Assembly (NCBI GenBank): GCA_902363665.1
Contig: CABJAW010000002.1
Span: 281,795 to 345,794 of the forward strand
DNA from: Lachnospiraceae bacterium
GTDB lineage: Bacteria; Bacillota; Clostridia; Lachnospirales; Lachnospiraceae
Direction of reading: 5' to 3'
Length of the DNA: 64,000 bases
Numbering within the stretch: the first letter of the stretch is position 1; every line of letters starts with the position of its first letter. The position numbers were made by a program, and so were the translations under genes. Positions 1-64,000 of this stretch are shown here, piece after piece. Under the pieces are notes generated by a model. It made no database searches and had not been told where the DNA came from. It saw only the letters and a list, made by a program, of their open reading frames with translations.

Positions 1-2010
1 ATTTTCTGAATTCTTTTCCGGCTGCACAGTCCCTGCGTGATATTTTTTCACCGCATACCGCTCAATGTAGTCCATATTCCGCTTCTCATATTCCGTCTGC
101 AGATCGCCGAAATAATCAAGCGGCACGATACGTGTCACGGCCTCACCATTTTCCTGATGGATCAGGATATGATGGCGGTCGCGTTCCGGATCCATCTCCG
201 TGTAATCACTGCGCCTGAAGAACAGCGGTGCGGAACTTGATTTTCTTGCCAGACTGGCATGAAGGACAAGCTGTGATACTGTCAGGATATCAAGCACCTC
301 GTGGATTCGCATCAGATCATGCGGATTGGAAGCCGTCAGTTTCGGAACGATTTCCGTCTCAAAGCTCTTTAAAAGATCAAGTCCTTCAAGAAGCAGCGCA
401 TCGCATTTCACTCCGCCGCAGTAATTCTGCATCGCCTTGGAAATCGCCATATTGAGCTCTTTCCAGGACATTCCATCCTCTTTGTCTACGTAAAGCGGTG
501 CATACAGCCGCTGCTTTTCTGCCTCTACATCCGCGTGATTTACCTCTCCGAGCGAAACGGTCCGTGCGTAGTCCGCTGCTTTTCTGCCCGCATAATAGCC
601 GGTCGCACATGCGAAGCCTGCGCAGTCCGATGCGTAGACCTGATCGCCTGCCGCATAAATCCCGTCAATGTTCGTCTTCATATCCCAGTCATGCATCACG
701 CCGCCCGGTGCCCCAAAGAACTGGCGCTCCTGCTCCAGGAAATTCGCAGACTGCCAGCCCGTACCGTAGCTCTGCAGCATATGTTTTTCCGGGTCAAAAC
801 CGCGCTCTGTATAATTCTGATAGATCGGGATCTTCGTCTTCGCCTCTTCACCAACCATCATGCCCCAGATGACCTTCCGTTCTGCCTCCGGCATCCGGCT
901 TAAATCCGCATAAAACGGCAGCTGATAACCACGCTTCATCAGCTCCTCAAAATTCAAAGTTTCCGGTCCGCGGTACTCATATTTCGGTTCGTCGATGACA
1001 CCGCCCTTTAAGAAAAATTTCTGCCCCGGCGCCGGATAATACCGTTCAGACACCGTTTTCAGTTCTTTTCCGTCGCGGTCCACATATGGAATTTCCACGC
1101 CGCGCGCGTCAACCATCGTTGCCGCATACCATGTATTGTGGTTGTTGCCCGCACCGTACGGCGGGAAGCTGCGTCCTGCCGCGGAAAACTCCGCCCGCAC
1201 CGATTTTTCCATCATCGTAAATTCGATACCGGCGCGCCAGCCCATTGCATGGCCGCTTCCGATACTCTGCATTGGACGAAACTCACAAAGTCCCGTCGTA
1301 TCCGGATTAAACAGCCAGACACGCGCCGGACGTGACATCGTCAGAACCGTAGATTTTGCACGGAAAATACAGAATTTTCCGGTGTGGACATTCATGCCCA
1401 TCGCACCAATTCCGCGCTTTTTCAGTGTCCCATCTGCGTCTGCTTTCTGCTCCACCAGAAGCGCCGTCGCCTCGGTCCGGTCATAAAGCTTTACCCCAAG
1501 CCGCCTCAGTTCTTTTACGAGTGCCGGCTTGAATGTCGAACCCCAGACGCGGATCGTATAGCGGTTCTTATAATCGTACGCAAACATCAGCTTTGTCTCG
1601 TCATCCCGGAACTCCGCACCTTTAAACTCATCATCCGTATCGCGCACCTTGCCGCCGAATGATTCCAGGTCAAGCAGACGGTCATATCCCTCGCGGCATT
1701 CAATGTAATGCGCGATACCGTTGCTGTACCAGTCCTGCTCGTTCACATATGCACTTGCGATTTCCTCCGGCGTCACCTGACAGCACGGATTCGTACAGGC
1801 CGACTCCCAGTGGTCAAAACCGGTGCCGCCGGAGCCGCTGCGCTCTGCCGCTCCTTTTTCCACCAGTGTTACGGATAAGCCGCTGCGTGCTGCCGCGATC
1901 GCCGCAAAGCAGCCTGCCAGGCCGCCGCCAAGGACAAGGACATCACTCTCGATGACCTCCTCCTGACCAGCCTCGTTCGCATACGGCCATGTATATTTCA
2001 TCTCTTCCAT
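1..2010 (-). CDS. FAD-dependent oxidoreductase, fumarate reductase / AprA-like flavoprotein (3' end outside window)
   Basis: The reading frame is open from an ATG at 2010 to the window edge (670 codons), so the C-terminus is missing. The start has a good AGGAG site. Residues about 20-45 form an N-terminal Rossmann fold with VLVLGGGLAGCFAA, ending in an acidic ribose-binding residue (VEKG). About residue 250 is GSGHAMGWRAG, the flavin/substrate loop of the succinate dehydrogenase, fumarate reductase and adenylylsulfate reductase flavoprotein superfamily. HNTWYAA follows at about 290. Known: members transfer hydride through covalent or non-covalent FAD. Inference: it reduces or oxidises a compound released by the imported peptides, since it is the last visible gene of the peptide-transport cluster, 11 bp after the DppF-like gene. 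No signal peptide is seen, so it is probably cytoplasmic. The substrate is unknown. Confidence 0.8.
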   Translation of the reverse strand, partial: MEEMKYTWPYANEAGQEEVIESDVLVLGGGLAGCFAAIAAARSGLSVTLVEKGAAERSGSGGTGFDHWESACTNPCCQVTPEEIASAYVNEQDWYSNGIAHYIECREGYDRLLDLESFGGKVRDTDDEFKGAEFRDDETKLMFAYDYKNRYTIRVWGSTFKPALVKELRRLGVKLYDRTEATALLVEQKADADGTLKKRGIGAMGMNVHTGKFCIFRAKSTVLTMSRPARVWLFNPDTTGLCEFRPMQSIGSGHAMGWRAGIEFTMMEKSVRAEFSAAGRSFPPYGAGNNHNTWYAATMVDARGVEIPYVDRDGKELKTVSERYYPAPGQKFFLKGGVIDEPKYEYRGPETLNFEELMKRGYQLPFYADLSRMPEAERKVIWGMMVGEEAKTKIPIYQNYTERGFDPEKHMLQSYGTGWQSANFLEQERQFFGAPGGVMHDWDMKTNIDGIYAAGDQVYASDCAGFACATGYYAGRKAADYARTVSLGEVNHADVEAEKQRLYAPLYVDKEDGMSWKELNMAISKAMQNYCGGVKCDALLLEGLDLLKSFETEIVPKLTASNPHDLMRIHEVLDILTVSQLVLHASLARKSSSAPLFFRRSDYTEMDPERDRHHILIHQENGEAVTRIVPLDYFGDLQTEYEKRNMDYIERYAVKKYHAGTVQPEKNSEN

Positions 2011-2021
2011 ATCGTTCTCCT

Positions 2022-2999
2022 TTACAGCTCCAGTCCTTCTGCATACGGACACGCCGTGTAATGCCCCGGCTGCGTCTCCCGCAGCTCCATAGTACAGCTT
2101 CTGCATTCCTCCTTCGCATACGGACAGCGTGCCGCAAAACGGCAGCCCGGCTTCGGATTGATCGGGCTTGTAACCTCGCCCTGCAGCAGTTCTCTGCGCT
2201 TGTGGCAGGATTCAATGCTCGGGATCGGGATCGCATTGAGCAGCGCCCGCGTGTACGGATGCTGTGGATGCTCAAAAATCTCGTCCGCCGGAGCATACTC
2301 CACACATTTTCCAAGATACATGACCATGATCTCATCCGAAATATGTTTTACAACGGAAAGGTCATGTGTGATAAAGATATACGTCAGATTCCGGTCCTCC
2401 TGCAGATCCATCAGAAGATTCAGGATCTGTGCCTGAATCGATACGTCAAGCGCCGATACCGGTTCGTCACAGACGACAAATTCCGGATTGAGGATCAGTG
2501 TGCGGGCGATTCCGATTCGCTGCCGCCGTCCGCCGTCCAGCTCATGTGGGTAAGCCGCTGCAAGCCTTGGCGCCAGTCCGACGATCTCCATGATCTCATC
2601 CACACGATTATCAATTTCCTGTCTCTTTTTGCACAGCTTGTTGACAATTAACGGTTCTGCGATCAGCTGGCGAACTGTCATTCGCCCGTTCAGGCTTGAG
2701 TACGGATCCTGAAAGATCATCTGCATTTTCGGGCGCACGGCCTTCATCTGCTTTTTGCCAAGCTTCGCAATGTCCGTTCCCTGAAACAGAATTTCTCCGG
2801 CCGTCGGCTCATTTAAACATAATAAGGTGCGTCCAAGCGTTGATTTTCCACAGCCGGACTCGCCTACCACACCGAGCGTCCTGCCCCTCTGGATCCGAAA
2901 GCTCACATCATCCACCGCATGCAGCATTCCGCCCGGTGTTTTGAAATATTTTTTGAGGTTTTTTACTTCAAGAAGTGTCTCGCTCTTTTTATTTTCCAT
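2022..2999 (-). CDS. Oligopeptide/dipeptide ABC transporter ATP-binding protein, DppF/OppF type
   Basis: 325 aa from the ATG at 2999; a GTG at 3014 is possible but has no spaced ribosome site. It has Walker A GESGCGKST (about residue 50), a signature region in which the usual LSGG is LDGG (HELDGGRRQR), Walker B FVVCDEPVSALD, and the C-terminal oligopeptide-transporter extension with clustered cysteines (CRFAARCPYAKEEC). It powers import of peptides together with the neighbouring DppD-like ATPase and the two permeases. It overlaps the DppD gene by 11 bp, which indicates translational coupling. The LDGG replacement of LSGG is unusual: the signature serine contacts ATP, so this half may contribute a weaker ATP site. 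Confidence 0.92.
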   Translation of the reverse strand: MENKKSETLLEVKNLKKYFKTPGGMLHAVDDVSFRIQRGRTLGVVGESGCGKSTLGRTLLCLNEPTAGEILFQGTDIAKLGKKQMKAVRPKMQMIFQDPYSSLNGRMTVRQLIAEPLIVNKLCKKRQEIDNRVDEIMEIVGLAPRLAAAYPHELDGGRRQRIGIARTLILNPEFVVCDEPVSALDVSIQAQILNLLMDLQEDRNLTYIFITHDLSVVKHISDEIMVMYLGKCVEYAPADEIFEHPQHPYTRALLNAIPIPSIESCHKRRELLQGEVTSPINPKPGCRFAARCPYAKEECRSCTMELRETQPGHYTACPYAEGLEL

Positions 3000-3990
3000 C
3001 GATCCTGTTTCCACCCTTTCCGGCCAGATGGCATCTCACAAGATGACCGTCCTTTTCCCACGTCTGCGGTTTCTGTTTCCGGCACTGCTCCATGCAGTGT
3101 TTGCACCGCGGCGCAAAACTGCAGCCTTCCGGAAGATTGGAAGGATCCGGCATCAGACCCTCGATCGGATGCAGACGTCTCGCATTCTCCTTCAGGTTCG
3201 GAATGGAACCAAACAGGCCGACCGTATACGGATGGTGCTCATCACCGGTAAAAATCTGCTCCAGTGTACCGTATTCTACGATCTCTCCTGCATACATGAT
3301 GCCGACCTTATCGCACGTCTCCGCGACTACACCAAGGTCATGCGTGATCATGATCACGGAGGTTCCATATTTTCTCTGCAGGTCACAGATGATCGAAAGG
3401 ATCTGCGCCTGAATCGTCACATCAAGCGCCGTCGTCGGTTCATCCGCAATCAGCAGCTGCGGGTTACAGACGAGCGCCATCGCGATGACAACTCTCTGCC
3501 GCATGCCGCCGGAAAATTGATACGGATACTCCCTGCCTCTTTCTTTCGGGATCCCGACAAGCTCCAGCGTCTCGTCAACCTTCTGTTCGATCTCTTTTGA
3601 GGACATCTCGCTGCTGTGATGCAGATAAAGTGCCTCACCGATCTGCTCACCGACCGTGAGCACCGGATTCAATGCCGTCATCGGATCCTGAAAGATCATG
3701 GAAATACTCTGTCCTCTGACCTTCTGCATTTCATGCTCACTTAAATTCAGCAGATTCTGCCCCTCAAACAGCACTTTTCCGCCTGTCACATGGCCGGTTC
3801 GCTCCGGCAAAAGACCAAGGATTCCAAGTGCAGTCGTCGTCTTTCCGGCTCCCGTCTCACCGACAAGTCCCAGTGTTTCTCCTGCACCGATGGAAAAGCT
3901 GATATCGTTGACGGCATAAACCGTTTCCAGATCTGTCTTATAACAGATCGATAAATTTTCAATCTTTAATACTTCTTCTTTTGCTTCCAT
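2989..3990 (-). CDS. Oligopeptide/dipeptide ABC transporter ATP-binding protein, DppD/OppD type
   Basis: 333 aa with a clear GGAGG site before ATG 3990. Walker A is GETGAGKTT (about residue 46), the signature is QFSGGMRQR, Walker B is LLIADEPTTALD, and the C-terminus is the typical oligopeptide ABC domain with CSFAPRCKHCMEQC. It is the partner ATPase of the adjacent DppF-like protein; unlike that protein it keeps a normal signature serine. It begins 10 bp after the DppC-like permease and ends inside the DppF start region, so all five transport genes read as one leftward operon. Confidence 0.93.
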   Translation of the reverse strand: MEAKEEVLKIENLSICYKTDLETVYAVNDISFSIGAGETLGLVGETGAGKTTTALGILGLLPERTGHVTGGKVLFEGQNLLNLSEHEMQKVRGQSISMIFQDPMTALNPVLTVGEQIGEALYLHHSSEMSSKEIEQKVDETLELVGIPKERGREYPYQFSGGMRQRVVIAMALVCNPQLLIADEPTTALDVTIQAQILSIICDLQRKYGTSVIMITHDLGVVAETCDKVGIMYAGEIVEYGTLEQIFTGDEHHPYTVGLFGSIPNLKENARRLHPIEGLMPDPSNLPEGCSFAPRCKHCMEQCRKQKPQTWEKDGHLVRCHLAGKGGNRIDGK

Positions 3991-4000
3991 CGCAGCCTCC

Positions 4001-4900
4001 CTAATCCTTCAGTTTCGGATCCAGTGCATCTGTCAGTCCGTCACCCACCAGGTTGAATGCCAGGGAAGAAAGAATGATAAAGATGCCCGGAAATACCAGC
4101 ATGTACGGCGCTGTAAACAGATATGTCTGCGCATTTGAGAGCAGTGCGCCCCACTCCGGAGACGGCGGCTGGATTCCCATGCCGATAAAGCTAAGCCCGG
4201 CTGCGGAAAGGATCATATCTGAAATTGACATGGTAGTGTTTACAATGATCGGTCCCATTGCATTCGGCAGCACGTAGCGGAACAGGATGCGCGGCGTCGA
4301 TGTGCCGTACGACCTCGCGGCCTCCACATAGTCCTGCTCGGCAACTGTCAGCACAAGCGAACGGATCAGCCGCACATTACCCGGAATGCACGATACCGTG
4401 ATTGCAATAATCAGGTTGCGCAGGTTCGTGCCGAGCGCCGCCACAACGGCCAGGGATAACAGAATCGGAGGCACGCAGGCAAATACATCAATGATACGGC
4501 AGATCACGTTGTCGACCACGCCGCCGAAATAACCTGCACTTGCTCCAAGGATCGCTCCGAATACAAGCGCCATCAAACTTGTCGCTACTCCGATAAACAG
4601 GGAAAATCTGGATCCGTGCACGACTCTGGCAAACAGGTCGCGGCCATATTCATCGGTTCCGAAAAAGTGTGTCAGGCTCGGTCCCTGAAGCCGGTCAGCT
4701 CCCACCTGCTCAATACATTTTGAATACGGGACGATCAGATCCGCAAACAATGCGATGCCCAGAATAAAGACCAGAATCACAAGTCCGAGCACGGCAGCCT
4801 TGTTTTTGCGGTATCGCCGCCAGATTTCTTTCAGCTGTGAAGTTTTCTTTTTGCTCCGCGTCACGCCTGCACTGCGGAGTGTCTGTGTTGTCTCAGCCAC
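4001..4900 (-). CDS. Peptide ABC transporter permease, DppC/OppC type
   Basis: 299 aa from a GTG at 4900, chosen because GGAGGA lies 7 bases before it; an in-frame ATG at 4915 has only a poor site. A basic cytoplasmic N-terminus with an OppC N-terminal segment leads to the first membrane helix (VLGLVILVFILGIALFADLI). FFGTDEYGRDLFARVVHGSR and the EAA-loop (EAARSYGTSTPRILFRYVLPN) that contacts the ATPases follow. Five to six membrane segments can be read. It overlaps the DppB gene by 8 bp. Confidence 0.92.
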   Translation of the reverse strand: MAETTQTLRSAGVTRSKKKTSQLKEIWRRYRKNKAAVLGLVILVFILGIALFADLIVPYSKCIEQVGADRLQGPSLTHFFGTDEYGRDLFARVVHGSRFSLFIGVATSLMALVFGAILGASAGYFGGVVDNVICRIIDVFACVPPILLSLAVVAALGTNLRNLIIAITVSCIPGNVRLIRSLVLTVAEQDYVEAARSYGTSTPRILFRYVLPNAMGPIIVNTTMSISDMILSAAGLSFIGMGIQPPSPEWGALLSNAQTYLFTAPYMLVFPGIFIILSSLAFNLVGDGLTDALDPKLKD

Positions 4901-5843
4901 GGCTCTTTCCTCCATTCTGATATTTTGCCTTGATACGTGGGTCAATAAATGCATACAGCACATCGACCAGCAGGATTACGAAACTGAACAGCACCGCCAG
5001 GAATAACGTTGCTCCCATAACCATCGGAATATCCTTCTGGCGGATCGCAGTCGTGATCAGCGTGCCCATGCCCGGCATCGCAAATACCGTCTCCGCGATG
5101 ATCGCACCGCCAAGCGAGGCACCGAAGCCTCCGCCAAGCGTTGTGACGACCGGAAGAAGCGCGTTGCGCAGTGCATGCTTCCAGATGATGCGTTTTTCGG
5201 ATGCGCCCTTTGCCTTCGCCGTGCGGATATACTCCTGACGGATCGTCTCCAGCATTGCCGAACGCGTCAGACGCAAAAGCCCGGCGGCAGAAGTCAGCGA
5301 AACGGTCAGCGTCGGTAAAATAAAATGCTTCAATGAGCTTGCTCCAAAGGATGGCAGCCAGCCAAGCTTTAACGCAAACAGGAGAAGCAGCATCAGTCCA
5401 AACCAGAAGCCCGGAATCGATGCGAAGATCAGCGCTACCACCACACAGACGTGATCCAGCACAGAATACTGCCGCACTGCCGAAAGAATACCGAGAGAAA
5501 TTCCGATAATCGAGGATACAGCCATCGATAAAACAGCCAGTGTCAGCGTGTTCGGAAAACGTGACATAATATCCGCCATGACCGGACCGCGGCTCTGGTA
5601 AGAAGTACCGAGGCTGAAATGAAAGATAATGTCGCCAATATAATTAAAAAACCGGATCAGAAACGGCTTGTCATATCCAAATTCCGCATTCAGTGCGGCG
5701 ATGTCTTCCGGCTTTGCCGTGATGCCGAGGATGATCGAACCAGGATCACCAGGCGTCAGCGACAGGATGGTAAACACAAGAAATGCCACCCCGAGCAGCA
5801 CCGGAATCATATATAAGATTCGTTTGATTACGTATTTTGTCAT
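4893..5843 (-). CDS. Peptide ABC transporter permease, DppB/OppB type
   Basis: 316 aa, start ATG 5843 preceded by AAGGAG. It begins with MTKYVIKRILYMIPVLLGV, the standard first helix of DppB/OppB proteins, then LTPGDPGSIILG in the periplasm-facing loop. The EAA motif (EYIRTAKAKGASEKRIIWKH) and ALRNALLPVVTTLG follow. It forms the translocation pore with the DppC-like protein. It follows the binding-protein gene after a 353-base gap that holds a hairpin and repeat A. Confidence 0.93.
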   Translation of the reverse strand: MTKYVIKRILYMIPVLLGVAFLVFTILSLTPGDPGSIILGITAKPEDIAALNAEFGYDKPFLIRFFNYIGDIIFHFSLGTSYQSRGPVMADIMSRFPNTLTLAVLSMAVSSIIGISLGILSAVRQYSVLDHVCVVVALIFASIPGFWFGLMLLLLFALKLGWLPSFGASSLKHFILPTLTVSLTSAAGLLRLTRSAMLETIRQEYIRTAKAKGASEKRIIWKHALRNALLPVVTTLGGGFGASLGGAIIAETVFAMPGMGTLITTAIRQKDIPMVMGATLFLAVLFSFVILLVDVLYAFIDPRIKAKYQNGGKSRG

Positions 5844-5872
5844 CTAAGACATACTCCTTCCTCATAACAGAA

Positions 5873-5906
5873 GGCGGAGATGCCGGATTTTTCCCGGATC
5901 CCCGCC
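5873..5906 (-). promoter_or_regulatory. Intercistronic hairpin between binding-protein and permease genes
   Basis: Inverted repeat with GGCGG...CCGCC outer arms and ATCCGG...CCGGAT inner arms, no U-tract. Inference: it stabilises or partly terminates the upstream message, giving more binding protein than permease, as in many peptide ABC operons. The rest of 5910-6044 shows nothing coding. Confidence 0.45.
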
Positions 5907-6044
5907 TGCTGCGCTCTAGCAGCTTATCTGCTGTTTTCATGAACGGATGCTTTTTTCGCTCCGTACTTTTTTGTTCCCGGACACTTTTTACGATTTCGCG
6001 GACACTTACGTCCGTTTTCTGCACGTTTTTTTGTTTGCAGATAC

Positions 6045-6188
6045 GTAACTGTTCAGAACCACCTCCAAAATGCTGCGCATTTCGTCGGTGTGGCGTATCC
6101 GCCAAATAGATTTCCATGTAAAAGTGTTCATTCATGCAAGCATGATTCACACTTTTGCATGAAAATCTGCTTGGCTCTGAACAGTTAC
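6045..6188. repeat. Repeat family A, copy 1 (MITE-like, 144 bp)
   Basis: The ends are inverted repeats of GTAACTGTTCAGAGCCA type. It is flanked by a perfect 8-bp direct repeat GCAGATAC (6037-6044 and 6189-6196), the signature of transposition. The left half matches the other copies; the right half has a different internal hairpin. It lies immediately after the stop codon of the peptide-binding protein gene. Confidence 0.88.
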
Positions 6189-6196
6189 GCAGATAC

Positions 6197-7690
6197 TTAC
6201 TCAGCCCAGGAGAAATCATACAGGTAGTAGTTTCCTTCCAGTACAAATTCCGGACAGGTCAGGTCGCTGTTGTATGCGTACAGTGTCATCGGGTTGCACA
6301 TTACCGCGTAGATCGCCTCGTCCTGTGCCTTTGTAAAGATCTCATTGAAGATCTCTGCCCGCTTGTCGTTGTCTGTCTCAGTTCTCGCCTGCTCAAACAG
6401 CTTGTCCATCTCTTCATCGGAGTATCTTGCATTGTTTGCGATTCCGATATAGTCAGAAGTAAATGCCATCTCCAGTGTCTGCGTGTCTCCTTCCAGAGTC
6501 ATATTCAGCGCCGTAATTCCGTAGCTTCCGTTCTGCAGGTCACTGATGTAAGAGTTGAACTCTTTTACGGAAATTGTCACATCCAGTCCGACTGCCTTCA
6601 GGTCATTCTGAATTACGGTTGCCAGATTGGAGTATTTCTCTGCTACCAGGATCTCACCAAGATCATACGGTGTCTCGATGCCTGCCTCTGCAAGCAGCTC
6701 TTTTGCTTTCTCCGGATCGTAGGTGTACTGGAACTGGTCATCCGAATAACCGAAACGCTCTTTTGCACAGATGTTGGAGTTTACTTCCGCCTCGCCGTCG
6801 TAGCATACTGCCACGAGGTTGTCACGGTCGATTGCATAGTTGATTGCCTGACGAACCTTCACATCATTGAACGGCTCTTTTTCTGTGTTCATTGCGATGT
6901 AAGAAAATGCGGAGGTCGGCACCTCAGCGATCGTGATCGCCGGGTTTGCTTCCAGCTGCGGCTTCGTCGCGGAATCAATCTCTGCGAAGTTTACCTCACC
7001 GGTCTGCAGTGCGATTGCCTTTGTGGAGGAATCCGGAATCACCTCAAAGGTCACTTCCTTGATCTCCGGTGCTCCTCTGTAGTAATCCTCATTTGCTTCC
7101 AGTTTGATATTGCTTCCCTTTGCGCGGCTGACAAACTTGTACGGGCCGGTTCCGATCGGATTGTTCACGAAATCATCCTCGGAGGACTCATAGTATGCTT
7201 TCGATGCGATCATCGGAGAACAGATACCCTGCAGGAACGGGGAATACGGTGCATCCAGATGACATACCACGGTGTGCTCGTCTGTTGCCTCTACGCTGGA
7301 AAGCATGGAGATCTGAGATCCCTGATATTCGGATGCCTTGTACAGCTCAATGGAAAATACCACATCGTCTGCCGTAACCGGTGTGCCATCGTGGAACGTC
7401 ACATCGTCTCTTAAATGGAAGGTATAATCCAGTCCGTCATCGCTGATCTCATAACTCTCTGCGATACGCGGCTCCGGATCTTTTGTTCCATCCGGGCTGT
7501 AGTAAAGCAGGGTGTCGTAAATCTGGTTCAGTACGCCGAGCTCTACCGTGGTAGAAAAATCTGTCGGATGAAGGGTATCCACATCCGCATCCACTGCAAC
7601 TACAATGTCGCTCTTGTCTGCTGCGAATGAAGTCATGGATACTGCCATGCAAAGGCATGCAGCAGCGAGTAAAGCAAGTCTCTTTTTCAT
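6197..7690 (-). CDS. Peptide ABC transporter substrate-binding protein (SBP_bac_5 family)
   Basis: 497 aa from ATG 7690 (AGGAGG 7 bases upstream; the longer in-frame start has none). Residues 1-24 are a Sec signal (MKKRLALLAAACLCMAVSM) with a likely signal-peptidase I site after SFA. There is no convincing lipobox, which is odd for a Gram-positive ABC binding protein, normally lipid-anchored. The mature part has the family hallmarks: YDTLLYYSPDGTKDPEPRIAESYEIS, LRDDVTFHDGTPVTADDVVFS, and GTGPYKF at about 200. It captures peptides or peptide-like molecules for the DppBCDF-type importer. Either it is released, held by another contact, or anchored by an unrecognised motif. Confidence 0.92.
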   Translation of the reverse strand: MKKRLALLAAACLCMAVSMTSFAADKSDIVVAVDADVDTLHPTDFSTTVELGVLNQIYDTLLYYSPDGTKDPEPRIAESYEISDDGLDYTFHLRDDVTFHDGTPVTADDVVFSIELYKASEYQGSQISMLSSVEATDEHTVVCHLDAPYSPFLQGICSPMIASKAYYESSEDDFVNNPIGTGPYKFVSRAKGSNIKLEANEDYYRGAPEIKEVTFEVIPDSSTKAIALQTGEVNFAEIDSATKPQLEANPAITIAEVPTSAFSYIAMNTEKEPFNDVKVRQAINYAIDRDNLVAVCYDGEAEVNSNICAKERFGYSDDQFQYTYDPEKAKELLAEAGIETPYDLGEILVAEKYSNLATVIQNDLKAVGLDVTISVKEFNSYISDLQNGSYGITALNMTLEGDTQTLEMAFTSDYIGIANNARYSDEEMDKLFEQARTETDNDKRAEIFNEIFTKAQDEAIYAVMCNPMTLYAYNSDLTCPEFVLEGNYYLYDFSWAE

Positions 7691-7891
7691 AATGTTTTCC
7701 TCCTTTTTGTGTCGGCGCGAAGATTCGGCCGGTCCTTTTCCTCTATTGCTGCTCCGCACAGTTCTCACTGCGGTGGTTGTGCGCGGAGGTGTTTCTTTTT
7801 TCCTGCGATAAAATTTCTCCTGTTTACCTTCAAATGTGTTTGAAAAACTATTTCACCAATTTGTCCGAAGCGTAAATGCAGTTCATCATTG

Positions 7892-9154
7892 TCATATTTT
7901 GAGTGGAATAAATTCAATTTCTTCCTGCGTAAGTCTGCCTGCTGCTTTCAGGAATCCATCCAGCACCTCTTTATCCCAGACGTTCTCGCCCTGGAATACC
8001 ATGCGGATCTTTCGCACTGCCCCGACTGCCTCCAGCGGGTTTTCCTCCAGTACAATCAGATCTGAATCCAGTCCCGGAAGAAGCTTGCCTTTCTGATCCG
8101 AGATGCCGATGTACTCTGCCGGCCGGCTTGTCGCCGCCGCAAGCGCCGCATACCTTGTCATGCCATATGCATCCACCAGACTCTCCAGCTCATCCGCCAT
8201 GGCAAATCCCGGAACCACACCTGCATACGGGCAGTCCGTACCGGCCATCACCCTGTCAGAGTATTCCAGGAAGGTTCTTCCACGGTCGATGATCGTCTGA
8301 AAATCCGGCTTTATGCCAAGCTTGCGGTAATTCTCGCAGGTAATTTCATTTTCTTCTTCCCATCTCTTTCGGATGCATTCCGGCAGATCCTCAAAATGCT
8401 CCACCTCGGTCAGCTGTTTTCCGTTCCAGACGTAGTCCGGAAGCGTCTTGCAGACCACATGGGTCGGGCAGAACCACATGCCATGCTGTGCAGCATAAAC
8501 GATGTCTTCTTTTTCCCGTGGAAGCGAGCTCGTATGTTCACAGCAGGAATACCCCGCATCGATCAGCGATTTATAATCAAGGATCTTCGTCATATGACCG
8601 CATGGCGGAAGTCCTTCCTCTGCTGCTCTTCGCAGCAGATACTTATACAGTTTCGGCTCCATCGACGGATACGTCTTCAGCCACAGAAATCCGTATTTTT
8701 TCGTATAAGCGATGATGTTCTCCGCATCTGCCTTCGAACGAATAATGATATTCGTGTTGTCAGGAATTGTCGGATCCTCGCCGTCTGCGATCGGACCGCT
8801 GGAATAAATGTACGGACCTCTTCGCGTTCCGGCTAAAATCTCATCACGCCACTTTGCATGTCCGGCAAAGCCCTGCATGTTGCGGACCGAAGTCACGCCG
8901 CTTGCAAGGAAAAAATCACCCATATAACTCTCATCGTAATGCACATGCGAATCAATCATGCCCGGCATGACCACGCAGCCTGAGACATCGATCACATCTG
9001 CATTTTCCGGGATCGTTTCTTTTCGATCTGAGATTTTAACAATCTTCCCATTCTCGATCCACAAATCTGCGTCCTTTAAAACGGAGCCGTCATTCATCGT
9101 AAGCAGTTGTCCGTTTTTCAGAATTGTGAGGCCTTTTATCCTTGTATTTTCCAT
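7892..9154 (-). CDS. Amidohydrolase family protein (M38 / imidazolonepropionase-like, prolidase type)
   Basis: 420 aa from ATG 9154; a GTG at 9181 would add nine residues, and neither has a strong ribosome site. The composite urease-like fold is clear: beta-sandwich start (KNGQLLTMNDG), metal pair GMIDSHVHYDE (about 70), WLKTYPSM with the lysine that is usually carbamylated (about 165), histidines in CGHMTK and CCEHTSS, and the last metal ligand in MAGTDCPY (about 315). Such enzymes hydrolyse amide or dipeptide bonds with one or two zinc ions. Between an aminopeptidase and a peptide importer, it probably acts on an imported dipeptide or N-acyl amino acid. The exact substrate is unknown. Confidence 0.85.
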   Translation of the reverse strand: MENTRIKGLTILKNGQLLTMNDGSVLKDADLWIENGKIVKISDRKETIPENADVIDVSGCVVMPGMIDSHVHYDESYMGDFFLASGVTSVRNMQGFAGHAKWRDEILAGTRRGPYIYSSGPIADGEDPTIPDNTNIIIRSKADAENIIAYTKKYGFLWLKTYPSMEPKLYKYLLRRAAEEGLPPCGHMTKILDYKSLIDAGYSCCEHTSSLPREKEDIVYAAQHGMWFCPTHVVCKTLPDYVWNGKQLTEVEHFEDLPECIRKRWEEENEITCENYRKLGIKPDFQTIIDRGRTFLEYSDRVMAGTDCPYAGVVPGFAMADELESLVDAYGMTRYAALAAATSRPAEYIGISDQKGKLLPGLDSDLIVLEENPLEAVGAVRKIRMVFQGENVWDKEVLDGFLKAAGRLTQEEIEFIPLKI

Positions 9155-9240
9155 ATTTTTTACTTCTTTCTTGCTTATCACTGCATGTTATCTGACATGT
9201 ACCTGTCTGTTTTTCTTTTGGCATTTATCATTTATAAAAT

Positions 9241-9382
9241 GTAATTGTTCAGAGCCAGGCAAAATTTCATAAAACAGGCGAAAAATGCTTGCATTTTTAA
9301 GCCTGTTTTTGAAATTTTATTTGGCGGATACGACACACCGACGAAATGCGTAGCATTTTGAAGGTTGGCTCTAAACAGTTAC
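9241..9382. repeat. Repeat family A, copy 2 (MITE-like, 142 bp)
   Basis: Same family as the copy at 6045 but in the opposite internal orientation. It is flanked by a perfect 8-bp direct repeat TATAAAAT (9233-9240 and 9383-9390). The interior can fold as a long hairpin because the central arms around CAGGC...GCCTG are complementary. Confidence 0.9.
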
Positions 9383-9444
9383 TATAAAATACATCTTCAT
9401 AGTCCGCTTCCAGGTCTGCCAGCAAAAACTTTCAACTCTCACTA

Positions 9445-9497
9445 ACATAAGCATCCCACCGCTTAGTGCTCCGCGCACTTGAAGAGGGGAATGCTTA
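9445..9497. repeat. Degenerate end fragment of repeat family B
   Basis: TAAGCATCCC...GGGGAATGCTTA brackets GCTCCGCGCA, the same layout as the CAAGCAAGTCCC...GGGGACTTGCTTG module that ends the family B copies at 10757 and 18172, with both arms changed in a compensatory way so that they still pair. It lies just downstream of the M42 peptidase gene. Confidence 0.5.
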
Positions 9498-9508
9498 CCT
9501 GCGTCCAA

Positions 9509-10525
9509 TCAGCAGAATGTCAGCTCACTCTTGCAGAATGTGTTCAGCAGATCCACGCCTCCGTCAATGTCTTCTTTCGACGCCACTGCGCTCTGGCTGT
9601 GCGGATACCGTGTAACGACTACAACACCGCCGGTCCGTACGCCAACACCAGAAAGGTTCATGCTTGATGCATCTGTACCACCCTTGTCAATAACCTCTCT
9701 CTGATATTTGATCTGCTCTTTCTCACAGCAGCTTTCCATCAGTGCGACCACATCCTCATCGCAGACTACCGACGGATCACAGATTTTTATGCCGACACCG
9801 CCGCCGACCACATTACTTCCTTCCAAATCACACGGATAATCATGTGCCGGTGTGATATCAACTGCAATTCCGACATCCGGCTGAATCCGCGCAGCCGCTA
9901 CCTTCGAACCGCGGCAGCCAAGCTCCTCCTGCACACCGAATACATAGTAAACATCATTCAGCCAGGTTCCGTCATTTTCCTTTAAGGACTCGATCAGCTG
10001 ATAGCAGCCGATCCGGTTGTCCAGCGTCTTTGCGCAGACACGGTCATTTGCCAGCTCCAGAAACTCGCCGTAATATCCGCAGGCATCGCCGAGTTTTACG
10101 TACTTCTCCGCGTCCTCTTTTGAGGTTGCTCCGATATCGATGTACAGCTTGCCCGGATCATTTTTCGCTTCCTCGATCGGTCCGAGGCAGCCCATCACGC
10201 CGCTCACGCCATTGCGGAAACGAACTCTTGCATTGTATGCAGAACCGGTCCAGTTCCATCCCATATTGCAGACACGTAAACGTCCGTCTGGCTCGATCTT
10301 CTTTACCATAAATCCAATCTCATCCATATGTGCCGCCAGCATGATCTTCTTTGCCTTCGGACCGCCGATGCCCTTTTTCAGTACGATCAGGTTACCGACC
10401 GCATCGGTAATCATCTCATCTGCATACGGTGCTACAATCTTCCCGATGTACTGCCGTACCAGTTTTTCATATCCAGCCACTCCCCAGAGCTGTGTCAGCT
10501 CACGAAGCAGATTTAAGTCTCTCAT
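9509..10525 (-). CDS. M42 family metallopeptidase (glutamyl/tetrahedral aminopeptidase type)
   Basis: 338 aa, AAGGAG before ATG 10525. The metal and catalytic residues of the M42 family are all visible: LAAHMDEIGFM (about 65, His and Asp), LDNRIGCYQL (bridging Asp), FGVQEELGCRGS (catalytic Glu pair), AVDITPAHDYP, GGTDASS, and the last metal ligand in TRYPHSQ. These are cytoplasmic dodecameric aminopeptidases that trim imported peptides. As the first gene of the leftward peptide cluster it supplies the hydrolytic step after import. Confidence 0.92.
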   Translation of the reverse strand: MRDLNLLRELTQLWGVAGYEKLVRQYIGKIVAPYADEMITDAVGNLIVLKKGIGGPKAKKIMLAAHMDEIGFMVKKIEPDGRLRVCNMGWNWTGSAYNARVRFRNGVSGVMGCLGPIEEAKNDPGKLYIDIGATSKEDAEKYVKLGDACGYYGEFLELANDRVCAKTLDNRIGCYQLIESLKENDGTWLNDVYYVFGVQEELGCRGSKVAAARIQPDVGIAVDITPAHDYPCDLEGSNVVGGGVGIKICDPSVVCDEDVVALMESCCEKEQIKYQREVIDKGGTDASSMNLSGVGVRTGGVVVVTRYPHSQSAVASKEDIDGGVDLLNTFCKSELTFC

Positions 10526-10569
10526 TTTGGGTCACTCCTTTTTATTTTCAAAAGAATCCTTGCATTTTT

Positions 10570-10627
10570 TTGTTGAATTAATTAACAAAACAGGGCAAGT
10601 ACCGTTGTACTCCCTTGTACTTTGCCC
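10570..10627 (-). promoter_or_regulatory. Palindromic operator candidate and leader hairpin upstream of the peptide cluster
   Basis: 10570-10588 is a near-perfect palindrome TTGTTGAATTAATTAACAA. At 10593-10627 a GGGCAAGTAC...GTACTTTGCCC hairpin would sit in the 5' leader. Inference: the palindrome is the binding site of the divergent FadR-type regulator at 10994, whose relatives bind short TTGT-ACAA-like palindromes. No footprint evidence exists. Confidence 0.4.
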
Positions 10628-10711
10628 CTTCAACGCTTTAAACTGACAATATTCTATCATTATTCACTTATGATTGCAATAAACATTTTGCATTTTGCAA
10701 AATCTTTTTTC

Positions 10712-10739
10712 TTGACATTTTGGAACACATTCATACAAT
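10712..10739 (+). promoter_or_regulatory. Sigma-A type promoter toward the GntR gene
   Basis: TTGACA at 10712-10717 and TACAAT at 10734-10739 with a 16-base spacer. The transcript would pass through repeat B (10757-10968) before reaching the GntR start, giving a long structured leader. Confidence 0.5.
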
Positions 10740-10756
10740 AAATATAGTTATCGTTT

Positions 10757-10968
10757 CCCCTGCTTATTTTTTCTCGCACCCATGCAGGGGACTTACTTGC
10801 CCGACTCGAGTCAAAGCGGATATTCGCAATCCGCTTCGCTACTTGCTCATAACCGAGTAGCTGCTTCGCAGCTTATCAGGAGTGGCTTATACCACTCCTG
10901 ATACAAGCAAGTCCCCACCCACTGCTTATTGCTCCGCGCAATTGAAGCAGGGGACTTGCTTGACTCGA
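10757..10968 (+). repeat. Repeat family B, copy 1 (multi-hairpin intergenic element)
   Basis: A train of stem-loops: AAGCGGAT/ATCCGCTT, AGCTGC-TTC-GCAGCT, ATCAGGAGTGG/CCACTCCTGAT. It is closed at the right by CAAGCAAGTCCCC/GGGGACTTGCTTG around GCTCCGCGCAA. The GCAGGGGACTT-CTTG module occurs at both ends. The same element is at 18172-18410 and, inverted, at 63518-63732; this copy lacks the extra ATCATAAGG hairpin present in those two. No open reading frame. Confidence 0.85.
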
Positions 10969-10993
10969 TTAAAAAGTATATAAAGGAGCTCTC

Positions 10994-11656
10994 ATGGACC
11001 TGAACAAGACCACCCTTTCCGAACAAATTTACGCAATTCTCCGCAGCGATATCCTGACCGGCAAAATTCCGCTCGGAGAAAAGCTGACGCTGAAAAATCT
11101 AAAAAACCGCTTTGAGGTCAGTTCCACACCGATCCGCGAAGCACTGACACGGCTTACGGAAGACGGACTGGCAGAATATTATTCCAATGTCGGTGTCAAC
11201 GTCATCTCATTGTCTGAAAAAGACCTGATCGAACTGTATCAGTTCATGGGAGATCTCGACCGCCTGGCGATTCTCTACAGCGCCGTCTGGCCGAATCAGA
11301 CACAGATCTGCCGCGAGGCTGAGCTTGTCCTTGCAAAAACACAGCTAATCGAAGAAAAAAAAGAGCTCGATGAAACGGATATTCCTCTTTGGATCGAGTA
11401 CTCCGACCGTTTTCATCTGCTCTTTTACGATTACTGCCAGAACAGCCGTCTGACCCACGCCGCGGAAAAGCTGCGCAGCCAGCTCACCATTTTTTCCAAT
11501 CTTTACGAAACACAAAGCACACCCCAGCACCGGATCAATGAGATGCATCACCGCATCTACGACGCATACCGTACCGGCGATTATCAGACCGCCGGTGATC
11601 TGATGAAAGCACATCTGGAGGATTCGCTGAAGTATGCGCTGGAGCATCTGAAGTAA
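10994..11656 (+). CDS. GntR family transcriptional regulator, FadR subfamily (FCD domain)
   Basis: 220 aa, AAGGAG before ATG 10994. Residues about 8-70 are the winged helix (EQIYAILRSDILTGKIPLGEKL...STPIREALTRLTEDGL). The C-terminal part is an all-helical FCD ligand domain with the usual metal-ligand positions (DRFHLLFYDYC, MHHRIYDAYRTGD, MKAHL). It is divergent from the peptide-utilisation cluster and is its likely local repressor or activator, responding to a pathway metabolite; that pairing is inferred from position only. Confidence 0.9.
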   Translation: MDLNKTTLSEQIYAILRSDILTGKIPLGEKLTLKNLKNRFEVSSTPIREALTRLTEDGLAEYYSNVGVNVISLSEKDLIELYQFMGDLDRLAILYSAVWPNQTQICREAELVLAKTQLIEEKKELDETDIPLWIEYSDRFHLLFYDYCQNSRLTHAAEKLRSQLTIFSNLYETQSTPQHRINEMHHRIYDAYRTGDYQTAGDLMKAHLEDSLKYALEHLK

Positions 11657-11657
11657 A

Positions 11658-11799
11658 GTAACTGTTCAGAGCCAACCTCCAAAATGCTACGCATTTCGTC
11701 GGTGTGGCGTATCCGCCAAATAAAATTTCAAAAACAGGCTTAAAAATGCAAGCATTTTCCGCCTGTTTTATGAAATTTTGCTTGGCTCTGAACAGTTAC
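11658..11799. repeat. Repeat family A, copy 3 (MITE-like, 142 bp)
   Basis: Complete copy with intact GTAACTGTTCAGAGCCAA / TTGGCTCTGAACAGTTAC ends, placed between the converging GntR and recQ stop codons. No matching flanking 8-mer is seen here, so this insertion is older or rearranged. Its hairpin could serve as a two-way terminator for the converging genes. Confidence 0.85.
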
Positions 11800-11810
11800 A
11801 AATTATTTTA

Positions 11811-13643
11811 CTACTTTTTCCACAGCTCTTCCAGAAACCGCTCTCCATACTTCCGATACTTCGCCTCTCCGACCCCGGACACTTCAAGCATCTCTTCCCG
11901 CGTGGCCGGCTTTTTGATGCACATGTCGGTGAGCGTCTTGTCGGTAAATACGATGTACGGCGGGACTCTCTGCTCACCGGCAATCTTCAGGCGCAGCGCA
12001 CGCAGCCGTTCAAACAGCTGCCAGGAGGCAGAATCCAGTTCGCTGCTCTGGCTTTTTCGCTTTTTCTTTGTTTTTGCAGGAACCTTCTCTTTTGGTTTGG
12101 AGAATTTCATGATCATGCGGGGCGGGATAGTTTCCGCCTGGCTCGTCAGCCCAAGCAATGCATATTTATCCGGCGTTGTCGTCAGATAGCCCTGCGCGAT
12201 CAGTTCCTGTATGATCTCTTTTAAGCGTGGTTCGCTGACTTCTGCCTGACATCCATAAGACTCCAGCTGATCCAGCCCCCAGTCCAGCAGTTTGCTGACG
12301 CGGGAGCCATGCAGGATTCCTGCAACCGTTCCTGCTCCGTAGCCCCGTTTCAGTTCTTTTATACATCGAATAATATCGATACATATATCTGTCACGTCTT
12401 CCTCCACAAACTCCTGCAGACAATTGGAACAGTTCTCGCAGCGCCTTGGCGCTTTTTCTCCAAAATAGTTCAGGATATAGCCGCGCAGACAGTCATGCGT
12501 TGTCGCATAAAAGGTCATCTGCTTCAGCCGCTGTGCGTCACGCTCGCGCACCGCCTGCGCCTCCTCGTACGTCATATCCTCGCGCAGCTCTTTTTCCTCC
12601 AGAAGGAACTGTCCGATCCGTACATCCTGCGGCGAATAGAGCAAAATGCAGTCCGCACGTTCCCCGTCTCGCCCTGCACGCCCGGCCTCCTGATAGTAGT
12701 TTTCCATGCTCTGCGGCATGTTATAGTGGATGACAAACCGCACGTTGGACTTGTCGATTCCCATTCCGAACGCATTCGTCGCCACCATCACCGGCCTCTC
12801 GTCAAAAATAAACGCATCCTGATTTGCCTGACGCTCCTCAGGCGAGAGGCCTGCGTGATACCGCGTGGCCGGTATATCGTCCATCAAAAGCGACGTGCAG
12901 ACCGTCCCCACGTTTTTCCGCGTCGCACAGTAAATGATTCCGCTCTCTCCCTCATGTTCCCTCAGACAGTCCCGCAGATTCTGGTCTTTATTTCCGGTTC
13001 GCACCTCGAAATATAGATTTTCCCGGTCAAATCCGGTCACCATCACCTTCGGATCCTGCAGATTCAGCACGCAGAGAATATCGTCCCGCACCTGCGTCGT
13101 CGCTGTCGCGGTAAAGGCACCGACCACAGGCCGTACCTGCAGCTGCTCCACAAAATCAACGATGTTCAGATAACTCGGGCGGAAATCCTGTCCCCACTGC
13201 GAAATGCAGTGCGCCTCATCCACCGTCACCATACTGATACTGGCTCTGTGCGCAAAATCAAGAAACAGCGGTGTCAGCAGCCGCTCGGGCGCAACATAGA
13301 TGATCTTATAGCGGCCCGCACAGGCGTATTCCATCGCACGGCGGATCTGGTTTTCGCTTAAGGAACTGTTGATATACGCCGCATGAACACCAGCCTCATT
13401 TAAAGCACGCACCTGATCCTTCATCAAAGAAATCAGCGGCGAGATCACAACTGTAATCCCCGGAAGAAGTAGAGCCGGAAGCTGATAACAGATCGACTTT
13501 CCGGCTCCGGTTGGCATGATGCCAAGTACATCTCTTCCTGCAAGAAGGGCGTCGATGAGTTCTTCCTGTCCCGGACGGAATCCGTCGTATCCAAAATATT
13601 TTTTGAGGGTTCCATATTTATGATCTGCTGTATTTCTGCTCAT
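11811..13643 (-). CDS. recQ: ATP-dependent DNA helicase RecQ
   Basis: 610 aa. Walker A MPTGAGKSICYQ (43-54), DEAH box VDEAHCISQWGQDFRP (about 140), motif VI YYQEAGRAGRDG (about 320), and the zinc-binding cysteines CLRGYILNYF...CENCSNC of the RecQ-C-terminal region (about 380-405). A winged helix and a terminal HRDC domain (RLRALRLKIAGEQ...VSGVGEAKYRKYG, 535-605) follow. It has the full RecQ architecture and unwinds DNA 3' to 5' in recombination and fork repair. The ATG overlaps the preceding 5'-nucleotidase stop (ATGA), so the two are co-translated. Confidence 0.96.
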   Translation of the reverse strand: MSRNTADHKYGTLKKYFGYDGFRPGQEELIDALLAGRDVLGIMPTGAGKSICYQLPALLLPGITVVISPLISLMKDQVRALNEAGVHAAYINSSLSENQIRRAMEYACAGRYKIIYVAPERLLTPLFLDFAHRASISMVTVDEAHCISQWGQDFRPSYLNIVDFVEQLQVRPVVGAFTATATTQVRDDILCVLNLQDPKVMVTGFDRENLYFEVRTGNKDQNLRDCLREHEGESGIIYCATRKNVGTVCTSLLMDDIPATRYHAGLSPEERQANQDAFIFDERPVMVATNAFGMGIDKSNVRFVIHYNMPQSMENYYQEAGRAGRDGERADCILLYSPQDVRIGQFLLEEKELREDMTYEEAQAVRERDAQRLKQMTFYATTHDCLRGYILNYFGEKAPRRCENCSNCLQEFVEEDVTDICIDIIRCIKELKRGYGAGTVAGILHGSRVSKLLDWGLDQLESYGCQAEVSEPRLKEIIQELIAQGYLTTTPDKYALLGLTSQAETIPPRMIMKFSKPKEKVPAKTKKKRKSQSSELDSASWQLFERLRALRLKIAGEQRVPPYIVFTDKTLTDMCIKKPATREEMLEVSGVGEAKYRKYGERFLEELWKK

Positions 13644-15376
13644 CCTTTCCAGATCACCTCCAATGCCGCCGTCTTCTCCCGCTTCACCTTCACCGGACTA
13701 TGCTTCCGGATATACTCCGCGATCAGCTCCGGCATCTCCTTCTCACCGCACCAGAGCACCGGACAGGTTTCAAAAATCTGATAACCGCCGGTACCGCTCG
13801 CACGGTAATTGTTCATCACCAGCCGGTACTTTTTATCGCCAAACGGCGTTCCATCCGCTTTCGTCAGCGATACCACACGGCTGCCAACCGGTCTTCTCAC
13901 ATCAAACGTATAACGAATGCCGCTGTAAAAATCATAATTGTAGTGCTCCACCTTTGGCCGCAGGAATTCATCCGATATCCGTACTGCGCCGTCTTCCACA
14001 GCAAAATAGGAAGCACACCGCTCAAGCGCTGTCCGCAGCACCGCTTCGTCCACCTCAAGTACAAACAGTGTATTTGGAAAAAGATAGGCATTACAGATGT
14101 CGCGCATCGTCACTTCTCGCGGCAGACCGACCGGAATATTGCCAAGACTCGTGCACGAAAAGTCCGCGCCCGTTTCCTCCAGCTGGATCTGATTGAAAAA
14201 ATCTGCCATCTGGCTTCCGTGCAGCGCCGCGTCAAGCTTTTCCTCTGCCGGGATTTCTTTTGCCAGCGTACCGACCGGCGCGTCAAGCCATGCCTGCACG
14301 TCATGCTCAAGAGGGAATAGTCTTTCAAACGGCTGTGCATCGTGTACCGTTCCGGTTTTAACCACCTCAGATACTATCGTTTTCGGTATCCACGCCTGCT
14401 CCTTTCCTGTAGCAGCTCCTTTCTTTATTTCTTCATGGATCTCCTCATTCTCTGCCCCGCATTTTTCTTCTCCGTCCAGAGCTGCTTCTGTTTCACAGTT
14501 CTTTTCCTTCTGCTCCTCTTCGCTCTTTCCGGCATCTGCGGTTTTCCCCTCTTTTGCATTCTGCATTTCATGCAAAGCAGCTTTCATATTTCCGATCTCT
14601 TCATACACCGCCTCCAGCGAAATATATTTTCCCGCATTCGCCGGCGGCTGTACCGCATACGTTCCATGCAGATCCTTTCCTGCCATCGCGATATGCTGAT
14701 GCCCGGTCAGCAAAAAGTCATAGCCGAGCTTCCGTGCAATCTCGCAGGCCACGTTTTCTCTCGACTGTGTCAGCCGCTCGCCGGTCTCAAGATCCTCCTC
14801 AAAACCACCGTGATAGATGCAGACGCACACATCGCACTTGCCGCGCAGCGCCTCATATTCACGCTGTGCCGCTTCAAACGCATCGGTAATCCTCAGCTCT
14901 CTCAGATTCTTTTCCTGCTCCCAGATGTTTACATAATCCGTCACGATTCCGGTCAGACCGATGCGCAGTCCATTTTCCAGCACGTGAATCACATGATTTT
15001 TCACGCCCAGTTCACCGCGCAGGTCGATCAGATTCGCACACAGACAGGTTGCGTTCATCGCATTTACATATTCCTTCAACACCTCATATCCAAAATTGAA
15101 ATCGTGATTCCCAAGTGTGAAATAATCGCAGCCCATCGCATTGAACCCCTCGGCAAGCGGCTGAAACGGATACGATCTTCTGCGGCTAATATAATACTGG
15201 GAAAGCGGTGTGCCCTCCAGCGTATCACCACCGTCAAGCACCAGCGTATTTCCATCCTTTTCAATCTGATGCGCCAGATTCAGAAGCCCCGCATCTTCGC
15301 TGCACTTTCCCGCATAATTTACAGGAAATAAATGTCCATGTGTATCTGATGTAAATATAATTTTTAATTTTTTCAT
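13640..15376 (-). CDS. 5'-nucleotidase / UDP-sugar hydrolase family metallophosphatase
   Basis: 578 aa. The N-terminal metallophosphatase domain shows FTSDTHGHLFP, LVLDGGDTLEGTP, LGNHDFNFG, IYHGGFEED and LLTGHQHIAM, all five two-metal motifs. The C-terminal 5_nucleotid_C domain (about 390-560) carries the substrate-stacking region, with the YDFYSG...YTFDVRRPVGSRV pattern. Between them, about 285-335, is a low-complexity stretch of Glu, Lys and Ala that is unusual for the family and probably a flexible linker. There is no signal peptide, whereas most relatives are secreted, so this one likely acts in the cytoplasm on nucleotides or related phosphoesters. It is coupled to recQ by a 4-bp overlap. 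Confidence 0.9.
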   Translation of the reverse strand: MKKLKIIFTSDTHGHLFPVNYAGKCSEDAGLLNLAHQIEKDGNTLVLDGGDTLEGTPLSQYYISRRRSYPFQPLAEGFNAMGCDYFTLGNHDFNFGYEVLKEYVNAMNATCLCANLIDLRGELGVKNHVIHVLENGLRIGLTGIVTDYVNIWEQEKNLRELRITDAFEAAQREYEALRGKCDVCVCIYHGGFEEDLETGERLTQSRENVACEIARKLGYDFLLTGHQHIAMAGKDLHGTYAVQPPANAGKYISLEAVYEEIGNMKAALHEMQNAKEGKTADAGKSEEEQKEKNCETEAALDGEEKCGAENEEIHEEIKKGAATGKEQAWIPKTIVSEVVKTGTVHDAQPFERLFPLEHDVQAWLDAPVGTLAKEIPAEEKLDAALHGSQMADFFNQIQLEETGADFSCTSLGNIPVGLPREVTMRDICNAYLFPNTLFVLEVDEAVLRTALERCASYFAVEDGAVRISDEFLRPKVEHYNYDFYSGIRYTFDVRRPVGSRVVSLTKADGTPFGDKKYRLVMNNYRASGTGGYQIFETCPVLWCGEKEMPELIAEYIRKHSPVKVKREKTAALEVIWKG

Positions 15377-15530
15377 ACTGTCCTCTTTCTTCTTGCATGA
15401 AGTCAGGCAGGTTTCTTCCAGAAGCCCTGATCAAAGCGGATCGTTCAGATCCGCTTTGCTGCATACGACTTATTATACAGGACTCTCTCCGGGAAAAACA
15501 ATCTTATTTTCACGTTTTCCCTTTTTCGGC

Positions 15531-15564
15531 AAAAAAATCCGGCGGTGCGCAATAACGCACCGCC
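15531..15564 (-). terminator. Rho-independent terminator of the sigma/anti-sigma operon
   Basis: Perfect 9-bp stem GGCGGTGCG / CGCACCGCC with a 6-base loop, followed on the minus strand by seven U. A separate AAAGCGGATC/GATCCGCTTT hairpin at 15433-15457, upstream of the nucleotidase gene, resembles the first stem of repeat B. Confidence 0.85.
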
Positions 15565-15587
15565 GAACCTTCGGTTACTTCTTTTTT

Positions 15588-15729
15588 GTAATTGTTCAGA
15601 GCCAAGCAAAATTTCATAAAACAGGCGGAAAATGCTTGCATTTTTAAGCCTGTTTTTGAAATTTTATTTGGCGGATACGCCACACCGACGAAATGCGTAG
15701 CATTTTGGAGGTTGGCTCTGAACAGTTAC
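15588..15729. repeat. Repeat family A, copy 4 (MITE-like, 142 bp)
   Basis: Complete copy, flanked by C plus a T-run on both sides (15581-15587 and 15730-15737), consistent with a 7-8 bp target duplication in a T-rich site. It lies between the anti-sigma stop codon and that operon's terminator, so it is transcribed with the operon. Confidence 0.85.
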
Positions 15730-15735
15730 CTTTTT

Positions 15736-17091
15736 TTATTGTAAATGCAGCGGCACAATATACATCTCCTCATCCGTCAGCGCCCGCTCCTCCTGCGGTG
15801 AACTCTTCTTAAACAGAAGGCTTTCAACCTGTTCGACATCCACCACGCGTTCATAGCTTTCGACCAGCTGATAAACCTCTTTGTTTTCGTCCTCATAACC
15901 GGAAGAGCCTCCGCCCATCGCGTAGATGTCGCTTCCATCTTTCATACGGAAGCCAAGGAAATACGGAGGTTCTGCAAATGTATGGCTGATGGTTTCTTCC
16001 CCGTTTTCATTTGTCCCGATCTCCGTCTCTTCTTCATACGGGAAGTCATAGGAGATGGTCGCGGAAAGCGGTGTCAGCACTACCTTCGAAACCGTTGCTC
16101 CGCTGCCTGAAAGCTCCGCATTCAGTTCAAAGGTCTGCGCCTGATCGCTGCCGGGAAGCGTCAGATTAAACGCCCAGTCACCATCCACCTTTACTGCTAC
16201 ATCAGATGCTTTCTCTTCGTACACACCGAGCCCCTGAAGCTCCACATGAAGCTCCTTTCCGATAAACGAACCGTCCTTTGACGCCATCATGGAAATGCGG
16301 TACTCCATTGTTCCATCCTCGTTCACGTAATGCATTACAATGCTGCCATCCGCTTCTGTCTCGTACGGCGTGCCATCATCGTACTGCGCCCGTCCATCCA
16401 TTCCGGAAATCAATCCGTCATAAAAACCGCTGCCGATGCTTCCACCGCTTTCCAGCGGGCTTTCGCCGTCTTTTCCGGTTACCGAAGCAATCGCAAAGCC
16501 CGGCTGTTTTCCATCCTCCGGCGTAAAGCCTGCTACTTCAAAGGAAAGCCACGCAAAGTTTTTATCGACAAGAATTTCTTTTGCTGTCACAGTGACTCCC
16601 TGATCCGTCACGGACTGTCCGTCTGTCTTCAGATGCTGTTCCGATTCCAGCTGCTCCAGCTGCTGTGGTGTTGCCTGCATTCCCTTTTCCATATTTCGGC
16701 TCCAGCTGCTGTATGCTGCTACTCCGACCCCAAGCACAACTGTCAGGCAGGCTGCTGCCGCACCGATCTGCCAGATGTGATGCGGATTTTTCTGCGTTCT
16801 TCTGCCTGTTCTTCTCTGTTCTGTATCTTCTTTTTTATCTCTTCGCATGTCCGTATCCCTCCGCTTTTCTGATCTGTACGTGTCATCGTCTTCTGCTTTG
16901 GATTGCCCTGCCACTTTCTGTTCCGTCTTTCTTCCGACTGCTGCTTCTATCCGGATCTGCCGGAATGCAGCATCTGTCTTTTTCTGTACGATCTGTGGAA
17001 TCTCCACTTCCTCCTGCAGGATACGGATCATATCTTCCGTAGTTCTGTCTTTTCCCATTTTGTACGCCTCCTTATCTGAATGATCTTTCAT
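15736..17091 (-). CDS. Membrane anti-sigma factor with DUF4179-like extracellular region
   Basis: 451 aa from ATG 17091, which overlaps the sigma-factor stop (ATGA). Residues about 1-110 are cytoplasmic and highly charged; about 120-142 are one membrane helix (IGAAAACLTVVLGVGVAAY); the remaining 300 residues are an extracellular beta-rich domain with the conserved YDFPYEEE and PPYFLGFRMKDG pattern. The design matches anti-sigma factors co-encoded with ECF sigma factors in Clostridia: the N-terminus holds the sigma factor at the membrane until an outside signal. No zinc-finger HxxxCxxC is seen. Confidence 0.82.
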   Translation of the reverse strand: MKDHSDKEAYKMGKDRTTEDMIRILQEEVEIPQIVQKKTDAAFRQIRIEAAVGRKTEQKVAGQSKAEDDDTYRSEKRRDTDMRRDKKEDTEQRRTGRRTQKNPHHIWQIGAAAACLTVVLGVGVAAYSSWSRNMEKGMQATPQQLEQLESEQHLKTDGQSVTDQGVTVTAKEILVDKNFAWLSFEVAGFTPEDGKQPGFAIASVTGKDGESPLESGGSIGSGFYDGLISGMDGRAQYDDGTPYETEADGSIVMHYVNEDGTMEYRISMMASKDGSFIGKELHVELQGLGVYEEKASDVAVKVDGDWAFNLTLPGSDQAQTFELNAELSGSGATVSKVVLTPLSATISYDFPYEEETEIGTNENGEETISHTFAEPPYFLGFRMKDGSDIYAMGGGSSGYEDENKEVYQLVESYERVVDVEQVESLLFKKSSPQEERALTDEEMYIVPLHLQ

Positions 17092-17645
17092 ACCGTCCTT
17101 GTCCTTTCCATCATCCGGATTTCGCACTGGCCGTCTTTCCTTGACTTTTTCGTATCTCCGCAGATCTGTGCAAGTCGTTCTCTGCCGCGTGCCAGTCTTG
17201 TACGCACCGTACTTTCCGGTATCTCCAGAATCTGGCTGATCTCCGATGTCTTATAACCATCGACGTAATACAGCATCAGCACAAGACGATATTTTTCATC
17301 CACCGCCAGGAGCACCTCGTTCCACTCCACATTTGCAAACCCCCTGTCTGCTTCCGCCTGCTCCGGCATTTCCGATGCCGGATAAAAACGGGCACTTCCG
17401 CGCTGCAGATCCCGGCATTTATTAATCAAAATCCTGGTCATCCACGTCCGGAAATACGACAGCTCCTGCAGCTGCCCCAGCTTTTCCCAGCACGCAAGGA
17501 TTGTCTCTGAGATCGCGTCCGCCGCGTCTTCTTCATTTGATAAGAGCGCACGCGCCGTCTTATACATATTTTGCATCTGAGACTGCATCAGCTGCGTAAA
17601 TGCTTCCGCATCCCGCTGCTTCGCTCGCTCGATAAGATTGTTCAT
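17088..17645 (-). CDS. ECF-type RNA polymerase sigma factor
   Basis: 185 aa from ATG 17645, which has AAAGGGGG nine bases upstream; a TTG at 17699 is less likely. Region 2 (AFTQLMQSQMQNMYKTARALLSNEEDAADAISET), including the DAxDA -10-recognition pattern, and region 4 (LDEKYRLVLMLYYVDGYKTSEISQILEIPESTVRTRLARGRERL) are complete. Together with the downstream anti-sigma gene it forms a stress-response switch. Confidence 0.94.
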   Translation of the reverse strand: MNNLIERAKQRDAEAFTQLMQSQMQNMYKTARALLSNEEDAADAISETILACWEKLGQLQELSYFRTWMTRILINKCRDLQRGSARFYPASEMPEQAEADRGFANVEWNEVLLAVDEKYRLVLMLYYVDGYKTSEISQILEIPESTVRTRLARGRERLAQICGDTKKSRKDGQCEIRMMERTRTV

Positions 17646-17671
17646 CCGTTTCATCCCCCTTTCACTTATTA

Positions 17672-17740
17672 GACGGCGCAGGGTGTATTTTTGTCCCAAA
17701 ATATAAATATAGTCCGGAACAAATAAATTTATTCCGGACT
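17672..17740 (-). promoter_or_regulatory. Candidate autoregulated ECF promoter with upstream palindrome
   Basis: GGGAC (17697-17693), 17-base spacer, CGTC (17675-17672) followed by TAA matches the AAC-type -35 and CGTC -10 pattern used by ECF sigma factors. The start would be about 17664, just ahead of the ribosome site. Immediately upstream, 17711-17740 is an inverted repeat AGTCCGGAA/TTCCGGACT. Autoregulation is inferred. Confidence 0.5.
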
Positions 17741-18171
17741 GCTTTCCTATTTCGCTGCTGTACAGAATTATTTTTATTTACATGAAGAAAGCCCGATCGA
17801 CGAATTTTGTTCTTCGACCGGGCTCTTAATGAATTTCCTGTAATTTCATTGTCTACACCTTCGACTTTCATTGAATTTAAGGTAATGCGCTACGTTCCCT
17901 TTGGACTGTACCTCCTTTTTTTATTTTTGTTTCGATGGAAAACTGCTCATTTCATTGGACCGTCCTCCTGTTGTCTAAGAAGTGATGTCAGTTTTCTGAA
18001 TCTTCCTTTCTCGTCAGAAGATTTTCTTTTTTCTTTGTCATCTCTTCTTTGTTGACATCATCATATCATATGTTTTCTATTTTGTCAAACATTATTTTTA
18101 TCTTTTTGTAATATTCAGAATATTTCTTTGTTTTCAGACTTTTGTATGTTTTTCGAAGATAAAACGGATCG
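17741..18171. other. A+T-rich non-coding stretch with one hairpin
   Basis: No credible gene. 17790-17824 holds an imperfect hairpin (AGCCCG...CGGGCT). The rest is T-rich on the plus strand with no recognised motif. Confidence 0.4.
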
Positions 18172-18410
18172 TCGCAACCACGCAGGGAACTTGCTTGACT
18201 CAAGTCAAAGCGGATATTCGCAATCCGCTTCGCTACTTGTAGGATCATAAGGGATCCTCCCGCAAGCGGGTCCTTCCTTATGATATTTCATAACCGAGTA
18301 GCTGCTTCGCAGCTTATCAGGAGTGGCTTGTACCACTCCTGATACAAGCAAGTCCCTACCCACTGCTTATTGCTCCGCGCAACCACGCAGGGGACTTGCT
18401 TGACTCGGTT
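18172..18410 (+). repeat. Repeat family B, copy 2 (multi-hairpin element, about 239 bp)
   Basis: Same order of stems as the copy at 10757, plus one inserted hairpin (ATCATAAGG-GATCC...CCCGC-AAGCGGG...CCTTATGAT). The module ACCACGCAGGG(G/A)ACTTGCTTGACTC appears at both ends as a direct repeat. It lies directly downstream of the xpt terminator. Confidence 0.88.
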
Positions 18411-18451
18411 AAAAAACAGTGTACCTGGCACACTCCTGCCATGTACACTGT
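18411..18451 (-). terminator. Rho-independent terminator of xpt
   Basis: ACAGTGTAC/GTACACTGT stem extended by TGGCA/TGCCA, followed by six U on the minus strand. Confidence 0.85.
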
Positions 18452-18535
18452 CATTACCGTTTTTTTTGCAATTCCTCTCACCGGCTTACCGCCAAAAGAA
18501 TTCCTGTTTCCGGTCAAATCTGTTTTTCTTCCGGA

Positions 18536-19114
18536 CTACTCCCGGAATGTAATCTCTCCGGTCTTATCATCCATGCCCTCCACGATTGCAAGGGACTCCA
18601 CGCGGATTCCCTTTGAGCGGACGATCTCACCGCCCGGCTGGAAGCCCTTCTCGATAACAATGCCCGCCCCGACAAGCTGTGCTCCGGCCATCTGCACCAG
18701 ATCTGCCAGTCCTTCCAGTGCCTTTCCGTTTGCAAGGAAATCATCAATCAGAAGCACCTTGTCATCCGGTCCGAGGAATTCTTTCGATACAATGATATCA
18801 TAAATGCGGCCGTGCGTGTAGGATTCTACCTGAGACTTGTAAACATCACCGGCGATGTTTTTCGTCTGTGTCTTCTTTGCAAAAACAACCGGAACGCCGA
18901 AGGACTGCGCCACGATACAGGCAATTCCGATACCGGAAGCCTCAATCGTCAGGATCTTATTGATCTCTTCACCCTCAAAGCGGCGGCGGAACTCTTTTCC
19001 GATCTCCTGAAACAGGCTGATATCCATCTGGTGATTTAAAAAACTGTCTACCTTCAGTACATTTCCCTCTTTTACTTTTCCGTCTTTGCGGATTCTGTCC
19101 TTCAATAACTGCAT
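18536..19114 (-). CDS. xpt: Xanthine phosphoribosyltransferase
   Basis: 192 aa from ATG 19114 (GGAGG eight bases upstream). Close in length and motif order to Bacillus subtilis Xpt: [12 protein letters not shown] near the N-terminus, [14 protein letters not shown], the PRPP-binding loop [13 protein letters not shown] (about 118-130), [12 protein letters not shown] and RVESLA. It converts xanthine plus PRPP to XMP for purine salvage. It is monocistronic, with its own terminator. No purine riboswitch fold is visible in the 150 bases upstream. Confidence 0.96.
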
Positions 19115-19287
19115 CGCAGCGTCCTCCATTCCTGTTGTGTTTTGTTCTGGTGAATCACTCCGCAGATTCCATACCGGCTGTCTTTATTCATCAGGCAGTA
19201 CTGTCGATTTTTGCAGAATGACATCTTATTGCTGATTGCTTCTATTCTAATCGCAGCTCTTCCAAAATGCAAGAAATGATTTTACAG

Positions 19288-19956
19288 TCATTCAAATGCT
19301 TCCTCCGCGATCTGCATCCGGGTCTCAAACTGTCCGTAAAAATCCTCCGGCTCATATTCTTTTAAAAAAAACAGCTTTAGAATCAGAAGATTTGCATTTC
19401 GCGCCTGCTCTTCTTCCATCCCCGGCAGCTTTTTCTCCACCGCATCCAGAAAATAATGCCAGCGCGTGACATATGTTTCATACCGTGCAAGGTCCGGCGT
19501 ATCCACCCAGCGGTTTACTTTCACTTTTGTCTTATTCGGCATTGGGCACTCGTGGATCTGAAGGAAATAGTGGAACTCCTTCTTTCCCGCTTCCTCGCTG
19601 TAATAGCGCCCAAGCGGAAACAGACGGCATACCCCCGGGCGAAAACCATGAATGCTGCAGCGCCCCTCTTCATTTAAAAAACCGCAGGCATCCGTTTTCG
19701 GATCCATCTTAAGGTTCGGCAGAATTATGCCATCCACCACGTGCAGCTCCAGCTTCTGCTCCAGCAAAGCGGCAAACGGCACACCAAGTCCACCGGACAG
19801 CCGCCACGCATCGTACGGATCGAGAATCACCGATTCCCCCATGCCATGGCAGCAGTCACTGCAGCCCTTGCAGCCGCCGCAATCCGCACGCACCATATCA
19901 TTTCTGCTGTATAATCTTCCGTCAGAGATTTCCTCCAGACTGACGTTTCTTTTCAT
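19288..19956 (-). CDS. YkgJ family cysteine-cluster protein
   Basis: 222 aa. The N-terminal cluster CGGCKGCSDCCHGMG (about 26-40) and the later CGFLNEEGRCSIHGFRPGVCRLFPLG (about 91-116) are the metal-binding cysteines of this family, thought to hold an Fe-S or zinc centre. The biochemical role is not established. It begins 32 bp after the AraC gene and may be co-transcribed with it. Confidence 0.85.
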   Translation of the reverse strand: MKRNVSLEEISDGRLYSRNDMVRADCGGCKGCSDCCHGMGESVILDPYDAWRLSGGLGVPFAALLEQKLELHVVDGIILPNLKMDPKTDACGFLNEEGRCSIHGFRPGVCRLFPLGRYYSEEAGKKEFHYFLQIHECPMPNKTKVKVNRWVDTPDLARYETYVTRWHYFLDAVEKKLPGMEEEQARNANLLILKLFFLKEYEPEDFYGQFETRMQIAEEAFE

Positions 19957-19988
19957 ATTCGTTTTGTCCCCTTTTCTCTTTCTGACAT

Positions 19989-20792
19989 TTATGATATCAC
20001 CCGAAACTCCCCCGGCGTCATCCCGGTCATCTTTCGGAACATCACCGTAAAATGGCTTGCATCCTCGAAGCCCACCTGGTGGGCAATCGCCTGGATCTCC
20101 AGCCGCCGGTTGCTGAGCAGCTCCTTTGCCTTTGAGATGCGCAGTGACGTAATGTACTCATAGACTGAGCATCCCAGAAAACGACGGAACAGCCGCGTCA
20201 GATACTGCTGTGTGACGTAAACTCCGGCGCTCAGCTCCGCAACGGTCAGCCGCTCTCCATAGCGCGTTTCAATTTCTTGCAGTACCGGTGCAATGTAGCG
20301 CTGATAGACCGGGTCATTACAAGTTTCATCACCGCTCACCCCGTCCGCAAAATTCATCAGGAATTCATAACATGATACGGAAAGTGCCCGCTCATCCATC
20401 GGCTGCGCCGCGTAGCGCTCCATCGTCTCCTCAATCTTTCTGCGGATACGCATCCCCTGACCTTTTTCCGTCAGAATAATCTTTCTCCCATCCAAAATCC
20501 GGTCGATACTGCCCTCCAGACTTCCCGTCACCGTGGCAAACAACGTATTCCACGTCTCATCGGTCCGCATATAGGAATGCTTTACAAAAGGAGCAATTAA
20601 AATTCCTTCATCCACACCGAGACGGATCGCCCTGCCCTGGATTCTGACCGTTCCCTCTCCGGACTCCGTCTGCAGATAATGGTAATGCGGATATCCATCT
20701 GGCCGGATCACGTGCTCCTGCTCCCAGTGATTCCCGATCGAATCAAAAATAAATGGTTCGCGCACCGGTGTCCTGATAAAATAAATAGGCAT
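19989..20792 (-). CDS. AraC family transcriptional regulator
   Basis: 267 aa, GGAGG before ATG 20792. The N-terminal half is a cupin-type effector domain (HWEQEHVIRPDGYPHYHYLQTESGEG). The C-terminal 100 residues are two helix-turn-helix units (LTVAELSAGVYVTQQYLTRLFRRF; LEIQAIAHQVGFEDASHFTVMFRKMTGMTPGEFR). It is divergent from the GH42 beta-galactosidase, which it most likely controls in response to a sugar. Confidence 0.92.
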   Translation of the reverse strand: MPIYFIRTPVREPFIFDSIGNHWEQEHVIRPDGYPHYHYLQTESGEGTVRIQGRAIRLGVDEGILIAPFVKHSYMRTDETWNTLFATVTGSLEGSIDRILDGRKIILTEKGQGMRIRRKIEETMERYAAQPMDERALSVSCYEFLMNFADGVSGDETCNDPVYQRYIAPVLQEIETRYGERLTVAELSAGVYVTQQYLTRLFRRFLGCSVYEYITSLRISKAKELLSNRRLEIQAIAHQVGFEDASHFTVMFRKMTGMTPGEFRVIS

Positions 20793-20885
20793 GCTTCCTC
20801 CAAATTCAGGTTCAGAATGTTATATCGACAAGTTTATCATATTATACACAGCCCTGTCCAGACCCGCTATAATCAAAGAAAAGGA

Positions 20886-20963
20886 TTACCGCTTGGAGTC
20901 AGGCGAAATTTCATAAAACAGCTGTAAAATACCTGCATTTTGGAGGCTGGCTCCAAACAGTAA
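20886..20963. repeat. Repeat family A, internally deleted remnant
   Basis: About 70 bp matches the two outer parts of family A (AGTCAGGCGAAATTTCATAA... and GGAGGCTGGCTCCAAACAGTA) with the middle missing and degraded ends. It occupies the divergent promoter region of the AraC and beta-galactosidase genes. Confidence 0.65.
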
Positions 20964-20984
20964 AACAAACAGGAGGCTCATTCA

Positions 20985-22991
20985 ATGGCTGGTAAATTTA
21001 AACGAATCTTATACGGCGGGGACTACAACCCGAATCAGTGGGGACGCGAGATCTGGAGCGAGGACATGCGGATTTTCCGTGACGCACGCATCAACAGCGC
21101 CACCGTAAATGTCTTTTCCTGGGCGAAGCTTCAGCCGTCCGAGAACGAATACAATTTTTCCGAGCTTGATGACATCATCGATATGCTCAGCAAAGAGGGC
21201 TACGACATCGTGCTCGCCACTTCCACAGGCGCACTGCCTGCATGGATGTTCAAAAAATATCCGGAGGTCGCAAGAACGGATTATCAGGGACGTCATCATA
21301 AATTCGGACACCGCCACAATGCCTGCCCGAATTCCCTCGTTTTTCAGAAATACGCTTCCGCCCTTGTCGATCAGCTGGCCGCACGCTACGCTTCCAATCC
21401 GCATGTAGTCTGCTGGCACATCAGCAATGAGTATGGCGGAGAGTGTTACTGCGAAAACTGTGAAAAGGCCTTTCGTGTATGGCTGAAAAACAAATATAAA
21501 TCAATCGAGGCTTTGAACAAGGCATGGAATCTTGAATTCTGGGGCCACACCGTTTACGAGTGGGATGAAATTGTACTGCCAAACGCACTCGGTGACGGTA
21601 TGGATACGGAGCAGAACACCGCCTTTGCAGGACTGTCTGTCGATTACCGCCGCTTTAATTCAGACGGAATGCTTGGAAACTTCAAAATGGAGCGTGATGT
21701 AATACGCCGCTACAACAAAGACGCTCTGATCACCACCAATCTCATGGGCACCTATAAGGGACTTGATTATTTTAAATGGGCAAAGGAGCTCGACATCGTT
21801 TCCTGGGACAATTATCCGGGCTACAATACACCGTGGAGCTATACTGCCATGTGCCATGACCTGATGCGCGGACTGAAGGATGAGCCGTTTATGCTGATGG
21901 AACAGACTCCAAGCCAGCAGAACTGGCAGCCTTATAATTCCCTTAAGCGTCCGGGACAGATGCGTGCACAGAGCTACCAGACCGTTGCGCATGGCGCTGA
22001 TACCATTCAGTTTTTCCAGCTGCGCAGAAGCGTCGGCGGCTGTGAGAAATTCCATGGCGCAGTCATTGCACACGTCGGTACGGAAAATACCCGCGTTTTC
22101 CGCGAGGTAAAGCAGCTTGGCGAGGAGCTTGAGCAGTTAAGTCCGCTGCTTCCGGGTGCCGCAAACAGCGCAAATGTCGGCATCATCTTTGACTGGGATA
22201 ACTACTGGGCCTTCGAATACACGAGCGGCCCGAATGTCGATCTTCTGTACGTCGATCAGATTCATCAGTATTACAAATACTTCTATGACCGTAACATTGC
22301 CGTGAATATGATCCCTGTCGATGCGGATTTCAGTCGTTACAAGGTCATTGTCGCACCTGTTCTTTACATGGTAAAACCGGGAATGAAGGAAGCTCTGGAA
22401 GCGTTCGTTGCGAATGGCGGTGTACTGATCACGACCTATATGAGCGGTATCGTTGGTGAAACCGATAATGTTTACCTCGGCGGTTATCCGGGACCACTGC
22501 GTGCCCTTGCCGGAATCTGGGCAGAAGAAATCGATGCACTCGCTCCGGAGCAGACGAATACCGTCCGCTTTACTGACGGCACTACCGCAAAATGCCGCAT
22601 CGTCTGCGATCTGATCCATACCGAAGGTGCCGAAAGTCTCGCTTCCTACGCAAGCGACTTCTACGAAGGCATGCCGGCCGTAACGAGAAACGCCTATGGA
22701 AGCGGCATCACCTACTATCTTGCAACCGACATGGATGAAACCGGAATCGCCAAAGTACTGGATTGCGCTATGGAAGACGGAAACGTAACCGCAGTCATCG
22801 CAGAGCCAACGCAGCTTGAGATCACAAAACGTACGACAGAAGCTGCCACCTACTACTTCGTCATGAACTTCAGGGATGAGGCTGCGCCTCTTCCGGCATC
22901 TCTTGGTGGGAAGCTGGATCTGCTCACCGGAAAACAGACCGAGGCCGGAGAGCTGATGAATAAATTTGATGTGAAGATCATCCAGGAATAA
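20985..22991 (+). CDS. Beta-galactosidase, glycoside hydrolase family 42
   Basis: 668 aa, AGGAGG before ATG 20985. It begins ILYGGDYNPNQW typical of GH42. The general acid/base is Glu149 in WHISNEYGG and the nucleophile is Glu306 in LMEQTPSQQNW. Cysteines in GECYCENC (about 152-157), with one upstream in NACPN, form the structural zinc site of the family. The trimerisation domain (about 400-610) and a short C-terminal beta-domain follow. No signal peptide, so it acts on galactosides already imported. The divergent AraC gene is the probable regulator; no sugar transporter is adjacent. Confidence 0.95.
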   Translation: MAGKFKRILYGGDYNPNQWGREIWSEDMRIFRDARINSATVNVFSWAKLQPSENEYNFSELDDIIDMLSKEGYDIVLATSTGALPAWMFKKYPEVARTDYQGRHHKFGHRHNACPNSLVFQKYASALVDQLAARYASNPHVVCWHISNEYGGECYCENCEKAFRVWLKNKYKSIEALNKAWNLEFWGHTVYEWDEIVLPNALGDGMDTEQNTAFAGLSVDYRRFNSDGMLGNFKMERDVIRRYNKDALITTNLMGTYKGLDYFKWAKELDIVSWDNYPGYNTPWSYTAMCHDLMRGLKDEPFMLMEQTPSQQNWQPYNSLKRPGQMRAQSYQTVAHGADTIQFFQLRRSVGGCEKFHGAVIAHVGTENTRVFREVKQLGEELEQLSPLLPGAANSANVGIIFDWDNYWAFEYTSGPNVDLLYVDQIHQYYKYFYDRNIAVNMIPVDADFSRYKVIVAPVLYMVKPGMKEALEAFVANGGVLITTYMSGIVGETDNVYLGGYPGPLRALAGIWAEEIDALAPEQTNTVRFTDGTTAKCRIVCDLIHTEGAESLASYASDFYEGMPAVTRNAYGSGITYYLATDMDETGIAKVLDCAMEDGNVTAVIAEPTQLEITKRTTEAATYYFVMNFRDEAAPLPASLGGKLDLLTGKQTEAGELMNKFDVKIIQE

Positions 22992-23014
22992 TAAACGAAC
23001 AGGCTTCCACCATT

Positions 23015-24403
23015 TTACGGTGTATCACCCTTCGCCTCAAAAATATTCTCTCTCGTAATATTTTTTGCCCATTCTCCCTTGCGGTAATGCTGCAGTACCC
23101 ACGGCCATTTCACGAACTCGTCCGTGCACAGCAGGAAATAAACCCAAAGCACCGGAAGTTTCAGCACAAACGCGGCAAAAAAGCCAAGCGGCACCGCATA
23201 AACCCACATATCAACCGTGTCACAGATCAGACCAAATTTCGTGTCACCGCCTGCACGGAAGACTCCGGCAATCAACGCAGTATTTACGGCCGATCCCATG
23301 ATGTAATAGGAATTGATCAGCAGCATATATTTGAGATAATGCATTGCTGTCTCATTTAAGGAGGCAAATTTTAAAACAAACGGCGTTACTGCCAGAACGA
23401 TTACGCCGCCGAGTGCGCCGGTGATCACCGTCAGCCGAAGCATCCGTGATGCATATTTCTTTGATTTCTCCAGATCGCCCTTTCCCATGATCTGTCCCAG
23501 CAGGATCGTACCGGCACTTGCAATCGCAAAGCAGAAAACAGAACCGATATTCCGAACCACAATTACCAGGGAATTAGCCGCCACTGCGTCTGTGCCAAGA
23601 TGTCCGAGAATCACCGAATACATGGAAAAAGCAACACTCCAGGACAGATCATTTCCGAGTGCCGGAAGTGACAGCCGGATAAAATCATGAAACAGCACCT
23701 TGCTGCGAAGAAACATATAGGCCGGATTTAATTTCACATCCTTGCTCATGATCGAAACGATCACACATGCCAGAAGCTGGATCAGACGTGAAAGCGCTGT
23801 AGCAATCGCAACACCCGTCGCGCCGAGCTTTGGCGCACCAAACAGTCCAAAAATAAATACCGCATTCAGAAAAATATTTAACACGAAAGCCAGCACATTT
23901 AATACCATACTGATCGTCACACGGCCAATACTGCGCAGGACTGCCAGATAAATCTCAGAAATTCCCCAACAGATATAGGTAATACCCATGACACGCAGGT
24001 AGGATGATCCGATCGCGATCAGTTCCGGGTCAGCTGTAAACAGCTGCATCATCCGCTGCGGCATCATAAATGCGATCAGCGCCACCAGTATAGAAATCCC
24101 GACAGAAAACCGCAGCGCAATTCCTTCTACCGCATGGATCGCCTGCAGATTGTTTTTTCCGGAATACTGAGAGCATAAAAGTGACGCTCCGGTTCCGAGA
24201 CCATAGTACACCATAAACAGAATGCTCGAATAATTCGCCGCCAGCGAAACAGCAGAAATTGAAGACTGCCCCACATAGTTCAGCATAATAACATCCGCAG
24301 AATTGACCGCGGCACTGAGCAGATTCTGAATAATGATCGGAATCGCCAGCTTAAAAATCTGACGGTAAAAATCATCTTTGCCAGTTGAAATAGAATAGCT
24401 CAT
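23015..24403 (-). CDS. MATE family efflux transporter
   Basis: 462 aa from ATG 24403 (GAGGGG spacing good). Twelve membrane segments in two similar halves: KLAIPIIIQNLLSAAVNSADVIMLNYVG at the start and LPALGNDLSWSVAFSMYSVILGHLG opening the second half. It exports drugs or metabolites with Na+ or H+. It is clearly paralogous to the MATE protein at 51415. It converges with the GH42 gene with 23 bp between stops. Confidence 0.93.
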   Translation of the reverse strand: MSYSISTGKDDFYRQIFKLAIPIIIQNLLSAAVNSADVIMLNYVGQSSISAVSLAANYSSILFMVYYGLGTGASLLCSQYSGKNNLQAIHAVEGIALRFSVGISILVALIAFMMPQRMMQLFTADPELIAIGSSYLRVMGITYICWGISEIYLAVLRSIGRVTISMVLNVLAFVLNIFLNAVFIFGLFGAPKLGATGVAIATALSRLIQLLACVIVSIMSKDVKLNPAYMFLRSKVLFHDFIRLSLPALGNDLSWSVAFSMYSVILGHLGTDAVAANSLVIVVRNIGSVFCFAIASAGTILLGQIMGKGDLEKSKKYASRMLRLTVITGALGGVIVLAVTPFVLKFASLNETAMHYLKYMLLINSYYIMGSAVNTALIAGVFRAGGDTKFGLICDTVDMWVYAVPLGFFAAFVLKLPVLWVYFLLCTDEFVKWPWVLQHYRKGEWAKNITRENIFEAKGDTP

Positions 24404-24621
24404 TTTCCCCTCTTTCCTCCATACATTGATTGACAGATCACACCCTTTTCTCTGTCTTTTCATTATAATGCCGCTGCACCTGACACACTACCTGTATTTT
24501 AACAATTTTTTCCGCTATTTTGACTTTTTGTCACATTTCAACTTTTTTCATTTCTTACTTTACAGCCGCTGCTCAAAAATGTACACTATCGATATCACAA
24601 CCTGCATTTCATAAAATGAAA

Positions 24622-24763
24622 GTAACTGTTCAGAGCCAGGCAAAATTTCATAAAACAGGCGGAAAATGCTTGCATTTTTAAGCCTGTTTTTGAAATTTTA
24701 TCTGGCGGATACGCCACACCGACGAAATGCGTAGCATTTTGGAGGTTGGCTCTGAACAGTTAC
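24622..24763. repeat. Repeat family A, copy 5 (MITE-like, 142 bp)
   Basis: Complete copy flanked by a perfect 8-bp direct repeat AAATGAAA (24614-24621 and 24764-24771). It lies in the long gap between the MATE and adenosine deaminase genes. Confidence 0.92.
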
Positions 24764-24845
24764 AAATGAAAAGTAAAACACGGAGGTACTTCTGCCGGAT
24801 CCGTCCGGATCAGAACAATTTGCCGCGGCAAAAAACACATTGAAC

Positions 24846-25005
24846 TATAGCAATTCTGCAAAATAATGCATTCCCTCCGATCTGTCAGAGTGTGAAATAC
24901 TGCGTCAGAAATCTTTGCCGTGCATCAGCACACCTGCAGATTTCATCCTTGTCTTTCGCACTCTGCCAAATCGTCTTGCCTGCATTATTTTATTGAATTG
25001 CTATA
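24846..25005. repeat. 160-bp imperfect palindrome (single-copy MITE-like element C)
   Basis: The outer 25 bases (24846-24870) are inverted at 24981-25005 with 22 of 25 matching, beginning TATAGCAATTC. Inside, CAGAGTG/CACTCTG and AGAAATCT/AGATTTC also pair, so the whole segment folds into one long hairpin. TA at the ends would fit an IS630/mariner-type target, but that is a guess. It lies about 120 bp before the adenosine deaminase start. Confidence 0.7.
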
Positions 25006-25126
25006 AATGAAACAGGAAGCGATTTCTCTGCTTGTCTGTTATAATAACAATGCTGGTATCAAGAGAATACCTGACAAATCACAAAATCAATGGAGCAATC
25101 CGCACTATCAAAAAAGGAGTTCTTTC

Positions 25127-26080
25127 ATGACAACCACAGCTTTCCCGAAAATAGATCTTCATCTTCATCTGGATGGATCACTTTCCATTCCGTTCCTGAA
25201 ATCACTGGCGCTTGAAAACGGTCTCACTATGACAGATTCCGAAGTGAGAAATGCCGTCACTGTCTCTTCCTCCTGTCAGAGCCTTCCGGAATATCTGCGT
25301 TGCTTCGATCTTCCAACCCGTTTGCTGCAGACAGAAAAATCTCTGACGCTCGCTACTTTTGACGTTATTCAGCAATTGGAAAATCAGGGCCTTTTTTATG
25401 CGGAACTGCGTTTTGCACCGCAGCACTACACCAGACTTGGACTGACACAGCAGCAGACGGTCGCTGCCGTCCTCAACGGCGTAAACATGGCAAAGCAGGC
25501 AAACCTTAAGATCCGGATCGGCATTCTTCTGTGTATGTTCGTAACCGGAAGCCCGGCTCAAAATCAAGAGACTGCCGAGCTGGCTGTTGCCTATCAGAAT
25601 ATCGGTATTGCCGGGCTTGATCTGGCCGGTCCGGAATCTGCAGTCCCTCTGTCTGAATTTGAAACACTGTTTCATTATGCGTATCTCTCCGATCTTCCGT
25701 TTACCATCCATGCGGGAGAATGTGGCAATTACGACAATATCAGCAAAGCCATCTCCTTTGGTGCCAGGAGGATCGGCCACGGCTGCGCCGCCCGCTTTTC
25801 TGAGGAATGTATGCGTCTGCTGGAACGCGAGCAGATTGTTCTTGAGCTCTGCCCAACCAGCAATGTACAGACCAAAGCCGTACCTTCGCTTTTTGAACAT
25901 CCGATCCGAACCTTTTTTGACCGTGGTATTTTAGTAACGGTCAACACAGACAACATGACTGTTTCCAATACGACCCTTGACAAGGAGTACACTCTGCTCA
26001 AAAAACACTTTCATTTTACAGACGATGAGCTCGCAAAAATGAGCCGGACAGCTGCCCTGGCTGCTTTTGCAAGGCTGTGA
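25127..26080 (+). CDS. add: Adenosine deaminase family protein
   Basis: 317 aa from ATG 25127 (AAAAGGAG seven bases before). Zinc ligands IDLHLHLDGSL, then IHAGECG (catalytic Glu next to the zinc His), RRIGHGCAA, ELCPTSNVQTKAV and VTVNTDNMTVSNTTL. These are the adenosine/AMP deaminase family motifs. It converts adenosine (or a related aminopurine) to inosine plus ammonia. It converges with a LysR gene. It could be an adenine deaminase-like member of the same family; the sequence alone does not settle the substrate. Confidence 0.92.
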   Translation: MTTTAFPKIDLHLHLDGSLSIPFLKSLALENGLTMTDSEVRNAVTVSSSCQSLPEYLRCFDLPTRLLQTEKSLTLATFDVIQQLENQGLFYAELRFAPQHYTRLGLTQQQTVAAVLNGVNMAKQANLKIRIGILLCMFVTGSPAQNQETAELAVAYQNIGIAGLDLAGPESAVPLSEFETLFHYAYLSDLPFTIHAGECGNYDNISKAISFGARRIGHGCAARFSEECMRLLEREQIVLELCPTSNVQTKAVPSLFEHPIRTFFDRGILVTVNTDNMTVSNTTLDKEYTLLKKHFHFTDDELAKMSRTAALAAFARL

Positions 26081-26123
26081 AATTGAAATGTGAAAATCCA
26101 ATCTGCTGTATTTTCCATTCCGG

Positions 26124-27011
26124 CTACTCCTGCATGACATTTCTGTAATAGGAGATAAATGCACTCAGCGCCGATGATCTCCACTTATTTTTGTGGATCA
26201 GAAGCTGCGTCCAGACCTTCACCTGACAGTCGGCCACATCCAGCGTTTGCAATTGTCCCGACTGCACATACCCTTTTGAAATAAAATCCGGCAAAAAAGA
26301 AAGCAGTCTGCTGTTTTTAACAATTTCACAGATCTGAAGCGGATTTCCGATTTCAAGAACCGGAGAAACTTCCATGGACCGGGCGGCCAGTTCCCGGTCC
26401 AGCAGCTTCCGATAGCTCATATCCTGTTCCGTCAGAACAAACTCTTCGGTGCACAGCATTTCAAGATCAAGCGCCTTTCGCGCAAGGATCGGATGGTCTG
26501 CCGCCGCGATAAAATGAACCGCTTCTTCCCGCTCCGCACAGATCATATATTCTGAATTATAAATATGACTATCCAGTGTAAACACAAGATCCGCCTCATT
26601 TTTCTGCAGCATATCAAACATATTTTCTGTACCACTTTCTGAAACGATCAGATGAACCCCCGGAAACTGCGCCCGAAAGCGCAGAAAATCATCTTTGAAA
26701 TACCGGCTGCAGACAGAGCTTGACATAGCCAGATGAATCGTTCCCTCGATCTTTTCCGGGCACTTTATTTCTGCAATCATTTTTTCATGCGACTCCAGAA
26801 TGTCCCGCGCATATTTCAGGGCAGTCACACCATCTGAAGTCAGTTCAATTCTATGATAAAAGCGATCAAACAACGTTGTGTTCAGTTCTTTTTCCAGCTG
26901 TCTGATCTGCGAAGAAACGGTTGACTGTGTGTAGCCCAGTTTTTCAGCAGCTGCAGAAAAGCCGGAGTATTCGCATACCGCAATAAAGGTTTTCAGTACA
27001 TTCGTATCCAT
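26124..27011 (-). CDS. LysR family transcriptional regulator
   Basis: 295 aa from ATG 27011 (GGGGG upstream). N-terminal winged helix LKTFIAVCEYSGFSAAAEKLGYTQSTVSSQIRQLEKEL, then a two-lobed effector domain. It is divergent from the NSS symporter at 27207 and convergent with adenosine deaminase. By the usual LysR layout it regulates the divergent transporter and itself. Confidence 0.92.
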   Translation of the reverse strand: MDTNVLKTFIAVCEYSGFSAAAEKLGYTQSTVSSQIRQLEKELNTTLFDRFYHRIELTSDGVTALKYARDILESHEKMIAEIKCPEKIEGTIHLAMSSSVCSRYFKDDFLRFRAQFPGVHLIVSESGTENMFDMLQKNEADLVFTLDSHIYNSEYMICAEREEAVHFIAAADHPILARKALDLEMLCTEEFVLTEQDMSYRKLLDRELAARSMEVSPVLEIGNPLQICEIVKNSRLLSFLPDFISKGYVQSGQLQTLDVADCQVKVWTQLLIHKNKWRSSALSAFISYYRNVMQE

Positions 27012-27034
27012 TTTTTCCCCCAATACAAACGATA

Positions 27035-27071
27035 TTTTCGTTAGTATATCACGAAATCATCTGTTTTACAA
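27035..27071 (-). promoter_or_regulatory. LysR promoter with overlapping palindrome
   Basis: TTGTAA (27071-27066), 17-base spacer, TATACT (27048-27043). A TTTCG-N11-CGAAA inverted repeat at 27036-27056 covers the -10 box, the position expected for LysR autorepression. Confidence 0.45.
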
Positions 27072-27206
27072 ATCCTGTGATTTCTTTTATGATAGCCTTA
27101 TATTTTTGCGTCCGTCGGATACCCACGATCCATATTCACTAGAGCGTGTCTGAAAAAGGCTCCAGGAATAGCGGCTCCGCAGTTTATCAAAAGGAGAATT
27201 TGAACA

Positions 27207-28541
27207 ATGAAACGTGAACAACTCGGAAGCCGCTTCGGCTTCATCATGCTCTCTGCCGGCTGTGCAATCGGCTGCGGAAATGTCTGGAAGTTCCCGTGGA
27301 TGTGCGGTCAAAATGGCGGCGGCAGTTTTATGCTGGTCTACATTCTCTGCCTGATCATCCTTGGTATTCCGGCACTTACAATGGAATTTTCAATCGGAAG
27401 AGCTGCACAGGCAAGCCCGCTCTACATGTATCGCAAATTACAGAAACCCGGACAGAAATGGGGTGGCTTCGGATGGATGTGCTTTGCCGGAAACCTTGCC
27501 CTGATGGCCTTTTATACCGTCGTATGCGGATGGCTGATCTACTATTTCTGCAAATTTCTGACTGGCGGGAATGAATCTCTTGGTTTTGCATCTATGATTT
27601 CAAATCCGGCGATCAATGTTACCTTCCTTCTGGTCACTGTCCTGATTGCCTTTATTGTTCTTTCTTTCAATCTCCAGGGCGGCCTGGAGCGGATTACCAA
27701 GATTCTGATGTCAGCGCTGCTCGTTTTAATGCTTGTGCTCGCTATCCACAGCCTTCTTTTGCAGGGAGCCGGAGATGGTATGCGCTTCTACCTGAAACCG
27801 GATTTTTCCAAAATTAACGGAACTGTAGTTGTCGGTGCCATGAATCAGGCCTTTTTCACGCTTTCCACCGGAATGGGCGGTATGGCTATTTTCGGAAGCT
27901 ATATTGGAAAAGACCGTGCTTTGATGGGAGAAGCCATTCACGTCATCGCACTGGATACACTCGTTGCCATACTCGCCGGCATTATCATTTTTCCAGCCTG
28001 CTTTACGTATGGTCTTGAGGTTAACGCCGGACCAAGTCTTCTATTTGATACAATGGCAACGGTCTTCAATCATATGTCCGGCGGACGCCTTTGGGGATCA
28101 CTGTTCTTCCTGTTTATGATCTTTGCCGCCATGTCAACGGTGCTTGGCGTCTGCGAAAATATTCTTGCCATGGTTCGTGAATTAACCGGCTGGTCCCGGC
28201 CAAAGGGAAGTCTGATCTGCGGAATCGTTGTCTTTCTTCTTGCCCTGACCACCGCACTTGGTTTTAATCTCATCCATTTTCAGCCGTTTACAGACGGCAC
28301 GACATGGCTGGATTTCTGGGATTTTATCGTTTCCACCAATATCCTTCCGCTCGGCTCTCTCATCCTTGCACTGTTCTGCTGCAGCCGTCTTGGATGGGGC
28401 TGGGATCGCTTTGTAAAAGAAGCAAACACCGGAACCGGACTGAAAATACAGAAATGGCAAAAACCATTGTTTCAGTATATCGTTCCTGCCATTATCGCCG
28501 CAATCTATATTTATGGTATCGCAACCTTTAACTGGAAATAA
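27207..28541 (+). CDS. Sodium-dependent transporter, neurotransmitter:sodium symporter (NSS) family
   Basis: 444 aa, AAAAGGAG before the ATG. LeuT-fold signature GSRFGFIMLSAGCAIGCGNVWKFPWMCGQNGGGSFMLVY in helix 1-2, with the unwound helix-1 region. About eleven membrane segments, as in bacterial NSS members of this length. It imports an amino acid or related amine with Na+. The family differs from the 62100 copy in having CAIGCGN rather than GASVGLGN at the binding site, so the substrates probably differ. Confidence 0.93.
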   Translation: MKREQLGSRFGFIMLSAGCAIGCGNVWKFPWMCGQNGGGSFMLVYILCLIILGIPALTMEFSIGRAAQASPLYMYRKLQKPGQKWGGFGWMCFAGNLALMAFYTVVCGWLIYYFCKFLTGGNESLGFASMISNPAINVTFLLVTVLIAFIVLSFNLQGGLERITKILMSALLVLMLVLAIHSLLLQGAGDGMRFYLKPDFSKINGTVVVGAMNQAFFTLSTGMGGMAIFGSYIGKDRALMGEAIHVIALDTLVAILAGIIIFPACFTYGLEVNAGPSLLFDTMATVFNHMSGGRLWGSLFFLFMIFAAMSTVLGVCENILAMVRELTGWSRPKGSLICGIVVFLLALTTALGFNLIHFQPFTDGTTWLDFWDFIVSTNILPLGSLILALFCCSRLGWGWDRFVKEANTGTGLKIQKWQKPLFQYIVPAIIAAIYIYGIATFNWK

Positions 28542-28584
28542 AAAAGGAACGCAGACCATGTTTCCATGGTCTGCGTTCCTTTTT
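28541..28584. terminator. Bidirectional terminator between NSS and hsp20
   Basis: Perfect 20-bp stem with loop TTTC; A5 on one side and T5 on the other, so it works on both strands for these converging genes. It starts at the last base of the NSS stop codon. Confidence 0.93.
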
Positions 28585-28624
28585 CACTTTTTAAAGCAAA
28601 TATTTCTAAGGCAAATATTTACAA

Positions 28625-29071
28625 TCAGTCTTCAATGCTGATGTATTTACTCTCCTCTACAGCCTTCTTATCCTGTTTTGGAATATCCAGCTTCAGGATA
28701 CCGTCCTCATACTTTGCATGAATGTCACTCTGCTTTACACCTTCGCCTACGTAAAAGCTCCGGCTCATGCTGCCTGCGTAACGCTCACGTCTGATGTATT
28801 TGCCTTTCTTAGCCTCTTCATCCTTATCCAGACCCTTTGCAGCTGCAATGGTAAGATAACCATGATCAAGATGGATCTTAACCTCATCCTTCTTGAAGCC
28901 CGGCAGATCAATTGCTACCTCGTAGCCATTCTCAGTCTCCTTTACATCTGTCTTCATCATGTTCTTTGCATGTTTGCCATACAGCTCTTTATCTACATCT
29001 GCAACCTGCGGGAATGAAAAATCCATCCAATCATTAAATAAATTCTCTCCAAAAATGCTCGGCATCAACAT
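28625..29071 (-). CDS. Small heat-shock protein, Hsp20/alpha-crystallin family
   Basis: 148 aa, AAGGAG nine bases before ATG 29071. The alpha-crystallin domain covers about 40-140: VKETENGYEVAIDLPGFKKDEVKIHLDHGYLTIAA, YIRRERYAGSMSRSFYVGEGV, and the closing KYEDGILKLDIPK. It is an ATP-independent holdase chaperone forming oligomers. Its promoter region carries a CIRCE-like operator and is the integration site of the mobile element (29221-29264). Confidence 0.95.
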   Translation of the reverse strand: MLMPSIFGENLFNDWMDFSFPQVADVDKELYGKHAKNMMKTDVKETENGYEVAIDLPGFKKDEVKIHLDHGYLTIAAAKGLDKDEEAKKGKYIRRERYAGSMSRSFYVGEGVKQSDIHAKYEDGILKLDIPKQDKKAVEESKYISIED

Positions 29072-29138
29072 AAGTCATATCTCCTTCCAATAGAATCTCT
29101 ATCTGAGCACCCCGGTTATTCGGAATGCTATTTACTGA

Positions 29139-29189
29139 TTATCTTCGGACTCCGGTTCGGAATCCTTCGGTCCGGAACTCTTTTTCCAT
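29139..29189 (-). CDS. Possible 16-residue leader peptide upstream of hsp20
   Basis: ATG 29189 to TAA 29139, preceded by AGGAG and AAAGG sequences, encodes MEKEFRTEGFRTGVRR. It lies in the leader between the predicted start of transcription (about 29214) and hsp20. Ribosome passage could affect the downstream structure; no proof that it is translated. Confidence 0.35.
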   Translation of the reverse strand: MEKEFRTEGFRTGVRR

Positions 29190-29220
29190 TCCTTTTATTC
29201 CTCTCCTTTGTTCTATCTGT

Positions 29221-29263
29221 GTTATAACACTTCTTGTTAGCAATGTCAATAGGTGAGTGCTAA
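29221..29263 (-). promoter_or_regulatory. hsp20 promoter with CIRCE-like operator
   Basis: On the minus strand TTGACA (29249-29244), 17-base spacer, TATAAC (29226-29221). Overlapping the -35 box, 29237-29263 has exact CIRCE geometry, 9-9-9: TTAGCACTC, nine bases, CATTGCTAA. The first arm is a perfect match to the HrcA operator half-site; the second differs at three positions. Inference: HrcA-type heat-shock control. Confidence 0.65.
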
Positions 29264-29264
29264 T
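29246..29264 (+). repeat. attL core, 19-bp direct repeat
   Basis: TCAATAGGTGAGTGCTAAT, identical to 45163-45181. It includes a full CIRCE half-site and four bases of the hsp20 -35 box. Confidence 0.85.
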
Positions 29265-29348
29265 AATTTGAATATTTTTTTGCAAACCGTAATTTTTACA
29301 GGGTTTGCAAGGGATTTCAAATTGCACTCACACTCAATTTTCTTGGTT

Positions 29349-29437
29349 TTACACCATTTTTACACCATTTCATTTGATTTTGGTGTAATGCTTATTTTCT
29401 TTACACCAAATTACACCAGTGACCTGAATTTACACCA
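29349..29437 (+). repeat. Arm-type integrase binding repeats, left end
   Basis: TTACACCA at 29349, 29360, 29401, 29411 and 29430, plus an inverted copy at 29381. Neighbours are 10-11 bp apart, one helical turn. The same octamer recurs twice at the right end. Inference: sites for the integrase N-terminal domain. Confidence 0.6.
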
Positions 29438-30653
29438 CTGCTGGTACAGCATCTGGCAGGTTCATTTTTGACATTTCATTTTCTACATGAGACATTTCGG
29501 CGATATGGTTATATACGTTCATCGTAATCTTTGCATCGGAATGTCCCATCACATACTGCATGACTTTCGGATTGACATTGTTTTCACCCAATCTGGTACA
29601 GCCCGTATGCCGAAGCGTATGAGCAGATATATGAGGCATCAGCTCAGGTTCTCTGTTTTCCTGGGCTGCCAATGCCGTTTCCTTTTTGTTATAAGCATTT
29701 ACAATGTTCTTTAGGAAACTGTTTACACCTGCCGGCATGATCGGACGTCCATGTTTTGTATTGAAGATGAATCCACTACGTCCACCAATCTCTACATTAC
29801 TCTGCAATCCCAGCATCAGATTCAATTCCTTCTGCTTACGAAATGCGTCATACACAGTCTGCGTCATCGGTATCGTTCTGATGCCCGCATCCGTTTTGGT
29901 TTCAGAATCATGGAAACAATAGCCTTCATCACCTTCATAGTAAACAAGCTGACCTCCCACATGGATTTCCCTGTTCTTCATATCTACATCCGACCAGGTC
30001 AATCCAATTGTTTCACTCACTCTCAGACAAGCCCCGAACATAATCTGCATCATTGGAAGATGTGGTTTATATACCTTACTATTCTCCACAAATTTCAGAA
30101 GTTTTTCCTGCTGTTCCAAAGTCAATGCTTCTTTTTCTTTTGCCGGGGCACCATAATCTCCAAGTGTTCCTGTAACCGGATTCTTTCGGATAATCTCGTC
30201 TGCTACTGCCATCTCAAAACTTGGGTTAAGCATAGCATAAAAGCCTTTGATCGTACTGTGTGCCAGCCCTTCATCTGACAGCTGCGAAAAAAATGTCCGT
30301 ACATGAGAGGTCTTAAAATCTACCACACGAATATTTCCCAGTGTATTACGCACCCGGTGATTCCACATACCGATATAATTCTTCTTCGTTCTTTCCCGGA
30401 TATTCGTCGTTGCCATATACCGTTCAAACAAGCCATTTACCGTCAGCTTCTTTACAGATGTGTCTGTAATAAGCTGATCATCCATATCTTTATTGACCTT
30501 TTTTTCCTGTTCTCTCAGGCTCGCAAGATCCATATCATAGATTGTTATCCGCTTTCCGGTAATCTCATCTTTGTAGCGATACATATAACGTCCATCTGAT
30601 CGCTGGCTCTCTCCTGTTCTTAAATTTCTGCCTTTGTTGTCTTTTCTTGCCAT
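29430..30653 (-). CDS. int: Tyrosine recombinase / integrase, Tn916 Int type
   Basis: 407 aa from ATG 30653. The N-terminal arm-binding domain (DNKGRNLRTGESQRSDGRYMYRY) is very like Tn916 Int, then a SAM-like core-binding domain (LFERYMATTNIRERTKKNY). The catalytic domain has the R-H-R-H-Y set: LRVSETIGLTW, HTLRHTG, MGHSDAKITMNVYNHI with the nucleophilic Tyr. It catalyses integration and, with Xis, excision at the 19-bp cores. A truncated paralogue of its last 37 residues lies at 45467-45580. Confidence 0.95.
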   Translation of the reverse strand: MARKDNKGRNLRTGESQRSDGRYMYRYKDEITGKRITIYDMDLASLREQEKKVNKDMDDQLITDTSVKKLTVNGLFERYMATTNIRERTKKNYIGMWNHRVRNTLGNIRVVDFKTSHVRTFFSQLSDEGLAHSTIKGFYAMLNPSFEMAVADEIIRKNPVTGTLGDYGAPAKEKEALTLEQQEKLLKFVENSKVYKPHLPMMQIMFGACLRVSETIGLTWSDVDMKNREIHVGGQLVYYEGDEGYCFHDSETKTDAGIRTIPMTQTVYDAFRKQKELNLMLGLQSNVEIGGRSGFIFNTKHGRPIMPAGVNSFLKNIVNAYNKKETALAAQENREPELMPHISAHTLRHTGCTRLGENNVNPKVMQYVMGHSDAKITMNVYNHIAEMSHVENEMSKMNLPDAVPAVV

Positions 30654-30853
30654 ACTAATCATTCCTTTCACATTCGTTGTTTGTTATTCGGAATGATTTT
30701 TGTCCTGTTCGTATCAGTCATAATCTGTCTGATATCTGCTCACAGATTAACATAATATTTTAGGATTTCCAAGGGTAAATTCTTGAAAAACACCAATTTT
30801 TCTTTGCACTCTCATTCCGAAGGAAATTCGTTGTTTTCTCCTGTTCTCGTCCA

Positions 30854-31048
30854 TTACACTGCCATTGCATCAAGATATTTTTTTATCTTATCCACGTTAT
30901 AGAGAACACGTCTGCCAACAATGATCTTTGCTTCTGCACAGTCTGCGATTTTTCTTGCTGTGACTGCACCGCAGGATAGCATTGCCATTAAACCTTCAAT
31001 ATCCACAGTCAGACGATTTTCTGTGTTATACTCTGTTGTCTTTCTCAT
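30854..31048 (-). CDS. xis: Excisionase, Tn916 Xis type
   Basis: 64 aa from ATG 31048 (AAAGGAGG nine bases before). Short winged-helix pattern VDIEGLMAMLSCGAVTARKIADCAEAKIIVGRRVLYNVDKIKKYLD, as in MerR-like excisionases. It lies 200 bp upstream of int on the same strand. It bends the element ends to direct Int toward excision. Confidence 0.85.
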   Translation of the reverse strand: MRKTTEYNTENRLTVDIEGLMAMLSCGAVTARKIADCAEAKIIVGRRVLYNVDKIKKYLDAMAV

Positions 31049-31148
31049 GATGCACATACCTCCTTTCCTCCGTATTCTTCTGCATCACCTCCCAGACAGC
31101 GGTTTCATGCCCGTTGTCAGTACCTTCTTCTGTCGTTTTCGATGTTGT

Positions 31149-31298
31149 CTAATGATGAATTTTCTTCTGTTCGGCGTGTTGGCTTCCATTCGTACAGGCG
31201 GTGTCAACGTTACATTTGACCTCTATCAGAATTTTTCTGAATGCTGCCAGCTCCTTCTCGAGCCTGCCAGCCGTTGCCGGAGTATCTTCGACTTCCAC
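31149..31298 (-). CDS. Small open reading frame in the int/xis leader
   Basis: GTG 31298 to TAG 31149, 49 codons, containing RLEKELAAFRKILIEVKC. It has a plausible amphipathic helix but a weak ribosome site. It lies in the 480-base leader between the predicted leftward promoter (31534-31562) and xis. Function unknown. The rest of 31058-31500 holds nothing else recognisable. Confidence 0.3.
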   Translation of the reverse strand: MEVEDTPATAGRLEKELAAFRKILIEVKCNVDTACTNGSQHAEQKKIHH

Positions 31299-31500
31299 AT
31301 GCTACTCTCTGGTACAGCGGTGGAATTCTGTGTTGTCCTTTAAACCTCTAAGGGTACCTATACAGCTCATTTAATTTTCAAGGTACATAAAAAGCTCTTG
31401 AATTCCTATTCAAAACCTTTTTCTACTAATCACACGTGGCAGAGGCAATAAGGTCATATTTTTCATAAAAAAATTTGATTTTTTCATCCCCGCTTTGTTT

Positions 31501-31623
31501 ATTCGCTTTTATGCGAATATTGATTATGCTGTTATTATATTTCGCTTTAATGTTAATGTCAAGCATTTTATTCGCTTTGTTGCGAATGTTTCTGTTTACA
31601 TTCTGAGCTTTTGATAGTAAAAT
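31501..31623. promoter_or_regulatory. Divergent promoter/operator switch of the element
   Basis: Two perfect inverted repeats ATTCGC-N6-GCGAAT at 31501-31518 and 31570-31587, plus a degenerate site at 31540-31557. A leftward consensus promoter TTGACA (31562-31557), 17-base spacer, TATAAT (31539-31534) has the degenerate site as its spacer and a perfect site on each side. A rightward promoter TTTACA (31595-31600), 17 bases, TAAAAT (31618-31623) leads to the Xre gene. Inference: the Xre protein binds these sites, represses leftward xis/int transcription and tunes its own. Confidence 0.7.
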
Positions 31624-31655
31624 AGACTTATCAAATAGAAAGCAGGAAATCTGAT

Positions 31656-32216
31656 ATGACAATTGGTGATAAAATAAAAAAAATCCGGACATTCCGGAAT
31701 ATGACACAGGCTGAACTTGGTGCTGCTCTTGGCTGGGGCGATAAGGGTGCGAACCGCCTTGCCCAATACGAAACCAACTACCGGGTTCCCCGTAAAGATC
31801 TGGTGACTGAAATGGCCAGGATTCTGGATGTGAACCCAATCACTCTGTATGAACCAACAACAATGAACGCCGAAGAATTAATGGAAACGTTTTTCTGGAT
31901 GGATGAATTTAATCCCGGCATGATCAATCTCTTTCAGTTAGAGACTTATCCGGGTGAAAAATCAAATTCCAGCGACGATACCGCTATCCGCTACCATGAT
32001 TCTGATAGTTGGCCTACTCATCCACCAGTTGGTATGTGGTTTAATTATGGGGTTCTCAATGATTTTCTGAAAGAATGGACACTTAGAAAAGAAGAACTAA
32101 AATCTGGCGAAATAACCCGAGATGAATATTTTGAATGGAAAATCAACTGGCCACAGACCTGTGATGATTGTGGTAAACGAGAGCCGTCAAAACAGTGGCG
32201 AAAATCAAAAGAATAG
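31656..32216 (+). CDS. Xre family helix-turn-helix regulator of the element
   Basis: 186 aa. HTH_3 domain at 1-65 (IGDKIKKIRTFRNMTQAELGAALG...NRLAQYETNYRVPRKDLVTEMARILDV). The C-terminal region is rich in Trp and acidic residues and ends in a CDDCGKRE pair of cysteines. It is the only rightward gene of the element, transcribed away from xis/int across the switch region. It is the likely repressor that keeps the element quiescent. Confidence 0.88.
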   Translation: MTIGDKIKKIRTFRNMTQAELGAALGWGDKGANRLAQYETNYRVPRKDLVTEMARILDVNPITLYEPTTMNAEELMETFFWMDEFNPGMINLFQLETYPGEKSNSSDDTAIRYHDSDSWPTHPPVGMWFNYGVLNDFLKEWTLRKEELKSGEITRDEYFEWKINWPQTCDDCGKREPSKQWRKSKE

Positions 32217-32270
32217 AACTTAGTGAAACTTAGCAAAACTTAAATTTACTGAATTTTTCTCTTTACTCAA

Positions 32271-32318
32271 AAAAAGGCACTGTAAAACCAATGGTTCCAT
32301 GGTTTTCAATGCCTTTTG
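32271..32318. terminator. Bidirectional terminator between Xre and the ABC genes
   Basis: AAAAGGCA...TGCCTTTT outer stem and TAAAACCA/TGGTTTT inner stem with A- and T-runs on both sides. GAAACTTAG-type short direct repeats flank it (32222-32241 and 32359-32378); their meaning is unknown. Confidence 0.75.
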
Positions 32319-32396
32319 TACATATTCTCTATTGGATTTCTCGCATCTATTTGTACATGTGAAACTTAGCGAAACTTAAACCAGCATCACTACAAA

Positions 32397-34145
32397 TTAT
32401 ATATTAAGTTTCCAGTTTGCCGCTTCCGTCTGCAGATCAACTAACTTACGATATAGACCATTTTTCTTCATAAGCGTATCATGGTTTCCTTTTTCTGCCA
32501 CAACACCTTTATCCAGAACAACGATCTGATCCGCTGCTTCAATCGTTCTCATCCTGTGAGCGATTACCAGAACTGTCTTTCCACTGACCAGTTCAGATAT
32601 TGCTTCCTGTATCTGTGTTTCACTGTCCACATCTAAAGAAGCAGTTGCTTCATCCAGCAAAATAACAGGCGCATCTTTTAAAAGTGCACGAGCAATGGAA
32701 AGACGTTGGCACTCTCCACCGGAAAGCGTAGAACCATTTTCTCCTATTACTGTCTGATAACCCTGCGGTAAATTTTCGATAAATTCATGACATTTTGCTG
32801 CCTTTGCTGCTGCAATAACGTCTGTATCACTTGCGCCTTTTCGTCCAACACGAATATTTTCCATAATTGTATTATTGAACAGGACAACATCCTGAAATAC
32901 AATCGAGAAATCTTTCATCAATGCAACCGAATCAAGTTTTGCGATATCAACGCCACCAAGTGTAATCTTTCCTCCATCCAGGTCATAGAATTTTGCGGCA
33001 AGTTTTGCTACAGTACTCTTACCACCGCCGGATGGTCCGACTAATGCGGTTACCTGTCCCTGTTTCGCAGTAAATGATACATCCTTTAAGACCGGCTTTC
33101 CTTCTTCATAAGAAAATTTCACATGGTCAAAGGTTACGTCATAGCCCTTGGTGTGATAGTCTTTTTGTCCGCTTTCTAAAGGATATTCCTGAATCTCTTT
33201 CAGACGATTAACCTGTAAATTTGCACCAAAGAGTTCAGCCATATTTGCCATAGCTCCGGAAAGCGGATCGTACAGGCGTGAGGCTGCGATCAGATACAGA
33301 ATATACGTAAACAGACTGATCTTTCCATGTAAGATTAGAGAACTTCCCACAACGATCACAGTTACAAGACCAAGTCTTAAGATCATCTGACCGGTTGTAA
33401 CTAGACTTGCGCTGACCATCTCGCTGGAAATCTGTGCTTTCTCTGCTATATCCATTTTTGCATCCAGTTTCTTAAGATAAGTATTCTCCTGATTACACGC
33501 TTTGATATCCTGTACGGTTTCCAGACATTCCTGGATTCCTTCTGACAGATTCATTCTTTCCGTCATATATTTCTTTCCAAGCTTCTCCTGCCATTTTCGT
33601 GAAAGCAGTACGATTGCAAATGCCACCGGTGCAACCCATAGCAGTGCCAGTCCCATTTTCCAGTTCATAATCAAAAGTACGATACACACAATCGCTGTCG
33701 AGATCAATGCTCCAAAGAACTGCGGAACAGTATGGGAAAATGCATGTTCAAAGCTTGCACAGTCACCCATAATTGTACTTGTCAGATCAGCAAGATCACG
33801 TTCATGGAAAAATCCAAGTGGTAACGTCCTAAGCTTTTCTGCAAGTGTAATACGTCTACGTTCACTTTCCTCATAGGTACCAATATAAGCTTTTGTATAT
33901 TGCAAATAATGAAAAATAAAAATAATAACTAAAATGATAATTCCTGCAGCTGTATACCATGCAAGCCCTGCCGTTTTATCTTCCATTCCAAGAGCCACCG
34001 GAAGCATCGCATTTAATACTATTGCAAGTAAAGCAACTGGAAGCATCAAGCTGATATTTGCCAGTACAGAGTAAACAATTGCTTTAAAAAGATCTTTTGC
34101 ACCCTGATCGCTCAGAGCATATTTTTTCTGCAATCTGTTAATCAT
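32397..34145 (-). CDS. ABC exporter half-transporter (permease-ATPase fusion), second of pair
   Basis: 582 aa from ATG 34145, which overlaps the stop of the first half-transporter by 8 bp. Six-helix membrane domain (about 20-310) followed by the ATPase: Walker A GPSGGGKST, signature LSGGECQR, Walker B VILLDEATASLD, H-loop IAHRMRT. It forms a heterodimer with the upstream gene product. The fold is shared by drug exporters and by YbtPQ/IrtAB-type siderophore importers; the linked AraC gene and lipoprotein make the latter worth considering. Substrate unknown. Confidence 0.92.
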   Translation of the reverse strand: MINRLQKKYALSDQGAKDLFKAIVYSVLANISLMLPVALLAIVLNAMLPVALGMEDKTAGLAWYTAAGIIILVIIFIFHYLQYTKAYIGTYEESERRRITLAEKLRTLPLGFFHERDLADLTSTIMGDCASFEHAFSHTVPQFFGALISTAIVCIVLLIMNWKMGLALLWVAPVAFAIVLLSRKWQEKLGKKYMTERMNLSEGIQECLETVQDIKACNQENTYLKKLDAKMDIAEKAQISSEMVSASLVTTGQMILRLGLVTVIVVGSSLILHGKISLFTYILYLIAASRLYDPLSGAMANMAELFGANLQVNRLKEIQEYPLESGQKDYHTKGYDVTFDHVKFSYEEGKPVLKDVSFTAKQGQVTALVGPSGGGKSTVAKLAAKFYDLDGGKITLGGVDIAKLDSVALMKDFSIVFQDVVLFNNTIMENIRVGRKGASDTDVIAAAKAAKCHEFIENLPQGYQTVIGENGSTLSGGECQRLSIARALLKDAPVILLDEATASLDVDSETQIQEAISELVSGKTVLVIAHRMRTIEAADQIVVLDKGVVAEKGNHDTLMKKNGLYRKLVDLQTEAANWKLNI

Positions 34146-35955
34146 GTTTTTTTTCCTTTCCCACAGATTTTCCAACCTTCCAGGTAATCTGTGTCTGATA
34201 CTCTTTCCACATTGATGCATAAATGCCATTTTGATTCACAAGTTCCTGATGATTGCCACATTCTACGATTTTTCCATCACCAAACACGAGAATCGTGTCT
34301 GCATTCTGAATTGTAGACAGACGATGTGCAATCATAAGTACTGTTTTTCCACGGGTCAATCCTTCAAAGGCAAGCTGGATCTGATGTTCATTTTCTGCAT
34401 CTGCAAAAGCAGTCGCTTCATCAAGTACGATAATCGGTGCATCCTTGAGAATTGCACGGGCTAATGCAATACGCTGATTTTCACCACCGGACAGATAAGT
34501 TCCTCCGTTTCCAACCACAGTATCGAGCCCATTTGGGAGTCTGTCTATGATATCTTTGCACTGGGCTGCTCCCGCTGCTTTCAATACCTCATCACGTGTG
34601 GCCTCCGGTCTGGCAGCTCTGATATTTTCTAGTAAAGTGTCATTGAACAGGCGTGTATTCTGGAATACAAATGCAATCTGCTCCATCAAATCATTTTTTG
34701 CAATCTCACGAACATCTACACCGCCAACCAGAACAGCGCCTTCCTGCACATCATAAAAACGTGGGATCAGACTTGCCGCTGTAGATTTACCACTGCCGGA
34801 AGCTCCGACTAATGCAATGGTTTTTCCTGACGGAATTTCGAAGCTCACATGATCCAGTGCTTTTTTCTCAGTGCCCTGATAAGTAAAGGAAACATCCTGA
34901 AATACAACGGAAGCAGCCTTTGGCTGTTTTGGAGTATTGGATTCTTCGAGTGGTTTCTCCTGTAAAACAGCTTCAATTCTGCTTATCGCACTTTTGGCTG
35001 CCATCAATTGTTCGCTTGCAAACATGATACGGTTCATCATTGTCGTGCAAATCGGTGTAAACAGACTGTAAAACAGGAAATCCAAAAACAGCTTCTGACT
35101 GTCAGCCTGTCCACTTGAACCCGTAAGAATCAACACTGCTGCCGGAATCAATAAAATGAAAGTTCCATTTAAAGTAACATTAAATCCAGTCAGTGGAATA
35201 CGACAGCAGATTGCATATCCGCTGGCATATTTTTTGTATTCTTCAATCGCAGCGTGAAAGTTTTTGAAAGAATACACAGTTTGCTGAAATACCTTTACAA
35301 CCGGGATTCCACGGACAAATTCAACCGCTTCTTTGTTCATTGTTTCCAGGGCAGTCATGTATCCAGACATAAAATCTGCATTATCTCCACCCATCATTTT
35401 TTTCAGAAAAAATACGCTGATGACCAACGGAAGCAGACAACAAATTCCAAGTCTCCAATCAAAGACAAACAACAAAATGATAACTGCAACCGGCATAACA
35501 ACTGCACCAGTTAGATCCGGTAACTGGTGTGCCAGAAACCCTTCGGTCAGTCCAGCATTATCATCAATAATTTTCCGAAGTCTGCCACTGGCATTCTGAC
35601 TGAAATATCCAAGTGGTAATGTAACAATATGATGCATAGCTTCTTTTTTCATATTGGTTGCTGTGCGAAACGCTGCCAAGTGTGAACAACATAGTGCTAC
35701 AAAATACAAAAAAATGCTAAGCATTGAAAATGCCACAGCGAGCCATGCATAATGTCCGCTGGATGCTGCCAGAGAAATATTCCCCTGCATCATTGCATGT
35801 AAGATATCCCTAATCACAAACCAGATGCAGACAAAGGGAATCATAGAAAGTATCGTGGACAGTCCTGCCAGAATACATCCGGCAATGGTCAACCAGTGTC
35901 GGTTCCCTGCAAATTCAAACATCCGAGATAGTTCAGGATTTTTCTTTTTATTCAT
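34138..35955 (-). CDS. ABC exporter half-transporter (permease-ATPase fusion), first of pair
   Basis: 605 aa, AGGAGG before ATG 35955. Membrane domain (about 20-320) then ATPase with Walker A GASGSGKST, LSGGENQR, Walker B IIVLDEATAFADAENEHQI, H-loop IAHRLST. In Walker B-D-loop the usual SALD/SVD is AFADAE, as in YbtQ-like and some multidrug heterodimers. A strong terminator (35972-36014) directly abuts its ribosome site, so expression needs read-through from the lipoprotein gene. Confidence 0.92.
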   Translation of the reverse strand: MNKKKNPELSRMFEFAGNRHWLTIAGCILAGLSTILSMIPFVCIWFVIRDILHAMMQGNISLAASSGHYAWLAVAFSMLSIFLYFVALCCSHLAAFRTATNMKKEAMHHIVTLPLGYFSQNASGRLRKIIDDNAGLTEGFLAHQLPDLTGAVVMPVAVIILLFVFDWRLGICCLLPLVISVFFLKKMMGGDNADFMSGYMTALETMNKEAVEFVRGIPVVKVFQQTVYSFKNFHAAIEEYKKYASGYAICCRIPLTGFNVTLNGTFILLIPAAVLILTGSSGQADSQKLFLDFLFYSLFTPICTTMMNRIMFASEQLMAAKSAISRIEAVLQEKPLEESNTPKQPKAASVVFQDVSFTYQGTEKKALDHVSFEIPSGKTIALVGASGSGKSTAASLIPRFYDVQEGAVLVGGVDVREIAKNDLMEQIAFVFQNTRLFNDTLLENIRAARPEATRDEVLKAAGAAQCKDIIDRLPNGLDTVVGNGGTYLSGGENQRIALARAILKDAPIIVLDEATAFADAENEHQIQLAFEGLTRGKTVLMIAHRLSTIQNADTILVFGDGKIVECGNHQELVNQNGIYASMWKEYQTQITWKVGKSVGKEKKHD

Positions 35956-35971
35956 GATCTTATATCCTCCT

Positions 35972-36014
35972 AAAAAAAGTCGGTGGTATCAGACTCTTTC
36001 CAATTTCCACCGAC
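35972..36014 (-). terminator. Terminator/attenuator abutting the ABC gene start
   Basis: GTCGGTGG/CCACCGAC stem with a 20-base loop followed by seven U. The AGGAGG site of the next gene begins directly after the U-run, leaving no room for a promoter. Confidence 0.8.
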
Positions 36015-36027
36015 TCAAATTCATTTA

Positions 36028-36798
36028 CTATTCAGACAGATTCTCTTTACAGAATAGTTGTATACAATTCTCAACATCTGCTTGCGTATAGTCAACAGAA
36101 ATTCCTGCTGCCAGCCAATAAGCATATTCACCTGCGTCATACTTTTCCAGTGCATCCAGATCACTGCCATATCTGAATTCAATATGCCATGTTGTTTTCA
36201 TCGTATCCGGAGCGATACAGAAATAGGTAAACTCGCCGGAATCAGCATCATCACTTTCGTAAATGTACAGACCACGCGTTTCTTCCATACCTACGTAATG
36301 ATAAGAATGGCTGAATATATCATTCCCATTTTCATCCACACCTGATATTGTTGTTCCGTCAAACGTAAATCGATCTATATTCTGTAAAAATTCACAGTCG
36401 TATGCCATATTTCTATCCTTGTAAGTTTCCACTGCTTCTTCACCAGTGACTGTTCCAGTTACCATAGAAGACATCTTTTCAACAGCCGCCTGAGCATTAT
36501 CCTCTCCTACAATTGAAGCACTGTCATCCAGCCACAGCTGATCGTATTCATCTGCTAGAATAACCGGCCACAGTTCCTGATAAGTACCTTTCAGATCACT
36601 TAAAAGTTGATCTGCTGCCTTCTGATTCTCATCAGTTCCACTTTCCTTCTGTACGCTCGTAGTCTGTTCGTCTGTAACACTGCTTTCTGTTTGCTTTGTT
36701 TCAGATGTACTGCTGCTTGTATTTCCACAACCTGTCAATAAAGAAATAGACAAAGTCGCTGCTAAAAACAAGCTTGTTAATAGTTTTCTCTGTTTCAT
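36028..36798 (-). CDS. Lipoprotein of unknown function
   Basis: 256 aa, AGGAGG before ATG 36798. Lipobox LLTGC at about 20-24 after a hydrophobic signal, then a Ser/Thr/Glu-rich linker (about 25-60) and a globular domain. It is exported and anchored to the outer face of the membrane. No family recognised. It sits between the AraC regulator and the ABC pair on the same strand, so it may bind the transported compound or sense it. A terminator hairpin precedes its ribosome site. Confidence 0.8.
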   Translation of the reverse strand: MKQRKLLTSLFLAATLSISLLTGCGNTSSSTSETKQTESSVTDEQTTSVQKESGTDENQKAADQLLSDLKGTYQELWPVILADEYDQLWLDDSASIVGEDNAQAAVEKMSSMVTGTVTGEEAVETYKDRNMAYDCEFLQNIDRFTFDGTTISGVDENGNDIFSHSYHYVGMEETRGLYIYESDDADSGEFTYFCIAPDTMKTTWHIEFRYGSDLDALEKYDAGEYAYWLAAGISVDYTQADVENCIQLFCKENLSE

Positions 36799-36815
36799 TA
36801 TAATCCTCCTAAATC

Positions 36816-36858
36816 AAAAAATATGCATTAGTCAGTCTTATCTAACTAATGCATATTT
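36816..36858 (-). terminator. Terminator/attenuator abutting the lipoprotein gene start
   Basis: 12-bp perfect stem ATATGCATTAGT/ACTAATGCATAT followed by five U, then the AGGAGG site of the lipoprotein gene. Confidence 0.8.
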
Positions 36859-36910
36859 TATCTGGTACTAATATAAAACTCAATGACCTGTCAGACTGGA
36901 TTCTATCCAA

Positions 36911-37933
36911 TCAGACATTCTTTTTATACTCCGTCGGTGTCATTCCATATTCACCTCGAAATGCCGAAGTAAATTTATTTGGATTTGTATATCCTATTTC
37001 TGTTGCAATTTCACCTACAGATAAACTCCCCTCCCGTAATAATTTTTCAGCAATTTGTAAACGATAAGTCCGGAGATACGCATAAACAGGTGCGCCATAC
37101 ATTCCCTTAAAACAACGTTTCATTGCCGTTGGTGATATTTCAAAACGCTCTGCCAACTCCTCAATTGTATAATGTTCTTTGATATGTTCTACAATAAAAT
37201 CATGAATCTGTCTGGTACAGTTCCTTTGCGATTTTGAAAAATAAACATAGTCGTTCTTAATCCTGTCAAAATCCATTTCTGTTAATATCAATAAAAGTTC
37301 CAGAAGCTTTATTCTAATATAACTAGGCTTTATATGTTCCTGAACGGTATATAATTCCGAAAATATATGTTGTACAGTTTCATTTGCACGAACCATATAA
37401 AAATCCTGTTTTCCTGCAAACTCTGAAATTTGAGTAAGATTAATAGAAAGAAGTTTCAAGATTCTTCCCATCTCATCTGTAATTCCTTCCAAATCAATCG
37501 TTATCGTTATCCCATGATAATGGGAAGTAGGAAATGTTGATGTATGTGATTTCCTATGCAAGGTACAGATGGATAAATTTCCCGCTGCCATATAGCAATA
37601 ACTACGCTCTCCAAACGCACACTCACACCGCCCCTCCCGACAATAATTAATTTCAATAAATCCAGTACGTGGACTCTGCATCTTATTACAATATTCCATA
37701 TGCATATCATTATAGACCAACTCCATTCCTGGAAATGTCTGATATACTACGATATCTCCTGTACCACTTTCATTCTCAAGATGAAATCTTGAACATATCG
37801 TATCTTCTTTTTTTCTTCGAACAGAAGTTCCATATAAATCAACACTTCTGAAATCCGATTTCACTTCCGAAGATGCCAAAAGTATATCTCCAGCAATCTT
37901 ATATGGATTGTCCGCTGCTGTTACTATTCTCAT
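36911..37933 (-). CDS. AraC family transcriptional regulator of the ABC cargo
   Basis: 340 aa from ATG 37933, one base after the stop of a 17-residue leader ORF, so probably translated by coupling. The C-terminal 100 residues are the double helix-turn-helix (YTIEELAERFEISPTAMKRCFKGMYGAPVYAYLRTYRLQIAEKLLREG; VGEIATEIGYTNPNKFTSAFRGEYGMTPTEYKK). The N-terminal 230 residues are an unrecognised sensor region. Layout (AraC, lipoprotein, two half-ABC genes) resembles siderophore-uptake loci such as YbtA-YbtPQ; that function is inferred. Confidence 0.9.
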   Translation of the reverse strand: MRIVTAADNPYKIAGDILLASSEVKSDFRSVDLYGTSVRRKKEDTICSRFHLENESGTGDIVVYQTFPGMELVYNDMHMEYCNKMQSPRTGFIEINYCREGRCECAFGERSYCYMAAGNLSICTLHRKSHTSTFPTSHYHGITITIDLEGITDEMGRILKLLSINLTQISEFAGKQDFYMVRANETVQHIFSELYTVQEHIKPSYIRIKLLELLLILTEMDFDRIKNDYVYFSKSQRNCTRQIHDFIVEHIKEHYTIEELAERFEISPTAMKRCFKGMYGAPVYAYLRTYRLQIAEKLLREGSLSVGEIATEIGYTNPNKFTSAFRGEYGMTPTEYKKNV

Positions 37934-37934
37934 T

Positions 37935-37988
37935 TTACACCTGTCCACTTTCTTCCGTTGCTGTTCTTACTTTTGTCTCCTCTTTCAT
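37935..37988 (-). CDS. 17-residue leader peptide coupled to the AraC gene
   Basis: ATG 37988 with a strong GAAGGAG site seven bases upstream encodes MKEETKVRTATEESGQV and stops at 37935, one base before the AraC ATG. The AraC gene itself has only AGGTG. Inference: a leader that sets AraC translation. Confidence 0.5.
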   Translation of the reverse strand: MKEETKVRTATEESGQV

Positions 37989-38071
37989 AGCTTGTCTCCT
38001 TCAATAATTAGATACATCATACCTTCTCATATAAAAAAATGTTACCTTGTAAAGCTCCAGTTCCTACAATA

Positions 38072-38116
38072 TGTAACATCGTTTGAGTTTCTATACGCTT
38101 TCAGTGTAACATCGTT
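38072..38116 (-). promoter_or_regulatory. Direct repeats upstream of the AraC gene
   Basis: TGTAACATCGTT occurs exactly at 38072-38083 and 38105-38116, 33 bp apart (about three helical turns), typical of AraC-family binding sites. They lie 84 bp and more upstream of the leader ORF. Candidate autoregulatory site. Confidence 0.5.
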
Positions 38117-38175
38117 AGGCCTGACTGACAAGAAAATATAGAAATTCATTATAGCAAATAAATTCGCTTTATTGT

Positions 38176-39249
38176 TCAATAACCAACATTCTTATTATTC
38201 AAATATATTCTAATCAGAACAGCCCCTACATTTATGACCAAAATCACAAACAGCAAATTAAATGGCAAATATTCCCGTATCAAGTTTCCTAATACCACAA
38301 TAAAGGAAATACTGGCTATCAAAACCATTTTATAAATGTCATCCCATATCTTTCTATACTGCTCAATTCCACCCCATACAAGAAGTACGCATCCGACAAT
38401 TCCTGCCATAATCGCAACCATTGAAACTATTCGTTCAAATGTGACTTCTCCTGAAGGATATCCCATATAATCCAGCTGTTCAAACCATATCACATACTCT
38501 CTGCACCAATTAACTGGCAACATGATTAGCTGCAATATATCTCTTTGAAATGCTCCATTCTGAATAAGTGAAAAGAAAATGACACAAAGATATCCCCAAT
38601 CCCAGAAAAACTGCCTTTCTTTCATATCCTCAACTTCTGATTTTGCTTTTCTCCTGGCTCTTTGTATCTCCACATCTGCCCGTTTTCTTACCCTTTCAGT
38701 CTGATACTCTGCCTGCCTTGCCTGTTTTTCTGCTTCTTCCTGTTTCCGCTGTGCCTGTTCAAACGCTTCCACCGATGACTGGTTCACCTGTATCTGCAAC
38801 TTAGAGTTCCGGTCCCGAACGTCTTTTATTTCTTCTTCGAGCTGCTCTTGCTCGCTCCTGCTCATCAATCCGTTTCTGTTCCTCAAGTCGTCGTTGCTCT
38901 GCTGTAAGGACTGATTGAGTTTCCGCATTTCGGACAGTTCTACTGTCATCTGCTGAATTTCGGCGTTCGACTTCTGCATTTCTTCTTGCATTTCGTGATT
39001 CTCGAAGAACAACTGCTGTTTTTCCATTTTCAACTTGTGTGTCCTTTCCTGAAATTCCTGAATAAACTCGTTCATCTTCTGATTTCTCACCTGCAACTCG
39101 TCCCTCTCTGCCGACACTTTCTCCAGCGTTTCTGCCTGCTCCTTCGCAAGCTGCTTCCACTTGTCGGTAGTATCCAGCGAATTCTTCGTCTGATCCGTTT
39201 GTTCGTTCTGCTTCGGCTCGTGTCCTTTCGTAATTTCCATTAAATTCAT
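38176..39249 (-). CDS. Coiled-coil membrane protein of the mobilization module
   Basis: 357 aa from ATG 39249 (AAGGAGG nine bases before). Residues about 20-215 are a long charged coiled coil (AKEQAETLEKVSAERDELQ...); about 225-355 hold three or four membrane helices. It overlaps the relaxase gene by 449 bp in another frame. Known: proteins of this layout (often named DUF6040) follow relaxases in clostridial mobilizable elements. It may tether the relaxosome to the membrane; that role is inferred. Confidence 0.75.
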   Translation of the reverse strand: MNLMEITKGHEPKQNEQTDQTKNSLDTTDKWKQLAKEQAETLEKVSAERDELQVRNQKMNEFIQEFQERTHKLKMEKQQLFFENHEMQEEMQKSNAEIQQMTVELSEMRKLNQSLQQSNDDLRNRNGLMSRSEQEQLEEEIKDVRDRNSKLQIQVNQSSVEAFEQAQRKQEEAEKQARQAEYQTERVRKRADVEIQRARRKAKSEVEDMKERQFFWDWGYLCVIFFSLIQNGAFQRDILQLIMLPVNWCREYVIWFEQLDYMGYPSGEVTFERIVSMVAIMAGIVGCVLLVWGGIEQYRKIWDDIYKMVLIASISFIVVLGNLIREYLPFNLLFVILVINVGAVLIRIYLNNKNVGY

Positions 39250-40042
39250 ATTCCAATGCCTCCTTACTGATGTCCAGATGAAAGGTTTTAGACAAATTGC
39301 TGTCACGCACTTTCTTTCCATCCTGATTCTGGAACGTGATGTGCTTTCTCTTTTCCGTCCAGTTCACACTCCATCCAAACTGTTTCATTTTTTCTATAAA
39401 CTTTTCTTTGCTGATACAATTTTCCAGTGCTTTTAAGACCGCCATTGCACAGTCAGCCACAAAACTGTCCTTTGCATGTTGTCGGAACAGGTTATATTTA
39501 TCCTTGTTCCATGCAATGACTTCGCCTTTTTCGATTTCACTGCCGTCAAAGTGTTTTCCTTTTTCTGCAACTGTCAATCCACGTTTTCTGCACATCTGAT
39601 TAGTAAATTGCTTCATCCGCTCCAGATCTTTTTTCGTAGTATGCAATTTCTTTCCATCCTCATAGCTGACAGAATTCGTCACCAGATGGCAATGAATATG
39701 GTCTTTATCCTTATGGACTGCCACTAAGGTTTGAAATCCCTGGAACCATTTTTCTGCAAACTCTTTTCCAAATTCAAATGCCTGCTCTGGTGTAATCTGC
39801 TCGTCCTTATGCCAGGAAATAATATTGTGGGCGTACATTCTTCCAGAGTCTTTATTCCATAATTTCTTTTCTTCCAGAAATGTGCGGTACACCAGATCAT
39901 AATTGATTTCATCGTGGCAATACGGACCAGTTACATAGGCAAGCTGCTCACTGGTCTTGTCCTGACGCAATACATATTCGATACAGTTTCTCATTGCTCC
40001 ATGAGAATTTGTCCGCTTATTAACTGTCTTATTGACTGCCAT
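38801..40042 (-). CDS. Relaxase / mobilization nuclease (MobA/VirD2 type)
   Basis: 413 aa. N-terminal nuclease domain with an early Tyr (MRNCIEYVLRQ), motif II-like YAHNIISWHKDE, and the metal-binding HKDKDHIHCHLVTNSV (about 130-145), the three-histidine motif of PF03432 relaxases. The last 130 residues are Arg/Glu-rich and low in complexity because this DNA also encodes the coiled-coil protein in another frame. It nicks oriT and pilots the strand during conjugation. It overlaps mobC by 52 bp. Confidence 0.9.
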   Translation of the reverse strand: MAVNKTVNKRTNSHGAMRNCIEYVLRQDKTSEQLAYVTGPYCHDEINYDLVYRTFLEEKKLWNKDSGRMYAHNIISWHKDEQITPEQAFEFGKEFAEKWFQGFQTLVAVHKDKDHIHCHLVTNSVSYEDGKKLHTTKKDLERMKQFTNQMCRKRGLTVAEKGKHFDGSEIEKGEVIAWNKDKYNLFRQHAKDSFVADCAMAVLKALENCISKEKFIEKMKQFGWSVNWTEKRKHITFQNQDGKKVRDSNLSKTFHLDISKEALEYEFNGNYERTRAEAERTNGSDEEFAGYYRQVEAACEGAGRNAGESVGREGRVAGEKSEDERVYSGISGKDTQVENGKTAVVLRESRNARRNAEVERRNSADDSRTVRNAETQSVLTAEQRRLEEQKRIDEQERARAARRRNKRRSGPEL

Positions 40043-40371
40043 ATCTTTTCACTCTCCTTCCTGTAGTTGCGGATATTCTGATTGAGATAATGCAAAATAT
40101 CTTCTCTTGGTATAAATCCACCAGCATTCATTTTCCGTGCAATCTGGTTGATATTCGTAGCAACACCACGAAGCTGGCTGAGCATCTCTGCAAGCATCAG
40201 ATTCAGCTTTTTCAATTCTTCCACTTCCTCTGCGGATGCAATTTTTAAACCTGCTATTGCATGAATTACAACCGCCTGCTGAGTCTGTCCAGACTCCTTT
40301 ACTTTATTTTGGAGCAGATCATACTCTGCTTTATTCATTCGTATCGTTACCGTATAATTTCGTTTTCGCAT
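39991..40371 (-). CDS. mobC: Relaxosome accessory protein, MobC-like
   Basis: 126 aa from ATG 40371 (AAAGGAG ten bases before; ATG 40422 has no site). Ribbon-helix-helix start (NYTVTIRMNKAEYDLLQNKVKESGQT) and the MobC hallmark LRGVATNINQIARKMNAGG. It binds next to oriT and helps the relaxase. It is first in the mob gene set, directly downstream of the candidate oriT. Confidence 0.88.
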   Translation of the reverse strand: MRKRNYTVTIRMNKAEYDLLQNKVKESGQTQQAVVIHAIAGLKIASAEEVEELKKLNLMLAEMLSQLRGVATNINQIARKMNAGGFIPREDILHYLNQNIRNYRKESEKIWQSIRQLISGQILMEQ

Positions 40372-40422
40372 AAATTCTTGACTCCTTTCTTCATTCGTCT
40401 TTCCATAAATAGAATCAGCCAT

Positions 40423-41175
40423 AACATTTCCGGCTGGTAAATTAGCAGGGGATATATAAGGGAGTGCAACGCTCCCTTATACAGGTGCAGGACAGCGTCC
40501 TAGTCAATCAGTAAGTCTTCCGAAGGAATGTCCGGTGGACATTTCGCAGGATTACTTACGCTATTGACGTGCCGGGGTTCCAAGGGGCAGATGCCCCATG
40601 GCAAGTTTAGGAACAGCCCAAAGGCTGGATCCGGTGCATAGTGGCTTGCCACTTTGCGAAACTTGCCTGTCATCTGCCGCCCACTGTAAGAATCGGATCG
40701 CCATGTCCCCTGCGGCATCTTCCAGAATAAAAAGCGGCTGATGACGGTGGTTTTGTGGTGTGTGGGAAGGCTGCGTAGGAAAGCTGGAATACTCCCCTTT
40801 GTAGAGTTTTCCATATTTCCGGAGCAGGCTTTTCACACGCCACTCCGATGCGAAGTATCGGACAATCATGTGCCGTATCCGGCACTCCATTCTTTTTCGC
40901 CCTGGCTGCCACTTTCTCTGCCAGATTTCTTTTTATTTCTGTTCTTTTCCTTTCGATTCACCTTTTTTCTGTTTAAAAGCATAAAAATTGGCAGTCATGA
41001 ACATCTCCAGGATTTTCTCTCCGAAAAATGCCATCACTGCCACTGCTTTCTCTGTTATTTTGTTTTTATGGAACTGTGATATCCTGTTATTTAGCTCCAT
41101 TCTTTCTGCTATTTTACCTTTTTGACGATATCGAAGACCTCATCCATCAATTTTTCCAATTTCATTTGCAACTAC
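40423..41175. other. Non-coding region with candidate oriT
   Basis: About 750 bp without a convincing gene. At 40503-40568 a long imperfect inverted repeat (GTCAAT-AGTAAG ... CTTAC-ATTGAC) encloses a second one, AATGTCC-GGT-GGACATT (40527-40543). A GGGGCA-GA-TGCCCC hairpin follows at 40584-40597. Nested repeats beside mobC and relaxase are the normal setting of oriT; the nic site cannot be placed. Confidence 0.5.
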
Positions 41176-41622
41176 TTAAAAACTATCCGCAAAATCCAAT
41201 GCCGCATCCAAATCTGCTTCCTGTTCCCAGTCCGTTATATCTTCCGTGTGCTGCTCACTTTCCTTTTCTTCTGTCAGATCGGACAATTCTTTTTCTCCTG
41301 CTGATTCTTTCACAAATGGTGCAAGCATCTCAAATAAATTCTTTGCCATAGCCATCGGAACAGATTCTTTCACTCCATTCCGGATAGCTGTCTCCACTCT
41401 TTCCAGAAAAGCGTCTTCCTTTTCTCTAGTTTCCAGATATGGATCTTCTTTATTTCGATATTCTCTGGCAAAATAATCATTCAACGCTGCCACAACTGCT
41501 TTTGTATAGGATTTATATTTCTGCCTGTCCATGGTCTGAAGATATTCCCATGCTTTCCTATCCTGTTCATCACACAGGTTCAACCGAATATTGGTGTTGA
41601 TAATTCTCCGTTCTTTTCTCAT
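41176..41622 (-). CDS. ParR-like partition adaptor (small DNA-binding partner of ParM)
   Basis: 148 aa, GGAGG nine bases before ATG 41622; overlaps the parM stop (ATGA). The N-terminus (IINTNIRLNLCDEQDRKAWEYLQTMDRQKYKSYTKAVVAAL) resembles a ribbon-helix-helix DNA-binding domain; the C-terminal half is acidic and helical. Its position directly after parM is that of ParR, which links the filament to the centromere. Assignment by position and fold only. Confidence 0.65.
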   Translation of the reverse strand: MRKERRIINTNIRLNLCDEQDRKAWEYLQTMDRQKYKSYTKAVVAALNDYFAREYRNKEDPYLETREKEDAFLERVETAIRNGVKESVPMAMAKNLFEMLAPFVKESAGEKELSDLTEEKESEQHTEDITDWEQEADLDAALDFADSF

Positions 41623-42563
41623 ACCAGCATTCCTCCGTTTTTCTGAATTTTTCTCACCGTCATAGCTTCATATCCTTTTGCGGTTGCACAGATATCCCGT
41701 ACAATCGTTACTCTGTCTTTGTCATATTCCCCGAAGTTCTGGATCATACAACCACCACCGCCAACTACATATAAACGCATCAGCTCCGGGTTGTATTCCC
41801 GTTCTCTCAGCTTATGGAAGATTTCTTTCGTATAATCTCCGGCAGCTTTACGAATAACCGAAAGATATTTTTCACCAATATCTGCCGTCCCGGTGCGGAT
41901 CACCTGCTCGATCACCAGATCATCTACCACTGTTCCCAGTTCTTTCAACAAAGATTCCCTAACAGCAAGTACACACTGATGTGTTCCATATTTCTCTGTA
42001 TAGCATTTCTTCTCCACCGGGCGAGAATTGTTGATATACATGATGTTCATAGTTCCGTTTCCAATATCTGCCAGCATATTGATACCTTTGAAATCCTGTA
42101 AGCGGTAAAAGGCTGCTGCAAATCCCTGTGGGTAAATATCAGCTCCTGCAAACTCTACATGATACTCTTTATTGCGGAATATAAAATCCACGCTTTCATT
42201 CTTGAGAAGATATTTCTGGAAATCTTCTTTCTGTGTAGCTACCCAGGTAAGCGGAAGTCCGGCTGCAATGTGTACCTTTGCCTGATCCATTCCTTTCCCA
42301 TCAAGTTCCCTTGCGATAGCCGCCAGTGTCAGCACATAATAATCCTCGTCCTGCGTTTTCTCCGCACAGAACTCCTTATGCTCCTCACCGATCTGGTAAA
42401 ACATACCATGGTAAACAAGAAGGTTATTCTGAAAGATTGGCTCCTTCTCATATCTGGCTACACCGGATGGAAAACATCTGGTTGCAGTTTTCATGTTGCC
42501 ATAACCATGGTCAATCCCAATCACCATAATTGTCTCGTTTTTGTTTGTTTTCATCATTCTCAT
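41619..42563 (-). CDS. parM: ParM/StbA-type actin-like plasmid segregation protein
   Basis: 314 aa from ATG 42563. Actin-fold nucleotide motifs: phosphate 1 VIGIDHGYGNMKTAT, phosphate 2 MLADIGNGTMNIMYI (about 170), adenosine motif LYVVGGGGCMIQNF (about 270). It forms ATP-driven filaments that push replicated copies apart. Its presence in an integrating element suggests the excised circle is replicated and segregated. Confidence 0.9.
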   Translation of the reverse strand: MRMMKTNKNETIMVIGIDHGYGNMKTATRCFPSGVARYEKEPIFQNNLLVYHGMFYQIGEEHKEFCAEKTQDEDYYVLTLAAIARELDGKGMDQAKVHIAAGLPLTWVATQKEDFQKYLLKNESVDFIFRNKEYHVEFAGADIYPQGFAAAFYRLQDFKGINMLADIGNGTMNIMYINNSRPVEKKCYTEKYGTHQCVLAVRESLLKELGTVVDDLVIEQVIRTGTADIGEKYLSVIRKAAGDYTKEIFHKLREREYNPELMRLYVVGGGGCMIQNFGEYDKDRVTIVRDICATAKGYEAMTVRKIQKNGGMLV

Positions 42564-42722
42564 AATCATACCTCATTCTTTCTTCTTTATTTTTATTGAT
42601 AAAAGCACAGCTGGGGCAAAAAGGGCATTTTTTTGAACCTCCTGACAGCCTTTTTATTTTTTTGCCCTGTCCTGACCTCGTTCATTTTTGCCTTTTTTGC
42701 CCCAAATGCCCCAAACCATCTG

Positions 42723-44528
42723 TCATATATTCAATTTTAATTGTTCAGAGTGTTCCTCAAAGGGAGTCCTGTCCCCTGCTTCCAGAGGCTGGAAATCTTC
42801 TTCCCGTACAGCAATATCCTGATAACAGTAATCGCCGTTATATTTCCTTGCCTGAAACCCTTTGCCCTCCATATTTTTAAAAAATCCTGATTTTGCATGT
42901 CCCTGACGGCCATTGTCCTCGCAGTATTCCTCGTACATCCGGAACACGTCGCTGCGTTTCAGCCGCTTTCCTTTTTCCTTCACCAGTTTCTCCTCCAGGA
43001 AAGCACATACACTGTCTGATAACCGCCGCAGTTCCCAGACGCATTCTTTGCTGTGTTCGCTTTCGATAAGTTCCCCACGATCATAAACATCTTTCAATGC
43101 TGTCACTGCCATATGAATCGCATAGTCCGCTTCTGCCTTGATCTTTTCTTTCAGCCGGATATCTTTTTCCTCTCTTGGAATCATCTGGTTCATATCCAAA
43201 ACAAGGAGTCTCCGGTAGAAAGCATCGGATTTGTCTTCCAGATTCTGCGGCATTTCGTTGGTTGAAAAAAGTAGCTTTGCATATGCCTTATAAAAGACCG
43301 CATCTTTTCCTTTTTTCTCATACAAAAGTGTATCTTCACCAACTGCCTTTTTCAGCACATCGGTTGTATCCATTGCCTTGCATGGGATATCTGCACAGGC
43401 ATTTAACAGCTTTCCATACATCCCGGTAGCATAAAACCGTTTGTTCAAGTCCTGCAATGAGATACTGGACGTATTCTCATTTCCGATCACGTGCTGGATC
43501 AGTGCAACTGCAACGGACTTTCCGGTACCTCCATTTCCTTTCAGCATCAGGAATTTCTGGAACTGGGTGTCTGTTGTCATGCAATATCCGAAATACTCCC
43601 AGAACATCTGCTGTTCCACCTTATCCGGTATGGAAGAATCCAGATACTTTCTGATATTTTCTCCACCTCCCAGGACTTTTTCCCTGTCCTCCGGATAATA
43701 TGGGAAGGGGATCTGATTGATAGTCAGATACTTCGGATCATGCTCTACCAGCTCATCTGTCAGTACATCATAATAAGCATTTTTGAAATTGATCCAGTGG
43801 GCTGGCTGCTTATTCAGCTCATACGAATTCCGGTAAATCTGTGGCTGCGTAATCAAGAGATTATAAACTCTCTGGATGGTGCTGCTGTTGACCTGATCCC
43901 GGTAAATCAGCTTTTGAATCCGGTATTTCAGCTTCACACCTCTGGCATCCTCGATAAAAACACCATGCTCATAATAATAGGGAATCTCTCCCCTTACGAA
44001 GAAGCTCACATTTTCCACAATATAATCCACAATCTCCATATCCCGTACACCGGTGACTTTCCCTTTGGAATCAAACTTGTGGAACCGGCTTAATTCCGGA
44101 TCGTTCTTCGGTTCCCGTTCAAACCGCAGGATAAACTGCTCAAGAACTTTACCAAGCTCCTGCTTATTGTCAAAATTTCCAAGATACTCTTTTTCTTTGA
44201 ACAACTGCCACCCGGATTTTCCGTCCAGTCCGGCATCCTTGCAGAATTCCAGTATCCGGTCATTCATCCATTTGACTGTACAGGCTGCCACATAGTGATA
44301 GGAGCTTTGACAGCTTCCCTGAAACTGCATCGAACGCATTTCATCGACAAATCCATCTATACTGTAATAACCGTCCTCTTCTTCCTGCACTAAATAAAGG
44401 GACTGATAACCGGAAATTATGATATTTAACGCAATCTCCTGATTATCCACCAGAAAAATATATTTCTGTGCAGTCCCTTCCGGTTCTGTCTCCATATAAT
44501 GCTTTAGGAACTTCTTGTTCATATTCAT
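42723..44528 (-). CDS. Phage/plasmid primase-helicase, P4 family (DUF5906/D5_N type)
   Basis: 601 aa. Superfamily 3 helicase Walker A MLKGNGGTGKSVAVALIQ (about 335-350), Walker B-like region KLLNACADIP, motif C YAKLLFSTNEMP, then a C-terminal winged-helix segment. The N-terminal half resembles the D5_N region. It initiates replication of the excised element. Between it and parM, 42564-42722 is T-rich and non-coding. Confidence 0.88.
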   Translation of the reverse strand: MNMNKKFLKHYMETEPEGTAQKYIFLVDNQEIALNIIISGYQSLYLVQEEEDGYYSIDGFVDEMRSMQFQGSCQSSYHYVAACTVKWMNDRILEFCKDAGLDGKSGWQLFKEKEYLGNFDNKQELGKVLEQFILRFEREPKNDPELSRFHKFDSKGKVTGVRDMEIVDYIVENVSFFVRGEIPYYYEHGVFIEDARGVKLKYRIQKLIYRDQVNSSTIQRVYNLLITQPQIYRNSYELNKQPAHWINFKNAYYDVLTDELVEHDPKYLTINQIPFPYYPEDREKVLGGGENIRKYLDSSIPDKVEQQMFWEYFGYCMTTDTQFQKFLMLKGNGGTGKSVAVALIQHVIGNENTSSISLQDLNKRFYATGMYGKLLNACADIPCKAMDTTDVLKKAVGEDTLLYEKKGKDAVFYKAYAKLLFSTNEMPQNLEDKSDAFYRRLLVLDMNQMIPREEKDIRLKEKIKAEADYAIHMAVTALKDVYDRGELIESEHSKECVWELRRLSDSVCAFLEEKLVKEKGKRLKRSDVFRMYEEYCEDNGRQGHAKSGFFKNMEGKGFQARKYNGDYCYQDIAVREEDFQPLEAGDRTPFEEHSEQLKLNI

Positions 44529-44645
44529 CACTTCCCCTCAGAGCAAAAGAAAAGACGTGGGCCACATTTCTATGACTCACGCCTTATCTGCTCACAATAT
44601 TCTGTTTACTATCAATTTATCTGTTACTTACTGTATTCCTCAATC

Positions 44646-44993
44646 TTACACGTAGATCAATTCCTTCAAAATAATTTCTTCTGCAACCGCTCTGTGCTGA
44701 TTGGCTACTCGTACCCATGTCATCTGGTCTTTCTCCTTATCCGGCAATGGATCTTTTTCCTCCAACTGTTTCAGAATGACTTCTTCCAGTTCTCTGGCTG
44801 CCTTGTCCACTTCCAGCAGATGCTCACCGATTGTATCCTGCAACAGCATCACCTGATACAAGGAATTACGGTGGTTCTTCAGATAATCTCTGCGTAAGAA
44901 TCCATATTTACCAAGCTGCTCCATCTGATCACCAGATTTGTAGGTAAGGTTCGGAATCAGGTATCCATTCACATTTGTATAAGTCAGTTTCAT
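44646..44993 (-). CDS. Transposon-encoded TnpV family protein
   Basis: 115 aa from ATG 44993. Pattern YLIPNLTY...GKYGFLRRDYLKNHRNSLYQVMLLQDTIGEHL and AVAEEIILKELIYV match the short TnpV family seen in clostridial elements; function unknown. A decayed copy of its last residues is at 50412. The strand downstream to 45162 is non-coding and contains the right arm-type sites. Confidence 0.8.
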   Translation of the reverse strand: MKLTYTNVNGYLIPNLTYKSGDQMEQLGKYGFLRRDYLKNHRNSLYQVMLLQDTIGEHLLEVDKAARELEEVILKQLEEKDPLPDKEKDQMTWVRVANQHRAVAEEIILKELIYV

Positions 44994-45026
44994 TTTTATT
45001 AGCACTCTCCATTTTTCTCTGATTTT

Positions 45027-45045
45027 TTACACCAAATTTACACCA
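45027..45045 (+). repeat. Arm-type integrase binding repeats, right end
   Basis: TTACACCA at 45027 and 45038, 11 bp apart, the same octamer as at 29349-29437, 118 bp inside the right core. Confidence 0.55.
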
Positions 45046-45162
45046 TTTGCAATTCATTTGACGAAATTCTACGATACCAGACAAAATGACTGAATGCCAC
45101 GAAAGCCCGTAAAATAGGCATTTCTGCGATACACAAAACAGGACAAAAATCGACTTCCATTA

Positions 45163-45181
45163 TCAATAGGTGAGTGCTAAT
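45163..45181 (+). repeat. Right core, 19-bp direct repeat shared with a second element
   Basis: Identical to 29246-29264. To its right the sequence continues not into chromosome but into DNA laid out like the left end of the first element: hairpin-rich non-coding DNA, then an integrase C-terminus. So this is the junction between two tandem elements. Confidence 0.8.
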
Positions 45182-45466
45182 TCTTTTGTGAAGATTTTGT
45201 GAACACTACGAGCTATGCAAAATAGTGAAAATAACGCCCTGCAAGTTTACTTGCGAGGACGTTTATTTTTGCTATTTTATAGGGCGACAGCCCGACAGCG
45301 AGGGAATTCTTTCCCGAGCTGTGCATGGCGTATCTCACAACTTCACAGGGATTTTCAATTGCTTTTGCACGGAGGTTTCTTGGTTTGACCACATTTTTAC
45401 GACAAATTCTTGGAAAAATATATTCGTCTGATTTTCTTACCACATTTTACGACAACGGCTTATTGT

Positions 45467-45580
45467 TTATACCACAGCAGGTACGGTTTCCGGCAGGTTC
45501 ATTTTAGACATCTTGTTCCCCACATGAGACTTCTCTGCAATATGATTATAGACATTCATTGTGATCTGTGCATCTGAATG
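45467..45580 (-). pseudogene. C-terminal remnant (37 residues) of a second Tn916-type integrase
   Basis: In frame from 45580 to the stop at 45467: HSDAQITMNVYNHIAEKSH and MSKMNLPETVPAVV, nearly the same as the end of the intact integrase at 29430. It breaks exactly at the catalytic H of MGHSDA and joins feoB sequence. 45182-45466 is the non-coding left end of that element, with GCAAG/CTTGC, GGGC-GACA-GCCC and GGGAA/TTCCC hairpins and arm-like ACCACATTTTACGACAA repeats that differ from TTACACCA. Confidence 0.88.
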
Positions 45581-46225
45581 TTTCTGATGATGTGGGTTGT
45601 ATACCGTATCTTCGGTGATTCCCTTTCCCCGAAGTCAGAACGGGTAGGACTGCTCATGGAACTTCCGCCATATCATAAACCAGATTTTCGTAATATCCTG
45701 TATGTGACTTTCCAGCGTACTTTTGATATTTTCTGCCGCGCCCTGCGTGTAATTTCAATTGTTTCTATCGTATTTTTTGCTCTGACTTATGGTTTCGGCG
45801 GAAATGCAGAATCCAGTATTCTGTACAGGTTTGGTAAAGTCATCGAACCGGTAACTATGTTTTTCGGACTGAAATGGCAGGCTTTCCTTGCTTTCTGCGC
45901 ATCTGCGATTTCAAAGGAATCACTGCCTGGTGTATTAAACACATTATACGACACGGGTGGAAGCCTTGTCAGCTCTACCTTCGGTGCCAAAGTAGCAGAC
46001 AATGCTTCGGGCATTTCCGAAATCTTATCTGCAAACTTTACTCAGGCGCAGGGACTCGCCTTTATCTTTGCAATCAATTTTAACATGCCATGCTTCAGCG
46101 CACTTGCAGCTACCGCACGCGAAACCCATTCTGTAAAATGGACTGCAAAAATCGGCGCATTTTACACAGTGGCGGCACTAAGTGTATCCTGCATTGTATA
46201 TCATATCGGGCTGCTTATATTCTGA
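45578..46225 (+). pseudogene. feoB: 3' fragment of feoB (ferrous iron transporter B, C-terminal membrane part)
   Basis: 215 codons, no native start. Conserved FeoB C-terminal pattern: GLLMELPPYHKPDFRNILYVTFQRTFDIFCRALRVI, EPVTMFFGLKWQAFLAFCASAISKESLPGVLNTL and the closing FNMPCFSALAATARET. The GTPase domain and first gate helices are missing, so it cannot transport iron. The break coincides with the end of the integrase remnant. 46226-46432 carries a short TcpD-like scrap (VAVDLVFNQNGG, near 46270-46322) and nothing else. Confidence 0.88.
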
Positions 46226-46432
46226 ATCAATGGACATCCCCTGCACAAAATATTGCTTTATTTTTTCATGACCACATTGGGGTCAGCCCCACCATTTTGA
46301 TTGAATACAAGATCAACAGCTACTCATTATTTCCACTCGATGGGGATCCAGTTTAACTTGACCTATGATATAATTTTTAATACGCTACATTCTTCCATCG
46401 TAATTCAGTCCTTTCTTCTAACTTTAAGTATG

Positions 46433-46467
46433 AAAAAAGCAGTCAATCCTAGCTGAAAGACTGCTTT
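46433..46467 (-). terminator. Terminator of the toxin-antitoxin operon
   Basis: AAAGCAGTC/GACTGCTTT stem followed by U-run on the minus strand, 13 bp after the toxin stop. Confidence 0.8.
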
Positions 46468-46479
46468 AAATCATATCCT

Positions 46480-46809
46480 TTATTGCTTTGTGTAGAGATT
46501 TAACTGATTGTCTATGTCCCGTCCGGTATACATTACTCTAAGTATTGTTACAACCTTTTTATCGCTATCTGGAATATAAAGTACCACATAATTGTCTACT
46601 GGTAACACACGAAGTCCACGACTATTCCACGGTTCTTTTTCATATTTTCGATAACGCTCTGGCATCGTATCCAGACTTAATATCTGTTCTTCCAGACGGT
46701 CAAGTTGTCCGCTTGCATTTTCCGGCGATCGCAATTCAAAAGCAATATATTCAAAAATTCCTCTCAAATCACTGTCAGCCTGTTCGGATACTTCTACTTC
46801 ATATATCAT
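46480..46809 (-). CDS. RelE/ParE superfamily toxin
   Basis: 109 aa. Pattern YEVEVSEQADSDLRGIFEYIAFEL...ALE-like helix pair, RGLRVLPVDNYVVLYIPDSDKKVVTILRVMYTGRDI, the compact RelE/ParE fold with a conserved closing R-x-x-Y-x-x-R-D. It overlaps the antitoxin stop by 4 bp (ATGA). ParE members poison gyrase and RelE members cut mRNA; which applies here cannot be told. Confidence 0.9.
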   Translation of the reverse strand: MIYEVEVSEQADSDLRGIFEYIAFELRSPENASGQLDRLEEQILSLDTMPERYRKYEKEPWNSRGLRVLPVDNYVVLYIPDSDKKVVTILRVMYTGRDIDNQLNLYTKQ

Positions 46810-47114
46810 AAGCCATAATCCTTGCGAATGTCAGCAAAGGCTTTCTTCGCATTTTTTGTCCGTCCAGCCTGCATATCCGCATATCCTTTCTCCAATTCTT
46901 CATTGAACTCTGCTTCTGATAATGTGCTGATGTCAACAGGTCTGACAGATGGTATTTTTACTTCAAACGGAAGTCCTCTCTGTAAGATAATCTGTTTATA
47001 AAACATATTGATAGCACTGGAAGCAGGGATACCAAGTGTAGACAGGATACTTTCTGCTTTTTCTTTGACATCTGGTTCAATCCTTGCATATAAATTTGCT
47101 GATTTTGTAGCCAT
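46806..47114 (-). CDS. RelB/DinJ family antitoxin
   Basis: 102 aa from ATG 47114 (AAGGAG). Ribbon-helix-helix domain ANLYARIEPDVKEKAESILSTLGIPASSAINMFYKQIILQRGLPFEVKIP is the standard RelB/DinJ N-terminus; the rest binds the toxin. It precedes its toxin and should repress the operon. Confidence 0.93.
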   Translation of the reverse strand: MATKSANLYARIEPDVKEKAESILSTLGIPASSAINMFYKQIILQRGLPFEVKIPSVRPVDISTLSEAEFNEELEKGYADMQAGRTKNAKKAFADIRKDYGL

Positions 47115-47193
47115 ATAAAACATCTCCTTTCGCGAGTAGTATTTCCATCTATCTTTATTATATGCAAATGTCCGCACAATAGCAATACTAATT

Positions 47194-47355
47194 TTACACT
47201 TCAATAATCTTATTGAATAACTGTAACAATACGTCTTTTACGCCGGACGCATTGAATACGAGACCAACAGCTACTAAGGCAACCACCAAGAATCCGATGA
47301 GTTTGGAAAACTCACGCTTGAATCCCAAGTAGATACCGATAACAACAATCGCCAT
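47194..47355 (-). pseudogene. Truncated TcpD-like small membrane protein
   Basis: 53 codons open from 47355: GIYLGFKREFSKLIGFLVVALVAVGLVFNASGVKD... reads as the second half of the small membrane protein (TcpD type) found in Gram-positive conjugation modules. The front is replaced by an IS30 fragment, giving TGATG at the junction. Evidence that a conjugative element once stood here. Confidence 0.5.
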
Positions 47356-47654
47356 CAGCTCTGTGCGTTGCTTAAATCACTGTTTCGTACCTCAAAGACA
47401 CAATTACTGATGTACAAGTAGAGTGTTCTTCTGGAACAGCCTAATTTCTCAGCATGGGTAGCATAGATATGACCTATAGACTGGTGTTTTTCCTTAATCA
47501 AAGGAACCAGTAGGTCATTCATGGCCTGAATACTTTCAGCCGTTTGGTTGATGCCGACTCTGCAATCAACTAATACGCTTCGATATTCATCATGTGCATA
47601 CCTTCTATCTATTTTTATCCGTCTCTTTTCTAGTCTTCCATTTTGCAACAGCAT
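47355..47654 (-). pseudogene. IS30-family transposase fragment
   Basis: The part AMNDLLVPLIKEKHQSIGHIYATHAEKLGCSRRTLYLYISNCVFEVRNSDL matches the helix-turn-helix region of IS30 transposases (LxPLIKKGQSxxHIYxxH...RTxYxYI...NxDL). The DDE catalytic part is gone. The first codons overlap the 3' end of the hydrolase gene in another frame and may not be transposase. Confidence 0.65.
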
Positions 47655-48555
47655 TTCTCACCCGGCAGTCAATATCCAGACGTGCTCTCTGGCATTCTTT
47701 TGGATATTTTCTTGCTGCCTGAAATGCCAGTTTCATAAAAATTCCAGAACCAACTGGCAACATCGTCTTTAACATACTCTCTGGAAAAACGAAATGGGTC
47801 CCATGCTCATAAATAACATACTCCAACCTGCATGTATGTGGATGTTCTTTCATACGCTGCTTCATACGTCGGATATATTTTGCAGTATCCCACAACACAT
47901 CATCTTCAGCACCAATCAGCAATAATGTTCCATGGATTTTTTCAATCTTGATCATTTCTTCTTCTGTAATTGGATGAACTGCTTCCGAATCATCAAACAG
48001 TTTTCTCGAATTAATCATATCACCGGTTCGTTTTGTTTCTTTCTCAATTACATGCCAGTAATCTGGGTGTTTATAGCAAAAAGGCATATACGGAATGGCT
48101 TCTCCTCTGTAAGAAAAAAGAGATTCTCCATCAATCGGCCATTCCTTACAGCCATCTTTTTTGCCCTGCATAAATCCCTGCCAGATAAAGTCACTCGGTG
48201 TCAGGCCAATCGTCAATGTAATATCTGCAAAATAAGAAGCGGCAGTTAAGGCAAGTGTTCCTGTAGTAGATGCTCCAACAATTCCTATCTTCTGATTACC
48301 ATGCACTTTTAACCAATTGATTGCTTTCTCTATACGTTCCAGCGGATAATTATGATGTCCATAATCCTTTTTTCCAGGTGACATTGTCATCACATTCACA
48401 CCGAGTTTATGTAACCATTTCACGGATGTACGCGCCAGATAATCCTCCGGGTCATCCCCGATCATGGCGATCATCGCACAGTCTGAATCTGATTTGCATT
48501 TCCAGTATGCACCATAAAATCCATCTGTTTCCACATCAAAATGTCTTTTCTTCAT
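47605..48555 (-). CDS. Alpha/beta hydrolase, acyl-CoA thioester hydrolase/BAAT C-terminal type
   Basis: 316 aa from ATG 48555 (AGGAG nine bases before). Nucleophile elbow GIVGASTTGTLAL (about 95), the catalytic Asp region LLLIGAEDDVLWDT (about 220) and His in EHGTHFVFP (about 260): a complete triad. Relatives act on acyl-CoA or acyl conjugates such as bile or amino-acid amides. It is the last gene of a three-gene leftward set with the methyltransferase and a second hydrolase. Substrate unknown. Confidence 0.8.
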   Translation of the reverse strand: MKKRHFDVETDGFYGAYWKCKSDSDCAMIAMIGDDPEDYLARTSVKWLHKLGVNVMTMSPGKKDYGHHNYPLERIEKAINWLKVHGNQKIGIVGASTTGTLALTAASYFADITLTIGLTPSDFIWQGFMQGKKDGCKEWPIDGESLFSYRGEAIPYMPFCYKHPDYWHVIEKETKRTGDMINSRKLFDDSEAVHPITEEEMIKIEKIHGTLLLIGAEDDVLWDTAKYIRRMKQRMKEHPHTCRLEYVIYEHGTHFVFPESMLKTMLPVGSGIFMKLAFQAARKYPKECQRARLDIDCRVRNAVAKWKTRKETDKNR

Positions 48556-48581
48556 CTGTGTCATCTCCTGCTCGTATAATA

Positions 48582-49382
48582 TCAGCTATGTTTCTCCATA
48601 ACTATTATTTTGTTTGAGATATTCCGAACGATTGGAATCTTTCCTATCACATGATATACAGGCATAAGTTCTTTCATTCCTTCGACCAGGCTGACTTCCT
48701 GCTGAACAGAAAATTCCGGTACAATCCTTTGTAGTTCTGTTCCGTTCTTAACTCCCCATGTGAATTTGGCATTGCTTCCCTCTATAGATTTTTCTTTCAC
48801 ATGTCTTGCAACAAATGGTGACATGGTTTCGACCATTACAGTTACTTTCTGAAATGATCTTTCAATAATAGAAAACATCTTTCTGATGTCCTTCTCACAC
48901 AAATACATAGTAAGTCCTTCAATTATCACCAGAACATTTTCACCATGATAATCGATATCATCCACGTAGGAATCATCCATTGCAGACTTTGCAATCTGAT
49001 ATATAGGTCCTGTTTCTGGAAGAAACTGTTTCCTTATCTTCATCGTTTCCGGCAGATCCGCATTGTACCAACGCAGATATTTCCCTTCCATTCGATAACA
49101 TCTGGTATCCAGTCCGCATGCAAGATTTACAACAACTGCATTTTCATGCTTCTTTAAATATTGCTCAACCATCCGGTCTAATACAATTGTTCTTGCAATC
49201 ACGCCATAGTTCATAGCTTTATCTTTATCCGCTTTGGAAAAGTCATAATCAAGATTTTTCACAAGTTCTACTGCAATTTCGTCGTTTATTTTAGCATTTT
49301 TCTTTCTTGTTTCTTTTGCTCTTGCATACAGAGTCTGTACCATCGTTTCCGGCACACCTGTCACATTCACTTTTTCTTTCAT
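48582..49382 (-). CDS. SAM-dependent methyltransferase, leucine carboxyl methyltransferase (LCMT/TcmP) family
   Basis: 266 aa from ATG 49382, overlapping the previous stop as TAATG. SAM-binding VVVNLACGLDTRCYRM (about 87-102), NADLPE acidic loop, and LVIIEGLTMYL. These O-methyltransferases modify carboxyl groups of small molecules, including polyketides. With two hydrolases in the same operon it suggests a small-molecule modification pathway. Confidence 0.88.
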   Translation of the reverse strand: MKEKVNVTGVPETMVQTLYARAKETRKKNAKINDEIAVELVKNLDYDFSKADKDKAMNYGVIARTIVLDRMVEQYLKKHENAVVVNLACGLDTRCYRMEGKYLRWYNADLPETMKIRKQFLPETGPIYQIAKSAMDDSYVDDIDYHGENVLVIIEGLTMYLCEKDIRKMFSIIERSFQKVTVMVETMSPFVARHVKEKSIEGSNAKFTWGVKNGTELQRIVPEFSVQQEVSLVEGMKELMPVYHVIGKIPIVRNISNKIIVMEKHS

Positions 49383-50161
49383 TATCTGTCGCCTTCCACT
49401 GCCTTTCTTACTTCTTCCACCCACTCTGCACTATGACAGCAAAACAGTTCTTCATGCTGCATATTGTGTCTCCGAATATCCGGATTTTTGAAATAAGTAC
49501 AATATCTCTTTTCATATTTTTTGCCCATCTTTGTTGCGTAAAACACGTGTATCCTGGTTCCAGGCACATCAATTCCATGCTGGACCTTCGTAACCAGATC
49601 AGAATAGAACTGATTATAAATACTCTGTTTCGTAATCCACGGACTTCCTCCCTGGTCAATACCGAACATATTTAAAAATCCCTTAACCAATTCCTTCTCT
49701 GACTCATCTGCTTCATTTATTTTCTTTTGCATAAATTTAGGCAATTTACCTGTGTGAACCATTTTATACATAATCGGCACAACTACAGATGACTGAATTT
49801 TCGCCATAAACTGACCAGATTCATCCATATCACTGCTCCCAATGATGCCATGCTCTATATGAATTCTTTTTCGCTGAATCAAAAGGGATACAAAGCTTCC
49901 GCCAAGGGAACACCCATACGCTGCTTTAATTCTTCCATCATACTTTTTCTTGATTTCCTGCTCAATCTTTTCGCATTCATCTTCCATTAAATAAAATTCT
50001 GTTTTCTCATTTGGATCAAATCCATCATAAGAAACTGTTACCGTGTAAAAATAAGAATGTAATCCATCCAGTACATGATCAAAGCTGCTATACAGACAAC
50101 AGGTACCAGGAAATAAAAATATCACTGGTTTCCTACTGTCTCCACTTTCATAAAATTTCAT
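49382..50161 (-). CDS. Alpha/beta hydrolase
   Basis: 259 aa from ATG 50161, chosen for GGAGG six bases upstream. PVIFLFPGTCC oxyanion strand, nucleophile GCSLGGSFVSLL (about 85), and a C-terminal His in HEELFCCHSAEWVEEV. It is the first gene of the three-gene set. It may act on an ester or thioester; substrate not identifiable. Confidence 0.82.
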   Translation of the reverse strand: MKFYESGDSRKPVIFLFPGTCCLYSSFDHVLDGLHSYFYTVTVSYDGFDPNEKTEFYLMEDECEKIEQEIKKKYDGRIKAAYGCSLGGSFVSLLIQRKRIHIEHGIIGSSDMDESGQFMAKIQSSVVVPIMYKMVHTGKLPKFMQKKINEADESEKELVKGFLNMFGIDQGGSPWITKQSIYNQFYSDLVTKVQHGIDVPGTRIHVFYATKMGKKYEKRYCTYFKNPDIRRHNMQHEELFCCHSAEWVEEVRKAVEGDR

Positions 50162-50273
50162 AGCTGGCCTCCAATCACACCTGCACCATAAATCAATATT
50201 CTCATAGAAATCTGCCCTCTTTTTCATTTACAAATAAGCCTCTGGTGTTAGCATTGTCTAACCCGTGTCTTCT

Positions 50274-50314
50274 AAAAAACCGTGTGAAAACAAAACTGTA
50301 ATTCCACACGGTTT
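50274..50314 (-). terminator. Terminator upstream of the hydrolase operon
   Basis: AAACCGTGTG/CACACGGTTT stem followed by U6 on the minus strand. It isolates the hydrolase operon from the acetyltransferase region. Confidence 0.8.
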
Positions 50315-50411
50315 CTTTCCTTATGCATCCAGTATATCACTTTTATCTGGTTTATCAACCAGATTTTGTCATTCTGAGACCATTATAAATCCACGACCTC
50401 ATCATCGTCAT

Positions 50412-50460
50412 TTAAACATAAATCCGTTCCTTGAGAATAATCTCTTCCACAATCACTTTC
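50412..50460 (-). pseudogene. TnpV C-terminal remnant
   Basis: VEEIILKERIYV followed by TAA (50412) nearly repeats the end of the intact TnpV at 44646. Only about a dozen residues survive. Confidence 0.6.
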
Positions 50461-50635
50461 TCGTTTTACTGTTATTTTTCTTCGGAATTAAACAGTTCAC
50501 TTAAAATTTCAGCATCTTCCTGCAGTACCGTGAAGTCCTCACATAACACTATCCGACATTTTTTTCATAGTATCTGGCACTGTTTCTGTTTTATCCGGCG
50601 CTTCACTGCCACTATCCGGCACTTTAATGGCGTTG

Positions 50636-50827
50636 TCAAAATAGCAACGCATTGGATGGATAATCTTTTCCATCATGCTCAATCAAAATGCCCCAGGAGC
50701 ATAACACCTCGCTCTCTTTTGCGATCCCGATCATCCGAAGCCTCCACAAAAGTGCATCTTCGTTATCGTCAATGCAATAGATTCTTTCTGCACTGCCTGT
50801 CTCTGCAGTGAATTCCGTTTTTTTCAT
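50636..50827 (-). CDS. Small hypothetical protein, probably a decayed element gene
   Basis: 63 codons (MKKTEFTAETGSAERIYCID...). No family recognised. It starts 4 bp into the end of the acetyltransferase gene. Downstream, to 50500, other frames keep protein-like but broken text (VPDSGSEAPDKTETVPDTMKK), so the whole 50.4-50.8 kb stretch looks like remains of another mobile element. Confidence 0.35.
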   Translation of the reverse strand: MKKTEFTAETGSAERIYCIDDNEDALLWRLRMIGIAKESEVLCSWGILIEHDGKDYPSNALLF

Positions 50828-51303
50828 AAATTATCCAGAATGTATTCCATCTGCCTCTCTTTTGTTTTCATTCCCATTTTTTCATAGAATTTTTCTGCGG
50901 AAGTATTTCCTGACCATACATTTAATGTCACTTCATAGCAGTTCATTTTTCTGGCTTCTTCTTTTACATGCTCAAACAAACTTTCGCCGATATGCTGACC
51001 TCGTGCCTGCTGGTCAACGCAAAGATCATCTATAAAAAGCGTTTTAAACTGCACCATATTATTTGAAAAAGGCTGTTTCTGCAATTGACAAAAGGCATAT
51101 CCCACACAAACGTCAGCCTCGTTCACAGCAACATATATTGGTTTTTCTTTATTTTTTAAAAGCTCTGTTAATTCTTCTACTGTATATTTTGTTGTATTGG
51201 GAATAAAAATATCTGGTCTTATCTCCGCATGGATTTGCAGCACCTGCCCCAGTAACTCAATAATTCTTGTAATATCTTTTTCTTCAGCTTTTCTGATAGT
51301 CAT
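50824..51303 (-). CDS. GNAT family N-acetyltransferase
   Basis: 159 aa from ATG 51303 (GGAGG eight bases before). Acetyl-CoA motif A LFIDDLCVDQQARGQHIGESLFEHV (about 85-110) with the Q-x-x-G-x-G/A type loop reading QARGQHIG, then VTLNVWSGNTSAEKFYEKMGMK. It acetylates an amine on a protein or small molecule; target unknown. Confidence 0.9.
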   Translation of the reverse strand: MTIRKAEEKDITRIIELLGQVLQIHAEIRPDIFIPNTTKYTVEELTELLKNKEKPIYVAVNEADVCVGYAFCQLQKQPFSNNMVQFKTLFIDDLCVDQQARGQHIGESLFEHVKEEARKMNCYEVTLNVWSGNTSAEKFYEKMGMKTKERQMEYILDNL

Positions 51304-51366
51304 GTTTCGCACCTCCGGTTAATAAATCTGTTCTTTTCATTAGATCATTGAAACTGCATTTGTAAA

Positions 51367-51417
51367 TAAAATGCACCTTCAAGCTATTTTATTATAGCCT
51401 GAAGGTGTGTTTTTTTA
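51367..51417. terminator. Terminator between the MATE and acetyltransferase genes
   Basis: CACCTTCAAGCTA/TAGCCTGAAGGTG stem with U-rich sequence on both strands. Confidence 0.75.
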
Positions 51418-52770
51418 ATCAAATTCTCTGGTAATGTTTGTGAGCCATTTACCTCTGATATAGTGGATGAAGACCACGGGCATTTTTTCGAACTCATCCA
51501 GAGTCATTACAAAGTATACCCAGATAGGTGGCAGTTTTAAGACATATGCTGCAAGGAAAGTGAGTGGAACTGCAACAAGCCACATAAATATGGAATCTAT
51601 GATCATTCCAAATCTGGAATCACCACCACCTCTGAAGCAGCCGCATATAAGACAGGTATTGATGCCTTCTCCCACAAGGCGCCAGGTTGTCATAATTATA
51701 AAAATGCCAAGATAATAAATGGCCGTCTCTGTCAGTTTATCCCGATAGAAATCCAGTATCAGAGGACGAAGTGCCAGAATAATGACGCATCCGACCAGAC
51801 TTACAACCATTGTTATTCTGAGCATGCGCTTTCCATATTCTCTTGCTGCATCAATGTTGTCTTTACCCAGTTCCTGACTGACAATGATAGTAGTCGCATT
51901 GGCAAAACCACGACAGGCGATTGCACCAATATTTACCACCATAACAGCAACCGCATTTGCGGCAACCATATCATCACCAATATGGCCGAGGATTGCTGCG
52001 AATGCTGAGCTGGCAAAACTCCAGACAACATCATTTATTACAGCCGGGGTAGCAATTTTCATAAAGTCCTGGAACAGAATACCTGATTTCGCAAAGAAGT
52101 ATTTTATACGGAATCTGACATCGGAACTTCTTAATGAGTAGATGAGGCAGATCAGTACTTCTGTGATTCTGGCAATGACAGTACCAAGAGCCACACCGAT
52201 AACGCCAAGCCTTGGAAGTCCAAACAGACCAAAGATAAAGGCGGCATTACAAATTACATTGACACAAAGCGAAACAATGTACGTGACAGAAGGCAGCATT
52301 ATTTTTCCGATACTTCGAAGGGCACTCATAAAAACCTGAGAGAATCCCATAAACGTAAATGAAAATGAAATTACCCTTAAGTATTCACTGCCGGCAGCAA
52401 TCGTATCCGGACTGCTTGTGAAGATCTTCATGATCGTAGTTGGCATAGAAAAGGAAATCGCGAAAAACACGAGGGAAACGATCAGGGAGATTCGTTCCGC
52501 CAGGCCAAGAATTCTTTCTACTGTCTTTTTATCACCTTTTCCCCAGTACTGGGCACATAAAACTGAAGTACCCGTGGCCATACCATAATATAAACAGAAA
52601 AGAATAAAAGTATACTGGTTCGCAAGGGATGAAGCCGACATGGCAGTCTGGCTTACATATCCAAGCATTACCGTATCGGCAATGTTTACCAGAGTTCCGA
52701 TCAGATTTTGGATCATGATCGGAAAGGCTAGTTTTGAAGCATATTTTAAGAAATCTTTTTTATTTAGCAT
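51415..52770 (-). CDS. MATE family efflux transporter (second copy)
   Basis: 451 aa. Twelve membrane segments; KLAFPIMIQNLIGTLVNIADTVMLGYVSQTAMSASSLANQYTFILFCLYYGMATGTSVLCAQYWGKGD aligns closely with the first MATE protein at 23015. An ancient or transferred paralogue; here it sits inside the A+T-rich island. Confidence 0.93.
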   Translation of the reverse strand: MLNKKDFLKYASKLAFPIMIQNLIGTLVNIADTVMLGYVSQTAMSASSLANQYTFILFCLYYGMATGTSVLCAQYWGKGDKKTVERILGLAERISLIVSLVFFAISFSMPTTIMKIFTSSPDTIAAGSEYLRVISFSFTFMGFSQVFMSALRSIGKIMLPSVTYIVSLCVNVICNAAFIFGLFGLPRLGVIGVALGTVIARITEVLICLIYSLRSSDVRFRIKYFFAKSGILFQDFMKIATPAVINDVVWSFASSAFAAILGHIGDDMVAANAVAVMVVNIGAIACRGFANATTIIVSQELGKDNIDAAREYGKRMLRITMVVSLVGCVIILALRPLILDFYRDKLTETAIYYLGIFIIMTTWRLVGEGINTCLICGCFRGGGDSRFGMIIDSIFMWLVAVPLTFLAAYVLKLPPIWVYFVMTLDEFEKMPVVFIHYIRGKWLTNITREFD

Positions 52771-53321
52771 AGATGGTTTTTCCTTAGTTCTTAGTGTTCA
52801 CAACCAATTGTATCATACTCATGCAATATAAAGATATACTTTTTAGAATTTTTTTGATTCCACTTGATGTCACACCACTTTACAACTTTTTCATAAAAAA
52901 TATCGTACAGGGCTTTCTGATGTATAATGAGTTTGCATACAACATTACAAAGGAAAGTGACCCTGTACAACAAAGGCATTATACAACGAAAAGACACTAA
53001 TCGGTAGACTTTATCAATATTTTTTGATTTATTTTGAAACTTTTTCTGTTCCAACAGCAGATACCTTATTTCTGCTGATATTATCCATGCTTACCTTAGA
53101 ATCTGCACATTCTATCCGGTTTCTGTATCAGCATTTTTATCCGGAATAACGGAGAAATCACTGAATGTATTTTATTATGCATGTTCCCATGCAAAGGTTG
53201 ATTATTCCAGATGAATACCACTGTCAGGATTGCTTTGAAGCTGATACCGGATTCATTGCAGACGCGGCCGGAATAAAAGGATACAATAAATAGAAAGGAC
53301 TTAAACAAAGGGGATAAAGCC
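52771..53321. other. Gap with no recognisable gene
   Basis: A+T-rich. Only short fragments of open frame (for example 53177-53293, 38 codons, with IIPDEYHCQDCFEADTGF) of unknown origin. Probably decayed sequence. Confidence 0.4.
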
Positions 53322-53525
53322 ATGGCTGAGAGAAAACCATATACCACAAAAACAAGACAGATTATTCTGGAATATCTGAAAAGACAACAGGCTGTTACTG
53401 TCAGTGTATCTGACATCGAAAAATATTTAAAAGATGAGGGAAGATTCCGTCTGCAGTGCAGCGGAGATATGCTTCATGGAATCTGCCAGGACTGTGAAGA
53501 GAAAGAAACTTCTTCGCAATCCTGA
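53322..53525 (+). pseudogene. Fur-family regulator remnant
   Basis: MAERKPYTTKTRQIILEYLK...VSVSDIEKYLKDEG is the Fur N-terminal helix region. It jumps directly to FRLQCSG, a Fur C-terminal metal-site pattern, and then ends after ICQDCEEKE. The dimerisation and most of the metal-binding core are lost. Together with the feoB fragment it hints at a destroyed iron-uptake locus. 53526-53870 holds nothing recognisable. Confidence 0.6.
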
Positions 53526-53873
53526 CAGTCTCGTGTATCTCCCTGTCAGTCATACGCTCCGACAAATACTCCGGTGTCAGAATTTTTGTAAATATCACTC
53601 CCAACTTGCCTGTATAATCGTGCATCTTGTTGTAATAACTGCTAGTTTACAGCTGGTTCATTACATTCTGGAAATTTTCCTGCTCCAGATTTCTGAATAG
53701 CAGAAATGCTTTTTCAATCTAAGATTTTGGAGTAATCAGGTACAACAAAAGCGTCCTGCGATGTAGAGAGTAAAATAGCCATTTTCGGAATTCACTTCCA
53801 AACCAAAAAGCACAGCTTTTCGTCCGGTTTTGTGAATCGCTGCGCTCTTTTATCGGTGATTTATCCTGTTTTT

Positions 53874-53945
53874 CACGAATTCGTCTGTTTTCTCACGAAT
53901 TCGTCTGTTTTCAATCTTGCGTTTTCATCACACATTGCATATACT
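53874..53945 (+). promoter_or_regulatory. Tandem palindromic operator and promoter of the second amidohydrolase
   Basis: Two exact tandem 19-20-bp units (53874-53893, 53894-53913), each containing the palindrome ACGAATTCGT, sit directly upstream of TTGCGT (53917-53922), 17-base spacer, TATACT (53940-53945). The 20-bp period puts both sites on the same DNA face, as expected for an activator. Confidence 0.55.
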
Positions 53946-54030
53946 ATATGTACAAACAAGCCGGATATACTCAGGAAGCTTCTGGGTAGAAAATCCCGGC
54001 ATACATACAGAACAAAAGGAGTATTTTCAA

Positions 54031-55173
54031 ATGATTTGCATTAAGAACGGAACTCTTCACACAGCGATAACAAAGGATGTCTTTGTCGCTGATCTTCTGA
54101 TTGATCATGGGAAGATTGTAAAAATCGGTCAAAACATCTCTGCTGAAAATGCGGAGGTGATTGATGCGTCCGGCCTCCACGTGTATCCTGGCTTTATAGA
54201 CGCACACTGCCACATCGGCCTTGATGGCTATGGAATCGGCTATGAGGGACAGGACTACAATGAGCTGAACGATCCTGTCACTCCACAGGTACAGGCCATC
54301 GATGGCATCAACCCCTTCGATCCGTGTATGAAGATGGCGGCAAAGGCCGGTGTTACCTGCTTTGCAACTGGTCCTGGCAGCTCCAATGCGATTGGTGGAA
54401 CCTTTGCGGCCATCAAACCGATCGGCAACCGTGTCGATAACATGATCGTAAAATTCCCGATTGCCATGAAATGCGCGTTCGGCGAAAACCCGAAGCGCTG
54501 CTACCAGAATCAGGGCATCTCCAGCCGTATGACAAATGCTTCTATGATCCGCGGCGCGTTAAGCCATGCAAAGCTCTATAAGGCAAAAAAAGAAGCAGCC
54601 GGTGATGATATCTCCAAACTCCCGTCTTACGATCAGAAGGCAGAGGCTCTGATCCCGGTATTAAACCATGAGATCCCTTTAAAAGCGCATGCGCACCAGG
54701 CAAACGATATCTGCACTGCAATCCGCATTGCAAAGGAATTTGGGATTGATCTGACACTGGAGCATGTAACAGAGGGACATCTGATTGTGGACGAGCTTGC
54801 AAAAGAAAACCTTCCGCTTGCTGTCGGTCCGACCCTCGGACATGCAACAAAATTTGAGCTTCAAAATAAGACCTGGGAAACTCCCGGAATCCTTGCCAAC
54901 GCCGGATGTCATGTCTCCATCATCACCGACGCACCGGTAATTCCACTCCACTACCTCCCTCTCTGCGCAGGCTTTGCAATCAAAGCCGGAATGGATGAAT
55001 ACGATGCGCTCCGTGCCATCACCATCCACCCAGCTGAACACATCGGCATCGCAGACCGTGTCGGTTCCCTGGAAGAAGGAAAAGACGCCGATATCGTCAT
55101 TGCAGACGGCAGTCCTTTTGAACTGACCGGTGTAATCCGACATGTACTGATCGATGGAAAAGAAGTCAAGTAA
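54031..55173 (+). CDS. Amidohydrolase family protein (imidazolonepropionase-like)
   Basis: 380 aa from ATG 54031 (AAAAGGAG). Metal pair GFIDAHCHIGLDG (about 55-67), then PLKAHAHQAND, LEHVTEGH and a final Asp in SIITDAPVIPLHYL (about 300). HPAEHIGIADRVGSLEEGKDADIVI is the usual C-terminal closure of the fold. Relatives hydrolyse cyclic amides or dipeptides; substrate unknown. Not closely similar to the 7892 protein. Confidence 0.9.
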   Translation: MICIKNGTLHTAITKDVFVADLLIDHGKIVKIGQNISAENAEVIDASGLHVYPGFIDAHCHIGLDGYGIGYEGQDYNELNDPVTPQVQAIDGINPFDPCMKMAAKAGVTCFATGPGSSNAIGGTFAAIKPIGNRVDNMIVKFPIAMKCAFGENPKRCYQNQGISSRMTNASMIRGALSHAKLYKAKKEAAGDDISKLPSYDQKAEALIPVLNHEIPLKAHAHQANDICTAIRIAKEFGIDLTLEHVTEGHLIVDELAKENLPLAVGPTLGHATKFELQNKTWETPGILANAGCHVSIITDAPVIPLHYLPLCAGFAIKAGMDEYDALRAITIHPAEHIGIADRVGSLEEGKDADIVIADGSPFELTGVIRHVLIDGKEVK

Positions 55174-55199
55174 AAAGACGCCCCTGTAATGGGGCGTCT
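55172..55199 (-). terminator. Terminator of perR-rubredoxin, likely bidirectional
   Basis: AGACGCCCC/GGGGCGTCT 9-bp stem, U5 on the minus strand, placed between two converging genes. Confidence 0.8.
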
Positions 55200-55210
55200 C
55201 ATCTGAAAAT

Positions 55211-55366
55211 TTATTCTTCGGAAAACTGATCTTTACCCACTGCACACAGCGGACATTCAAAATCTTCCGGAACATCCTCCCATTTTGTACCAGGTGCAAT
55301 TCCACCTTCCGGATATCCCTTTTCCTCATCATATTCCCATCCACAGACGTCACATACGTATTTCAT
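55211..55366 (-). CDS. Rubredoxin
   Basis: 51 aa, AAGGAGG before ATG 55366. CDVCGWEYDEEKGYPEGGIAPGTKWEDVPEDFECPLC has the two CxxC knuckles that bind one iron, and the aromatic core. It passes electrons to peroxide- or superoxide-reducing enzymes. It overlaps the perR stop by 4 bp, so it is made with the peroxide regulator. Confidence 0.95.
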   Translation of the reverse strand: MKYVCDVCGWEYDEEKGYPEGGIAPGTKWEDVPEDFECPLCAVGKDQFSEE

Positions 55367-55764
55367 CGTTTATCCTCCTTCTCTTGTGCCCTGCATTCCG
55401 GGCAAATTCCCTTGAAAAAAATATCGTACGTCAAAAACTCCATTCCATGTGTATCATGTATTTTCTTTTGCAGATCCGGTATTTCGTCCATATCAACATC
55501 AAATACCTCTCCACATTTCACACATCTGACATGATAATGATTTTTCAATGTAAAATCAAAACGATCGGATCCGTCCGGAACTTCTACCTTCCTTATTGCC
55601 CCCTCTTCTGTCAGAATAGCAAGATTGCGGTATACCGTCCCTTTCCCTATAGACGGATGATCTTTTTTTACAAATTCATACACCTCATCAGCTGTCAGAT
55701 GGCGTTTTAATTCACATACTGCCCTCAGAATAAGAGCTTTCTGAATCGTATTTCTTCTTTCCAT
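55363..55764 (-). CDS. perR: Fur family peroxide-type regulator (PerR-like)
   Basis: 133 aa. Winged helix HLTADEVYEFVKKDHPSIGKGTVYRNLAIL, then metal site residues HYHVRCVKCGEVFDVDMDE and the structural zinc pair CVKC / CPEC. Length and layout are those of PerR, which senses peroxide by iron-catalysed His oxidation. Co-transcription with rubredoxin supports an oxidative-stress role. A Fur or Zur function is possible. Confidence 0.85.
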   Translation of the reverse strand: MERRNTIQKALILRAVCELKRHLTADEVYEFVKKDHPSIGKGTVYRNLAILTEEGAIRKVEVPDGSDRFDFTLKNHYHVRCVKCGEVFDVDMDEIPDLQKKIHDTHGMEFLTYDIFFKGICPECRAQEKEDKR

Positions 55765-55798
55765 TTGTTCACCTTATTAGTAATGTTTCTTAACAAGG

Positions 55799-55827
55799 AT
55801 TATATTCTATTATTATATGTTTGTCAA
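55799..55827 (-). promoter_or_regulatory. perR promoter
   Basis: TTGACA (55827-55822), 17-base spacer, TATAAT (55804-55799), a consensus promoter. The spacer and -10 are A+T-rich and resemble one half of a PerR box, but a full palindrome is not present. Confidence 0.65.
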
Positions 55828-55873
55828 TCAGAATCTGAAATTTTAGCCATTCCGAATATTTTCACTTTCTCTT

Positions 55874-56995
55874 TCACAGCAGCCGGAACACCTGCTCCAC
55901 CGCTGCTTCCATATTTTTCTCTGCCTTCTCTGTCTCCATTGCCTCATCCAGCGTCGTCACTCCACGTACAATTGGGAAAAACGCATCAATTCCAGCTCTG
56001 TTGCATTCTCCGGCGTCATCTCCGATGCTTCCGGCAAAAGCAACGGTCTTTACGCCGTATTTTTTTGCAAGTCGTGCTACTCCGATCGGCGCTTTTCCCA
56101 TCACAGACTGCGCATCCAGCTTTCCCTCGCCGGTCACTGCAATATCTGCATCCTGAAGCTCCTTTTCTAATCCGTTCACACTCAAAACAAGAGAAACTCC
56201 CGGTATCAACTCGCCTCCAAGAAAAGTCAGAAATGCAAAACCAAGTCCTCCCGCAGCCCCTGCACCTGCCTGGTTCATCGCATCACAATGAAAATGCTGT
56301 TCCACAACCTCCGCATAATGATGCATCGCCTCATCAAGCGGCTGTTTTTGCTCCTCCACGACACCTTTTTGCGGTCCAAAGATATACGTGGCTCCATTTA
56401 CACCGCAAAGTGGATTTGTCACATCGCAGGCAATCTGAAAATGAGCCTGCTCCAGTAATGGGTTCCGTTTATCTCCACCGATTTTCATTACTTTTCCAAG
56501 TGCCTGTGCACCTTCACCGACATCCTGCCCTTTTTCATCCAAAAACGAATAGCCAAGTGCCTTCAGCATTCCAATTCCGCCATCGTTCGTGGCACTTCCT
56601 CCGATTCCAATTATAAAATTCCGGCATCCTCTTTTAAGCGCGTCTGCGATCATTTCTCCCACCCCGCGCGTAGATGCACGAAGCGGATTTCTTTCCTTTG
56701 CCAGCGTAATCCCGGCTGCGGATGCCATTTCCATGACAGCCGTTTTCTGCTTCGAAAGCCATCCATAATAACACGCTACAAAGTCCCCATAAGGTCCTGT
56801 TGCTGTCAGACTGATCTTTTCTCCTCCCAGTCCTTCGATTAGCGCATCCGTCGTTCCCTCACCGCCATCAGCGACCGGGCAGACCACGACCTCCGCATTT
56901 GGACATGCGGAAAGAATTCCTCGTTTTACTGCATTTCCGGCCTGCATGGAGGTCATACTTCCTTTAAATGAATCTACTGCAACTACTGCTTTCAT
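55874..56995 (-). CDS. Glycerate kinase (GarK/GlxK family)
   Basis: 373 aa from ATG 56995. MKAVVAVDSFKGSMTSMQAGNAVKRGIL, PVADGGEGTTDALIEGLGG, IGIGGSATNDGGIGMLKALGY, and VTGEGKLDAQSVMGKAPIGVARLAKKYG are the conserved blocks of this family. It phosphorylates D-glycerate. Monocistronic or coupled to the membrane protein upstream. Confidence 0.95.
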   Translation of the reverse strand: MKAVVAVDSFKGSMTSMQAGNAVKRGILSACPNAEVVVCPVADGGEGTTDALIEGLGGEKISLTATGPYGDFVACYYGWLSKQKTAVMEMASAAGITLAKERNPLRASTRGVGEMIADALKRGCRNFIIGIGGSATNDGGIGMLKALGYSFLDEKGQDVGEGAQALGKVMKIGGDKRNPLLEQAHFQIACDVTNPLCGVNGATYIFGPQKGVVEEQKQPLDEAMHHYAEVVEQHFHCDAMNQAGAGAAGGLGFAFLTFLGGELIPGVSLVLSVNGLEKELQDADIAVTGEGKLDAQSVMGKAPIGVARLAKKYGVKTVAFAGSIGDDAGECNRAGIDAFFPIVRGVTTLDEAMETEKAEKNMEAAVEQVFRLL

Positions 56996-57012
56996 TTTTT
57001 CACGTCTCCCCA

Positions 57013-57534
57013 CTAACAGCGTCTCTTTTTCTTTACAAAGTAATTCAGAATTCCTCCCCCTACAATGATCACCATTGCAACTGCCACGACTCGTTTGGCT
57101 GCTTCTTGTGGAAGCTGGCTCTTGGATCCGATGGAATCTGAGTAAAAAATCAGCGTATAATTGATTTCATGAGGAGTTCCCATTGCCAGCGTATCTGCGA
57201 TCACCGGCATTCCCTCATCCATGATCTGTACCGGAATTTCGAAAACGGAATTCATGCCCTCTTCATTTGTCGGAAAGTACTGTTCGTCATCCACAATCAT
57301 ATAATCATAATTGGAACTGCTCCACTGAATCTGTGCATAAGCCTGTCCGTCTTTCACAGTCAGAATCGTAGGAGACGTTACCATGGCTTTCCCGCTTCCG
57401 CCTTCCAGATCCACTTGAATCGAATATTCCCCATCTGCTTTGTCGATCTGCATCCCTGCTGCCTGGCTAACACAGTTCCATGTACTTATACTGATCACTG
57501 CAGCTGCGATCAGACCTGGCCATTTTCTTTTCAT
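57013..57534 (-). CDS. Exported membrane-anchored protein, NEAT-like domain possible
   Basis: 173 aa. Signal peptide 1-26, an extracellular beta-rich domain (DGEYSIQVDLEGGSGKAMVTSPTILTVKDGQAYAQIQWSSSNYDYMIVDDEQYFP), a terminal membrane helix (VVAVAMVIIVGGGILNYF) and a KKKRR stop-transfer tail. The SSSNYDYM and YFP spacing recalls iron/heme-binding NEAT domains, but this is not certain. It starts 18 bp before the glycerate kinase gene. Confidence 0.6.
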   Translation of the reverse strand: MKRKWPGLIAAAVISISTWNCVSQAAGMQIDKADGEYSIQVDLEGGSGKAMVTSPTILTVKDGQAYAQIQWSSSNYDYMIVDDEQYFPTNEEGMNSVFEIPVQIMDEGMPVIADTLAMGTPHEINYTLIFYSDSIGSKSQLPQEAAKRVVAVAMVIIVGGGILNYFVKKKRRC

Positions 57535-57654
57535 ATCGTTACTTTATTTCTCCCGTATTCATATATTATTTGGTAACAGTCCGATGCGGATCGTTTTTCC
57601 GAAGCCGTTCTGAACTATTGCCGTAAATTTCACTATAACACAGCAAATCCTCCA

Positions 57655-57683
57655 TTGTAAATATAAAACATTTTTAGTATAAT
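57655..57683 (+). promoter_or_regulatory. Promoter of the cobI-ABC operon
   Basis: TTGTAA (57655-57660), 17-base spacer, TATAAT (57678-57683). No cobalamin riboswitch is seen in the 120-base leader. Confidence 0.6.
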
Positions 57684-57738
57684 TGATAAGATGTGGCTGT
57701 AACTACTATTTTACAGTTTCATAAATTCAATCATTTTT

Positions 57739-57785
57739 GTAACGGTTCAGCATCAGGTATTTTACTGCTTATTCTGAACAGTTAC
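57739..57785. repeat. Repeat family A, 47-bp miniature derivative
   Basis: GTAACGGTTCAG...CTGAACAGTTAC inverted ends with almost all of the interior missing, flanked by CATTTTT on both sides (57732-57738 and 57786-57792). It lies in the leader of the cobI operon. Confidence 0.7.
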
Positions 57786-57812
57786 CATTTTTTTAATCAG
57801 GAGGTTTTATCG

Positions 57813-58499
57813 ATGAAAGGAACTTTATATGGAGTGGGCGTCGGACCTGGAGATCCGGAATTAATGACAGTGAAGGCAATTCGAATGATTCGCGAAAATA
57901 GCATCATTGCCGTACCGGGTGCCGAGGTCAAAGAAACAGTTGCGTATAAAATCGCAGTTCAGGCGGTTCCGGAGCTTGCGGACAAAGAACTGCTTCCGAT
58001 CTACATGCCTATGACCCACGATCCAAAAGAACTGGAAGAAAATCATGCCAAAGGAGCAAAAGCACTTGAAGCCTGTCTTGATGCCGGCAAAAATGTAGTA
58101 TTCCTGACGCTCGGTGATCCTTGCGTGTATTCTACGTTCTCTTATCTGCAGCATCGCGTAGAGGCAGACGGTTATCACACTGAGCTGGTCAGCGGAATCA
58201 CTTCCTTCTGTGCTGCGGCTGCCCGGCTGAATATTTCTCTTTCTGAGTGGAATGAGCAGCTTCATATTGTTCCGGCCGTCCATCGTCTTGACAGCGAGCT
58301 TACGGAATCCGGAAACTATATTCTGATGAAATCCGGGAAGAAAATGAATCAGGTAAAAGAGATCCTCTCCAGAAGCGGACGCGATGTCCTGATGGTGGAA
58401 AATTGCGGAATGCCGGACGAACATATTTACCACGGGGTCGATGAAATCCCGGATGATGCCGGCTATTATTCTCTGATCATTGCGAAGGAGCACAAATGA
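57813..58499 (+). CDS. cobI: Precorrin-2 / cobalt-factor II C20-methyltransferase
   Basis: 228 aa from ATG 57813 (AGGAGG). GVGVGPGDPELMTVKAIRMI (SAM-binding loop of the tetrapyrrole methylases), VVFLTLGDPCVYSTFSYL, GITSFCAAAARLNISL and VPAVH are the CobI/CbiL blocks. It adds the C20 methyl in corrin ring synthesis. No other B12 gene lies in the window; instead it overlaps an ABC ATPase gene by 4 bp. It may serve with genes elsewhere or make a different methylated tetrapyrrole. Confidence 0.9.
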   Translation: MKGTLYGVGVGPGDPELMTVKAIRMIRENSIIAVPGAEVKETVAYKIAVQAVPELADKELLPIYMPMTHDPKELEENHAKGAKALEACLDAGKNVVFLTLGDPCVYSTFSYLQHRVEADGYHTELVSGITSFCAAAARLNISLSEWNEQLHIVPAVHRLDSELTESGNYILMKSGKKMNQVKEILSRSGRDVLMVENCGMPDEHIYHGVDEIPDDAGYYSLIIAKEHK

Positions 58500-59338
58500 T
58501 CGAAACAAAGAACCTGACCAAAACCTTTGACAATTTTACAGCCGTCGATTCTCTGGATCTCAAAATTGAGACCGGAGAATTTTTCGGTCTTCTTGGACCG
58601 AACGGGGCCGGAAAAACAACTACCATCAGCCTTCTTTCGACCCTTCTGCTCCCCACAAAGGGCGAAATTCTGATTGACGGGCAGAAACTGACCCGCAACC
58701 GTCCGGATCTGAAACGTAAAATCAGTGTCATCACGCAGGAATATTCCATGCGTCAGGATATGACAATGGACGAGATCATGGAATACCAGGGACGACTGTA
58801 TTTCATGCCGCGCAGGGAAATCAAGGAGCGCACGGAAGAGCTGCTGGAATTCTGTGATCTGATCAAGTTCCGCAAAAGAACGGTGCGCAAGCTTTCCGGC
58901 GGCATGAAGCGTAAATTAATGGTGTGCCGTGCGCTTCTAACCGAGCCGGAAATTCTGCTGCTGGATGAACCGACTGCCGGCATGGACGCACTGTCCCGCC
59001 GTCAGATGTGGAATCTGCTCCGCAAGTTAAACGGTAAAAATCTAACAATTCTTCTGACGACGCACTATATGGAAGAAGCACAGAATCTTTGCAGCCGCGT
59101 CGCTTTGATGGATCATGGAAAGCTTGAAGAAATCAACACACCATCCGGTCTGATCGACAGCCTGGGACGTTATGCCGTTGATGTATTTTCAGGAGAAGAA
59201 ACGAGAAGCAGTTATTTTAACAGTCGCGAAGAAGCCATTGCATATCTCTCCGGCTTATCCGGACAGGCTTCTCTTCGTGAAACAACACTGGAGGATGTGT
59301 TTGTGGAACGAGCCGGGCGACATCTGATGCCGTCATAA
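58496..59338 (+). CDS. ABC transporter ATP-binding protein (ABC-2 / DrrA type)
   Basis: 280 aa. Walker A GPNGAGKTTT, Q-loop VITQEYSMRQDMT, signature KLSGGMKRK, Walker B EILLLDEPTAGMDA, H-loop LTTHYMEE. The C-terminal extension is short. It overlaps the cobI stop (ATGA) and is followed 12 bp later by its permease: a coupled three-gene operon. Confidence 0.93.
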   Translation: MIETKNLTKTFDNFTAVDSLDLKIETGEFFGLLGPNGAGKTTTISLLSTLLLPTKGEILIDGQKLTRNRPDLKRKISVITQEYSMRQDMTMDEIMEYQGRLYFMPRREIKERTEELLEFCDLIKFRKRTVRKLSGGMKRKLMVCRALLTEPEILLLDEPTAGMDALSRRQMWNLLRKLNGKNLTILLTTHYMEEAQNLCSRVALMDHGKLEEINTPSGLIDSLGRYAVDVFSGEETRSSYFNSREEAIAYLSGLSGQASLRETTLEDVFVERAGRHLMPS

Positions 59339-59350
59339 GGAGGAGGCATT

Positions 59351-60082
59351 ATGGGAATTATTACTATTTTATGGGAAAAATGGGTGGAATTTCGAAGAGA
59401 CTTCTATAAAATCACTCTTGCAGCCATGATCGCGCCTCTGATGTATCTGGTTGTATTTGGCATGGGAATCCAGACAAGCTCGCACGGACAGCCGTATCTG
59501 AATTTTCTGATCCCGGGTGTCGTGGCTCTGACAACTATGAATGGAAGCTTCAATGCCATTGCTCAGAATCTGAATGTACAGCGGCTTTATGAAAAAGCAT
59601 TTGATCAGGTTATGATCTCCCCTACTCCGCTGTGGCAGTTCATCGCCGGTCAGATCATCGGCGGAAGTCTCCGCGGGTTCTATGCCGGCGGAATCATTCT
59701 GATCCTGACGATGCCGATCGACACGGGACTGATTTTCAATGGCTGGTCCTTTTTGATCATGTTCTTAAATGGTGCGGTCTTCTCTGCGATCGGAGTCGTA
59801 GTATCCTTCCTTGCCAAGAACCATGCTGATGTACCGCGCTTTTCTAATTATATCATTATGCCGATGGCTTATCTTTGCAATACATTTTTCTCAACCGAAA
59901 AACTGCCTGGATTTCTCGGAAAATTTATTTCCGCGCTTCCTCTGTCCCAGACAAGTCACCTGATCCGAAGCATCTCTGCCGGAGAAGGCTTTGCCGCATC
60001 GGGAATTGTGATCCTCTTTGTGTACCTCATCGTATTTACAGCCATCGCGGCCTGGTTTATTTACAAAAAGAAGAATCTCTGA
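59351..60082 (+). CDS. ABC-2 type permease
   Basis: 243 aa, AGGAGG before the ATG. Six membrane helices and the ABC-2 motif region NFLIPGVVALTTMNGSFNAIAQNLNVQRLYEKAFDQVMISP; IIMPMAYLCNTFFSTEKLP in the later loop. It forms an exporter with the preceding ATPase. Substrate unknown; coupling to cobI suggests a metal or tetrapyrrole. Confidence 0.92.
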   Translation: MGIITILWEKWVEFRRDFYKITLAAMIAPLMYLVVFGMGIQTSSHGQPYLNFLIPGVVALTTMNGSFNAIAQNLNVQRLYEKAFDQVMISPTPLWQFIAGQIIGGSLRGFYAGGIILILTMPIDTGLIFNGWSFLIMFLNGAVFSAIGVVVSFLAKNHADVPRFSNYIIMPMAYLCNTFFSTEKLPGFLGKFISALPLSQTSHLIRSISAGEGFAASGIVILFVYLIVFTAIAAWFIYKKKNL

Positions 60083-60117
60083 TAACGCGCCACTTATAAA
60101 AGCTTCCGGATGAAAGC

Positions 60118-60148
60118 AAAAAGGTGCCACTTTCGGGTGACACCCTTT
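60118..60148 (-). terminator. Terminator of glgA
   Basis: AAAGGTGCCAC / GTGACACCCTTT stem with one bulge followed by U5 on the minus strand, between converging genes. Confidence 0.7.
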
Positions 60149-60158
60149 CGATATCCGG

Positions 60159-61898
60159 TTAACTTCTCGGCGTTAACTCTACATACATATCTTTATACTG
60201 TTTTGCACTCTTTTCCCAGGAAACATCTTTTTCCATATCACGGACTACCATATTATCCCAGCATTCCCTGTGTTCAAAATAGAGAGTCTTTGCCCTGTTA
60301 ATGGCATCATAAAGAAGTCCGCTCTCATAGCGGTCAAACGTAAAACCGTTGCCTGTATTGTCAAACATATTATAGGGCCAGACGGTATCCTTGAGCCCAC
60401 CTGTTTCCCTGACGATCGGAACAGAGCCATATCTCATGGCGATCAGCTGCGTGAGCCCGCATGGCTCAAATCTTGAAGGAACCAGAAGTGCATCACATCC
60501 CGCATAAATATTATGAGCCACATTTTCATTATAAGCAATATAGGCACAGAAGCTGCCCTTATATTTGTTTTCATAATAGCGGAAAGTATCCTCATACCAG
60601 GCATCCCCAGTTCCAAGAACCACCACCTGCGTGTGCTCATCCATGATTCCCGGGATTACGGCATTTACAAGATCAAGTCCTTTCTGATTGGTGAGACGTG
60701 AAATAAGCCCGATCACCATCTTATGGTCATCCACATCCAGACCCAAAGATTCCTGAAGCGCCTTCTTATTCGCCTTTTTCTTCTCTATCACTGACTTGTC
60801 ATCATAGTCAGATGCCAGCAGTTTGTCGGTTGCCGGATTCCAGATATCCGTATCAATCCCATTCACAATTCCTAAAATCTTATTGCTGTGATACCTTAAA
60901 TGAGCGGCAAGTCCCTCCCCATACTCCTCGGTCTGGATCTCCCAGGCATAGGTATTGCTTACGGTCGTCACTTTATTGCTGTAAGCGATACCGCCCTTTA
61001 ACATATTCGCATCCAGCCAGTTCTGGATCATGCAGTCCTTATTAAATACATAATCTGGAAGTCCGGACCAGTACTGGATCATTTTTCTGTCGTAGATGCC
61101 CTGGAATTTCAGATTATGTATTGTGAGTACTGCAATCGCCCGCCCTACGTTCGTATCCTGAAAACAGGTTCTCAGGTAAAGTGGTACTAATGCCGCCTGC
61201 CAATCATGGCAATGGACTACGTCAGGCGTCCAGTCCAGGTAATTGAGTGCGGCAAGGGAAGCCTTGGCGAAATAACAGAATTTCGGAATATCGTCTATCA
61301 GGTTAGTATAAGGATTTCCCCAGGAAAAGAACTCATCATTATCTATAAAATCATAGACAACGCCATCCTCCTGATACTCCATGATTCCTACATAATACTG
61401 TTTTCCATCTGAGCAGAGATTCATATAGAAAGAACCCCTGTACTCCATCTTTTCCTGAAATTTCTGCGGAATGCATTTATATCTTGGCAGGATCACCTTA
61501 ACATCCAGATTTAATTTTGCCAGTGCTTTTGGGAGTGCATACATTACATCCCCCAGTCCTCCCGTTTTCACAAACGGATAACATTCTGATCCAATGAAAG
61601 CGACACTTCTTCTCGGTCCCAGATCAGGCTGCACAACAGGTGCCTCCGTGACAACTGCAGCCTGTTTAACCGGTACAGCTTTTTCTGCCGGGACGGCTGC
61701 CTCTTTGACTGGTTCAGCCTTCTCTGCCGGGACGGCTGCCTCTTTGACTGGTTCAGCCTTCTCTGCTGGGACGGCTGCCTCTTTGACTGGTTCAGCCTTC
61801 TCTGCCGGGACGGTTGCCTTTTTAACCGGTGCAGCTTTTTTTGCAGTGCTTTTCACGCTTCTCTTCGTAGTGCTCTTTTGTTCTGTCTTTTTCCTCAT
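60159..61898 (-). CDS. glgA: Glycogen synthase with low-complexity N-terminal extension
   Basis: 579 aa, GGGGGA before ATG 61898. The catalytic part starts at about residue 97 (RRSVAFIGSECYPFVKTGGLGDVMYALP, with the KTGGL ADP-glucose motif) and ends normally; FEPCGLTQLIAMRYGSVPIVRETGGL is the GT5 donor site. The first 95 residues are extra: Lys/Ser/Thr-rich start, then four 13-residue units of VPAEKAEPVKEAA type. Such an AKP-rich tail is absent from usual GlgA and may bind glycogen, a partner or nucleic acid. No other glycogen gene lies nearby. Confidence 0.95.
   Translation of the reverse strand: MRKKTEQKSTTKRSVKSTAKKAAPVKKATVPAEKAEPVKEAAVPAEKAEPVKEAAVPAEKAEPVKEAAVPAEKAVPVKQAAVVTEAPVVQPDLGPRRSVAFIGSECYPFVKTGGLGDVMYALPKALAKLNLDVKVILPRYKCIPQKFQEKMEYRGSFYMNLCSDGKQYYVGIMEYQEDGVVYDFIDNDEFFSWGNPYTNLIDDIPKFCYFAKASLAALNYLDWTPDVVHCHDWQAALVPLYLRTCFQDTNVGRAIAVLTIHNLKFQGIYDRKMIQYWSGLPDYVFNKDCMIQNWLDANMLKGGIAYSNKVTTVSNTYAWEIQTEEYGEGLAAHLRYHSNKILGIVNGIDTDIWNPATDKLLASDYDDKSVIEKKKANKKALQESLGLDVDDHKMVIGLISRLTNQKGLDLVNAVIPGIMDEHTQVVVLGTGDAWYEDTFRYYENKYKGSFCAYIAYNENVAHNIYAGCDALLVPSRFEPCGLTQLIAMRYGSVPIVRETGGLKDTVWPYNMFDNTGNGFTFDRYESGLLYDAINRAKTLYFEHRECWDNMVVRDMEKDVSWEKSAKQYKDMYVELTPRS
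61684..61839 (-). repeat. 39-bp tandem repeat inside glgA
   Basis: Four units starting at 61684, 61723, 61762 and 61801; the first three are nearly identical and the fourth has diverged. They encode the 13-residue Ala/Pro/Lys/Glu units. Unit number could vary by slippage without breaking the frame. Confidence 0.9.
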
Positions 61899-62013
61899 TT
61901 TTATCCCCCATCTCTAAAATAGTATTGCACACCCTGATATGTTCCTGTCAGCCAGCTCTCTCTTTTGTTTTATTTATAAGTAATTTTAGCAAAAAATACA
62001 TCTGTAGTCAAAC

Positions 62014-62060
62014 AAAATACCGCAGGTGCAGCTTTCCTGGTGCTCCTGCGGTATTTTTTC
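62014..62060. terminator. Terminator of the NSS gene (bidirectional)
   Basis: AAAATACCGCAGG/CCTGCGGTATTTT stem with T-runs on both strands. Confidence 0.85.
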
Positions 62061-62099
62061 AGCCTTTCCCCTGCATTTTTACAAATCGAATCCTCTGCT

Positions 62100-63476
62100 T
62101 TACATCTTAATCCACCCAAATGCATTGGCCACTGAGCTGATCAGAATGATCGCTGCAAAAATCGGGCACAAGTAACGGATCATGAAATTGAAAATCTTCT
62201 TTCTGCGGAATTTCGCCTCCCCCACAAGTACTTCCTGCTCGATCTTCTTGACACCGATCACACGTGATACAAGAAGGCACGTGGCAATCGCAGCGATCGG
62301 CATCATTACAGAGTTTGTCAGGAAATCAAAGAAATCAAGGAACTGCATTCCTATGATCTTTACAAATCCAAGCGGTCCATAGCCAAGTGAGGAAAGGGTA
62401 CCGAGCACCACCATGATAACGCCCACTACAACGGTCGATTTTTTCCGTCCCCATTTCAGCTCATCCTGGAAGGTAGAAACAGCACTCTCGGTCAGCGCGA
62501 TTGAGCTTGTCACTGCCGCACACAGTACGAGCAGGAAAAACAAAACACCAACCAACGTGCCAAATCCCATACTCTCAAATACCTTCGGAATTGTAATGAA
62601 CATCAACGATGGTCCTGCCTGCAGCATATCCGGATCCCCGCCGGAGAATGAAAAGACTGCCGGAATGATCATAAGCCCCGCCATAATTGCGATTGCAGTG
62701 TCAAAAACCTCTACATTTCGCGTTGAATCCTCGATTGAAATGTCTTTTTTCATGTAAGAACCGAAGGTAACAAGAATTCCCATTGCAATTGACAGCGAAT
62801 AGAACATCTGTCCCATTGCTGCCACAACAGTCATCCAGGAAAAGTTTGACAGATTCGGCACGAGAAAATATTTTACACCCTCCAATGCCCCCGGTCTTGT
62901 AACAGAATAGACCGCAATAATAACAGAAAGTATCACGAGCACCGGCATCATCATGCTGGAAACACGCTCCACGCCATTACGGACACCTGCATAGATGATC
63001 GCCAGTGTGAAAAAAGTAAATACCAGGAAACACAGCTCCGTCGATGTTCCATTTGAAATAAAAGAAGTGAAATATCCATCTCCGGCCAGAGCTTTTCCGT
63101 TTCCTTTGATATACTCCACAAGATATTTAATAACCCAGCCGCCAATTACCGAATAGTACGGCACGATCAGAACCGGAATAATTGCATTGATCCAGCCGCC
63201 AAAGGACAGCCAGCCGGATTTTGTAAATTTCCGAAAGGCGCCGACCGGACTTTTTTGGGTCATTCGGCCAAGCGCAGTCTCCGCTACGATCATCGTGTAA
63301 CCGAATGTCAGCGCCAGCACGATATAGACGAGCAGGAAAATTCCTCCGCCGTATTTCGCTGCAAGATACGGAAATCTCCAGATATTTCCAAGGCCGACCG
63401 AAGCACCGGCCGCTGAGAGTACGAAGCCGAGTCTTCCCGAAAACGTACTGCGTTTTTCATTATGATGTTCTTCCAC
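62100..63476 (-). CDS. Sodium-dependent transporter, NSS family (second copy)
   Basis: 458 aa from GTG 63476, which has GGGGAGG nine bases upstream; ATGs at 63503 and 63494 have none. Twelve membrane helices; GRLGFVLSAAGASVGLGNIWRFPYLAAKYGGGIFLLVY is the complete LeuT-type helix-1/2 motif with Na+ and substrate residues. It imports an amino acid with sodium. Family B repeat occupies its upstream region. Confidence 0.94.
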   Translation of the reverse strand: MEEHHNEKRSTFSGRLGFVLSAAGASVGLGNIWRFPYLAAKYGGGIFLLVYIVLALTFGYTMIVAETALGRMTQKSPVGAFRKFTKSGWLSFGGWINAIIPVLIVPYYSVIGGWVIKYLVEYIKGNGKALAGDGYFTSFISNGTSTELCFLVFTFFTLAIIYAGVRNGVERVSSMMMPVLVILSVIIAVYSVTRPGALEGVKYFLVPNLSNFSWMTVVAAMGQMFYSLSIAMGILVTFGSYMKKDISIEDSTRNVEVFDTAIAIMAGLMIIPAVFSFSGGDPDMLQAGPSLMFITIPKVFESMGFGTLVGVLFFLLVLCAAVTSSIALTESAVSTFQDELKWGRKKSTVVVGVIMVVLGTLSSLGYGPLGFVKIIGMQFLDFFDFLTNSVMMPIAAIATCLLVSRVIGVKKIEQEVLVGEAKFRRKKIFNFMIRYLCPIFAAIILISSVANAFGWIKM

Positions 63477-63517
63477 TTGATGGTTCCTCCCCATATTTTT
63501 CATTCGCCATATCTTTT

Positions 63518-63732
63518 AACCGAGTCAAGCAAGTCCCCTGCTTCAATTGCGTGGAGCAATAAGCAGTGGGTAGGGACTTGCTTGTATCAGGAGTGGTACA
63601 AGCCACTCCTGATAAGCTGCGAAGCAGCTACTCGGTTATGAAATATCATAAGGAAGGACCCGCTTGCGGGAGGATCCCTTATGATCCTACAAGTAGCGAA
63701 GCGGATTGCGAATATCCGCTTGACCTGAGTCA
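63518..63732 (-). repeat. Repeat family B, copy 3 (inverted relative to the others)
   Basis: Reverse complement of the 18172 copy, with the same optional ATCATAAGG hairpin, AGCTGC-TTC-GCAGCT and ATCAGGAGTGG/CCACTCCTGAT stems. It ends in CAAGCAAGTCCC/GGGACTTGCTTG. It lies upstream of the NSS gene. Confidence 0.88.
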
Positions 63733-63788
63733 ATCACCGCTTTGATCCTTCCAACGTTTCTTCGTTTCAGCCATTATCACAAAGAAAC

Positions 63789-63833
63789 GGCTGCGAAAAA
63801 CAACGATACGCTTTTCACAGCCTTGTTTTTTTC
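63789..63833 (+). terminator. Terminator-like hairpin
   Basis: GGCTG-GAAAA/TTTTC-CAGCC stem followed by T7 on the plus strand, but no plus-strand gene precedes it in view; it may belong to a small transcript. 63834-63960 shows nothing else. Confidence 0.4.
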
Positions 63834-63964
63834 TTATACCTGAATCAATGTCATTTAGTTAACGTTTAATAGGGAGCGAATTCTTACAGAATAAATTACA
63901 GATGAACCTTAGTGAAACCGTTTTACAGATATGTTTACGATTTACCCGTGAAGGAAAGCACGAC

Positions 63965-63988
63965 AAAAAGACAGATTGCAAATCTGCC
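63965..63988 (-). terminator. Terminator-like hairpin of a gene beyond the window
   Basis: CAGATT-GCA-AATCTG with U5 on the minus strand, pointing to a leftward gene ending just past 64000. Confidence 0.45.
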
Positions 63989-64000
63989 TCAAAACGGTTT

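Follow-up and report, generated by a model that had tools for sequence, protein, structure and literature searches.

Site-specific mobile elements usually have tRNA genes or the ends of genes as their address. The window, a 64-kb stretch of Lachnospiraceae DNA, contains an element whose one end overlaps the promoter of a small heat-shock gene, and the question raised by this locus is what the integrase recognizes at such a place. CIRCE, a known repressor-binding site with the full consensus TTAGCACTC-N9-GAGTGCTAA, is found upstream of chaperone genes. The original prediction was that this HrcA operator is where the element attaches and that operator and promoter remain whole on the hsp20 side, and this is borne out at many related insertions. 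The favored reading, to which a probability of about 90% is assigned, is that CIRCE serves as attB for one integrase clade, with its arms as core-type integrase sites and its spacer as the overlap, and that the site is rebuilt and re-usable after insertion. Judged by sequence comparison, a family of mobile elements in gut bacteria would insert into the heat-shock switch of chaperone genes and leave the switch sequence whole afterwards.

The window element spans ~15.9 kb between two identical copies of a 19-bp core, TCAATAGGTGAGTGCTAAT, at 29246-29264 (attL) and 45163-45181 (attR). With up to three mismatches allowed, the 64 kb contain exactly these two copies, both perfect, and none occurred in 100 shuffles. 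As predicted, each copy holds a perfect CIRCE half-site, GAGTGCTAA (29255-29263 and 45172-45180). A further half-site on the minus strand (44999-45007) brings the number in the window to three, compared to 0.44 expected, which was reached by 1 of 100 shuffles. The target gene, hsp20, lies at 28625-29071 on the minus strand and encodes a protein of the alpha-crystallin family (PF00011, E 1.2e-23; NF042420 Hsp18_Clos, under its cut-off), whose best match in a sample of 397 genomes from one family has 87% identity. Direct reading of the minus-strand junction gives ATTAGCACTC-ACCTATTGA-CATTGCTAA-CAAGAAGTGT-TATAAC. The predicted promoter TTGACA-17-TATAAC proved correct in letters and coordinates, with the -35 box TTGACA at 29244-29249 (minus strand; TTGA within the core, CA outside of it) and the -10 box TATAAC 17 nt away at 29221-29226 (minus strand). 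The 9-9-9 palindrome that had been described as CIRCE-like was likewise found, reading TTAGCACTC-ACCTATTGA-CATTGCTAA on the minus strand at 29237-29263. This inverted repeat upstream of a chaperone gene has 2 mismatches in 18 positions, both in the arm outside the core, and 0.04 are expected by chance. The core is composed of the outer CIRCE arm, the spacer, and the first four bases (TTGA) of the -35 box. CIRCE overlaps the -35 box, and both operator and promoter are complete at the int-side junction, so the chaperone gene keeps a whole operator.

By its gene anatomy, the window element is an integrative mobilizable element with predicted excision and transfer. An integrase and a relaxase lie between its att sites, and no VirB4-/VirD4-type Pfam match was obtained among the scanned subset of its ORFs. 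The tyrosine integrase (29430-30671, minus strand, 413 aa) has its 3' end toward attL and is of the Tn916/Tn1549 type, with an arm-binding domain (PF02920) and a catalytic domain (PF00589). An R/H/R/H/Y set can be lined up (R in clrvse, H-x-x-R in ahtlrht, H in mghsd, Y in vynhi), which we take to be the catalytic residues. The best solved relatives are the Int chains 6EMY, 6EMZ, and 6EN0 (E about 2e-43 to 5e-43), labeled "Int protein" in the table and presumably Int of Tn1549. The remaining annotated genes are also located on the minus strand. They encode a MOBP-like relaxase (38801-40042; PF03432, E 1.6e-33; NF041893 TraI/MobA(P), under cut-off), a MobC/NikA-like mobilization protein (39991-40422; PF21983, PF05713), a ParM/ALP-like actin (41619-42569; PF17989), a P4/D5-type primase-helicase (42723-44531; TIGR01613, E 3e-52, above cut-off), and a TnpV-like protein adjoining the far end (44646-45005; PF14198). 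The inner half-site GAGTGCTAA at 44999-45007 is located at the ribosome-binding site of the TnpV-like gene, 174 nt inward from the far end; of 19 pattern matches, 14 have an inner half-site 174-175 nt inward from the end, two are int-side junctions, and one is too short.

The cargo comprises an AraC-type regulator (36911-37948, minus strand; PF12833) and two overlapping ABC-transporter genes, membrane and ATPase (32397-35955, minus strand), for which none of the best 25 NCBIfam models for each scored above cut-off. A PADLOC scan of six window proteins gave a match to mad3 (2e-32) for one ABC transporter, probably via its ATPase domain, weak matches to DNA-binding-type models (4.5e-5 at best) for the frame at 31656-32216, and no match for four proteins. 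A plasmid search with the 17-kb window stretch gave no match, and the best 10 of 1199 phage records with an integrase match were at most 40% identical over the query.

In the proposed mechanism, a Tn916/Tn1549-type integrase clade would use the CIRCE operator, with its inverted 9-bp arms around a 9-bp spacer, as attB. The integrase would bind the two arms as core-type sites, and strands would be exchanged in the spacer, the overlap ("coupling") region. On the int side, the end of the element would bring in a CIRCE arm, TTAGCACTC, and its opposite end would have another sequence. Integration would yield a junction of arm, spacer, and chromosomal arm on the int side and a far junction with a single arm. 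Comparison of related loci shows the position of the site, its conservation, its restriction to one clade, its occurrence at several target genes, the behavior of the spacer, and tandem stacking. The arms presumably bind the integrase and HrcA presumably still binds the rebuilt site, which may be why the site was adopted.

The neighborhoods of related integrases are the first line of evidence. A scan of the genome collection with the window integrase returned 29 loci, and 23 of them are CIRCE junctions with left arm, spacer, and CIRCE-like right arm; insertion without CIRCE is thus not the rule. The six other loci show an arm followed by unrelated sequence (L008), no arm (L011, L017, L025), or an arm only at the junction with the far end of another element (L020, L027). 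In the family of G002, 141 of 299 genomes have a relative at E up to 1e-40. The graded loci yielded 87 integrase rows that are 37-100% identical (eight loci with short integrase pieces gave no row). In 31 of the 87 rows, CIRCE with up to three mismatches is present within 1 kb 3' of int and absent within 1 kb on the other side, and single-base shuffles of the flanks gave CIRCE at this level in 1 of 3480 cases.

The integrase tree contains the 80 rows of at least 290 residues and was rooted at its midpoint for drawing. It leaves out L016, L018, L018b, L019, L020, L020b, and L021, and among these L016, L018, L019, and L021 had been labeled CIRCE by the script. On one side of a well-supported branch, 29 of 38 rows carry the CIRCE label (27 by script, and L002 and L010, with four mismatches, added by hand), and on the other side 0 of 42 do; these rows are related, so the counts are not independent events, and the loci were picked by integrase similarity. 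A single change on the tree does not account for the label, which takes 4 to 7. The nine unlabeled rows among the 38 are of several kinds: L165 and L167 (37-38% identity) sit on long branches and have no CIRCE, L109 and L011 lack an arm, as does L017 over the 297 nt before its contig ends, and in L008 and L129 a CIRCE arm, which comes from the element, stands against unrelated sequence. In L128 and L130, which were met separately from the far-end survey described below, stacking is seen as well, the arm running into the far end of another element.

The final table covers 59 chosen loci, including seven of a sister clade. An integrase-adjacent left arm with at most one mismatch is found in 45 (perfect in 43) and none in 12, and two (L028, L029) are without an integrase match at the cut-off. 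The genes behind the 45 arms are hsp20 in 18 cases (17 distinct, as L115 and L183 are one locus), clpB in 15, htpG in three, groES in two, and other in seven. The genes were named by blastp against four reference proteins (window, L002, L111, L117), with a Pfam check on the window hsp20 alone. The other seven comprise five loci whose right side is not CIRCE (L008, L027, L128, L129, L130), one at which the contig stops (L113), and L105. In L105, a perfect CIRCE and promoter lie 138 nt 3' of the integrase match, before a frame that by eye resembles a thioesterase and not a chaperone gene. A CIRCE-type site with up to four mismatches in the right arm lies 128-478 nt 3' of int at 40 of the 59 loci (39 distinct), and at 38 of these 40 a whole CIRCE precedes hsp20, clpB, htpG, or groES. 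For annotators, a practical rule for the limits of such elements is to seek CIRCE ~130-300 nt past the integrase gene.

Across the 40 sites, variation is seen at spacer positions 10-14, and none at positions 2-9 of the left arm or in the GC of the right arm (positions 23-24), which are identical in 40/40. The constancy of the left arm is partly built into the final table because at most one left-arm mismatch was allowed; the earlier scans (29 loci; 87 rows) imposed no such requirement. Spacer positions 15-18 correspond to the TTGA of the -35 box (T 36, T 35, G 33, and A 34 of 40), and the fixed part of the core is the arm and usually this TTGA. The prevalence of TTGA agrees with a reading in which the integrase targets the -35 region of sigma-A promoters generally and CIRCE is incidental through its overlap with that box, and promoter targeting is known for DDE elements of the TnGBS type (excerpt of PMC3942029). 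Three htpG sites (L117, L118, L120) largely refute it, as far as sequence can tell. Their palindromes have 0 or 1 mismatch and their spacers (AACCTGTTT, AATGAAAAT, and AACAAAACT) are all unlike ACCTCTTGA, with a -35-like box beyond the operator and none in the spacer. Moreover, 38 of the 40 CIRCE-type sites precede four chaperone genes and not mixed promoters, which leaves promoter targeting very unlikely. With the palindrome retained at the htpG sites around unrelated spacers that hold no -35 box, the integrase most likely reads the CIRCE palindrome. The predicted overlap of core and -35 box is frequent but is absent at the three htpG sites, and the site is better described as the palindrome. 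L118 (htpG) and L131 (groES), which are neighbors in the tree and come from one genome, likewise occupy operators with unrelated spacers.

The spacers themselves behave as expected of an overlap region. Two pairs of right ends that are 95-98% identical differ in their spacers: L106 at clpB has ACCTC and L107 at hsp20 has AGGGG, and L110 at clpB has ACCTC and L111 at groES has AAACC. In these pairs of near-identical ends, the spacer changes with the target gene. In L008 and L129, the spacer is ACCTCTTG, which is usual for these elements, despite the unrelated DNA beyond. Seven elements had their ends paired on one contig, a pairing deduced from position. The two spacers are unlike each other in four of these elements (G002, G005, G012, G018) and alike in the remaining three (window, G004, G008). 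The predicted 19-bp core at both ends thus holds for the window, but in relatives its spacer part differs in four of seven elements. Taken together, the paired ends, the two pairs of right ends, and L008/L129 indicate that the spacer letters of either parent can land at either end. The coupling sequences of Tn916 behave alike, in that the two ends of an element may carry different ones. The arms would be the integrase sites, and strand exchange would fall inside the 9-bp spacer.

At the far junction (attR, 45163-45181), TAATGGAAG stands where the second CIRCE arm would be. The adjoining DNA (45182-45581, minus strand) consists of a right end and the 3' part of an integrase; it is a 78% repeat of the int 3' end (repeat families D1, D2), and the 402 nt up to the far core match the right end of the L013 element at 86% identity. 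Judged by these similarities, the far end borders not on original chromosome but on what remains of an earlier CIRCE-targeting element. The likeness to the L013 right end makes it most likely that the window element entered a CIRCE left by the older element. A frame with FeoB C-terminal and Gate matches (45578-46225) starts where the similarity to the broken second integrase ends, and this boundary is likely a rearrangement point.

Similar arrangements recur elsewhere. Among 20 far-end junctions (19 from a core scan of 25 genomes, and the window), six are abutted by the right end of another element (at least 40 nt aligned; the weakest with 66 nt at 70%). A rebuilt CIRCE would again be a valid attB, and elements would therefore stack; the junctions suggest that rebuilt sites are indeed re-used. 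In a small check for reverse orientation, no chaperone gene was seen beside the far end in 10 far-end stretches, so the orientation of insertion looks fixed.

The original prediction expected a site of this kind near the heat-shock genes of many Firmicutes. This is too wide for the integrase clade as sampled here: among the matches listed, integrases of CIRCE-clade level (E up to 7.7e-99) are present in 23 of 299 family genomes and in 2 of 341 class-wide genomes, and both of the latter are also in the family sample (at most six candidates were scored per genome in the family sample and at most five in the class sample). The native site is more widespread, and a -35-overlapping CIRCE with at most one mismatch occurs in 80 of 120 family genomes compared to 28 of 245 class genomes; a control pattern read backward had no match in either set. 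By the pattern used, a genome has 0-4 CIRCE copies. This scarcity bears on a second alternative, namely that a low-specificity integrase inserts widely and the insertions that survive are those that keep chaperone control. Tn916 has such low specificity with a preference for AT-rich palindromes (excerpts of PMC12084037 and PMC4701971), and L008 and L129 look like off-target insertions. Survival, however, does not explain why 0-4 CIRCE copies are occupied over the many neutral places in a genome, and selection as the only cause is about as unlikely as promoter targeting. The least credible alternative, that the chaperone gene and its CIRCE travel as cargo and the operator is not the target, would fit the chaperone gene adjoining int in 38 of 45 cases but is contradicted by near-identical integrases and ends that adjoin different chaperone genes, by the second core copy that marks the far end, and by one hsp20 downstream region (100% over 300 nt) that lies behind different element ends in L200 and L221 (in L221, an integrase remnant only).

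For CIRCE as the attachment site, unoccupied counterparts were also sought. Searches with far-end flanks (14 stretches, three of them searched in their genera) gave no empty site matched on both flanks. The G012 flank (eight genomes) and the G002 flank (64 genomes) matched their own genomes and no others. The Faecalibacillus flank matched in 6 of 6 genomes, and the two closest relatives outside G018 showed no continuation into CIRCE. The nearest pair of an empty and an occupied site is clpB of L042, with no integrase within 3.7 kb upstream, and the occupied clpB of L026, which are 94% identical over 191 nt downstream and unrelated upstream.

Compared to known systems, the CIRCE elements combine familiar features in a different way. 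They resemble Tn916/Tn1549 in the PF02920 and PF00589 domains of the integrase, in palindromic target arms around a less conserved middle (excerpt of PMC12084037), and in end spacers that differ, as seen in four of the seven paired elements. The target motif of Tn916 is a palindrome of T/A arms around 6 bp (excerpt of PMC12084037), and Tn916 uses many AT-rich sites without flanking direct repeats (TTTTTnnnnnnAAAAA; excerpt of PMC4701971). The CIRCE clade, in contrast, mostly uses one defined operator palindrome that is present at several genes, and the window element has a 19-bp direct repeat at its CIRCE site. TnGBS-type ICEs insert 15-17 bp upstream of sigma-A -35 boxes (excerpts of PMC3942029 and PMC4701971), and the oriented insertion just upstream of promoters is shared. 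They use a DDE transposase and have no target sequence in common, whereas here a tyrosine recombinase acts in a repressor operator that is whole afterwards. Other ICEs and IMEs with tyrosine integrases insert into tRNA genes or the ends of housekeeping genes such as guaA, rbgA, and ebfC, and according to the same excerpt they share the site-specific tyrosine integrase, the direct repeats, and a target that is little changed (PMC4701971). The difference is that the target here is a transcription-factor operator with its promoter, at several genes of one regulon. A motif TAGCA-N15-TGCTAA has been given as CIRCE-like (excerpt of PMC4989314). CIRCE is known as a site bound by a repressor and would here be an attachment site; by title and beginning of the abstract, no paper among the matches listed describes a CIRCE/HrcA operator in that role, in a collection that covers neither bioRxiv nor most subscription papers. 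What would be new is a repressor operator of several genes of a regulon as the address, with the operator complete at the gene afterwards. With such an address, competition of a transcription factor and a recombinase for one site becomes directly testable, as does a gating of gene transfer by stress regulation in gut Lachnospiraceae.

A further, tentative idea, considered rather unlikely as it stands, is that HrcA is a gatekeeper of element mobility. HrcA and the integrase would read one palindrome, so that in unstressed cells attB and attL would be covered by HrcA. The site would be freed by heat or by protein-folding stress, opening it to integration in recipients and to excision in donors, and the CIRCE copies across the regulon would be equivalent, refillable sites at which elements stack. 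If gating were true, stress could mobilize defence genes. Cargo differs among the relatives, and anti-phage defence genes lie within 10 kb of the integrase in L004, L005, L007, L008, and L009. L004 has PglZ and BrxL (BREX-type), L007, L008, and L009 are BREX-type by one scanned protein each (PglZ, BrxL, and PglZ, respectively), and L005, of the Qat type, encodes proteins like QatA and QatC together with a type I restriction-like piece. The defence genes are located between paired ends in L004, L005, and L008; for L007 and L009, the far end is either absent from the contigs or on a different one.

Two minor observations concern the surroundings of these sites. Direct repeats TTCACA-N5-TTCACA with an 11-nt period occur just outside the left CIRCE arm, both at the right ends of elements (e.g., L003, L004, L016) and at integrase-free sites (L175, L177, L182, L194, L198, L203, L226). 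Among sites without an integrase they were seen in 7 of 26 in the family sample and in 0 of 28 in the class sample, and at least two of these seven (L222, L232) look by eye like element remnants. The repeats may be a native motif, a regulator site, an integrase arm site, or a scar. Outside the CIRCE set (L121-L167), 31 of 47 rows have a motif CCGACGATGAAG with up to two mismatches at 165-400 nt 3' of the integrase, a count made without a shuffle control. In L133, this motif runs, by eye, into a frame resembling the C-terminal domain of methionyl-tRNA synthetase, and the CCGACGATGAAG group may therefore use a coding site.
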